A DNA stretch of 45,069 nt from NCBI GenBank assembly GCA_025435555.1, contig JAIWWG010000162.1, positions 1 to 45,069 on the forward strand, in the 5' to 3' direction. Shown in pieces: positions 1 through 45,069 of this stretch; the stretch's first letter is position 1; each line of letters starts with the position of its first letter. This DNA is from Chytriomyces cf. hyalinus JEL632 (lineage: Eukaryota; Chytridiomycota; Chytridiomycetes; Chytridiales; Chytriomycetaceae). Below the pieces are notes generated by a model. The model was not told where the DNA came from. It saw nothing but the letters and a program-made list of their open reading frames with translations, and searched no databases. Both the position numbers and the translations under genes were made by a program.

Positions 1-795
1 GCATCCATCCATTTCGCAACAATATGAGCACTGGAATACAATGCAGCAGATACTCCCACAAACACAGACTGCAAACAAAGTGACCAATAATTGACTCCCA
101 ATTTCGGATTTGAAATCAATGACCGAGAATTCCAACAATTCAACACTTCAAACACGAGTGAGCCAATGGATCCAGTGCCAGCTGCTACGGCTGATGTGAG
201 TTTGAATGAATCCGTGGTTGCATCTGCGACAGTCACAATTGTTTGAACGAGGACAACGAATGCGAGGAGTTTGATGAGTGTTTGTCGCGAGATGTATGCT
301 GAGGATTCGAAAATGTATGCTGTGCGTTGTGTGGTTTACAAGGGCGTCTGTTTGAACAATTTGAGTGATGAGTCATCCCAAGAATGAACAGCACGTACAG
401 CAGCAGTAAGCAGTGCAAAGACTCGCTGATGCAACGATATTTGCGCCAGTACAAAACAAACTGCTATCAGGTCGAAATACGCGCAGAGTTGTTGCAATGG
501 CGTATACAATGATTGAAATGGATCCAGTCAGAAACAGCGCGTGTTGCTGGTTGATCAGAGTGTATAACGCCGTATAGACTGCGCCTAGAACGGAAGAGAG
601 GACGGCAACGGCGGAGACTGCCTCAGCAAGCATCGCTACACTTGGCACCTTTTGTGGATTTAGTAATCTGATTCGGCCAGTTGAGAACAATGGATCCAGA
701 ACGCGCGCAAAAATGATTGGCGCATTCCAACAATACAAATTAGCACATGAGCAGGTCAGTAATGAAGTGGCAACCTTGCAGATATCGAATGCCAA
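1..795 (-). CDS. Multi-pass membrane protein, C-terminus cut by window edge
   Basis: Not recognised. Exon 399-795 reads into exon 1-319 across a 79-nt intron (320-398; GTACGT donor, CACAG acceptor, phase 1), and the frame stays open to the window edge, giving at least 238 residues. About six or seven hydrophobic segments are visible, for example around SVAMLAEAVSAVAVLSSVLG, HALFLTGSISIIVYAIATTL, LIKLLAFVVLVQTIVTVADA and YWSLCLQSVFVGVSAALYSS. There is no signature motif. The start at 793-795 is the first ATG of the frame, but further 5' exons are possible. It could be a heptahelical receptor or another small transporter-like protein; the sequence alone does not decide. It lies about 2.3 kb from the peptide precursor, with the BTB-TLDc gene between them. 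Confidence 0.5.
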
Positions 796-1048
796 GGAGG
801 CAGTTTGTACAATCAGACTATCTCGATGGATGCGGGGGTTCGTATCAGTCAGTTAGTTGGCTGGGAGGCAATGCTGGAGAGAAGAGTGGCATTCCCAAAT
901 CTGAGTTCATAAAAATTTATTCATCTTGAACGGAAACGCCGTCAATTCTTGATCTTTGTTTTGTGTCACTTTTACCAACAAACACCGATTTCTCGCAATA
1001 TTTATTCCAAATTGTTTGTTGTGAACAAGTGCACAAAGAACACGCTCA

Positions 1049-2585
1049 TCAGTTGATGTGGTACACCGCGATATACTCAATCGCACCGCAATCACTCTCA
1101 ACCGCTGACAGTTGTCTGATGAATGCGCATCTTTCTCCGTCGCCAAACCCTGAGAAGATATCCTTGTGCGTCTCAGCAGTCTTTGCAAATTCCTTCATAA
1201 ACCAGCTGAGATTCAATCCACATGAATTCGGTGGTCCGTGGCTTAGATATCCAAAAGGCAAAATCCGGAACGGCCCATTGGGCCCGACAACAAACATGAA
1301 TGACGCATGGACAACTCCCCTCCGCGAATAACTCGACCATTCGTTGGTGAAAAATCTTCCAAAAATATTCCCATTTTTGATTTTTACAAGTGTGAGTGTG
1401 TTCGGGCGATCTTCACATGCCTCGTACAGGTCCCTTTCTATGCTTTTGCCTGGTTTTCCATGAAACAAGAGAACCGGATCGGCAGCAACACTGTGAGACA
1501 GGTAAAGCGACTGGAAGGTATCGCTTGATTTCGCGCATGATCTCCATCAGGCTCTGGTGTGTGGCCTTCCATTGGTTCCCTCCGGATCGCGTTTTCCTTT
1601 TCCAGTGGAATGCAAGCATATCCTGCGCAAATTTCGGAAGCAGAACTTGAAATGGTTCCAGCAAATTGGCGTGTATCGCAGGGATTTTAATCAGCTCCAC
1701 CACGGCCAGCAACGGCTCTATCAACTCGCTGCCTGTTATAATACGAAATCCCTGTGGAAGTTTCGACTCCAGGGAGAGGTCGCTTGGCGTGTTTTGGCAG
1801 GCTTTGCACCAGGCAATCAGGATTCTCCAGCGATCTAATGGTTCAAGCCTTTCGAACAACAGCAGCGTCTCGACATCTTTCTCGTTCATTTGCGCCAACA
1901 CCCCTCGGCCACATTCCAAAGAATACGGCAGGTTCTGCTGCATTTTGCTGAGGGCATACGACTTGCTGTTCACATGCGCGTGCACCCTGTCAAACTGCAC
2001 GTAACATTCGAGCGCGTGTTCCGATGACAGTTTGTTTTCGTTCACAAGGTAATCAACGCATTTTTGCACAAGGCTGACAACAAGGATTTCGTCCGCAAAG
2101 GCAATCAAGCTGGAAACGAGCGACGGTGGAATATCCGCATCGCCCAAGTACAAGTAATCCAGAACAATCTTGGCTGTCTCAGCATCAACGTCTGCGTGGC
2201 GTAGGGTGATTTTCCTGCAAGTGGATTTCGTAGCTGCTTGTCCCTTGTTGGCCTTTGGGGACAACTTTGAACGCCCCTTGCAAATTCCCGTTTCATAACT
2301 TTCATTGGCATGTCGTCCATGTGTCCACTTTTCGGAGAGGGCCTCCTTGTAGTAATCACTCGCCAAGGCAAGCACATTCGCATGGGCAGTCAACACAACG
2401 CCACCTTCAAACACAAGATCCACATCAGCGTGTTCGGTATCCTTTCGGAGCCGTTCCAGCAATGTGCTGGATGCTTTGTTGGGTGTTTCCATTTCGGGCG
2501 AAGTTTGTGAAAACAGTGGAGAACCACCGGTCTTAAATAGATTCAACTCAGCTTTCAGTACTACCGTCCTGTGTACAATATTCAA
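1049..2585 (-). CDS. BTB/POZ-TLDc domain protein (frame break)
   Basis: Two frames join into one protein. The upstream frame (2585 down to about 1530) holds a BTB domain in roughly residues 40-175: HADVDLVFEGG, LTAHANVLALASDYYKEAL and TAKIVLDYLYLGD are typical, followed by a BACK-like helical region. The downstream frame (about 1545 down to 1049) is a TLDc-type domain, with PNTLTLVKIKNGNIFGRFF and a glycine-rich continuation. BTB proteins often serve as Cullin-3 adaptors, and TLDc domains occur in oxidation-resistance and V-ATPase-binding proteins; the role here is inference. The frames differ by one base near the AAA run at 1529-1531, so a single-base consensus error or an unmodelled intron (GTTCTG..CCAG, about 135 nt) would join them. 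A true frameshift mutation is the third option. Confidence 0.6.
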
Positions 2586-3068
2586 GATATGACTTGCATT
2601 AAGCAGTTTCGTATAATCTCATCCTGCATTAAGCAATTTCCAGATGGAAGCATAATCTAACCCAAGCTGGAAGAACTAGTCTCGAAACGTATTTATATCT
2701 TTTTGGTGGGATCCTCGTGTCTCCCCACTGGAAAACAAGGGCGAAAACTCACGGCTAGCGCTGAATCCTTTATTTTATTTTCGGATTAAGGCCATGTGAC
2801 CAAATTATACAGTGTGTACCGTATCGTTGAGCGCACCAGCTTCCCCAAAGTGGCAGCGCATTTAGTTGAAACGAGACTATTTTGTGGCCATCGCAACCAG
2901 CAAGTGCATTTCAATGGTAGCTCCAACTGAATGGCCATCAATGGTCCGTGAAGAAAAAATGTCGCGTTTGAAAATTCCCCCCTTCATCAAGCAAAGAAGT
3001 ATAAGATGCCCAGCCTGCGATGTGACAACCTACCAGTACACCAACCAACAACCAACAACAACACAAAG
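2586..3068 (+). promoter_or_regulatory. Intergenic region upstream of the peptide precursor
   Basis: No gene is visible here. A TATA-like TATAAG lies at 3000-3005, about 65 nt before the precursor ATG, and the probable 5' leader (3035-3068) is rich in CAAC repeats, as in highly expressed fungal genes. TGAAACG at 2867-2873 differs by one base from the yeast pheromone response element TGAAACA. That match is weak on its own. Confidence 0.3.
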
Positions 3069-3936
3069 ATGCTCTTGAACACTGTCGCCTCCGTCGCAAT
3101 TGTCCTTGCTCCTGTCTTCACCAACGCGGCACCCCTCAACGCTACCGCCGTCACCGAGTCTCAACGCGAGTGGTGCTTCATTGACACCCAGTTTGCCTGC
3201 ACTTCCGCGCCAACTGCCTCAGACTTGCCAAACAACCAAGTTCCATGGTGCTTTGTTGACCAGAACCGTGCTTGCCTCGTGGATGAGACTTTGGCTGTCC
3301 TAGCCATGCAGGAAACCTCCGCCTCCGCTGGAAACCCACTCGCGAGACGTTCTCCATTCTACTGCTGGTTCAAGCCAAACACATGTTGGGGATACCTCAA
3401 GCGCGACTCGGAGACTATCGAAGAGGCCAAGCGTGATGAATCTGCCAGCCTTGCCAGACGTTCTCCATTCTACTGCTGGTTCAAACCAAACACGTGTTGG
3501 GGATACTTGAAGCGTGATTCTGAATCTGTCTCTGCCACCGATTCAAACGAAGTTGCGCCAGTCGAAAAGACCCAGCACTCATAGGTGCTTCATCGACACT
3601 CAGTTTGCTTGCACATCCGCACTTTCGAACGACGCTGCTCCAGGTGCTACCGCTCCATGGTGCTTTATGGATGAGAACAAGGAATGTCTGGTCGATGAAA
3701 CGCTTGCAGTTCTGGCTGGTGGTTCTGCCTCTCTCGCCAGACGCTCTCCATTCTACTGCTGGTTTAAGCCAAACACTTGCTGGGGATACTTGAAACGCGA
3801 CTCTGAGATGGTTATCGAGACTGCCGTACAAGCCAAACGCGACTCTGTGACAGTGGCTAAACGCTCGCCATTCTACTGCTGGTTCAAACCAAACACTTGC
3901 TGGGGTTACTTGAAGCGCGACCAAGACAGCGCATAA
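3069..3936 (+). CDS. Secreted precursor of a repeated cyclic-type peptide (alpha-pheromone-like)
   Basis: The start at 3069 gives a signal peptide (MLLNTVASVAIVLAPVFTNA, likely cut before APLN). The pro-region has two cysteine loops, WCFIDTQFACTS and WCFVDQNRACLV. Then come two copies of SPFYCWFKPNTCWGYL, each preceded by ARR and followed by KR, so Kex2-type cleavage is expected. Frame 0 stops at 3584. The same module repeats 412 bp further on, one base out of frame (3586-3936), with two more perfect copies. One fewer A in the run 3565-3568 would fuse both halves; a 76-nt intron 3528-3603 would also work but removes a loop cysteine. The core YCWFKPNTCW shares aromatic-C-x6-C-W with ascomycete alpha-pheromones (WCTWRGQPCW in Fusarium). 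A Kex2-processed RiPP precursor (dikaritin or epichloecyclin type) is the alternative; no UstYa-like gene is nearby. Confidence 0.75.
3351..3912 (+). repeat. Four copies of the 16-residue peptide core
   Basis: The cores lie at 3351-3398, 3462-3509, 3745-3792 and 3865-3912, each followed by a Lys-Arg pair. The peptide SPFYCWFKPNTCWGYL is identical in all four. The DNA differs at about eleven codons if the flanking Arg, Lys-Arg and Asp codons are counted, and every change is synonymous (for example ACA/ACG/ACT for Thr, TGT/TGC for the second Cys). This is a direct sign of selection on the mature peptide, including in the out-of-frame second half. Confidence 0.9.
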
Positions 3937-4003
3937 TTTTCTTCCATTTCCATCTCCTTTTTTTCACACACATCCTTGGCGAATACATTGGATGTCTAGA
4001 TTC

Positions 4004-4009
4004 AATAAA
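4004..4009 (+). terminator. Poly(A) signal of the peptide gene
   Basis: AATAAA lies 68 bp after the second-half stop codon and follows a T-rich stretch. It shows that the message probably runs through both halves of the precursor; there is no comparable signal between 3585 and 3936. Confidence 0.5.
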
Positions 4010-4142
4010 ACAAATCAGTCTTGTGACTGTTTTTAACTGCCGCGCATACTGATGAGTTCGATTCGATGATTGAAGGTATCCGTAAAATATATAATGGTTG
4101 TGTATTTCAACCCTGCGAATCAGCCAAATTCCTAGAACTAAG

Positions 4143-5766
4143 TCATGCCGCCGGCGGAGATGCGGGAACCTCCTCCTCATCTGCTTTAACTCCCGTGTAA
4201 ATTTCTCCAATCACTCCAAGCGCTTCAACACGCCTCTGTAAAATCTCAACGTCTTTCACTTCAGTCTCCGATAGAACCAAATCGCAAACGTCCCTGAGAA
4301 CACTTTCAATTTCCAACTTGGATCCACGCCAAAGCGCCTCCATTCCCTTTGCAGCTGCTTCCTTTTCGAGTAACGCGCGAAATTCTCTCTCAGCATCTGT
4401 CAAGCCGTCTGCGCCGCGTGGCCCTTCTGCAAGAGATTCGGGTAACCGCGAAGAAGCCTTGGATTTATGCGAATTCGCGGTTCCGGTTCCTGAAGCAGCA
4501 GTGTCTGCATCGTTCTCCTTTCGTTTATCGATTTCCTGAATCTTGCTAAATGAAGACTGCAAATCGATTGCAGTTTTAAATGTCCCAACAGTTTCCGTGG
4601 CAATGTGCGCTTTTTCACGCACAAAACTGGCCCATGAGTTTCCGGCGCCCATCCACCGTTTGACCATACTGTCTCCCATTTTGGCGTCCAGCTTTGCCCG
4701 TGCTTGTGCGGCTTTGAGACTGTAAGTGAATCCAACGGCGTGCAGCAGTTCCACACCAAACGACTCTTGCTTCAACTGCTGCGCCTCTTCAGAAATTTTT
4801 GCACGAAAGGCGGCAAGCGCTTTGGACCGCGGCGATTCAGTGTCCCCGTAAATATCGTAATCGAGTTGTGCGCTGGACCAAGAAATGCCGCTATGCGCGA
4901 GCGGGGTCGGTGTTGCAGTGTCCGAGACTGGGAAAGCATCCGTGTAAGCTGTGAGTTTGGTTGCAAGGGTGTCGCCGAGCCTTTTCACGCGTTGCGCTCG
5001 GATTTGGACGCGTTCATGGAGAGAGAGTTCGGGCTGGTTTGATTGCGCCTTCTGCGCATTTCCATCAGACTTTGTGAGGATTTCCTGAAAGTCCTGTGCT
5101 ATAGAAATGTCGCTGCGTAGTCGGAGATAAGAGTGTGTTAAGTGTCAGCGACCCATGTGCAAACACAACAACTCACCCAATGATGTCCACAAATCGCTCG
5201 CCTCCAAACTGCTGCCTGAAGAACTCATTTGCATCCATGAATGGTGCGCCACCGGATGCGTCCTTGCTTGGCTTACCGATTCGATCGTAACTTGAGCGCT
5301 TTGCCGGATCAGACAAAACTAGACGCACGAGCAGTCAGCAAGAGTCGGGATCACAGCCCCATCATTATCATCATCTTACCCTGATACGCCTCTGAAACTA
5401 GTTTAAAGTTTGCCTCAGCCTCTGCGGCATCGTTCTTGTCTGGATGCCACTTCATGGCCATGGCGTAGTACCCCTTCTTGATCGCAGCAGGCGTGGCATC
5501 AGGCGAGACACCAAGAATGTCATAGTACTGTGTGTCTGTTTTGATAGATTGTGGGTTAACTCTTGAAACGATGCGATCATTGCTCCAACACATGAGCACC
5601 TTTGAACACCCTTTGAGTTTGACGGTGTGCATGCAAACTCTGACCCGCATTTGAAGCATTTCAACGTGTCGTGGATGGATTTGGTGGGTATGTATTCGAC
5701 GCTAGTCTTGCAGTGCGTGCATGTGCCCGTTTTGGTTGTTCCGATCGGTCTTGTGTCGATGGCCAT
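4143..5766 (-). CDS. J-domain co-chaperone, Caj1/Djp1 type, with N-terminal zinc ribbon
   Basis: Four exons: 5610-5766, 5380-5535, 5177-5318 and 4143-5112 (introns of 74, 61 and 64 nt), 474 residues. From the start at MAIDTRPIG, a Cys4 zinc ribbon (CTHC, then CFKC about 18 residues later) is followed by a J domain with YYDILGVSPDA and the HPD motif (KWHPDKN). The C-terminal DNAJ-X domain has LKQESFGVELLHAVG and ALWRGSKLEIESVLRDVC, which match yeast Caj1. Such proteins stimulate Hsp70 ATPase; Djp1 works in peroxisomal and mitochondrial import. The frame stays open upstream to an ATG at 5848-5850, so a 502-residue form is possible. The zinc ribbon in front of the J domain is not part of yeast Caj1. 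Confidence 0.88.
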
Positions 5767-5978
5767 TGGGAATGTGGAAAAAGATTTGGACGAACCAGTT
5801 CGCTGCAGAGAACTCTTCACAGTTTCATGAGCAGGGCACGATGCTGGCAATGCGCTATGCCATACCAGTTTCTTGAGGTGCTTTCACCAAAGTGAATTGT
5901 TTTAAATCAGAGAAGACGGATTATTCTTTCAGATTCTAATCACATGATATTAATGTCAGTTATCTTACACATGTCACA

Positions 5979-6049
5979 GCATCAGTGGTTTAGTGGTATA
6001 ATTATCGCCTGCCACGCGGTAGTCCCGGGTTCGATTCCCGGCTGATGCA
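5979..6049 (+). tRNA. tRNA-Gly (anticodon GCC)
   Basis: A 71-nt cloverleaf: acceptor arm GCATCAG/CTGATGC, A-box GTGGTTTAGTGG, anticodon loop CTGCCAC with GCC, B-box GGTTCGATTCC and discriminator A. There is no intron. A T-run terminator (CTTTTGTTTTTTTT) follows directly. The sequence is identical to the copy at 6937-7007. Confidence 0.97.
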
Positions 6050-6158
6050 CTTTTGTTTTTTTTCACAAAAACGCTTTGAGGAACCTCCGCGGCTCTGACA
6101 CGCATATTACGGTGATATGGAAGGATCAGACAACATCAATCTTCATTGTCACGATATT

Positions 6159-6482
6159 ATGGAAACCAAACTCGAGTTACCTCCACATATCGTGTGCCGA
6201 ATCCTGGCATCCGCGCATCCAAACACGAAATTATGGGTAACGCGCGGTTGAAGCCTGCATTTTCGAGACGAAGAAATGAAGCCGCGGCAGGCGCGGGGAA
6301 TTCATCCTCTGAAGCTGATTCTGATCGAGTTCAAATTCATTTCTTGCGGACGATGGGCAACTTGTTTCCACTGGTTCTGGTTTCTGTCAAACGCCTTCCT
6401 GTCTGTGAGTCCGAATGATGAAGTGCGCTCAACCCTGCTCCCGAAATGGACGCGATTCAGTGACGATCTGCTCCAATATTAA
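6159..6482 (+). pseudogene. Possible F-box-like gene remnant
   Basis: From the ATG at 6159 the frame reads METKLELPPHIVCRILASAH, which resembles the start of an F-box. It meets TGA at 6249-6251, then stays open in the same frame to a TAA at 6480-6482 (including KWTRFSDDLLQY). No splice pair of usual length removes the TGA. It could be a decayed F-box protein between the two tRNA genes. The assignment rests on a short hydrophobic and proline pattern only. Confidence 0.3.
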
Positions 6483-6936
6483 GTAAGAGGGCCAAGTAAG
6501 GATTTCCCCAAGAGCGGACCTTCTCTTTTCCAGCTAAATCCGTGAAATTTACCAGTTTGACGTGAGACCGTAGAAGAGTTGCACATGCGGATTCAGCTGC
6601 GGTTACCTGCTTCCCCCTAGGCGCGGAAAGAAGCGGGATTTTCCTGTTGAGTCTACGCCAGCTGACTCTACTGCCTGCACCACAAGCAAAGACCCAATTC
6701 GATATGGCTGAAAGATCTGAGAATATTAATGCAGATTATTAGAAAGAACGCGAAGGTAGCCATGGATCTCATGATTTGCATAGGGCAAGCAGGAGTAAAC
6801 ATGCAATCGCAGAAAGTATGCGTTTTTGGAAGCATTGACTGTTGACTGAGGGTAGGCTGAATTTTGTTGTGATCATCTCATCTTGTTTCACCGCAATACA
6901 GCTGCGATGTTGTGTGCGCAACCAAAAAAACAAAAG
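6483..6936. other. Intergenic, no gene seen
   Basis: No reading frame of interest, repeat or RNA gene is visible between the F-box-like remnant and the inverted tRNA-Gly. Just before 6937 the complement carries the T-run termin­ator of that tRNA. Confidence 0.5.
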
Positions 6937-7007
6937 TGCATCAGCCGGGAATCGAACCCGGGACTACCGCGTGGCAGGCGATAATTATACCACTAAACCA
7001 CTGATGC
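6937..7007 (-). tRNA. tRNA-Gly (GCC), second copy, inverted
   Basis: The reverse complement is identical over all 71 nt to the tRNA at 5979-6049, and 13 nt of the trailer (CTTTTGTTTTTTT) also match. The pair is convergent (tail to tail), 887 bp apart. The 5' end faces the retrotransposon, whose first LTR base is 8 nt upstream of G1. Original upstream sequence resumes after the 3' LTR at 12529. Confidence 0.97.
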
Positions 7008-7009
7008 TG

Positions 7010-7014
7010 TGGCT
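7010..7014. repeat. Target-site duplication, left copy (TGGCT)
   Basis: TGGCT directly precedes the 5' LTR and recurs at 12524-12528 directly after the 3' LTR. Five bases is the usual size for Ty3/gypsy integrases. The site covers positions -3 to -7 relative to the mature tRNA-Gly 5' end. Confidence 0.95.
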
Positions 7015-7334
7015 TGTCACGTAATCTACAGATTCCGTCACGCACGTCCAGAAGCTTCGCCACGCCAATCAAAATTCCCACAGACACAAAATTTACTCAC
7101 AGCAATTCCAACACTCTAACACTCCCCAGACACGATCGCGTCTTCGTTATTACTTTTTCTATCATTTCAAGTGCCACTGTTGTCTTCCTTACATTTGCCA
7201 CAAAGGCTATTTAAGAAGGCCTTTCTTGATTCAATAAAGAGAAGTCTCTCAATAATCTCTTAACTCTCTCAACTCCTCTCAAGTCCTCTCCCAGTCTTGA
7301 AGCTGCAATCGAGCTCCTGACTACTTCCGTAACA
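7015..7334 (+). repeat. 5' LTR
   Basis: A 320-bp repeat running TGTCAC to GTAACA. It contains a TATA-like TATTTAAG (7208-7215) and AATAAA (7233-7238), followed by CTCT-rich sequence. It is identical to 12204-12523 by direct reading. Confidence 0.96.
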
Positions 7335-7336
7335 AT

Positions 7337-7348
7337 TGGTAGCATCGG
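7337..7348 (+). promoter_or_regulatory. Primer binding site
   Basis: TGGTAGCATCGG starts two bases after the LTR. It would pair with a tRNA 3' end CCGATGCTACCA. That implies an A1-U72 acceptor pair, the mark of eukaryotic initiator tRNA-Met, so the primer is probably tRNA-iMet. It does not match the neighbouring tRNA-Gly, whose 3' end would need TGGTGCATCAG. Confidence 0.75.
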
Positions 7349-7395
7349 CAAATTCCTCCAAGTAACTACCGACCTCCAAGAAAACCCCAAGAAAA

Positions 7396-8550
7396 ATGCG
7401 TCCCATCACGAATCAAGAAATGAATCCAGAAGCCCCAAGTGAACAAGTCCAAGTCCAGTTTCAAGCAGTAATCCAGAGGTACGAAGACCAACTCTCCGAG
7501 TACCGTGAAGCCCTCCACAACCTCTACAACGAAGTAGCAGCCCTCCGCACACCTCCAGTACCAGTCCAGACCACCCCAAGCGAACCTCCTGCCACCATCC
7601 AACGTCCATTGCCTCTCTTCAGAATGCCAGCTGTCAAGCCCCTCATCTTCTCTGGGAACCACCGCAACCGTCCCGCTCACGAAATCCAGAACTACCTCGA
7701 TGATTACCTCGAACGCTCCCGTGAAATCTGTACCCTCTATGGTTTTGCTCCTTCCACCAATGACCTGACCCAACAGAACCAGCCTACCTACGTCCAATTT
7801 GTTTCCTCTGGTCTCTCTGAAACTGCATGTGTTGCCTGGCGCCGTTTCCCTGAACAAGAACGCCACCACATGACCTGGAATGACTACGCCGCCTGGATCC
7901 AGAAAGCCTTTGGTTCCCACCTCACTCTCAAGCAAGCCATTGAAGCCATGGAAGACCTCCAACAGACCAGCTCAGCCACCCTCTACACCTCCAAGTTCAA
8001 TGAACTCGTCTCTGCTATCGCCGCCTCAAGTGTCCAGTACCCAGTCAAGCATCTCTGCGTCAAGTACCTCCAAGGCTTCAAGTTCCACATCCGTACCAAC
8101 CCAGCCATCTTTGCCATCGACGAAGACCTTGACCACCTCCAACAAGAAGCTGAAAAACTTGATGACCTCACTTTCCGTCACAACAAACGCAACGCCGCTG
8201 AAATCCGCAAGAACCCCTCAACGGCCTCCACGTCCCGCGCTTCAACCAATCAGTCCTTTCGATCAGCCCAAGGCCACTCCTTCAAAACAGCCATCCCTGA
8301 AACCAACGACCCGATGGACCTTGGGAACACTCAGCAAACAACACCCTACCCACGTCTCACCCCAGAACAGAAAGCACTCTACCATTCCAATGGCTGGTGC
8401 GTTTACTGTCAAGCCAAAGACCACGATACCGACCACTGCTCCAAACTCCGTAACCGTCAAGCCCAGCTTGCCACCAAGCCCCCAGCCAGAATTAACAATG
8501 CCTCAACTCAAGCCGAAGGTGAAGAAGCAGACAGCGAAGTCGAACTCTAA
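7396..8550 (+). CDS. Gag (capsid and nucleocapsid) of the Ty3/gypsy element
   Basis: 384 residues from the first ATG after the PBS. The N-terminal part has a short coiled-coil-like stretch (YEDQLSEYREALHNLYNEVA). The middle is the retrotransposon Gag domain with a W-rich core (VAWRRFPE, MTWNDYAAWIQKAFG). A CCHC zinc knuckle (CVYCQAKDHDTDHC) lies near the C-terminus. It forms the cytoplasmic virus-like particle and packages RNA. Its 3' end overlaps the pol frame, which is +1 relative to gag, the frame relation known from Ty3. Pol has its own ATG at 8498 inside the overlap, so reinitiation is also possible. Confidence 0.9.
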   Translation: MRPITNQEMNPEAPSEQVQVQFQAVIQRYEDQLSEYREALHNLYNEVAALRTPPVPVQTTPSEPPATIQRPLPLFRMPAVKPLIFSGNHRNRPAHEIQNYLDDYLERSREICTLYGFAPSTNDLTQQNQPTYVQFVSSGLSETACVAWRRFPEQERHHMTWNDYAAWIQKAFGSHLTLKQAIEAMEDLQQTSSATLYTSKFNELVSAIAASSVQYPVKHLCVKYLQGFKFHIRTNPAIFAIDEDLDHLQQEAEKLDDLTFRHNKRNAAEIRKNPSTASTSRASTNQSFRSAQGHSFKTAIPETNDPMDLGNTQQTTPYPRLTPEQKALYHSNGWCVYCQAKDHDTDHCSKLRNRQAQLATKPPARINNASTQAEGEEADSEVEL

Positions 8551-10714
8551 TTGGTTCTCTGCCCTCCCCTTTGACAATCCACCCGACCACCTGACCCCAG
8601 TTACTGTCCCTGCTCCTTCCGTTCAAGTCCACTGTCCCAAGCTTCCCCTGTTCCAAGTCCAGACCCAGCACTCCACGCCCTACGCCGACAGTCCCGGCCT
8701 CCTCGTCTGCCAAGGTACCATCAATGAACACCCCATCTCCATCCTCATTGACTCTGGAGCCAATCCAAGTTTCATCAACTCAAGCCTGCCGTTCCTCCAA
8801 AACAAGTCCCTCGTTCCTCAAGCCTGCAAGATCAAGCTTGCCAACGGTTCTGTTGTTAAAGGCCAGCGTACTGAGCCTCTACAAGTGAAAATAAACAATA
8901 CTTCTTTCCAAGACTACCGTTCTTTTACTACTGTCCCTGACCTCGCATACGACCTGATCCTCGGAAAAGACTGGCTTGATGCCCACAATCCCTCCATTGA
9001 CTGGCCAACAAACCATGTCCGCATTGGTCCACACAGCTGGAAATGCCGTTCTCCACGTTCCTCTCCAGAAGTCCTTACCGCGCAGCAATTCATCAATCTC
9101 CTCCAGACCCTCCAGCCCGACGATTTCCTCGGAGCCATCCTGCCTCAAAAGATAAAGGTTACTATGTCCAACAGTGACAGAGCCGACGAATCTATACGTA
9201 CCTCCCTCCCGCCAAACCTCCAGACGATCGTGGACCGATATCCAGATGTCTTTGCCCCATTCGAGGGCCTACCGCCATCCAGACCTACCGACATGAAGAT
9301 CGATGTAGATCCTTCTGCTAACTCCAGCCCTCCCTACCGACCAATCTACCCAATGAGCGCCCCAGAACTCAAGGCCCTCCAAGAAGAAATCACTTACCTC
9401 CTCAAGCACCAACGCATCAGAGCCTCCACTTCCCCTTACGGAGCTCCTGTCTTCTTTGTCAAGCAAAAGGATAAACTACGCCTTGTCTTCGACTACCGCG
9501 CCGTGAACAAACTCACCGTCAAGAATCGCGCTGCCCTCCCAAACATCCTCGAGTCCCTCGACCGCCTCTCCAAAGCCAAGTACTTCACCAAGATCGACCT
9601 CTCCTCCGGCTTCCACCAGATCCGCATCCAAGAATCCGACATCCACAAGACTGCCTTCCGCACCAAGTATGGCCACTACGAATGGGTCGTTATGCCCTTT
9701 GGCCTTGCAAATGCTCCCGCCGTATTCCAGACTACCCTCAGCTCCATATTCCGTGACTTCATTGACGCCTTCCTCACTGTCTACATTGACGACCTCCTCA
9801 TCTTCTCCGAGACCCTCGAAGACCACCTCAAGCACATAGACCAAGTACTGCAACGCCTCCAAGCCAACAAGCTCCACGTTCGCCTTTCCAAGTGCTCCTT
9901 CCTCCAGCAAGAACTCGAATACCTTGGCTATTGGATTGCTAGAGGTTCCATCTCTGTCCTACCATCCAGAACCAGCTCCATCACTGACTTTGAAGAACCT
10001 TCCAACTACTCCGAACTTCGTTCCTTCCTGGGACTCGCCAACACCGTCCATCGCTTTATCAAGCACCACGCCGCCCTCATTGCGCCTCTCTCAGACATCC
10101 TCCGTGACCACAAGACTACCTCCTTCTCCGACAAGTGGAATGACACAGCCCGCAGCCATTTCATCAACATCAAACGGATCCTCGCCTCTCCAGAATGGCT
10201 CGCCATCTTCAACCCTGAACTTCCTGTCCATCTTTACACCGACTGGTCCGCCCGCGCCATTGGTGGCTACATCGCCCAACCAGACTCTACCGGAACTGAC
10301 CAGCCCATTGCCTACTACTCCCGCAAGCTCAAGCCAGAAGAATCCAAGTACCACCCCTACATGGGCGAAATCCTCGCTCTTGTTGAATGCCTCAACCATT
10401 TTCGCCATTACATTCATGGCAATCAAATCCTCGCCTTTACCGACCACCAGTCCCTTTGCCACATCCTCACCCAACCCAAGCTCCGCCCTGTCCACCATCG
10501 CTGGTTAGCCGACCTGCTGGCCTACGATTTCCAGATCCAGTGGACTCCGGGGGAGTGGAACACCATTGCTGACGCACTGTCAAGAAGAAGATTCGCAACT
10601 GATGCCTCCGTTCAAGTCAACCTCCAAGGAAACACCGTCCATTCTACCGTCCAGATCCCAGAATCTTACCTCCTGCTCAACACCACGACCCTGACCATCA
10701 CTGATACCTCATGA
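8498..10714 (+). CDS. Pol: protease, reverse transcriptase and RNase H
   Basis: The domain order is clear. The aspartic protease has ILIDSGANPSFI. Reverse transcriptase carries KIDLSSGFHQIRI, PFGLANAPAVFQ and the catalytic YIDDLLIF. RNase H carries YTDWSARAIGGYIA, a conserved glutamate (YMGEILALVE), FTDHQSL and the terminal TIADALSRR. The frame is open upstream to 7880 inside gag; the ATG at 8498 is the nearest plausible start if translation is not by +1 frameshift. It ends in TGA at 10712-10714, whose bases overlap the integrase ATG (ATGA). The catalytic residues all look intact. Confidence 0.93.
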   Translation: MPQLKPKVKKQTAKSNSNWFSALPFDNPPDHLTPVTVPAPSVQVHCPKLPLFQVQTQHSTPYADSPGLLVCQGTINEHPISILIDSGANPSFINSSLPFLQNKSLVPQACKIKLANGSVVKGQRTEPLQVKINNTSFQDYRSFTTVPDLAYDLILGKDWLDAHNPSIDWPTNHVRIGPHSWKCRSPRSSPEVLTAQQFINLLQTLQPDDFLGAILPQKIKVTMSNSDRADESIRTSLPPNLQTIVDRYPDVFAPFEGLPPSRPTDMKIDVDPSANSSPPYRPIYPMSAPELKALQEEITYLLKHQRIRASTSPYGAPVFFVKQKDKLRLVFDYRAVNKLTVKNRAALPNILESLDRLSKAKYFTKIDLSSGFHQIRIQESDIHKTAFRTKYGHYEWVVMPFGLANAPAVFQTTLSSIFRDFIDAFLTVYIDDLLIFSETLEDHLKHIDQVLQRLQANKLHVRLSKCSFLQQELEYLGYWIARGSISVLPSRTSSITDFEEPSNYSELRSFLGLANTVHRFIKHHAALIAPLSDILRDHKTTSFSDKWNDTARSHFINIKRILASPEWLAIFNPELPVHLYTDWSARAIGGYIAQPDSTGTDQPIAYYSRKLKPEESKYHPYMGEILALVECLNHFRHYIHGNQILAFTDHQSLCHILTQPKLRPVHHRWLADLLAYDFQIQWTPGEWNTIADALSRRRFATDASVQVNLQGNTVHSTVQIPESYLLLNTTTLTITDTS

Positions 10715-12213
10715 ACGATATCAAGGACATGAACACTACCGACCCCCAGTTCTTAGAAATAGCGCAGTTTTTAGTTGACCCACTGGACCCAGAAACCTAC
10801 GACCACGACCCATCCAAGGCTCCCAAGCACCTCCTCCCTCAGATCTCAAGATATCGACTCCGCAACGGTTTCCTCCACTACGTTGACAAAACCCACGCAA
10901 GACTCTACATTCCAGCCCCTCTCCGCAACTCGCTACTCAAGAAAGCTCACTCCTACGGTCCAGCAATCCACAACAACTGGGAACGCACCTCCGAACGCCT
11001 CACCAGATACTTCCACTGGCCAAAACTTCATCGCGATGTCCAGCGACTCTGCCAGAACTGCGATAACTGCCAACGCCTCAAGGTAGCACGCCACGCCCCT
11101 TATGGACTCCTCCAGCCTCACGACGTCCCGCCCTTCCCATGGCACACTTGCTCCATGGACTTCATGACCAAGCTCCCTCTCACTAAGTCAGGATACGATG
11201 CCCTCATGGTAGTTGTCGACTCTGGAACCAAATGAACAAGATTAATCCCATGCCACACCACCTCAACTGCACGCGATATTGCCAATCTCTTCGAAACTCA
11301 CATCTTCCCGCACCATGGTATTCCAGTCCATTTCATCTCTGATCGAGACACCAAGTTCACCTCCAACTTTTGGCAAGCACTCTGCAAGTCCCTCCGAATC
11401 AAGCTGACGATCTCCAGCTCTTCCCATCCTCAAACTGATGGCCAGACAGAACAAAAGAACGACTGGATCCTCCAAGCACTACGACACTTTGTTGCTCCCT
11501 ACCAAGACGACTGGGACATCCACCTACCGAAGATCGAATTTGGGATCAATGATACAGTCAATTCAAGTACTGGTTACACACCTTTCTTCCTCAAGTACGG
11601 TCGCCACCCTCGCTCCATGATCAACATCAACCTCCCGCCTGACACCTCCCTCTCTATCAAGGACATCCGCGCAGAATACCAAGTTGCCAAGGATCGAGTT
11701 CGTGACTCTCAAGACAAGTACGCTGCCATCGCCAATCGCAAGCGCCTCGAATCCCCCTTCAAAGTTGGAGATTTAGTTCTTGTCTCAGCCAAGGAATTCA
11801 AGCCTCCCAACCTTCGATACCGACAGACCAACAAGCTCTCTGAACAGTACTCCGGCCCCTACAAGATCATCGAACTTGTCGGACCTGTCCCGTCCTGCAA
11901 GCTAGCTCTTCCCACAGATTGGGGAGTCCACCCTGTCTTCCACCCTGAAAAACTTCGACCTTACTTCTTTGACACAGCCAAACATCCTCTTGACAACCAG
12001 CCCATTGCTTTACGCGTCATTGACAAAGTCCTCTCTTCTCGTATTCTCGACGGTCACAAGCAAGTCCTCATCCAATGGAAAGACCACCACCCTGTCTACA
12101 ACTGTTGGTTAAACGTGACTCCAGAACTCATACAACGCGTCAAGCAAGACCAACCTCCGCCAAGTTCACTCCCCTTTTCATCACGTACGCTCTTGGAGGC
12201 GGGTGTCACGTAA
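10711..12213 (+). CDS. Integrase with chromodomain-like tail, interrupted by TGA
   Basis: The ATG overlaps the pol stop (ATGA). An HHCC zinc-binding region (KKAHSYGPAIHNNWERTSER then CQNCDNC) leads into the DDE core: SMDFMTKLPL has the first Asp, ISDRDTKFTSNFW the second, and the Glu lies in DGQTEQKNDW. Between the first and second Asp the frame is broken by TGA at 11233-11235; the same frame then stays open to 12213. The C-terminal GPY-like region (YSGPYKIIELVGPVPSCKL) is followed by a chromodomain-like segment (LIQWKDHHPVYNCW). The last codons and the stop lie inside the 3' LTR, so the polypurine tract is coding. Integrase joins the cDNA to chromosomal DNA in the nucleus. Confidence 0.88.
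12195..12203 (+). promoter_or_regulatory. Polypurine tract
   Basis: GGAGGCGGG ends exactly at the 3' LTR. It is the expected primer site for plus-strand DNA and is read as integrase codons at the same time. Confidence 0.7.
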
Positions 12214-12523
12214 TCTACAGATTCCGTCACGCACGTCCAGAAGCTTCGCCACGCCAATCAAAATTCCCACAGACACAAAATTTACTCACAGCAATTCCAA
12301 CACTCTAACACTCCCCAGACACGATCGCGTCTTCGTTATTACTTTTTCTATCATTTCAAGTGCCACTGTTGTCTTCCTTACATTTGCCACAAAGGCTATT
12401 TAAGAAGGCCTTTCTTGATTCAATAAAGAGAAGTCTCTCAATAATCTCTTAACTCTCTCAACTCCTCTCAAGTCCTCTCCCAGTCTTGAAGCTGCAATCG
12501 AGCTCCTGACTACTTCCGTAACA
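12204..12523 (+). repeat. 3' LTR
   Basis: A 320-bp copy identical to 7015-7334, followed by the second TGGCT at 12524-12528. Its first bases provide the integrase stop codon (TAA at 12211-12213). Confidence 0.96.
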
Positions 12524-12702
12524 TGGCTTCTTTCGAGAAATGAGATTTAGATGATAGTATATAAACATATTGCAGAAAGAGAGGAGGCATCATCTGTCAA
12601 TGATTTCATCATCATCATATCATGGCTTTGATCACAGATGTTATTGAATGGGCACTTTAAAAACTGGCCACTGTATTCCCAAACACAACAAGGACAATGA
12701 CT

Positions 12703-13997
12703 TCATCCACTGCCCACACTCCACACGCTGCGGGAATCCAAGGTCCCAGCGACACCACTTTTTTCCCCGAAGCTGAGAGCAGTTCTAACGCTCACAACGC
12801 TAAAAACGTCGTTGATCCCACCTCCATTCCCGTATCCCTTTCTATCTCGTTCGCGTTCCTTTTCGGCACGTTCTATTATAGTTGCAGGTGGTATCCCTCG
12901 AATTGACGCATTGTCAGCTGAAGGATGGAAATGCTGCGTGTAAATACTGTTGCTTGCGCCACCGGCGCCGCCGCCAGCAGAGGCGCCTTGGGCAGGATTC
13001 GATCCAATGATGTTATTGTACTGAGAATGTATACTGCGCGGCCCTGTTCCATAATATCTCAAGCTTGTATTGGTAGTTGATGCGATGGAGGGTGGCCGAT
13101 TTCCCAACGATGAGTTTCGAAATGTGTATGATTCGGGGTTGTGGATGGAAGCTGCGGACATGATTGACGCGCCACTCGATGAAACAGGTTGAGGAAAATT
13201 GCTGAAACTCGTCGTCATGGGTGATGCCTGTTGAGGGACATCGGGCGTAAACGACACGACCCTGTTTGGTGGCATTTGCGTGTTTGGCGACAGAAAGGGT
13301 TGATGTGGCATTGGCGAGGGTATATTGCCAGGAATTGATTCTTCAAGGAAAGCTGAAGCTGCGCTGCTGTTGTCTTTTGATTGAATAGATGGGTCTCTTG
13401 CGGCGTTGGGGCGGCTGCTGCTGGCGTTTTGAGTTGAGAAATTTGGTTTTGTGGTTTCAGTTTCACGACGTTGACGAAAAGCACGAGGAAAACGGTTCAC
13501 GAACCTAGTCCCTCCTTTTTTTCCGCGTCTTCTTCTTCGTCTTCTTCCAGAGGGATATTCGACCGACAAGTTCACTGAGTGGGATCCATTTCGATTGCGA
13601 TCTCTGCCTTCCGGATTAAAATACGACGATGAAGATGCGATCGATATTGAGTCATTGTCATTATCATTGTCGAAGCGCGAGCGCGAAGTAAAAGTGTCCG
13701 TCGAGTGTGTGGATCTGAGTGTAGTCACATCAGCTTGAAATAACAGAAATTTCGAACGCTCACAAACCGCAGCTCTACTTCGATACCGTCGTTCGATGTG
13801 ACTGGCTGACTAGGTGGGAGTGGTGTCGAATCACTTGGATGAGGGTGTCTGGTGGCGGTGGATTGGACCCGTTTCGGAGCAGCCGAGTTTGCGTTGAAAA
13901 GGCGTCCAATCTTGGACAAGAATCCGCCGAGAGATTTCCGTCGCCCGTTTTCCGTTGTCCGTTGCGTGCCTCGGTTTGAGGTGGTGGTGTTGTGCAT
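12703..13997 (-). CDS. Ser/Asn-rich, low-complexity protein of unknown function
   Basis: Two exons, 13768-13997 and 12703-13714, with a 53-nt intron (donor GTTTGT, acceptor CTCAG, phase 2), give 413 residues. The N-terminus has a basic amphipathic stretch (RRKSLGGFLSKIGRLFNA). The middle has a run of seven arginines followed by RGKKGGTR, a likely nuclear localisation or RNA-binding patch. The rest is disordered, rich in Ser, Asn and Pro, with a charged helix IIERAEKERERDRK near the end. A donor GTGAGC six bases further on would break the frame, so the splice choice is an inference. No domain is recognised. Its 3' end lies 179 bp from the retrotransposon. Confidence 0.55.
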
Positions 13998-14038
13998 ATA
14001 TATTCTTGATTTTAAGTTTATTTAAAAATTGTTTATAT

Positions 14039-15155
14039 TCAATATTTATGAAAGACGTGCTTGTGCTCGCGCCACATGTGCTGGTCCATGGACTTAACAG
14101 TCTTGTACAGGTTCCCGCACTCTAGACACGCGACAGTGCGTTTGTTGGACGCATTCAGAACTTGCCGCTCATGAGGATCCAGATGCACCCGGTTGTGCTG
14201 AGAAAGGTTGCTGTTGCTTTTGAACCTTTTGCCACAGTCTGGGTGCCGGCACTCGTATGGTGCTTCGTTTGTGTGGCTGCGAATGTGGATCTTGAGGCGT
14301 GATGATGTCTGATTTAAATTGACCAATCAGATTACAAATGTAGAAGCGATGTCAATCAGCACAAGTGAAGCTACTCAAAAGAAAAGCAAGAGTGGTTACC
14401 GTATAGCTACTGTCACACAGTTGGCATTGGTGCGGTCGATCGCCGGTATGAACTCGCGCGTGCACTTTCAAAATGGAAAGATACGAGAAATGTTTGTCGC
14501 AACCAGGATATTTACAAGCATAGATGCGTTCGTTTTTGGAGTCTTCCATCTCAGAAGGTGGAGCGCTGTATGTTCCTTCAGAGTCCTGGACTTTAGCTTG
14601 GTTTATCTTTTCCGCTGGAGACGAATTCTGCGTGGGGCTCACAGGTTGGTGGATAGGTTGATTCAGAGTTGAAGAAGCATCTGGTATTGATGCTACGCGG
14701 TTTGCTGACTGGCTTGGTTCGGAAACTTGTCCCACTTGTTCGCGTGGGTCATCAATGCCGTCAATCAAGAAGTGCAACTTGTTGAACGAGCGCCACCCGT
14801 CTTCATAGTCGTTGGATGGGTATATTGACAGCTGAGTTGCTGACAGTAATGTGCAAGCACTTGTTGGTGACACTGCTGACTCACTAGGAGCCTGCTTCAC
14901 AGCATGCACCGACAGCACAGAAGATAACTGCGACGAAAGAGGTGTGGTAATTGACGTGGATATAGCGTTGGCCGAATGAGTGGATGGGATGGCCCGCTCC
15001 ATTGTTGGGGTAATGAGCCCATGAGTTGGATGTGATGCGATGTCAAATGTGGTTTCGCTTGGGGGGAACGGCGGGATGGGCGCTATTTTGGAATGAAAGT
15101 TCGGTGGATGTGAAGGTGTGCATGCCGCAACAAGAGTCTTGAAGCTGGGCAGCAT
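14039..15155 (-). CDS. C2H2 zinc-finger transcription factor
   Basis: Exons 14400-15155 and 14309's downstream partner 14039-14308 (intron 14309-14399, GTAACC..TCAG, phase 0) encode 341 residues. The first 200 residues are disordered and rich in Ser, Thr and Pro. Four fingers follow: YACKYPGCDKHF..HARVH, HQCQLCDSSYT..HIRSH, YECRHPDCGKRF..HNRVH and VACLECGNLYK..HMWREH. The intron splits the second finger, and splicing restores its exact C-x2-C-x12-H-x3-H spacing, which supports the model. Linkers HTGDRPHQC and HTNEAPYEC are of the TGEKP type, so fingers 1-3 probably bind DNA as an array. The fourth is separated by a longer linker. The target is unknown. Confidence 0.85.
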
Positions 15156-15814
15156 TTCTTGAGTTCTGTGTGCAATGAGAAGGAGGAACCTTGCAATTAG
15201 TAGGAAAATTGTGGAAATCGGAGGTTTGGAAGTTGTCGCGCAAGTCCGCTTTCGAGGCTCTTGATCGGGATGAGTGTCACTTGGGTACGTGTGTGCTGGT
15301 TGGTCTCCTCGCTCTCTCTGACCCCGGGCCGTCTCTTTGCCGCTTGAGTGGGGGATCGGTTCCTGCTTTTACCCAAGTGTCCATGTGCGTTATTCAACGA
15401 ACACCGGTGCGGATCTTATCTGTCACACCCTCAGCCGGAGTATAAAATATCAGTCCAACAGAACAGCTTGTATTGTTGTCCCCCACATGTAAAATTAACA
15501 CCCACACGGGCCTCATCCCTCCAAAGAATATTAGAACACGGCGTATCAGCCCTTTGAATGCGCGAAAAGTTCGTCACGAGGTCGTCATATCCAAACACGG
15601 TTATCAAGTCAAGAAGAGTCACATTGGCACGAGTTTCGTGAGTTTTTTGTTTTTGGTGAGTGAGAGGGAAGGAAAGGGAGGGAGTGGGAGAAAGAGTAAG
15701 AAGGAAGTGGGGAGGTTTCGGATGTTAGCCTTTCGATGCACATGCACACACAAAATATCAGAGAAAAAAGAAAAGTAGGTTGCGTTCACGTTGATAGAAC
15801 CTACAAAAAGGATG
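15156..15814. other. Long intergenic region between divergent-free minus-strand genes
   Basis: About 660 bp without a supported gene. A TATA-like TATAAAATA is seen near 15440 on the + strand and a purine-rich tract (GAGAGGGAAGG-like) at 15660-15710. Short open frames exist on both strands (for example 15473-15778 +) but show no domain, codon or splice support. It probably holds the promoter of the zinc-finger gene. Confidence 0.4.
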
Positions 15815-16168
15815 TTATACCCCATCATCCATGCTGAAAGAGATCACATTTCCGAGGAGGTTCAGACTCGTGCGGTGTGAGAATGCACCGGTTCGGATGA
15901 GCGGCGTCTGAAGAACGTCCGAGAATAGGGCTTAGTAAAAAGAAGCTGCCGAGTTACACATGCATGCGCGTACCGTGGATAGAGAAGCGGTTGCGCTGGA
16001 TGCTATTGACGCAAAGACAGGGTTCGATGGTTGTGTTGTGGATGATGAGAAGCTGGCTGATGGGCCCGCAAAGGATGCAAAGGGCGTTGGAGCGGGACCC
16101 TTTGCAAAGAACGACTTGGGCGAGTGTGTTGCGGCTCGGCGGAATGCGCGGAAGCCCGAGTTCATCAC
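15815..16168 (-). CDS. Small Ser/Ala-rich protein, probable mitochondrial targeting
   Basis: Exon 15974-16168 joins exon 15815-15907 through a 66-nt intron (GTACGC donor, TTACTAAG branch-like site, TTCAG acceptor, phase 0), giving 95 residues. The N-terminus MMNSGFRAFRRAATHSPKSF is basic and amphipathic with no acid residue, as in mitochondrial presequences. The rest is rich in Ser, Ala, Phe and Pro and ends in SMDDGV. No family is recognised. It lies 45 bp downstream of the MED10 stop on the same strand. Support comes from the clean splice junction and the presequence pattern only. Confidence 0.5.
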
Positions 16169-16213
16169 TTTACTTTATGGATTTATGGGGAGTAAAAAAG
16201 TGACAAGTCTTTA

Positions 16214-16800
16214 TTATTTGAGATCCAGAGTCTGCTGGTACTCGCTGTGTAGGTCAGGGTAGTTCTTGCGCAGCTCTTCCAAGAGTGCGTCATGCAGTTG
16301 CTAAGTGGGGTGGAGATAGGTCAGACAGTTAATGGGGCCAAGCACAACTTGAACTCACCGAAACGGCCTTGATCCTTCCGTTTGTTTTCTGGTTCTTGTC
16401 AACAAGGACCTGCGTCGCATCGCGTGTGTATGTGTCGGGGTTCCCGCCCTGCTCAATGAACCTGCGCGCACGTTGGCATTAGCACACATCCAATTCTCTC
16501 CAGCAAGCGGCACCACGCAACTCAACAACGTTGAACGGGATGTTGGTGTCCACTCTCTGCACCACTCGTCCCACTTCCGCCAAGTGGCCCGTGAGTTGGT
16601 TTCTGTGCGTGCGATGACGAGCGTGAGCTTCTTCTTTATTAATCCTTGAAGCAGCGTTTTTACATTCGCTTGTGCAGCACCGGCACAGAGTCGGGCTGGT
16701 AGTCGAACGTCGTCAGACTTATCTTCTGAAGTGTGCTGATGGTGTGAAGAATCTTTCGCTCCAGCGACTCGATCGGTTCCCTTGCCGCCTTGTCCGTCAT
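16214..16800 (-). CDS. MED10: Mediator complex subunit 10
   Basis: Four exons, 16664-16800, 16522-16602, 16359-16461 and 16214-16300, with introns of 61, 60 and 58 nt, encode 135 residues, the normal size for this family. The spliced protein carries the Med10 hallmarks: ESLERKILHTISTLQKIS, HKRINQLTGHLAEVGRV, IPFNVVEFIEQGGNPDTYTR and a C-terminal ELRKNYPDLH. The NPDxYTR motif is especially telling. MED10 (yeast Nut2) sits in the Mediator middle module, which links activators to RNA polymerase II. The second intron has a good CTAAT branch site. Unspliced, the gene looks like several short unrelated frames, which makes it easy to miss. Confidence 0.92.
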
Positions 16801-16902
16801 GTTTGATTTTATCAGTGATTTTATCGAGGTTTTTATTGAACACCAACAACACAAAGGATGGGCCGCTTATTCGTAAACACAAATACTTCCGGACTTGGCG
16901 AT

Positions 16903-17650
16903 TTAAAGCTTTCCCGTCCAGAGTCTCTTCACAAACGCGGTGATACCCACATCTGTTGTGTTGAAGAGGAAGCATCCGTACATGACCACTCCCGTCACGA
17001 GTCTCAGACCCCACGTCAAGATTGAGTTGAGTGCGCCATAGGTTCTTTGAGGGACGTAATCTTGGACCATCGTGTCGAATCCCTGTTCATTACCACAACG
17101 CGTTTCAGACACTGATGGAAAATCACATGCTCGCAATTCGAGAAACAACAACAACAGAAAAGGATATCCTTACAAAGTGCGTGTGCAGTGGCAGAACAAG
17201 TCCCAATCCAAAGTCCACCAAAGGAATTGGTCCCACAAACAGTGCAGATGCCACAAGCGGGATTGTTACAACTGAGAGAGCCCGTTCGCCGTTCCAGTGG
17301 TATGATCCGTGCATTTTGGACTTTTGGGACAAGTCAGCTGATATTGTATGCGAGGCGAGATGTTTTCGATTTCGAAATGATGGGGTGCGCAAGTTGGTCA
17401 GAAAAGCGACATTATGATTGAGAGGCGATTGGAGCAGAGCCTCACCAGCGTTAGAGGCACGAGCAGTTTCGACATTGGCAGAGAGCGCTCTCGCTGACTT
17501 TGCGAAGAAGGAGGATGGTGCTGTGAGGCAGTCGGAGGGTAAGGGGCCACTCGCAGTCAGTACATCCATACTTAGCAACGTACCAGAGTGGAAGCGGGAT
17601 ACTCCGACCCGCATGGTTGTCAAAGGACGCACGAGGCCAACTCCAAACAT
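16903..17650 (-). CDS. SDH4: Succinate dehydrogenase membrane anchor subunit (CybS), copy 1
   Basis: Exons 17584-17650, 17446-17520, 17174-17337 and 16903-17082 (introns 63, 108 and 91 nt) give 161 residues. The N-terminus is a mitochondrial presequence (MFGVGLVRPLTTMRVGVSRF). SKMHGSYHWNGERALSVV marks the first transmembrane helix. The heme-ligand region LPLHTHF leads across an intron into GFDTMVQDYVP, which has the conserved Asp-Tyr near the ubiquinone site, and NTTDVGITAFVKRLW ends the protein. It anchors complex II in the inner membrane. The in-frame ATG at 17687-17689 would add 13 lysine-rich residues; the chosen start looks more like a presequence. Confidence 0.9.
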
Positions 17651-17791
17651 TTTAGATTCTTTAATTTTGCCCTTTTTAACAGCGATCACAATGTGCCCAG
17701 AATCTCAGTCGCAACTGATCATACTGAAACAACAAGACCTACAGAAGCAGATGCATCATGATATACATTCTTGCTGCACATAGATTCGCTT

Positions 17792-18528
17792 TTATTTCAA
17801 GGCCGGTTCCTGCTCCGAAATCCGCAGTTTCGTAGTTGAATCGTCCGTCCATAAACGCTGCACAAACGCAGTCACACCCACATCGACGGTGTTGAACGTG
17901 TATATGCTGTATGCGACAAGACCCGTTGTGACTGTAAGTGCCCAAGACAGAACTGAATTCGCGAGCGCGTATTTTCGAGCAGGAACGTAATCCTGGATCA
18001 TTGTGTCGAAGCCCTGGAATTTGAAACATCACCCGTTTGAATAAACGCGTCACTTTCACTGAGAGTTAAGGCAATGAGCCAAGCATCGCAGCTCTCACCA
18101 TGTGAACATGGATGGGAACAATCACGCCCAGCGCATAATCCAATCCCCATACTGGCCCAAATGCAATCGCAGATCCAAGAATTGGGATTGTCAGAATTGA
18201 AAAGTATCGCTCATATGTCCAATGGTCGCTGCCATGCATTTTTGATTTGTGTTCGACTGCGATTCAGGGGGGTTGGAAAGTCAGTTATGGAGTCAGTCCA
18301 TGGAGGCCAACAGTTTTGAGATTACAACGCACTTGATGGTGTTGGGTGTGTCTGTCGTATTGAATTCGTGGTGGGAGACAGTCCAGCTGGTGCCCGAGAA
18401 ATGGGACTGCTGAACATTCTTCGGGACAGCGGCGTAACTGGTGATCACTACCATTAGGTACAGAATCGGATTACAAAAGCGAGAGGCTGCGCACCTTTAG
18501 ACGTGAGGAAGACTGCCCGTGTTGTCAT
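17792..18528 (-). CDS. SDH4: Succinate dehydrogenase membrane anchor subunit (CybS), copy 2
   Basis: Exons 18495-18528, 18333-18437, 18099-18256 and 17792-18013 (introns 57, 76 and 85 nt) give 172 residues. All three intron positions and phases match copy 1, so the two arose by tandem duplication. The presequence contains SRRMFSSPISRAPAG. KMHGSDHWTYERYFSIL, IHVHMGFDTMIQDYVP and NTVDVGVTAFVQRLW align with copy 1 and keep the heme-ligand His and the Asp-Tyr pair. The C-terminal tail is 15 residues longer (charged, SEQEPALK). The two proteins have diverged much outside the motifs, so this is not a recent copy. Confidence 0.9.
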
Positions 18529-18581
18529 CTCAGCGATATATTTTATTCTATTAACGGTTTACTTTTTCTTCATGCAACAAC

Positions 18582-19324
18582 TCAACAAAGCGCCAAGCAC
18601 GCTGAACACAACACCCCCTCCAGCGATCCGGGTGGCATAACCGCATCGCATAATGGGCACTTGATTACCACCGCGCAAGCTATCGGCATAGGTTTTCGAG
18701 CTGCCCAGGGTTTACTTGCAACAGACGAATTTTCCCACCACGGTTTCCGAGCGGCTGATTCTGTAGGAGCTCCTCCTGGAGGTCGAAGCCACGGTTTATT
18801 GGATCTATGGCTGATGACCGGCGACGGGGCAACAATTTCGTTTGATGTATCCAATAGTTTTCCAACCACTGGCGATTGTTGCATGGAGGTGTTCGATGAC
18901 GGAGCTTCCCAGGGCTTTTTCGCAGCCGAAACAGTCGGTTTCGACGCGTTCGATGATTGTGCGATAAGGCTGAAATTGTTGTTTGCGTGCGGATTGGAAG
19001 CAGATTGGTTCGACGCCAAGACTGGTGTTTTCCATGGCTTATTCGAAGTGGTCGTGTTTGTGGCAGATGATTCCCACGGCTTGGTTGAAGCGGTGCTCTG
19101 AGCGGCAGTTCTTTCCCATGGTTTTGCGGTATTTGAAGATGAGTAAAGGCAGATGGGCTGGATGGGGCCGGAGTTGAGACGACGCTGGTACGACGAGTAT
19201 GGGTGTGGGTTGTCTTCTCCTTGGCTGTCTCTGAGGTGGTTGATGTGAGCTGGGCAGTGTTCTTTGCCGAGTTTGGGTTCGATCGAAGTGCGAGAGAAAT
19301 GCGGCGTCGTTTCGCACTGTTCAT
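18582..19324 (-). CDS. KPW-repeat protein with C-terminal zinc ribbon (frame break)
   Basis: Not recognised. The C-terminal frame contains seven KPW motifs (AKPWER, TKPWES, NKPWKT, KKPWEA, NKPWLR, RKPWWE, SKPWAA) spaced in disordered Ser/Asn-rich sequence, then a Cys4 zinc ribbon KCPLCDAVMPPG..CSAC at the end. An N-terminal frame starting at the ATG 19324 has a basic motif (MNSAKRRRISLALRS). The two frames differ by one base; adding one base to the AAA run opposite 19132-19134 would join them, and a 34-nt GT..AG excision is a less likely option. KPW resembles tryptophan-based short linear motifs that dock to partner proteins; that is inference. The start is 83 bp from the divergent PRE3 gene. 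Confidence 0.5.
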
Positions 19325-19406
19325 TTTATGACGGCATAAATAAATATTTATGCTAAGTAAAATAAATCGGAATACGCGTCGAAGAAAAAATAACAAATAA
19401 CAAGCA

Positions 19407-20229
19407 ATGAAGCCTGGCGAAGTTGACTTGGGGGTAACAGAGAGCGATATTCGTACAGCAGGTTGAAGGCGCTAACTGCCACAGCACACAGACAACCATC
19501 ATGGCCGTCCAGTACGCGGACGGCGTCATTGTCGGCGCTGACTCTCGCACAACCACTGGATCCTACATCGGTGCGCTTTCATCTCCCCGCAATGTACATC
19601 CATTCTCGCTGACTCTATCGCTATAAACATTAGCCAACAGAGTCACGGACAAACTCACTCCCGTCCATGACCGAATCTTCTGCTGCCGCTCAGGATCTGC
19701 CGCCGACACTCAAGCAGTCGCAGATATCGTCCAGTATTACCTGCAAATGTTTGCCATGACGGAGGGCGAGCCACCCTCCGTCCACACTGCAGCCTCGCTC
19801 TTTCAGGAACTCTGTTACCAGAACAAGGATGGCCTTTCTGCAGGAATTATTGTTGGAGGATGGGACAAGCATAACGGACCATCTGTGTACTCGATTCCAC
19901 TTGGAGGGTCGATTCATAAGCAGCCTTTTGCTATTGGTGGATCGGGGTCAACGTACATTTACGGATACTGCGATGCTCACTACAAGGATAACATGACCAA
20001 GGAGGAGGCGGTTGCATTCACGAAAAATGGTGAATTGGACGCGTTCTTTTGATACTTGCAAATTTGTCGCTGAACTGTTGTTTTGTTGCACGTAAAACCA
20101 GCCATTGCGCTGGCAATGTCACGTGATGGATCCTCTGGCGGTGTTATTCGATTGGCCGTCATCACGAAAGACAATGTCGAACGTATCTTTACGCCTGGAG
20201 ACAAGCTTCCCACTTTCTGGGAGGGCTGA
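19407..20229 (+). CDS. PRE3: 20S proteasome subunit beta1 (caspase-like)
   Basis: Exons 19407-19433, 19492-19570, 19634-20029 and 20102-20229 (introns 58, 63 and 72 nt) encode 209 residues. The propeptide is only nine residues (MKPGEVDLG) and is cut before the catalytic Thr, [11 protein letters not shown], exactly as in yeast Pre3 (..VSLG/TSIMAV). Conserved features follow: [35 protein letters not shown], the Lys of TDKL that activates Thr1, and [11 protein letters not shown]. This subunit cleaves after acidic residues in the proteasome core. The first intron separates the propeptide from Thr1 and has a perfect CTAAC branch site. AATAAA follows about 20 bp after the stop. Confidence 0.96.
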
Positions 20230-20448
20230 TGCTTGTGTGAAATGCGTCTCAATAAAATGTATGCCTTTGCGGGAGAGGATGGAACGATTGTCGAGGATAA
20301 ATTTGCACTGCCCACCGTAGCTGCATCTGCCTTGTGATGCCGGAGTTCAAAGTATTGACTCAATCCAAGCCTGAAGGGCGATGTAAATATTACTCACCGC
20401 AAGTCCCACAAAATCAGCAACGACGCCGGAAAGCGCGCATCAGAAACA

Positions 20449-21905
20449 ATGCGGGCATCCATCGCAAAGATGGGCGGCAACAACACAATTACTCTTCTGT
20501 TCTACGGAGTCATGCTAGCCGTGGATGGGTAGATTGACTCTTGCCATTTGTCGATATCTCCCACGCTAACATGTACCCAGGTGCATTCGGTCTCTGTCCT
20601 TGCCCATCGCACGAAAGCGATTCTCACAGACGGTTGCTGCCGTCGTTGCGCTCATGTTTGTTCTGTGGCTTCTCGCGCTCATTGCGACTCTCCCGCTCCG
20701 CATTATTCGACATGTAAGACAGTTGTTGTTGTTGCTTCTATCATTCTCTCATTTGCATTGATGACTGTGCAGGTTGTGTGGGGTGCCGCATATGTAGGAA
20801 CAGGCGACACGTATTCGTCAACGTCGTCTGCAGTGTACTTTGATCTTCTGATTGCATACATTCGATCTCTCTTCTTTGGCCTCTTTCTGGTGATGCCTGG
20901 TAAGTCATGTGAAGTTGTGTCTGCTCTTGAGTTTATCAATCCAGGATCACTGACGGAACACTTTGAAACACAGACGCTATCCTATACCTCGTACGCTATT
21001 ACTTCCCAGGACCTATGGATAAACTATTCCATCATTCTCTCGAATTGTTCACGTCCGAAATCAAAAACACGATATTCCGTCTCGAAACCCAATCAGCGTC
21101 CTCGAAACTATCCCCTGAAACTTTGAACCAAAAGAACAGGCAACCCTCATTCAAATCCCTCTCTGCTTTCATCGGTAGATACTGGGCCCGTTTCCGAATC
21201 CTTCTCCTCGTGCAATGCATCTCATTCGTGCCAATCATTGGGCGTGCCGCTTGGCCGACAGCCACATTCATGTACACTGCCGAACGCTTCAACTGGCCCG
21301 TCGCTTTACTTCTCTTCATGACTTCCCTCACATCTCGACACATGCACAACTACATTCGCGGACCCCTCCTCCGCACTGCTTTCCAAATCCGAGCCCTCGC
21401 GCGAGAACTCGTTGAACCATACCTCAGCAAAAGCCGCATGACGTCTGCAGAAAAATCTGTATGGCTAACAAGGAACGAAATTGTGATGCTTGGGTTCACG
21501 GGTCCATTGTTTCTTGCACTGTGTGTTCCGATTTTGGGACCTGCCGTACACTTTGCACTTGCGAACAGCGCGTCGGCGAGGCTTTGTTTGGAATTGTTTG
21601 ATGAAGTGGATCTTGTTGAGGGAGAGGACAGTATTCCTGGGGTGCCTAGTCGTGGATTGTGTGAGCCGAGATTGGAGTTTATGTACGGTGCCGGATTTTT
21701 CAATGCGGGACTTGATGTTGCGGGCAAAGCGGATGTGCTGGTGCAGAAATTTGTCGTGTGGCTGTCTGTAAAGGCGGAAGATGTCTTAAAGAGGTTTGAA
21801 GCGGTTCAGTATGTCGACATGTGGATGCAAAAAGTGGCAGCCTTTTTGAGAAAGTTGGAAGGTCGCGAGTTGGAGGGAAGGGACTCTGGAGTAAAAAGAG
21901 AGTAA
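20449..21905 (+). CDS. Multi-pass membrane protein, EI24/RRT8-like
   Basis: Exons 20449-20528, 20581-20713, 20773-20899 and 20974-21905 (introns 52, 59 and 74 nt) give 423 residues in one frame. Hydrophobic segments include ALMFVLWLLALIATLPLRI, FGLFLVMPDAILYLV, LLLVQCISFVPIIG and MLGFTGPLFLALCVPILGPA. The combination of RNEIVMLGFTGPLF with VPILGPAVHFALANSASA resembles the EI24 and yeast outer-spore-wall (RRT8/LDS) family, where an ER or lipid-droplet location is known. The family call rests on this pattern only. The second ATG at 20470 is an alternative start. It ends 80 bp from the convergent ABCC gene. Confidence 0.6.
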
Positions 21906-21985
21906 GAATCGACGCGTCATACACTGATAAACATCTGCCGCATCAACGGATTTTTATCGTTGTTCCAAAACTTGATAAACTTTAT

Positions 21986-24900
21986 TTATTGAAGCTCCCT
22001 ATGTGGTCGTGTCATAGTTAAATGTTCCTGTTTTTCTCTCTGACTTTCAGAGGCAAGTGCGCGCAAGGCTGTCGCATTCTGCTGCCCCGTTTCTTGTACC
22101 ATCCCTGCAAACACACTCAAAGGACGGCCGTCAAGGCCATCCTGTGCCAGCAAAGCAGCCGGCGAGTCAAATTCGGCAATGTTTCCACCATCGAGAACAA
22201 GGATCCTGTCTGAATCAATGACCGTGTTCAAGCGATGCGCAATCTGCGAATTGATGAAAAAACATCAGGAAAACAAACTGGATAAAGACCGAAAACTATA
22301 TACCGTAAAGATGGTCGCGTCGCGCATGGTTGTCCGCAACGTGTTTTGGATCTGGTGGTCAGTTTCCAGGTCTACGTTCGCGGTGCATTCATCCAGAACT
22401 ACCAGGCTCGACTTTCGAAGAATTGCGCGTGCAAGACACAGAAGTTGCCGTTGTCCTACAGACATGTTGTCACCACCCGCCGCCACTATGAATAATGAGT
22501 TAAGGGTCATGAGTCGATATAAAGAGGTTTTGAGCAGAATTAGGAAAACAATACCAGCGCCGTCAAGTTGTCCGTCCATTTCAGCAACAGCACCCTTCAA
22601 TCCACTCGCTTCCAATGCGCTCCAAATCGTGATATCGTCATGCTCATTGAATGGATCCATATTCGTGCGCACAGTGCCTGAAAACAAAATCGGGTCTTGA
22701 GGGATGATACTCAACCGCGATCTCAAGTCCTTGAGCCCCAATGACTTTGTGGATATGCCGTCAATGACAACATCGCCCTCTTCAAAGTCAATCATGCGAA
22801 AGATGGAAAGCATGAGAGAACTCTTTCCAGAGCCTGTGCGTCCGACAACTCCAATCTGCACCATAAGATTTTAGTTTTACCAGTGCATTTGGAAGGGATC
22901 GTAACTCACTTTTTCATGGCGCATTGTTTTTAACGAAATCTTGTTCAGAACTAGCGGTAACCCAGCCTGGTATCGCATCGAGACATTGCGGAATTCAAGA
23001 ACACCGTCGCTTGGCCACACGGACGGTGGTCGAGAGTCCTGGATAACACCAGGTGCCTCTGTTTCAAGGCGGGTTGCGTAATAGTGCATTCGTTCGATGC
23101 TGACAAGCTGTACTTCAGCCTCAGTGTACTGCCGAATACACATTTGGAGCAGTTGGGTTGTTTGCAACACGTACGACAAGGCGAGACCCATCAGTGCTGG
23201 CGAGATGGAAGACTAAAAATAATGACATAAAGTAAGGCCAAGTGGACAGGATCGAAAACACGTCAACATACTCTCGATATAACAGCAAATAACGACGTTG
23301 TCAACACAAGCGAGTTTCCAATGTACTCAAGACGCATTCCCAGCCATCTCGCCCCAATTTGCTGCAAATAGTACGGCTTGTTGTTTTGATCAATCAACAT
23401 GTCCGTCTTGGCGATGAATCGAGCTTGTTCGCGGTACGCCCGGATTGTGTTGACTCCAGTCATGGACTCTGTAATATGAGAGTACAACGGCGACCGTGTG
23501 AGTGCGTCAAGTCGTTTCAACTCTCGTGCTGTGCGGCGATACATGTCTTGCAGGAAGTAGTAGGCGGCCATGAGTGGGACCAGTGCGACCAAGAACCAGC
23601 CTGATGTGGAGTATGAGACAAGGCAGAAGGTGGAGAATGCCATTCCGAACGAGATGAAGAACATTCGGACAGCGTCTGGGAGCGTGTTGTCGATCACTGC
23701 AGATAAAGTTCCAATAAGTCAGGAGCCCAAACAAGTAATAAAATCCAACACTACCATCTTGGTCCCTTGAAAACCGATTAAGCACACGTCCAAGCGGATT
23801 CGTGTCAAAGAACGAGGTCGGAGTGTGAATCACACGCTTGAGCGCGTCTTGATGCAACGTCTTTGCAGCAACGGTTCCTCCAATCGCCACCATCAACGAA
23901 AACACAATTATCAAAACAGACTGCGACAGTCCAAGCCCAAAGTATGTCCACATGTATGCTGCGTTTGAAAAGTCGGGGATAGAGCGATTGCACCAATACA
24001 CCAGCCACAAGTCCGTTGCTATGCGGCACAGCTGAGAGAGTGGAGAGAGTTAGTGGCTGGCTGTATAAACTACTTCCTGAAAGAACTGACCTGAGCAAGC
24101 ACCAGCAATAAAAGAATTGAAAACACAACGCCCCATCCTCCCATTGCTACTGCAAAGGTGATGAAAACAGAGCTTTTCACTGCGCCCGTTTCTCGATCTT
24201 CCACCGTCATTAACTCCTTCGGTGCATTCGGCTTTTTCGCAAGGTCAATCTCGCCATTCTTCTCCTCAGTTGAAATATGCTTTTCCTCATCGGCATCATC
24301 CGGCTCCTCAGCAACACCGCCATAACTTGTCATGAGTGCCGAAAACTCGCCCTTGGAGGCAATCAGTTCGGCGTAAGTGCCGCACTCGGAGATGCGGCCG
24401 TTCTTCATAGTCACAACAATATCGCACTGTGGCACGAAATGAAGTTGGTGCGTGACAAGGAGACGCGTGCGGTCTTTCAGCTCGCCGCAAATGCATTCGT
24501 TGAATATGAATTTGCCAACGTGTGCTGCAAAGTGTAATTGAGTGTCAGCGCATCCAATGGAGGGGATTTAATACGTTTGGTACCATCGACTGCTGAAAGA
24601 ACATCATCAAGGAGAACAATGGAGCTGTTGAAGTACACAAGACGCGCCAAACTGGAAGAACACAATATTCAATCTCAGTTCATAAAGATCAATCAAAGCT
24701 CACCTGACGCGCTGCTTCTGCCCACCACTGAGATTGATGCCACGCTCGCCAATCTCAGCCATATCTCCACCAGCAAGCACTTCCAAGTCCCGCCTAAGTG
24801 CACACACATCAATAGCACGATCATATCTTTCCTGGTCAAAGGGCAGTCCAAACAAAATATTGTCCCTCAGACTCGCGTTCATGATCCACGCCGTCTGTGG

Positions 24901-26777
24901 CGCGTACCCCACAGACCCGTTGAACACAACTTTCGCGTCCGAGTTGAGTGGCTTCAGTTGCCCGACTGTCGCATTCAGCAACGAGCTTTTACCGGACCCA
25001 ACCGCACCAACAATTGCAACTAGCGCGCCTTTGGGAACTCTGAGTTCAATGTTGTGCAGTGTGATGCGATCAAAGGGTTCGACTCCAGTAGCTCCCTCGA
25101 CGGTGACTCCTTCTTTAATAATGAACCCGCTCGACTCATTGTGCGCTCCTGAATCTTGAGCAGACTCCCACACAAAGTCTCCGCGCGTGACTGTTACTGC
25201 ATACTCCGCATCTGCATCGACACTAGGCTCAAACGTGCTCTCTGGACTCATGAGCAATGCATGAATACGAGTCAGAGCAACCCGCGTATCCGCCCATGAT
25301 CCAATCATTTGCGGTGTCCACATGAGAGGTCCTCTCAGTTGGTTGAACAGTGCCAGGGCAGTGAATACCTGAAAACCAATAAGTATATTTGTTCAGCCTG
25401 GCTGCAACAAATGTGAGTTAAAAGAAAGGTTTTCGAACCACAGTCGCGTCAAAGACCGGGCTTGTCACAGAGTACACAATAAACGTCACAACGCCCGCCA
25501 TGACTGGGATGGCAAATCCAGATGCTGTGATGCCTGCGCGGATCATATTCCCAGAGACGACTGCCTTCAATTCTTCCATGCGGATATGAATGATTCTTTC
25601 CAAGAAGGAGTCTTCCCATCTGATGATGTCTCGGAGTTAGTTGCCAGCAACATCTGAAGTCATTCTTCTTACGCAAAGAATTTGATGACGCGGATTGAAG
25701 ACAAGGTCTCGGAGGTAAGCCTTAAACGCTGGTCCGTCTTTTTTGCGTTCGTTTTTCGAAGACTGACGAGCGTTTTGATGACATAGACTTGCAGCGGAAC
25801 CATTGCCACCAGAAGCGCCAGTCCAGCAAGAGCCGCAACCCCAATCGTGTGAATAAGAATGCCAATAATAACAGCAACTTGAATCGGAAACGTCCACTGC
25901 AAATGGAACAGCACAATAAACATCTCGGTCCGAATCAAGTCCGTGCTGATAATGTTTGTGATATGGCCTGGGTTGAATTGCTGTCTTGAAGCACCGGATA
26001 AGCGCATGGACTTTCTGTAAATTGCGCCCGTGAGAGTTGCGCGCATGGACATGCTGTAAGCTGTTGCCCGTGAGAAGAAAAACTGGGAGTTGCGAAAAAG
26101 GAAAGTCATTCAGCCCAGCTGTATTGGACGCGGGTAAGACACTGGAAATTGGTAGAGACCTGGATCAGAGTACTGGCAGTCATGTTGATCAGGAACAAGC
26201 CAAACGCATAAATGAGGCCCATGTACAACGGAGGTGGATTCGAGCCACTGGACTCGGCTACGTATCGAATAATTACTTGCAGAAACAGGGGCGCAATGCT
26301 GTTGAGAATATCTGCGATGAATTTGAGCTTTGTTTCGAGGTGGTGAGACAAGTTGCAGTTGTGGATAAGTGCCAGCGTGTTCTCACCAGTCCAATCGGAA
26401 AGAAGCCTCGACCAAACATGGTGATGAGGATACGGACAATCGAAGGTTCCATAGGCTTGTGTTTCTTATCCGAGGACCCAGCGTGGGCTTCTGCCTGTGC
26501 GAGGAGACAGGCGTTCTGCGCCTTTGACCATTCGGCCTCGAAGCGGTCAATTAGGGCTGTTGAATGGTAACGTTCGGCAAGAGGAAACAAGTCTTCCAGA
26601 GACAGAATATTCTTGTATCCGTGGCGGAAGAGAGGTCCAAGCCCTGTCCAGGATAAAGTTAAAAGCTTGTGGCAGCAATGCCAGCAGCCTGAACTCACAT
26701 GCCAGAGTGACCCAAGAACCAAAGTGCGCTGACGATTCAGGCGACTGCTTCGGTGTTGTGTATGCCTTCTTTGCCAT
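21986..26777 (-). CDS. ABC transporter of the ABCC (MRP) subfamily, 14 exons
   Basis: Exons from 5' to 3': 26699-26777, 26387-26643, 26160-26327, 25673-26082, 25442-25619, 24704-25368, 24575-24651, 24091-24524, 23755-24031, 23272-23696, 22910-23212, 22555-22855, 22304-22485 and 21986-22243. They sum to 4,014 nt, or 1,337 residues, a full-size ABCC without an N-terminal TMD0 (like MRP4). NBD1 has Walker [13 protein letters not shown], signature LSGGQKQRV and Walker [17 protein letters not shown]2 has Walker [11 protein letters not shown], signature [13 protein letters not shown] and [13 protein letters not shown], with the ABCC-typical Asp-Glu. Both sites therefore look able to hydrolyse ATP. 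It should export anionic or conjugated substrates from cytoplasm or into vacuoles. One splice site (25441, GTGGTT donor) is less certain. Confidence 0.93.
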
Positions 26778-26900
26778 GTTTTCTGGCCAGTTGCAGTTGA
26801 CATATCCACAACTTAACCGAGATCAGTCATCAAAGCCCATTTGTCATCGGGAAATCTGTATTTACGTAAATATTTTACGCAAATAAATACAAACACAGCC
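26778..26900. promoter_or_regulatory. 123-bp divergent promoter between ABCC transporter and PAQR gene
   Basis: Only 123 bp separate the two start codons. The palindrome TTACGTAA at 26862-26869 is the high-affinity site of AP-1-like bZIP factors (a YRE for yeast Yap1), and a TTTACGCAA-like half-site follows. AT-rich sequence surrounds both. Confidence 0.5.
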
Positions 26901-28339
26901 ATGCAATCAGATCCCACGCCAGCAGCAGGAACAACAATCGAAATCGAAGATGTAACTCAGGGCTAACAACGTCGATGCAAGAGGCTTCTCAAACGTGACT
27001 CTGGTTGATAAGCCTGAACAATCTCCAAAGGAGGGGTCCAACTCCCTCAGCGGTTCTTGCGCATTAAACGCGAACCATTCGAGGCAGACACCGCAGTTAC
27101 AAATGAGGGAAAGCATGCCCGACTGGTACCAGCATGAACCCTTCATCTGGTCTGGCTACAGACCCATCACTCCCTCCGTTCTTGTCTGCCTCCGATCTTG
27201 GACATATCTGCACAACGAATCCGGCAACATCTACACGCATCTGTTTGGCACCATACTCTTTGTTGTAATGCTGGGGTATTCATGGGGTCATCTCGCTGTA
27301 CTGGAAGGACTGACGGGCGTTACTTGGCAGGACTATTTGATCTTTGCAACGTTGTTAGTGCAACTGTGTTTATTTTCAAACAATTGATTGGCTCCTGTGT
27401 CACCTCAACATTCTCGAAACAGGCATATTGGCATCGCGAGCTGCTTTGCGCTATCGACAATGTTCCACTCACTCTGCTGCCATTCGAAGGAAATAAACAG
27501 AGCCTGTCTTCGAGCCGACTACGCTGGGATCGTTTTTCAAATAGGCGGTTGCTTTGTTTCGAGCGTTTACTACGCGTTTTATTGCAACAAGCCCGTGCAG
27601 ATGGCGTATCTTGGAATGATTCTCGCATCTGGGGCTGCGACAGTGAGGACTTGTTGTTGATTCTGGGAAGGATGCTGGTTTATATGCGTGATTAGATATT
27701 TTGCAACGTCTCATCGCGATTCATGAAGCCAAAATATGCGGTTCTTCGGCTTTCTCTCTTTGTGGCGTTTGGATTCTTGGGCCTGATTCCCATTGGCCAC
27801 TCGAGCGTGTTGTATGGGGTGTAAGTGTGATCCAGTTGCAGAGTCTGATTAATGTTCTTGGGTACTAGCTAAAGCATTGATTAGGAGTACTAGCATGCAT
27901 ATACTTTTAGATTCAGGGTGTTGATGAATCATTTTTGTTCAGTTTGAATTCACGAAGCGATCGATTGCATTCAACTATGTTCTTTTGATGGCCATGTTCA
28001 ATCTGTCTGGCTCAGTCATTTTCCACTGTCGCATTCCCGAGCGTTTTTATCCTGGACGCTTCGATTACTTTGTGAGTGCTCTTCTTTTGTTTCAAGAACT
28101 CTTTCTGATTCCATCCATCCCCTTCTGATCACATTTTCACGTCATAATCTCCTTCTCACATATACTATCTTTTACAGGGTCAGTCACATCAGATTATGCA
28201 CGTCTGCATTATCCTCGGCGCTCTGAGTCACTACTTCGGCATTTCTGAAACCTTTCGTTTCTGGCACCTCCAAAATGGGATGTGCCAAATTCCAGTGGGC
28301 CAAATGAACCTGTCGGTGGCAAATATGAACGGTTGGTAG
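26901..28339 (+). CDS. PAQR/AdipoR (haemolysin III family) seven-helix membrane protein
   Basis: Six exons: 26901-26951, 27013-27365, 27423-27642, 27696-27818, 27943-28071 and about 28179-28339, close to 345 residues. Family marks are plain: NESGNIYTHLFG at the first helix, STMFHSL and RADYAGIVFQIGG for the zinc-binding His and Asp, PERFYPGRFDYF, and SHQIMHVC with the C-terminal zinc ligands. Yeast relatives (IZH genes) act in zinc and lipid homeostasis; animal AdipoR act as ceramidases. The first intron is uncertain because its acceptor GATAAG lacks a pyrimidine tract; translation could instead start at MRESMPDWYQ. The third intron acceptor and the last exon start may be off by one base. Confidence 0.88.
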
Positions 28340-28684
28340 ATTTAAACGCGAGACTTTTTAGAGAGGTTGCTATGTAAAAATGAATGGAGGATTTTGTAGA
28401 TTGCCTCATGCTTCATAACATAAGAATGTTGTTCCCTCTTGCTTTCGAGCATTCAAATTTGAAAGCGGACCACGACCGATTAATTGGTATCTGGCGATCG
28501 CATTGATCAGCTCTCAGTCATGCATCTATTAGTTCACCACCAGCTTGCTCCATTGTTGCTTCATTCCATGTCGACAGTATCCATGCTCTTCATTTTCCAG
28601 TTCCTCGACTGTTGTGCGTTTTCCAAAGTTGGATAGGGTGCAGTTGTGGCACTTTTCTAATCGGTCTCGATTTTAAAGCAAAAC
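28340..28684. other. Intergenic/promoter of RPS13
   Basis: About 345 bp with no protein gene. It should hold the PAQR 3' end and the RPS13 promoter and leader; pyrimidine-rich stretches (28540-28610) are typical upstream of ribosomal protein genes. Confidence 0.4.
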
Positions 28685-28792
28685 GTGAGTGCATGCAGAT
28701 ACAGCACCCACCTCTCCCATCGCCACGGCTATGGCCACGACCGCCATCCGGAACCATCGTCACTAACGTCGCAATTACAGAATCTAAGCAAG

Positions 28793-29681
28793 ATGGGTCG
28801 TATGCATGCTCCAGGAAAGGGTATCTCTTCGAGTGCCCTCCCATACCGCAGAACTCCTGCTTCATGGGTCAAGACCACCCCCGATGAGGTCGTTGACTCC
28901 ATCTGCAAGGTGATCATCTGTCGAAAACCATCAGTGCACAACGATATGCGATATTGAACTGTCTCCGTCCTCATCAATCCTCAGCTTGCCAAGAAGGGTC
29001 TCACCCCATCCCAGATCGGTGTCATTCTGCGTGACTCCCACGGTGTTGCCCAGGTCCGTTTCGTGACCGGTAACAAGGTTCTGCGTATCCTCAAGTCCAA
29101 CGGTCTCGGCCCAGAGATCCCAGAGGACCTTTACCACCTTATCAAGAAGGCCGTTGCTGTCAGAAAGCACATGGAGAAGCACCGCAAAGACTGCGACTCC
29201 AAGTTCCGTTTGATTCTCATCGAGTCCCGTATCCACCGTCTTGCTCGTTACTACAAGACCGCTGGTCAGCTCGCTCCCAACTGGAAGTAGTGAGTAGCAC
29301 TTCTTCGATTTGACTTTTTACCTTCGCGCATGGCCATATGTTGGCACTTTGTTCGTGCTTTGGGCCTCGCGGGCGTTGGGGATTGTCGCAGTGGTCGAAA
29401 GTTGCTAAGTACGGGTGATGCCGCTTTGAACCTCCTCGTCATCTGCTGTCTCCACTCCAAATGACTTTGCCTCGTGCGAGTCTGCAAACGCGACCCAAAT
29501 GACTATTCAATATGGACAGTGCTTTGTGGTCTGTCTTGGGCGATCTCTGTTTTGAAAAAAGCAGGATCACATGCCCAAGCTTACTCTGCTCTCGTCGTCG
29601 TTGAACCTTGTTTACTGATCCTGTTGCCCCTTTCTTTCCAAAATAGCGAGGCTGCCACTGCCTCTACCCTCGTGTCCTAAG
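28793..29681 (+). CDS. RPS13: 40S ribosomal protein uS15 (S13)
   Basis: Exons 28793-28909, 28985-29289 and 29648-29681 encode 151 residues, the exact family length. The start [20 protein letters not shown], the core [20 protein letters not shown] and the end [14 protein letters not shown] (split by the last intron) are diagnostic. It binds 18S rRNA in the central domain of the small subunit. A probable 5'-UTR intron spans 28685-28780 (GTGAGT..CACTAACG..TTACAG), just before AATCTAAGCAAG and the ATG. The second coding intron is 358 nt, several times longer than others here. AATAAA at 29777-29782 ends the gene. Confidence 0.97.
29290..29647 (+). other. Long second intron of RPS13
   Basis: A 358-nt intron in a window where most introns are 50-90 nt. 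In animals RPS13 introns host the snoRNA U14. Here a GTGATG at about 29418 and a CTGA at about 29613 are too far apart for a simple C/D snoRNA, and no clear H/ACA fold was found by eye. It remains only a candidate host. Confidence 0.3.
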
Positions 29682-30008
29682 CGCACGGCATTTCGGCGGA
29701 TTTGACGTTCGGTCTTGCTGGATTGTTACTTTATGGAGGAATGATGGTTCCATTATGTCTCTGACGATGAAGATTGAATAAACTCTGTCTTTGACATATT
29801 TTCAAGCTTTTGCGGACTGATAGTTCTGATACTCGAGTTGTTTTTCTTCATCTGACATCACAATAACAAAGCGAACACTGTGGCTGCGGCTTTGGTTGGG
29901 TTTGGGGCTGCGGTTTGGAGAAAAAACACTCCGGGTCGATGAAACAGGGGGTGGCCACAGTCTTGCACGCATTAGCGATAAGTGTTGTGTAGCTCCTGGG
30001 AAAAGCTC
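29682..30008. other. Intergenic, no gene seen
   Basis: The region holds the RPS13 3' UTR with AATAAA at 29777-29782 and a G/T-rich stretch near 29880-29940. It probably carries the promoter of the DUF885 gene. Confidence 0.5.
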
Positions 30009-31333
30009 ATGACGGACGAGGAGAAGTGTTCTGGAGGTATTTTGGTGATGTTGTTGAGCCGCTCAACGAGCGTTACTCACGCAGCTACTAAAATTCAGGA
30101 AATCTCCAACCACCATCAACTTCGAATGCGCGGACAAGAGCACGCACCGGACATTCTCGAACCTTCTCAATCACCGCATGAACTGCACGAGTTTGGTCTC
30201 CGCCAAGTGTCCAGAATCGAGCGTCTGATGGAAACAACAATCACCAACTGCGCCTTCGTCGGCAGTCTGGCACAGTTTCGAATGCACCTCAACACCCGCG
30301 ATGCGTGCAGACATTTGTATTTCGATACCCAAGATCAGGCTCTGCAGAAGTATGAGGAGATGGCAGAGGATGTGAGGTCGCGTTTGGCGCCGCTCTTTCC
30401 AGATCATGGTCGAAGAGTGAATGCAGCCAGCAGGTGTGTTCACATCGCCGCGTTCAACTTATTTTTGCGGTTGCATTGACGGGAACCTGTTCAAGTTGTT
30501 TAGTCAGGGGTGTTGAAACGGATAAACCGTCTCACCACTTGAAGGCACAAATACTCAAAGAGGTTCGAATCCCACTTGGTGCTTTTTTGATCGGCTTTTT
30601 GAATGACGCGAATCTTGCACAGGAATCCTTGAGACTGCTTTCATTCGAACCATCCACTCTTTCACGAAACAAAGAATTCATGGAAGGATGGGTGCTATAC
30701 ATCCAATCACTGGGTCAAGAGATTGGCGTATTTAGAGACCCGTTCGAGTACTTTGGAAGGTATCTATCAACCGACAACTTCCTTATTGTTGACCCTGCCT
30801 CACATGAAATATACCCCAGTCTAGAATTAGAGTTGATGAATGCAGTTTGGTTTACAGTTGACACATTCATGCACGACAAAAGTTGGGACTCAAACCAATG
30901 CTTCGAATACGCCGCTTCAAAACTTGACATGCCTTCTTCTCAAATCATGGAACGGATCCATCATATCAAAATACACCCGGGAGACGCATGCTGCGGCAAA
31001 CTAGGACAACTGAAATTAAAACAGTTGCGAATCGTTGCTCAAGAAACCTTTGGAGACGACTTGGTTCGCTTGAAAACGTTTCATGCGGTTGTTTTGGGGA
31101 GTGGCATTGTTTCTTTGGATATTGTTGAATCGAATGTGCAGCGTTGGATTCGTGGGGAGACGGAGTTGGCGCGTTTGAATGAAAAGTCGCGTTTGTTGGA
31201 ACACCAACCGAGGACACTGGTGCAAGATTCAGTCAAACTGAAGAAGGGAAAGTTCAGTTATCGCGTGATATGTTCTGCTGCACTCGCTGCTGTGTTTCTG
31301 TTGTTGTGCAAGAACCTGTTGAATGAATTCTAG
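30009..31333 (+). CDS. DUF885-family protein, short and with degenerate metal motif, C-terminal anchor
   Basis: Exons 30009-30036, 30085-30435 and 30504-31333 give 402 residues. The DUF885 pattern is visible: SPHELHEFGLRQVSRIERLM, EGWVLYIQSLGQEIGVFRDP, NAVWFTVDTFMHDKSWD and PGDACCGKLGQLKLKQLR. Family members are usually about 550-600 residues, so roughly the first third is absent. The family's HEGxPGHH metal site is replaced by ETDKPSHHL: the first His-Glu is lost, the last His pair kept. The C-terminus adds a membrane helix (VICSAALAAVFLLLCKNLL), so it may be tail-anchored. Lost metal ligands suggest it is not an active hydrolase (inference). The donor at 30436 was chosen because it is the one that keeps frame. 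Confidence 0.7.
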
Positions 31334-31412
31334 ACTGCTCTTGAAACACGACACACGCATAGCCATCCTTCAATAAATACATACATTTTATTGACCAAAA
31401 AAGATCGAATAT

Positions 31413-33052
31413 TTAGATGTAGTCTTGGATATATTTCGTATACTCCGAGTGCAGCTCCTTAAAATACGGATGACTAATAGAATCATACGCCCAGATGCGC
31501 TTTTTTGGGCTGTACAAAAACATTTGCTGAAAAAACGACACCTCAGTAACACTGTCAAAAAAGAGTTTGAATCGAAAAGAGCAAACCTTCATCAGATGCA
31601 TCCCGTCTGGATCCTGCTCAGAAAATGCGGGGAATCGCGCGTCTAAACTCATTTTCGGGTTTTGATTTCCCGCCATTTTGATCGCGTCCGACTCTGGTTC
31701 AAAGCCTTGAAAATCGTCCTGAGCTGGCTTGCCCAAAGTTCTGACTGTTGCGAAAATGGAGAAAGCATCAACGTTAAATGTTTTCCTGATGTGGGAATTG
31801 GAAGTATACGCACTGAATGACAAGACTGCGGACTCCAATCTCAGTCGGGCTGTAGAAAAGTGGGGATCCACCGACAAGCTCTGCGCAAAACCAGTCGAAA
31901 AAATTTAGACGCGAGACAAAACGGGCGCGACCAATGTGTGGTTGTCAAATTGCGTACCAGCAAAGATGCAACCTGCACTCCAGACATCGATTGCATTATC
32001 GTACACTTTCAAAGCGCCGACAGACGCAGCTTTTTGAAGAAGCACTTCAGGCGCGCGATAAATAATCGTTTGGACCTAATTCGATGTTGAAATAACAAAG
32101 AAATGAGTGTATGATTTTCAGGACAGGGCAAAACTTCACCTGTGGGGAATACGGCTTGTGTACGATCGGTGTCTCCCGGCCGAGACCGAAATCAATCAAC
32201 TTGATTTGAACTCCAGAGGGTGAGCTTGCAACCATAATGTTACCTGATATAGTGGGGGTAAAACCAGGTTATTCTTTGATCCAAGGAAAACTGAGCCAAT
32301 TTGAGCTTACTTGGTTTCAAATCGCGATGTATGTATCCGCGTTCTTGAATGAAAATAATGGCAAGCATCAGTTGCAGCATGATATGCTGAGAAAGAGAGA
32401 ATTATTTAAATCACAGTGACGACCCATCTCATATACGGACTCCATACCTTTGTTGTTTTGTACGGCATTGCGTTGCGGTGTTCATGCATGAATCCACACA
32501 AATCGAGCGTGAAATACTCCATCACCATGAAACTGGCTTCTTCGTCATTGAACAGCTCCAACTGTCTGCAAAATGATACTGTTGAACTCAAATGAAACAC
32601 CAGGCGCAGCGCGAAAAACTCACCTCACAATGAACGGAAAATCCTTCCTCTTCGCCGCTTCAGTCAAAGTCTTTGAAATCATAATCTCTCTGTGTTGCAG
32701 AATGTTATAGACGCGTAAGAGGGCGCGGAGGACGAATAAAAACGGAACCTTATCGTCGATGAGGTGATGGACTCATCAGCATGCGTCAGCATCTTCTTGA
32801 TGGCCACCACTTTGCCTGTGAAGCGGCACTGGGCTCTGAGCACACTCCCGTACGCACCCTCTCCGCACTGTCGAGAATCAAAACTACAATTAAGCACGCG
32901 TCTTACGCCCACATTGGAACCCGCACCTTGCCCGTCACTGTGTACTTTGCCCACAGCGGCACGGTCTGGTCCATGCTGTTTGGGGTGACGGACCCAGCGC
33001 GACTCAAGGCGGGCGTCGAGTATCCATAGGGACTGTCAAGTGCTCCAAGCAT
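31413..33052 (-). CDS. CDK-like (CMGC) protein kinase (frame break)
   Basis: Nine exons: 32927-33052, 32749-32867, 32624-32689, 32448-32565, 32311-32386, 32140-32243, 31958-32075, 31587-31880 and 31413-31526; about 377 residues. Kinase motifs are complete: glycine loop GEGAYGSV, VVAIKK, catalytic YIHRDLKPSNI, DFGLGRE (DFG intact), TIIYRAPEVLL and DVWSAGCIFAELVGGSPLF. The end KRIWAYDSISHPYF is CDK/MAPK-typical. There is no PSTAIRE helix recognisable, so no specific CDK is assigned. Exon 8 changes frame once, at the AAAA opposite 31781-31784; one base fewer there gives a continuous kinase. All eight introns are 58-77 nt with GT..AG ends. Confidence 0.85.
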
Positions 33053-33231
33053 TCGTTTTTCTCGGACAGAATTATTTTTGTTTCTCTTGTTTCCCAAATG
33101 CTCTCTCACCGCAACTCCAAAGAACCGGACATGTTCTATCATTGCGGTATGGCGATACCCCCACACTTGCGCTTGTCTCGCAAAAGGACTCGTAATGCGT
33201 GGTCGCAAAATAAAATTCACCCATAAAAAAA

Positions 33232-34061
33232 ATGGTCCAATCGATGCTGCTTCAAGAGACAGTTGTGCTTGCCTGGTCCACGGACATGAACGCGACAGCC
33301 TCACGTATTCTCGCTTCAATCTCATCCTCAGACGCTGTCGCTGCAACGGCGAAGCTGGCGCTTACCCCAGAGTTGGATGCTCTCGATGTTGATGTGGCGA
33401 ACTTGGGCAACTCGGTGACCTTTGAATCGAGTTGTTTTGCATTGGTCTATTACAAGGGAGACTTATTTTGGTAACTGTGCAGGCGGTTTCGCTTGTTTCC
33501 ATCAACGGGACTTTGGCGGCAGGACTGGTGCCAACACTTGCTGTGGAGATTGTTTCGAAACTGGTGCAGTCGAATGTGCAGCGACTCGTGCTAGTTGCCT
33601 CGCTGAATGTAGGAGAGAAGGAGGGGCGAGTTTACTCGGCCACGTTAAACTGCGAGCAGATTCAAGTGCTGGGTGAGTCTTTTTAAACCAAACTCGCCGA
33701 ATCTGCCAAACTCATCCACTGTACAGACACCACCCCACTATCAACGTCAGCCCCATTGAATGACTCCTTCCTGGGAGCATTAATTCCAATCCTGCACTTG
33801 ACCCAATCCGTCAAAACAACATTACTTGCCACCCCAGCAAAGCGAGAAAGAACCGCCGAAACATTTCATCTCTTGCGCGGAATTTCTGAAAAACAATCGG
33901 ATGCGGCGATTCCACTTCTCGCAAACGCGCTGTCAAACTACTTGAACATCCAAGTCGATTCTGAGAAGGCGCGACGCATTATTCTGCCATATGTCAAAGC
34001 AGCCAGAGAGATGGAGGGAAAAGTTGACAAGAAGGATGATTTGCAGTTGATGTACCTTTAG
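33232..34061 (+). CDS. Proteasome assembly chaperone 1 (PSMG1)-like protein (frame break)
   Basis: From the ATG at 33232 to an intron 33673-33726 (GTGAGT..GTACAG) and on to 34061, about 258 residues. TFESSCFALVYYKG, NVQRLVLVAS and the later NDSFLGALIPILHL follow the layout of PSMG1/PAC1, a chaperone of the proteasome alpha ring. Sequence identity to the human protein is low by eye, so this is a tentative call. The frame shifts at the TTTT run 33466-33469; one more T would make it continuous, and a 38- or 68-nt intron is an alternative. It diverges from the kinase gene over 179 bp. Confidence 0.45.
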
Positions 34062-34151
34062 CATGCATGCATTCTTTGGAAGTAAAGATCGATGAGTCTA
34101 TTCAGTCAACATATAATTTGCCCACTTCATTGGACGACACATGCCAAAGCT

Positions 34152-36141
34152 TTACATTTCCTCCATCAAGACTTCAATCACATCTACATCCCCACCCAAC
34201 TTTCTCGCAATTCCCTCTACCAGAACAGCAGCCACAAACAGCCCAATCCACTCTCCTTCAAGCCCAATCCGATGCTGACGGAAAAACTGCGCCGCCTTCA
34301 TCAACACCTGTCGACTCTTGATGACACTCAGTGGAAGAATTCCCGCAACACTTTTCCCTTCCTCCAGCCCCAAACTCTGAATCAATTCCTTCATTTCGCG
34401 ACGCGCGCCTTCAGGATCAATAACTGCAGATGGGTCACGACACCGTGTCATGAACAAGTCTGCCATGTCGTCTCCCTTTCCATCAAGAGCCGCGTTAACG
34501 ACGCTTTGAATGTTGCTGAGATTGGATTGGCTGAGAGCGCTTGTGAGTCCTACATCGAGGAATACGAGGTGAGGTGTGTATCCAGCTTCTTTTAGCTTTT
34601 CGAGGAGTTTGAGACGGTCAGCGATGGATGCGTTGGATAATGTTTGGTACAGCGACGCGTCTATGAAATCTATGGATTTGCCTGATTTTTGATGGGTTTC
34701 CTTTTTGAATTGGAGAAGAATGTTTCCTGCATGCAAATCAGCTGCGATGGATCTATTAGATGTCCAATCGTTCTTTTTTAAAAATGTTGATCAATTACCA
34801 TGCACAAAATTATGCTTCATGATCATTCGCTGAGAGAAAAGAAATCAAAATCACGTCCAAAACCAGAATTCGACATTGTTCACTCACCACAAAGGCGGGA
34901 AGTCCAATCTGAACCAACTCCTCATCAAAAGCGCAATGCCCAATTTCAACAATCTTTCGAAACCCAACTCCATCGCAAAATTCTTCAACAAGAACATTGC
35001 GCGATGCAATCAAAGGTGTTGGAAACGCAATCGGCAACGGTCGCTCACTCTTCAGTAGCCCTTCTCCTTCAAAGTTTCGCTTAAATTGGGCTAGATTTCT
35101 AAATTCAATCGTCAAGTCCAGTTGCCTGCGCATCATGCCAGCAAATGTATCCAGTTCTTCGTCAATGGCCAGATATTTGGAACCGGGAATCAGTTGAGAG
35201 AATATGCGGCCACCCATTTGTAGCAGTGTCAAGTCCATTTCGATGATATGCTCGATTCTTGGATGTATCACTTTGACTGCGACGCGTTTGTCCGCGAGAT
35301 CTGTCCGTTGGGATACAAATGTGCGGCGTGAGATGATGTCCCAATTCGATCAAAGACAGTGCGTTGCTCACCTGCCAACGCGTTTCCATGTGCCGAAACA
35401 AACTGACTTTTAAGCACTGCCAAGTGAACCTGCGCAACTGCACCCACACCCACTGGCTCCGAATCAAACCGCTCAAACACATCACTCACAATCAAATTCC
35501 GTTTCGAAACACTGCCAAAATGCAAATCCACCAACTCCTTGCACCTGCGCCAATGTCCAAGAATACGCGTGCGGCTTCACGTGACTTTGAAGACGGGCAA
35601 ACGCATCACATACAGCCGGGTGAAACAAATCTTGACGCATGGACGCCCATTGACATAGTTTGATAAACACGGGGCCGGCGTATTCGAAGCAATGGGTTGT
35701 GAGGTGCATGAACCAATCGTGTTCCAAGACTTTGGATGTTTCGGTGTCGGCCGTGAGTGAGTTTGTTGCTTCAATAAGTAATCGTCCGTTCCCGATAAGT
35801 AGCCAAAAGGGCAGGGCAAACAACACGGGCGTGAACAGGAACAACAGGGAAATGACGCGGAAACAGAGTCGCAGCGGATTGATGGAAGCGATTGGCGTTG
35901 CGACTATTTCGGACTGTTTCTCGATTTTCGATACATCACTGTCGATATGCGCTGCATGCGGTATGACTGCTTCCATGTGTAGAGGCCGTGTTTGGGTCCA
36001 GCCCACGCACGCAATGCCCACGACCGTTGCCGAGAAAACAAACGGTCTAACTGGCGCGCATCTCGTCCATACCAAAACGCGGGTGCTCCGAAACGGCGCA
36101 TTCACCGACCATCTGCGCAGACAGTGCCCAAAGAAGGACAT
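34152..36141 (-). CDS. ABC1/ADCK atypical kinase, ADCK2 (Cqd1) type (frame break)
   Basis: Exons 35372-36141, 34888-35300, 34799-34829 and 34152-34741 (introns 71, 58 and 57 nt) give about 600 residues. The N-terminus is a mitochondrial presequence (MSFFGHCLRRWSVNAPFRS), then a membrane helix (ISLLFLFTPVLFALPFWLL). GPVFIKLCQWASMRQDLF is the KxGQ-like motif in its ADCK2 form. VGVGAVAQVHLA replaces the P-loop, RVAVKV has the nucleotide-binding Lys, and HNFVHADLHAGNILL and VFLDVGL (DxG) complete the site. Such proteins act in coenzyme Q and lipid distribution in mitochondria. One base too many lies at the AA opposite 35539-35540. The in-frame ATG at 36175-36177 would lengthen the start by 12 residues. 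Confidence 0.85.
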
Positions 36142-36213
36142 GCAAATATATTTAACACAAATATTCCATAAAGCCATAAAATAAAATCAAGGGTGAAGAA
36201 AAAAAAACAGCAA

Positions 36214-36738
36214 ATGTTCTCGCTGTCACGGCTGCCGACGAGGCTATTTCCAACCTGCATCCAAAGCACCACCCGCTCCGTCGTAAGCACCTCAATCGAT
36301 GGATGGAAGCAGGCTTCAAAGTACATGGAACTGGACGCAAAGACAAAGGCAACTCTGGTTCCTCAACCACGAGGTAACGAAACTCTCCATCGCCGAACAC
36401 TGTTTCGATGCCCTGCACCCAATACTGGACGACTAAAGAATCAAACTCCAGGCACCATCACAACCCCATCAGCCTTCCTAACAGCCATCGGCCGCTCATG
36501 CGCAGATGTGAGCGACAAGTTCAAATCATGGGAACATCTGTTCACGGCAACATCGCTCGAAATGGGCGACTCGCTCGCCATCCCAGTTCGTAAACGCAGA
36601 TACATTCTTTTGTGGCGCGAATGGTTCAAACGGGGGATCGAACCACGTACGATAGAAATTCCAAAGCGGGCAAAGAAGCATCTGCGGCTGAAGAATAGAG
36701 TGCAGCTTGTGAGGCTCAAAAAGCAGGGTCTTGCATGA
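36214..36738 (+). CDS. FYV4: Mitochondrial small-subunit ribosomal protein mS41 (IGR motif)
   Basis: 174 residues. The start MFSLSRLPTRLFPTCIQSTT is a presequence. The C-terminal half holds the IGR domain: FLTAIGRSCADVSDKFKSWE, then LAIPVRKRRYILLWREWFKR, with a basic tail KRAKKHLRLKNRVQLVRLKK. Yeast Fyv4/mS41 is a component of the mitochondrial 37S subunit. The gene diverges from the ADCK2-like gene with only 72 bp between start codons, so both mitochondrial genes share a very short promoter. The middle third (residues 25-80) is not conserved and could conceal an intron, but none is required. Confidence 0.85.
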   Translation: MFSLSRLPTRLFPTCIQSTTRSVVSTSIDGWKQASKYMELDAKTKATLVPQPRGNETLHRRTLFRCPAPNTGRLKNQTPGTITTPSAFLTAIGRSCADVSDKFKSWEHLFTATSLEMGDSLAIPVRKRRYILLWREWFKRGIEPRTIEIPKRAKKHLRLKNRVQLVRLKKQGLA

Positions 36739-37151
36739 GTCGTGTTTGTGGGCTAATAAACCGAACTTGTTTTTTTTTATAATGCACCTTATAATGGGGA
36801 CTGGAGTCATGCATTGAGGACGCGAACTAAGCTGCCAGTAAGCAGCGTATGTAACCCTCAGTTGATTTGTTTGGTGTCGAAATGGCATTGGTATTCCTTT
36901 CCCGAAATCCTATCCCGAAAGCGAACAAATTTGTCAACATCGAGAACACAGGCAAATCAGCATGGCAGACATGGTCAACTGTACCGACGCGTGAATTGTT
37001 TGCGAGGTTATTTTACGGTAGTTCCAATGTCTCGAATGCTTTCATATGGTGCTGAATAATTGTCATTTTCCATCATTACTATTCGAAATGCCGCATTATA
37101 AAAGCAACCTCCGTCTTCATTCCCAACGCATCGCAACATTCGAAATCGCAA
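36739..37151 (+). promoter_or_regulatory. Upstream region of the quinone reductase gene
   Basis: A consensus TATA box TATAAAAG lies at 37097-37104, 48 bp before the ATG. It is one of the clearest TATA boxes in the window and suggests a regulated, strongly inducible gene. No other gene was found in the 413 bp. Confidence 0.55.
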
Positions 37152-38329
37152 ATGACCGCCGCAAAGAAGACCGTGACCACAACCACCACCACAAAGACGG
37201 TCCACGACGGCAGCAAGACCATCGTCACAAAGACAGTGACTACCAACACGAGTCTGACAACGTTCGACTACAGCGTCCCTGAGACCATGAAAGCTGTCAC
37301 ATTCAGCTCGTATGGATCCAGTGCCGATGTTTTGGAGCATGTGGAGCTGCCGACTCCCAAGTTGTCTGACGACGATACTCTGAGTGTCATTATCAAGGTG
37401 GTTTCAGCTGGTGTCAATCCAGGTGAGAAGTAGCAAGCTATTTTGGAATTACTTGAGATTCTAACTTTGCTCTTGGCATTCTGGCAGTTGATTACAAAAT
37501 CGTCAAGGGATATCTTTCCGCATATCTCCCCATGCCAGTCCCTGCAATTCCTGGCGCAGAATATGCTGGAATAATTGTTCAAGTCGGTTCAAGCGTCACA
37601 CTATTCAACGTAGGTGACAAAGTATACGGCAAAACTGCAAGACCTACCGGCTACGGCCCATACGCCGAATACATCAAAGTCAACTCCCAAACAGACCTCG
37701 TCACGCACATGCCCGCATCCATTTCGTTCAATCTAGCCGGTGGAATCAGTCTCGCCGCGTTAACTGCATATGTGGGTCTCGCAACGTACCACGGTCTCAA
37801 CAAGGATGCGTACTACAACAAGGATAAAAAGGTCCTCGTGATTGGCGCGTCAGGAGGTGTCGGAATGTGGGCTGTTCAAATCGCGAAAAGACTTGGAGCA
37901 AGTGTTACGGCTGTTGCGTCTTCTCGAAACAAGGATTTCGTGTTGACCACTCTGAAAGCGGATGCGTTCGTGGATTACACACAAGCACCGCTTGCTGAGC
38001 AGTTCACGACAGTAGATGAATTTGACGTCATTTATGACTCCATCAGTGCAGACATTACGAGCAACTGGGATCTCGCTCAGCTGATTTTGAAACCCGGTGG
38101 CCTCTTCGTATCACCTGCGGGAACTGTAAAGACAACAGATGCAGACACTAGGCGATTCAAATATGTCGCTCAGCTGCCGGTTTCAGAGTTCCCACAAATT
38201 GCGGGATGGGTTGCGGAGGGAAGCGTGACTCCAATCACAACTCTTGCTCTGCCTTTGAGTGAAGCCAAAAAGGCTCATGAATTGAGCGCATCCGGAAGAA
38301 CAGTTGGTAAAATAGTTTTGAATCCGTAG
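37152..38329 (+). CDS. MDR-family NAD(P)H:quinone oxidoreductase-like protein
   Basis: Exons 37152-37422 and 37488-38329 (65-nt intron, phase 1) encode 370 residues. The catalytic fold starts at MKAVTFSSYG; NPVDYKIVKGYL, GAEYAGIIVQVGSSV, GDKVYGKTA and the Rossmann motif VIGASGGVGMWAVQIAKRLG are typical of zinc-free medium-chain reductases. Zinc-binding cysteines are absent, as expected for quinone reductases. The protein would reduce quinones or enones with NADPH. The first 45 residues are odd: a Thr/Lys-rich repeat (KKTVTTTTTTKTV, TIVTKTVTTNTS) precedes the normal start. The substrate cannot be told. Confidence 0.88.
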
Positions 38330-38605
38330 TTTCGTGCATCGAACATACAATTACGGTTGCATATCCGTTTATAGTGAATCCGTTTAATGAATATAATACC
38401 ATCACCTGCGTACTTCTTTGCAAGGATATTAATCGCCCATGCTTTAAAGATGAATTTATTTGTGAGGGAGAGACTGGCAAAGGAATCGTTGAACTTTGGG
38501 TCATGACATCCAGAGTAAGCTGAAAGCGCCACTTAACGCCGTATGAATGCTGCAGAAACTGAACAATATAACTTGGTACGACCCCTCTATTTCGCCCTGA
38601 TAAAT

Positions 38606-39775
38606 TTATACTGCGCGTTCCAAGGACGCAAGCCTCGCATCATTGAAGCAAGAAAAAACCCAATCATACGCCGCAGTCCGCACTGGAAAAGTTTCACGCT
38701 TCTGCACACGGACCACCCCCGACTCTATCATAGACGCCGCATATTTGAGACTCGTTGTCTTGAAATTGGTCATCCTGCGATTAACTCTCTTGTTGAAGAT
38801 GGACGCGAGCGAGAAGTGCGATTTGTTCCGATGGCTGTCATGGTTAATGTGAACTGCAGCGAGACTGTCTGTTGCATCGATGGTAGCCACCCCTTCATAG
38901 TGATTCATGAGTCCCGTGAACCAGTTGTCAAACGTGACTCCGCCAAGCAAATGAGGCGGGAAGCAGCCAAACTCCAGCGGCAACTCTCTGTTCCATATAA
39001 AGTAGTCGACCGCCCTGGCCCCGAACAGCGTTCCATTTGACTTGACAGCATCGTTTACGTTCGACAACCGCTGATCGAGTGTGAAAGATGGTTGGAGCGC
39101 GCTGCTCTCGACATCGACGTTTATCCTCCTTCCAAATATACCTACGTTCTTTTGACCCCTAGATTCGCGAAAGTACATCACACCACGCATGGTATCCACT
39201 AGTGATGTGTCAAACAAAATATCTCCGTTCGCAAACCCAATAAATGGCGACTCAGCGCCAATGCCATTGTGAACTGCATTCATAATATGCCGATATGATG
39301 CAGCCTCCACATCATTGGTGTGAGCTCCCAGACGGTATGTCGGCAGGCCGTAACTGCGCGCAAGGAGAAGGGCGGTACAGTCCCGGCTCGCAATGACAAA
39401 ATCAACGCCAGGTAAAGACGCCCGCGATTCATACAGAAACTGATCTCGGTACCATGCAAACAGTGTTTCATTGCTGTGCTTTGCAGCACTAGAGGGTGGT
39501 GCTTTTGGGCTGACAATTAGAGTGAGAATGCTGTCGCGATTGAGTGAGCCAACAAGCCCGTCAGAAGTACACGCGGAGTAATCTGGACTGTCGAGATGGT
39601 TGATGGGCTTGGATGACGCATCGAGGTTCCCGATAGATCCAACTTTAGGTGCATTGGCATCTGATTGCGCGCATTGGAGATTCGATACTGCATAGATGAT
39701 CATGAGAGGTATCATCAACACTATCGCTCGGAATGGTGTCAAGCGAAACGCGCGATTCGCCGTTATCTTTGTCAT
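38606..39775 (-). CDS. Type II membrane glycosyltransferase-like protein, copy A
   Basis: 389 residues from the ATG that starts MTKITANRAF; the frame is open 54 codons further upstream. A short basic cytoplasmic stretch is followed by a signal anchor (AIVLMIPLMIIYAVSNL). The lumenal part contains WYRDQFLYESRASLPGVDFV, then GFANGDILFDTS, a DxD-like element in the GT-A manner, and VDYFIWNRELPLEF and FDNWFTGLMNHYEG. I take it for a Golgi glycosyltransferase, but the family is not recognised and the activity is inference. The next gene upstream is a close paralogue on the same strand, so the pair arose by tandem duplication. Confidence 0.6.
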   Translation of the reverse strand: MTKITANRAFRLTPFRAIVLMIPLMIIYAVSNLQCAQSDANAPKVGSIGNLDASSKPINHLDSPDYSACTSDGLVGSLNRDSILTLIVSPKAPPSSAAKHSNETLFAWYRDQFLYESRASLPGVDFVIASRDCTALLLARSYGLPTYRLGAHTNDVEAASYRHIMNAVHNGIGAESPFIGFANGDILFDTSLVDTMRGVMYFRESRGQKNVGIFGRRINVDVESSALQPSFTLDQRLSNVNDAVKSNGTLFGARAVDYFIWNRELPLEFGCFPPHLLGGVTFDNWFTGLMNHYEGVATIDATDSLAAVHINHDSHRNKSHFSLASIFNKRVNRRMTNFKTTSLKYAASMIESGVVRVQKRETFPVRTAAYDWVFSCFNDARLASLERAV

Positions 39776-39951
39776 AGGCTGTATGTGGGGGTCTGGATAA
39801 GGTTTTTTTATGGTTATGTTGTTTTTGGATTGACAATTCCCTATTTTCGCAACACACCCAACTGCAAAACGACTAGAACGCTTTGGTGTAGCAGCAGTTT
39901 TTGTTGGCGACAAGTTGGATAATCCGCAGTTACCCACAGTTCTACTTTTTA

Positions 39952-41140
39952 TTAATCACCCCCCACGTTGAAGTGAGGCCCTTTCCTGGAATCTCGAGCT
40001 TGTCGAAAACATGCAAATTCCGAGGCATACGCCGTGGTTTCTTCTGGCACGTTTTCGCGTTTCAAAACACTAACCACACCCTCTCCTGTCGCTTTTGTCG
40101 AATATTTGAGATGGTTTGTCTTGTAATTTGTCAAGCTGCCGATTGAAAGTCGATGCAAGCGAAGAATGCGACATTCTGGGCTTGGTATCGTGGTTGATGT
40201 GCATTGCAGAGAGACTATTTGTAGCGTCGATGGTTGCCACCCCTTCATAGTGGTTCATGAGCCCCGTGAACCAGTTGTCGAATTCAACTCCACCAAGAAA
40301 GAAAGGTGGGAAGCAGCTGAATTCCAACGTCAATTCCCTATTCCATATGAAATAATCCACCGCTAAGGTCCAATATAACTTTCCGTTTGACTTGACAGCA
40401 TCCTGTACGTTAAGCAGCCGCTGATCCAGTGTAAAAGTCGGTTGAAGCGCGCTCCTCTCGACATCGACATTGATCCTCCTTCCAAACACACCCACATGAT
40501 TCTGACCCATAGATTCACGAAATTGCATCACACCACGCATCGTATCTGCCAGTGACGTGTCGAACAAAATATCTCCATTCGCAAACCCAATAAACGGCGA
40601 CGTGGCACCAATGCTGCTGTGAACTGCATTCAAAATATGTCGGTATGTTGCAGCCTCCACATCACTGGTATGAGATCCCAGACGGTATGTCGGCAGGCCG
40701 TAACTGCGCGCATGGAGAAGAGCAGCACAGTCGCGACTTGCAATGACAAAATCAACACCAGGAAGAGATGCACGCGTTTCATACAGAAACTGGTCTCGGT
40801 ACCACGCAAAGAGTGTTTCATTACTGTACTTCGCAGCATTGGAGGGTGGTGCTTTTGGGCTGACAATGAGAGTGAGAATGCTGTCGCGTTTGAGCGTGCC
40901 CACAAGGTCGTCGGCAGTGCATGCGGAATAGTGTGAACATTCGGATTCTTGATCGCTATTTGAGTTGTAGTTGACGGAAGTTTTGAGTTTCGATGGTAAT
41001 TGGGGCTTGGGTTCCACTGGCTGGCGGGTGGGGGGCAGCAGCCGGTTGAACATCCACACGAAAGTCATGCAGGGTATCATCAGTAGAGTCAAGCGGATAG
41101 GCGTCATTCGAAACACGCGTCGCACTTCTGTTTTCGCCAT
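39952..41140 (-). CDS. Type II membrane glycosyltransferase-like protein, copy B (C-terminal frame break)
   Basis: The start MAKTEVRRVFRMTPIR is followed by a signal anchor (LTLLMIPCMTFVWMF). Most of the lumenal domain is nearly the same as in copy A (GVDFVIASRDC, PFIGFANGDILFDTS, DYFIWNREL, TIDATNSL), while the stem after the anchor has diverged. The main frame ends at 40070, but the sequence homologous to copy A's C-terminus (TNYKTNHLKYS, VVSVLKRENV) continues in the next frame to 39952. One base fewer near 40133-40134 would join them. Either copy B lost its tail by a frameshift or the consensus has an error there. Confidence 0.6.
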
Positions 41141-41307
41141 CTTTTTGTTATCTCTTTAGTTTGTTTTGATAAAATGGACAAATTGTAGTGACTCATTCTT
41201 TTCATTTTATTCACACATTGATCTCCATGCTGAACTTTGGGTAGCTGCTCATGATGTCCGATTGTGTTCTCAACACTTGTAGGAACCCATCCCATGCCTC
41301 TGGTAAG

Positions 41308-42389
41308 CTACTCATAATTTGAATAACCAATTCCTTGTCTTTGACTTCTGAATCCCTCTTCAGTTGTCTTCTGTACGGGATCAACATTTGAAGTCACTTG
41401 CGTAGTTTCGATTGCGGAACTGGAATTGCAAGCTGGCGGATTGGCCGAGGTTGTCCAACTGCTGTCAAAAGTCAAACTCAGAAGCAATGGTGACGAAAGG
41501 ACCGAGTCGGGGATAGGACCCGAAGATCTATTCCAGTTGACCTGAAGTGTCGTCAATTGCATGCATCGACCAATGGAAACAGGTATCGACCTTTCCAACA
41601 GGTTATTGCTTGATAACAACGTTTGCAGCTTGGTCACTCCTCCAAATACATCTGGCACGGTGCCTGAAATGTTATTAAGCTGAAGATTCAGTTCTACCAA
41701 GTTGACCAAGTTGCCAAAACTCGCAGGAATGGAGCCTGTCAGTTTGACATTTGATAGAACCAGTACCTCCAACTTGACCACGTTCCCATAACTGTCGGGC
41801 ATCGATTCGTAAAAATGCGTGTCAATCAGATTCAGTTTCTTCAAGTTGATGAGATGGCCCAACTCCGGCCGAATAGGGCCAGCCACGATATTGCCCAATA
41901 AATTCGCATTATGGAAATCGCGCAGAGTGAGTCTGAACCGGCCCCCAAAGTCCAGGCTTGTCAGTTAAGTCAGGCTTCCGATCCTGCTTGGCAGAGGACC
42001 CGCCAAGCGGAACGTTTTACTCAAGTCATTGACCAGCGAAGAGAAGCTTTCGAACAGGGACACTCGTTGATCGCCTCAAACGGGCTGGTTGAGACAGCGT
42101 TCAGAGTGCTTGCGGGAAACTTCTTGAATGCTTCAGCGTTGAACAAATATTCCACGTGCGATTGTACTCTTGTCACATAGTCCTCCACAAAAGCTGCAGG
42201 CGTAACGAAACAGAAGACTTTTATTCGGTGGTAGATTTGTCCGATATGAACCAGGCCAATCAGATTCGAGAAGGGATTCAATGCGTTGTTGAAGGTGCGG
42301 CAGACTCGTCTGTACTTTGCGATCTTGAATGGGTCCAGCTGCAGAAAGACTTGCAGCTGGACTTCGACCGGTAAATCGAGGAGACACAT
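41308..42389 (-). pseudogene. F-box/LRR gene remnant, paralogue of the next gene
   Basis: The start MCLLDLPVEVQLQVFLQLDP is an F-box almost identical to the intact neighbour. The frame breaks near the CCC opposite 42053-42055 and then meets TAA at 41965-41967, where the intact copy has Gln (LTQLTSLD). The LRRs continue behind it (LTGSIPASFGNLVNLVELNL) for about five repeats, then end in an unrelated Ser/Thr/Gln-rich tail, so the long second LRR block of the neighbour is missing. The frame break could be a consensus error, but the nonsense codon and the lost repeats point to a decaying copy. A separately translated LRR part from 41898 cannot be excluded. Confidence 0.7.
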
Positions 42390-42520
42390 GTTGCCTTGGT
42401 TAATCTTCAAGTTTTTACTGTGGAAACACCGAATTGGCGACTCAATCTTGTCCCCGAAATTCTTTATTCAGCTGTCTCATTATCAATTCCACGCAACGAT
42501 CGGGAATTAACTTCAGTCTC

Positions 42521-44818
42521 CTAACGAAAGTGAATGACCGTCTTATCCAACGACCGCGTTCGAAAACGTTCCGGCAAATCCCCTTCAAACTGGTTTCCGC
42601 TCAGATCCACCAGCTTCACCTGACTCCAACGTAAAAAGTCCTCGGGAAGCAAACCGCTCAACTGATTGTTGCTCAAATCGAGCTTCTTAATTCCACATAG
42701 ATTTTGAAGCGATCCGGCGGGTACACTGCCGCTGAGGCAGTTGTTGCTGAGATTCAAGCTTTCGACGAAGACATACGACAAGATGAACTCAGAAATAGGA
42801 CCAGAAAACTGATTGTGGCTGTAATTCACACTGTTCAGACTCCTCACGTATCGCGTGCCCGTTGGCAGGTTACCAGAGAATTGATTGTGATCCATGTGCA
42901 AGGTTTGCATGTTTGTCCATTCACCAAATTTTGGCAGCGCACCAGACAATCGATTATGATTCAGTTTAAGCGAGTGTAAGGGCACCTGCAAAATGCTTTC
43001 CGGCACGGAACCAGTCAGTTGATTGTGGCTGAGGTCCAGCTTGTTCATCCTCGTCAATGCGCCAATATCGCGATGCAACGGACCTACAAGGCTGTTGTTG
43101 TTCAAAAAAAGATCGGTGACTGTTGTTAGCGTGAAAACGCTGGGAGGAATCTCGCCAGAGAGCTGGTTGTGACTGAGATCCAACAGCTGCAAAACGCGAA
43201 GGTTTCCTATTGATTCTGGAATCTCACCACAGAAGTGGTTGTGACTGAGGTTCAGAAACTGAAGAGAATTTAGCAGTCCAATTTCCGTCGGCAATTGACC
43301 GCTAAGCTCGTTGCGATCCAGAAGCAGCTGAGAGAGATTCACAAGTGAAGTGATTGAACCTGCAATGCTGCCAACGAGCAAGTTCCGAGAAAGGTAAAGT
43401 CTTTCCAACGCGACAAGGCCGGATATGGAGTCAGGAATCACGCCAGAGAATTGGTTGCTGCCAAGTGACAAAGTGTGCAAATCTGATAACTCTCCAAGGC
43501 CAGCTGGTAACGGACCGGTGAAGTTATTTTCGTGCAGGTAAAGTTGTTGCAGGTTTGCAAGCGATACGACATAGTTTGGAAATCTCCCAGAGAGTTGATT
43601 ACGAGAAAGATCCAACTTTGACAGAAACATCGAGACTCCGTCATTTGTGCCTGCAAAACTGCCTCCTGTGAGCTGATTCGACACAATATTCAGTGACAGG
43701 AGGTCAAGTGATGCTGATGGAGACGGAGAGATAGTTCCAATGGTACGATCGGATTCAGGATCAGCAGCTGAAGTCATCTGTGCGCCTGCCATTGCTAAAA
43801 CTTCGGCACTGGTATTGGAAATTGATGGACTTCGCGAGATGATCAAATTGCGAGAAAAATCCAAAGTCTGAAGCAACGGCAGTTGCAATATCGAATCAGG
43901 GATGGGACCGGAAAAGCCACCCTGTTCGCACTCGAGTGTCGTCAGTTGCATGCGTCGACTGATGGAAACCGGTACTGGTCCTTCAAAATGGTTCTCGCTC
44001 AACTTCAAACTTTGAAGCTTGGTCATTCCTCCAAATACATCTGGTACCTGGCCTGAAAGCTTGTTGCGCTGTAGATTCAAATTGACCAAGCTGACCAACG
44101 TCGCAAAACTTGCAGGAATGGAGCCAGTCAGCCGTGCACTCGACATATTTAATACCTGCAGATTGACAAGGTTCCCAAAGCTCTCGGGTATCGTATCGTC
44201 AAGACGCGCGTGACTCAGATTCACAATTTTCAAGTTGACGAGATTGCCCAAGTCTGACGGGAGTGGGCCAGTCACGTAATCGCCCAGCAAACAGAAATTT
44301 GTCTGTTGAATTACACCGCCCAAGCTGCGCGAAATGGTACCAAACATGCATCCATAGTCCAGGGATGTCAACTGCGTCAAGCTGCCGATCGCGTTTGGCA
44401 GTGGACCTGCCAAATGGAATGTTTTACTCTGGCCATTGTGTTCCAAAGGGAAGCTTTCAAAAAGGGAGGCCTCGTTGGTTGCCGTCAGAGGGTTGATTGG
44501 AAAAGCGTTCAGAATGTTTACGGGAAACTTCTTAAATGCTCCACCTTCATATGAATCGCGCATGAGTTCTTGCGCTTTCGTCAAAACGCCCTGTCTCAGG
44601 GATTCAGGCGTAACGAAGCAGAAGGCATCCCCTTTGTCATCTGACCAGTTCATGCTAGTTTGTCCAATTGGAACCACGCCAATCAGATTCGAGAAGGGAG
44701 GGCCTGTCAGTACGGTGTTGAGGAGGCGGCAGACGCGTCGATACTTTGCGACCTTGAACGGGTCCAGATGCAGAAAGATTGGCAGCTGGACTTCGATTGG
44801 CAAATCAAGCAGACACAT
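42521..44818 (-). CDS. F-box protein with about 20 plant-type leucine-rich repeats
   Basis: 765 residues, no intron. The N-terminus MCLLDLPIEVQLPIFLHLDP with VAKYRRVCRLLN is an F-box, which should bind Skp1 in an SCF ubiquitin ligase. After a linker (residues 60-150), repeats follow the plant-specific consensus LxxLxLxxNxLxGxIPxxL, for example LNLQRNKLSGQVPDVFGGMT and LDLSHNQLSGEIPPSVFTLT. A break of about 60 residues near 335-390 (SISNTSAEVLAMAGAQ) divides two LRR blocks. There is no signal peptide, helix or kinase, so the protein is intracellular, unlike plant LRR receptors. The LRRs presumably select substrates. It ends 132 bp before the remnant copy. Confidence 0.9.
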   Translation of the reverse strand: MCLLDLPIEVQLPIFLHLDPFKVAKYRRVCRLLNTVLTGPPFSNLIGVVPIGQTSMNWSDDKGDAFCFVTPESLRQGVLTKAQELMRDSYEGGAFKKFPVNILNAFPINPLTATNEASLFESFPLEHNGQSKTFHLAGPLPNAIGSLTQLTSLDYGCMFGTISRSLGGVIQQTNFCLLGDYVTGPLPSDLGNLVNLKIVNLSHARLDDTIPESFGNLVNLQVLNMSSARLTGSIPASFATLVSLVNLNLQRNKLSGQVPDVFGGMTKLQSLKLSENHFEGPVPVSISRRMQLTTLECEQGGFSGPIPDSILQLPLLQTLDFSRNLIISRSPSISNTSAEVLAMAGAQMTSAADPESDRTIGTISPSPSASLDLLSLNIVSNQLTGGSFAGTNDGVSMFLSKLDLSRNQLSGRFPNYVVSLANLQQLYLHENNFTGPLPAGLGELSDLHTLSLGSNQFSGVIPDSISGLVALERLYLSRNLLVGSIAGSITSLVNLSQLLLDRNELSGQLPTEIGLLNSLQFLNLSHNHFCGEIPESIGNLRVLQLLDLSHNQLSGEIPPSVFTLTTVTDLFLNNNSLVGPLHRDIGALTRMNKLDLSHNQLTGSVPESILQVPLHSLKLNHNRLSGALPKFGEWTNMQTLHMDHNQFSGNLPTGTRYVRSLNSVNYSHNQFSGPISEFILSYVFVESLNLSNNCLSGSVPAGSLQNLCGIKKLDLSNNQLSGLLPEDFLRWSQVKLVDLSGNQFEGDLPERFRTRSLDKTVIHFR

Positions 44819-44868
44819 GTTGCCTTGGTTTTTTTATCAACTTTTTACTGTAAATAAAACCGTGGTGA

Positions 44869-45069
44869 ATGCTTGCCGGACAAGAAACGCACGGCATCCG
44901 CACCCTCGACTTCTCAGAAGTATACCGCTGCAGCGGCGCCAGTCTCGTCAGAGTTTCTCCCGATGCCGGCCTTGTTGCCACTGGTGTCGAGCATCGAGTT
45001 GTCGTGCGCGACGCGGGTTCGGCCTGTTCACTTAAACCAACAACATAGCTGTGCCTGATATTCTGATCC
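44869..45069 (+). CDS. WRAP73 (WDR8)-like WD40 protein, N-terminal part only
   Basis: From the ATG at 44869 the frame reads TLDFSEVYRCSGASL, then VSPDAGLVATGVEHRVVVRD, which matches the first WD40 blade of WRAP73/WDR8, a protein of spindle-pole bodies and centrosomes. The frame meets TAG about 40 bp before the window edge. Since the family continues, an intron must start soon after RDAG; a short GT..AG excision ending in CATAG would reopen the frame. The gene diverges from the F-box/LRR gene over only 50 bp. Confidence 0.5.

Follow-up and report, generated by a model that had tools for sequence, protein, structure and literature searches.

Does the short repeat-containing gene near one end of a contig from Chytriomyces cf. 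hyalinus JEL632 encode a secreted peptide signal, and is such a signal related to the alpha-pheromones of ascomycetes? A sequence-only reading of positions 3069-3936 had proposed an alpha-pheromone-like repeat precursor, possibly in an early-diverging fungus. We analysed this locus within the window, which is the whole stretch of 45,069 nucleotides that makes up contig C71, and searched for related genes in the JEL632 genome (37.8 Mb in 242 contigs) and in sequence databases. The general part of the proposal, a Kex2-type repeat precursor with a two-cysteine core in an early-diverging fungus, is supported: the host is a water-living chytrid of the family Chytriomycetaceae (Chytridiomycota, Chytridiales) and the relatives are from C. 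hyalinus. The placement among the alpha-pheromones is not, as set out below.

Architecture of the A precursor

The product of the gene, here called the A precursor, starts at the ATG at 3069 on the + strand with a hydrophobic N-terminus, MLLNTVASVAIVLAPVFTNA followed by AP, which we judged by eye to be a signal peptide. The ORF program placed the start farther upstream, at an in-frame ATG at 3006, and the homologous C. hyalinus protein P0002 (see below) opens at the methionine of 3069. Between the signal-peptide-like start and the first repeat unit is a pro-stretch that carries an Asn-Ala-Thr sequon. The rest is built from a larger unit that is present twice, in which a pro-module with two pairs of cysteines leads into two copies of the core SPFYCWFKPNTCWGYL (Table 1).

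Translation confirmed the four identical 16-residue cores between dibasic sites that had been described. Lys-Arg directly follows all four, Arg-Arg precedes cores 1-3 and Lys-Arg precedes core 4. The motif Y-C-x6-C-W is likewise present in 4/4 cores, with a loop that reads Y-C-WFKPNT-C-W, and each core begins with a single Ser-Pro dipeptide, as do the cores of P0002 and of the second gene copy on contig C83. A repeat search grouped the four core copies as one family of 90 nt.

What had been overlooked in handling 3069-3936 as one precursor is that the segment is not a single open frame in this assembly. The first frame ends at the TAG at 3582-3584, and the second half (3586-3936) is read in a different frame from the first. 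Judging from the homologous sequences, an intron is an unlikely cause of the interruption: an AG is missing from the C83 copy at the position that aligns with the window TAG, the linkers of the window and C83 copies differ by several small indels, and the protein sequence of P0002 continues across the linker, agreeing with the first frame of the window up to its stop. A programmed frameshift mediated by RNA structure was also rejected, the predicted fold of 3540-3640 being no stronger than those of shuffled sequences (z -0.19).

Table 1. Features of the A precursor gene and its upstream region, in window positions
Feature	Position	Strand	Basis
Conserved upstream stretch with TATAAG at 3000-3005; putative promoter or 5' leader	2913..3068	+	blastn match with C83 copy
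Signal peptide MLLNTVASVAIVLAPVFTNA; cleavage predicted between TNA and AP	3069..3128	+	Translation; P0002 has the same start Met
Pro-module 1: WCFIDTQFAC, WCFVDQNRAC (PWCFVDQNRAC), ends LVDETLAVLA	3168..3305	+	Translation; C71/C83 comparison
RR + core 1 SPFYCWFKPNTCWGYL (core 3351-3398) + KR	3345..3404	+	Translation
RR + core 2 (core 3462-3509) + KR	3456..3515	+	Translation
In-frame TAG, end of first frame; homologous sequence goes on in another frame	3582..3584	+	P0002 unbroken here
Pro-module 2: CFIDTQFAC, PWCFMDENKEC, LVDETLAVLA; duplicate of pro-module 1	3586..3717	+	Translation, alignment
RR + core 3 (core 3745-3792) + KR	3739..3798	+	Translation
KR + core 4 (core 3865-3912) + KR	3859..3918	+	Translation
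Final stop TAA	3934..3936	+	Translation

An intact relative and a second copy

The sequence-only reading had suggested that relatives be searched for the core with Lys-Arg flanks, and such a search recovered the same architecture without interruption from C. hyalinus. In P0002, a C. hyalinus protein of 287 aa (HDU77_011605), the whole arrangement, including four cores, lies in one frame. This protein is identical to the first window frame at 159/171 positions (93%) and to the second at 114/116 positions (98%). Outside the JEL632 genome, A cores were found in one protein cluster only (6 member sequences), so that variation of the core between species is not visible in these data. A wider protein search with P0002 returned only P0002 itself among 7697 candidates, and no relative was found in the PDB at E up to 10. 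Pfam placed a LolA_2 domain at residues 191-258 of P0002 (30.5 bits against a cut-off of 26.8). We set this match aside as spurious, which is a matter of judgement: its best stretch spans Kex2 sites and a core, and NCBIfam gave only unrelated families below threshold, one of them a LolA model.

The JEL632 genome contains a single other copy of the A gene (E up to 0.001), on contig C83. It is aligned by blastn with the block 2913-3926 of the window at 86% identity, and the match takes in the upstream stretch. This copy is interrupted twice, before core 1 and in the linker that joins core 2 to pro-module 2. The latter linker is also the one broken in the window, although by different small indels; in all, several small indels separate the two copies there, and one is located before core 1.

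The C83 copy is a dispersed paralog of the window gene. Against its being an allele, similarity to the window in the first 13,900 of the 29,898 C83 bases was confined to the block 2913-3926 with its internal repeats and to a tRNA-Gly, and apart from a match of 35 bases, 2112 bases of the C83 flank occur only once in the genome. The BTB-domain gene next to the peptide gene in the window (1413-2492) belongs to a dispersed family with 22 DNA matches in the genome, itself included, and because it is multi-copy it has no bearing on the question of allele or paralog. The frame breaks in the C71 and C83 copies are either assembly errors or signs of recent decay, two causes that the assembly does not distinguish.

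Several other features were noted around the gene. At 5979-6050 and 6936-7007 of the window, about 0.9 kb from each other, are two oppositely oriented tRNA-Gly(gcc) genes, and a stretch that matches tRNA-Gly also adjoins the A copy on C83. The region 7396-12213, downstream of the peptide gene, contains retroelement-like frames that by reading resemble gag, reverse transcriptase and integrase. Further along, two tandem paralogous proteins (38606-39775 and 40070-41140) are similar to each other, again by reading, and a Pfam scan of the protein at 38606-39775 gave no match.

A second precursor family

A gene for another repeat precursor, B, of 176 residues (L007:1309-1839, equivalent to C83:5308-5838) is located on C83 some 2 kb away from the A gene, and the genome contains a second B copy at C177:437148-437660. 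The C83 protein has three cores, DPGNWCDPVDCNPMYHPE, each followed by Lys-Arg. On C171 and C1, weak matches to B correspond, by reading, to ORFs that lack the repeat architecture. Two Cu/Zn superoxide dismutase genes were also observed near the peptide genes on C83 (L007:2694-3263 and L007:6184-7488), together with a further fragment at L007:306-641 that resembles a superoxide dismutase by reading.

The database search for B covered 218 candidates and yielded five relatives at E up to 1. These were P0004 from Chytriomyces cf. hyalinus JEL632, with 99% identity over 85% of the precursor from C83, and P0003, P0005, P0006 and P0007 from C. hyalinus. P0003 (HDU77) and P0005 (HDU80, partial) have unaltered cores, and changes were seen in P0006 and P0007, both from HDU81, where V is replaced by N, D by N, M by L, Y by F or A and, once, N by T. 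Core variation in this family was hence seen in the records of one of the three C. hyalinus strains.

Comparison of the A and B proteins revealed no similarity beyond chance. The two precursors are nevertheless alike in their processing anatomy, in a core of the type aromatic-Cys...Cys, in the X-Pro dipeptide that opens every A core and every observed B core, and in being encoded by the same genome. They differ in that the cysteine spacing in B is C-x4-C, in that the B cores vary in P0006 and P0007, and in that the first B core comes after a single Arg.

Purifying selection on cores and pro-modules

The eight A cores with Lys-Arg in the genome (four on C71 and four on C83) are identical at the protein level, although 12 of their 54 DNA positions vary, all 12 synonymously. 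The same holds for the six B cores, in which 12 of 60 DNA positions vary and 12/12 are synonymous. The sets consist of exact peptide copies, and the gene translations revealed no further, diverged core in the genome. With about 21% (~0.21) of random changes expected to be synonymous and the sites assumed to be independent, the probability of 12/12 is ~1e-8 for each family, which is an order of magnitude only because the core copies share ancestry. Eight identical peptides in which all 12 variable sites are synonymous are not a chance pattern, and the identity of the cores is kept by purifying selection.

We also estimated the ratio of replacement to silent rates between the C71 and C83 copies, using gap-free stretches and leaving out the gapped linkers (the broken one among them) and the C-terminal tail. 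The ratio was 0.27 for the N-terminal stretch, 0.08 for the linkers, 0.026 for the two pairs of pro-modules taken together and 0.015 for the cores. The one replacement in the core count arises as a path effect of a leucine codon change in two steps, and the residues are identical. Replacement and silent changes numbered 2 versus 22 in the pro-modules and 3 versus 12 in the ungapped linkers, while there was no amino-acid difference in the cores. The pro-modules had four matches in the genome at E up to 10, all of them within the two A gene copies.

The cysteine-containing pro-modules are under roughly the same constraint as the cores. This is a new observation, and it means that the main product is not necessarily the 16-mer: the pro-modules may be products or folding aids themselves. 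The low replacement rate indicates that the A sequence was under selection until recently.

Codon usage sets the A gene apart from its neighbours. In the A frames, 56 of 70 two-fold codons for F, Y, N, D, H and C end in C (31/39 and 25/31 in the two frames), compared with fractions of 0.45-0.65 in six other ORFs of the window; the B precursor, at 0.64, is inside that range. A bias of this kind is expected of well-expressed genes and suggests that the A gene is strongly expressed.

Candidate processing enzymes and receptors in the genome

The enzyme families that could process such a precursor are present in the genome. A kexin candidate on C68 has an S8 domain and a P-domain in neighbouring frames. 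The search for the P-domain gave four matches, three of them above the cut-off, and two of these three are on C123 with an internal stop. C188 carries a DPP-IV/Ste13-like gene in which DPPIV_N and S9 pieces were found together with an N-terminal stretch that is hydrophobic by eye, and Peptidase_S10, the family of carboxypeptidases, had 33 exon-wise matches. By their family assignments, these kexin, DPP-IV/Ste13-like and carboxypeptidase genes are candidates for cutting the A precursor.

The check for a Ste2-like receptor that the sequence-only reading had put forward gave no candidate in the genome for STE2 (PF02116) at E up to 10, and none for STE3 at the same limit; the control genomes gave no match to either family, so these nulls are no proof of absence. 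With 7tm_3 (class C GPCR), an exon-wise search of the same kind gave 59 matches at E up to 1; the majority exceed the family cut-off, and GPCR genes are thus detectable in this way. The class C repertoire is large, and several of the matches are located on C193 and C210. In the literature, the accessible text of PMC3251606 reports no reliable homologues of Ste2, Ste3 or Git3 in Chytridiomycota, and that of PMC12842992 reports STE2-like receptors from Ascomycota only.

Comparison with known repeat precursors

By its sequence features, the A precursor can be classified as a Kex2-processed repeat protein (KEP), and proteins of this known kind have been recorded in chytrids. According to the portions of these papers available to us, KEPs were defined in PMC6339444 and surveyed in PMC7329392, the class takes in the alpha-pheromones, and Chytridiomycota have 9.37 KEPs per strain (PMC7329392). 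The A precursor shares with them a signal-peptide-like start, near-identical internal repeats (four cores and two pro-modules) and dibasic Kex2 sites between the repeats, and there is a kexin in the genome. One continuous frame is found in P0002 and not in the C71 and C83 copies, so that the placement among the KEPs rests on P0002. Features that distinguish the A precursor from other KEPs are the core with its predicted loop, the X-Pro start and the duplicated cysteine-rich pro-modules, constrained to about the same degree as the cores. We found no published account of it in the literature on Chytriomyces and chytrid KEX2, pheromones and Ste2, a search that covered open-licence papers exclusive of supplementary KEP lists.

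The resemblance to the two-cysteine alpha-pheromones of filamentous ascomycetes raises the question of whether the A precursor is a true alpha-pheromone, part of an MF_alpha/Ste2 system inherited from a common ancestor with Dikarya. Both are multi-copy precursors with Kex2 sites, a core of the form aromatic-Cys-x6-Cys-Trp and a start of the X-Pro/X-Ala type after the dibasic site. The cysteine spacing noted earlier is indeed shared, C-x6-C-W being common to the A core and to the Fusarium alpha-pheromone core WCTWKGQPCW (given in the available part of PMC7329813), and the other residues between the cysteines and the C-terminal GYL do differ as had been stated. Beyond the Cys/Trp frame, the loops agree at 1/6 positions, which is reached by 358 of the 720 permutations of the loop and is therefore at chance level. 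The accessible text of PMC6339444 describes X-Pro as the Ste13 signature of ascomycete alpha-pheromones and names Rhizophagus irregularis as the only early-diverging fungus with such features in its survey, but the comparison with our A and B cores is a loose one because each has one X-Pro dipeptide and not a run. The A core also has Tyr in place of Trp before the first cysteine and a GYL tail, and its precursor has cysteine-rich pro-modules. MF_alpha and MF_alpha_N had no match in P0002 at a limit of E 10, with scan filters that drop most matches above ~0.1, and the host has no STE2 or STE3 candidate, as against the 59 matches to 7tm_3. In line with the published reports cited above, we consider shared ancestry with the alpha-pheromones extremely unlikely, and membership of that family, as first proposed, is unsupported. 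By analogy, the A precursor may work like an alpha-pheromone precursor to which it is not demonstrably related.

Dikaritin RiPP precursors of the ustiloxin type, which had been named as the main alternative, are also Kex2-cut repeats, and a core with Tyr and Trp, repeated between Kex2 sites, might in principle be cyclised by UstYa-family oxidases. The A core differs in having two cysteines, which provide a simpler route to a loop. No candidate for UstYa (PF11807) was found in the 37.8 Mb of the genome at E up to 1, a null that is no proof of absence since no control genome gave a match either. This alternative has gained no support from the analysis and we regard it as very unlikely.

Proposed processing and role

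From the observed architecture, the constraint on the sequence and the presence of the processing-enzyme families, we infer the following course of events. The precursor would enter the secretory pathway, where kexin would cut after Arg-Arg and Lys-Arg. A Kex1-type carboxypeptidase would then trim the C-terminal Lys-Arg, and a Ste13-type dipeptidyl peptidase might optionally take off the N-terminal Ser-Pro. A disulfide between the two core cysteines would give a looped peptide, SPFYCWFKPNTCWGYL or FYCWFKPNTCWGYL, in four copies per precursor, and the constrained cysteine-rich pro-modules located between the cores would also be set free. The most probable role of the looped peptide would be signaling from one chytrid cell to another, outside the cell, by way of a receptor other than Ste2. 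We assign a probability of about 0.5 to this reading, a secreted looped signaling peptide with a receptor that is not Ste2; the interruption of the frame in both copies of the JEL632 genome speaks against it.

The same precursor anatomy would be compatible with an effector or antimicrobial use, in which the looped peptide and the cysteine-rich pro-modules act on other microbes or on the substrate organism and not on kin. The available text of PMC7329392 proposes that some KEP products are effectors or toxins and others pheromones, and both the multi-copy release and the high codon bias fit a product made in bulk. The occurrence of two sequence-unrelated precursors close together on C83 also fits a role of this kind. 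The A core, however, has a single charged residue and, by reading, no obvious lytic helix. It is moreover invariant in eight copies of the JEL632 genome and four of P0002, where an arms race would favour change, an argument to which the variable B cores of the HDU81 records are an exception. On balance, a function in defence, in competition or as an effector is possible but doubtful. A different concern is that the gene is a decaying relic in JEL632 and that the peptide is made only by its relatives, for which the broken frames of both copies and the several small indels of the C83 copy might be taken as evidence. Replacement changes between the copies are, however, far below silent ones in the modules, ungapped linkers and cores, and P0002 is intact, so that the breaks must be recent or the result of sequencing errors. 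We consider decay distinctly unlikely.

Returning to the looped peptide as a signal between chytrid cells, its use in mating is possible. Syngamy has been described in C. hyalinus (Miller and Dylewski 1981, as cited in the accessible part of PMC10512372). A more specific version, which we think unlikely, holds that the peptide is a pheromone for mating or rhizoid fusion that arose independently of the alpha-factor/Ste2 system of Dikarya and acts through another type of receptor, such as one of the many class C GPCRs of this genome; the B peptides would then be a second signal, variable between lineages. The exact peptides of the A and B families are now defined for synthesis and testing in C. 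hyalinus, and the A gene provides a candidate for signaling between cells that can be put to the test, in a group of fungi in which such signals are largely unknown.
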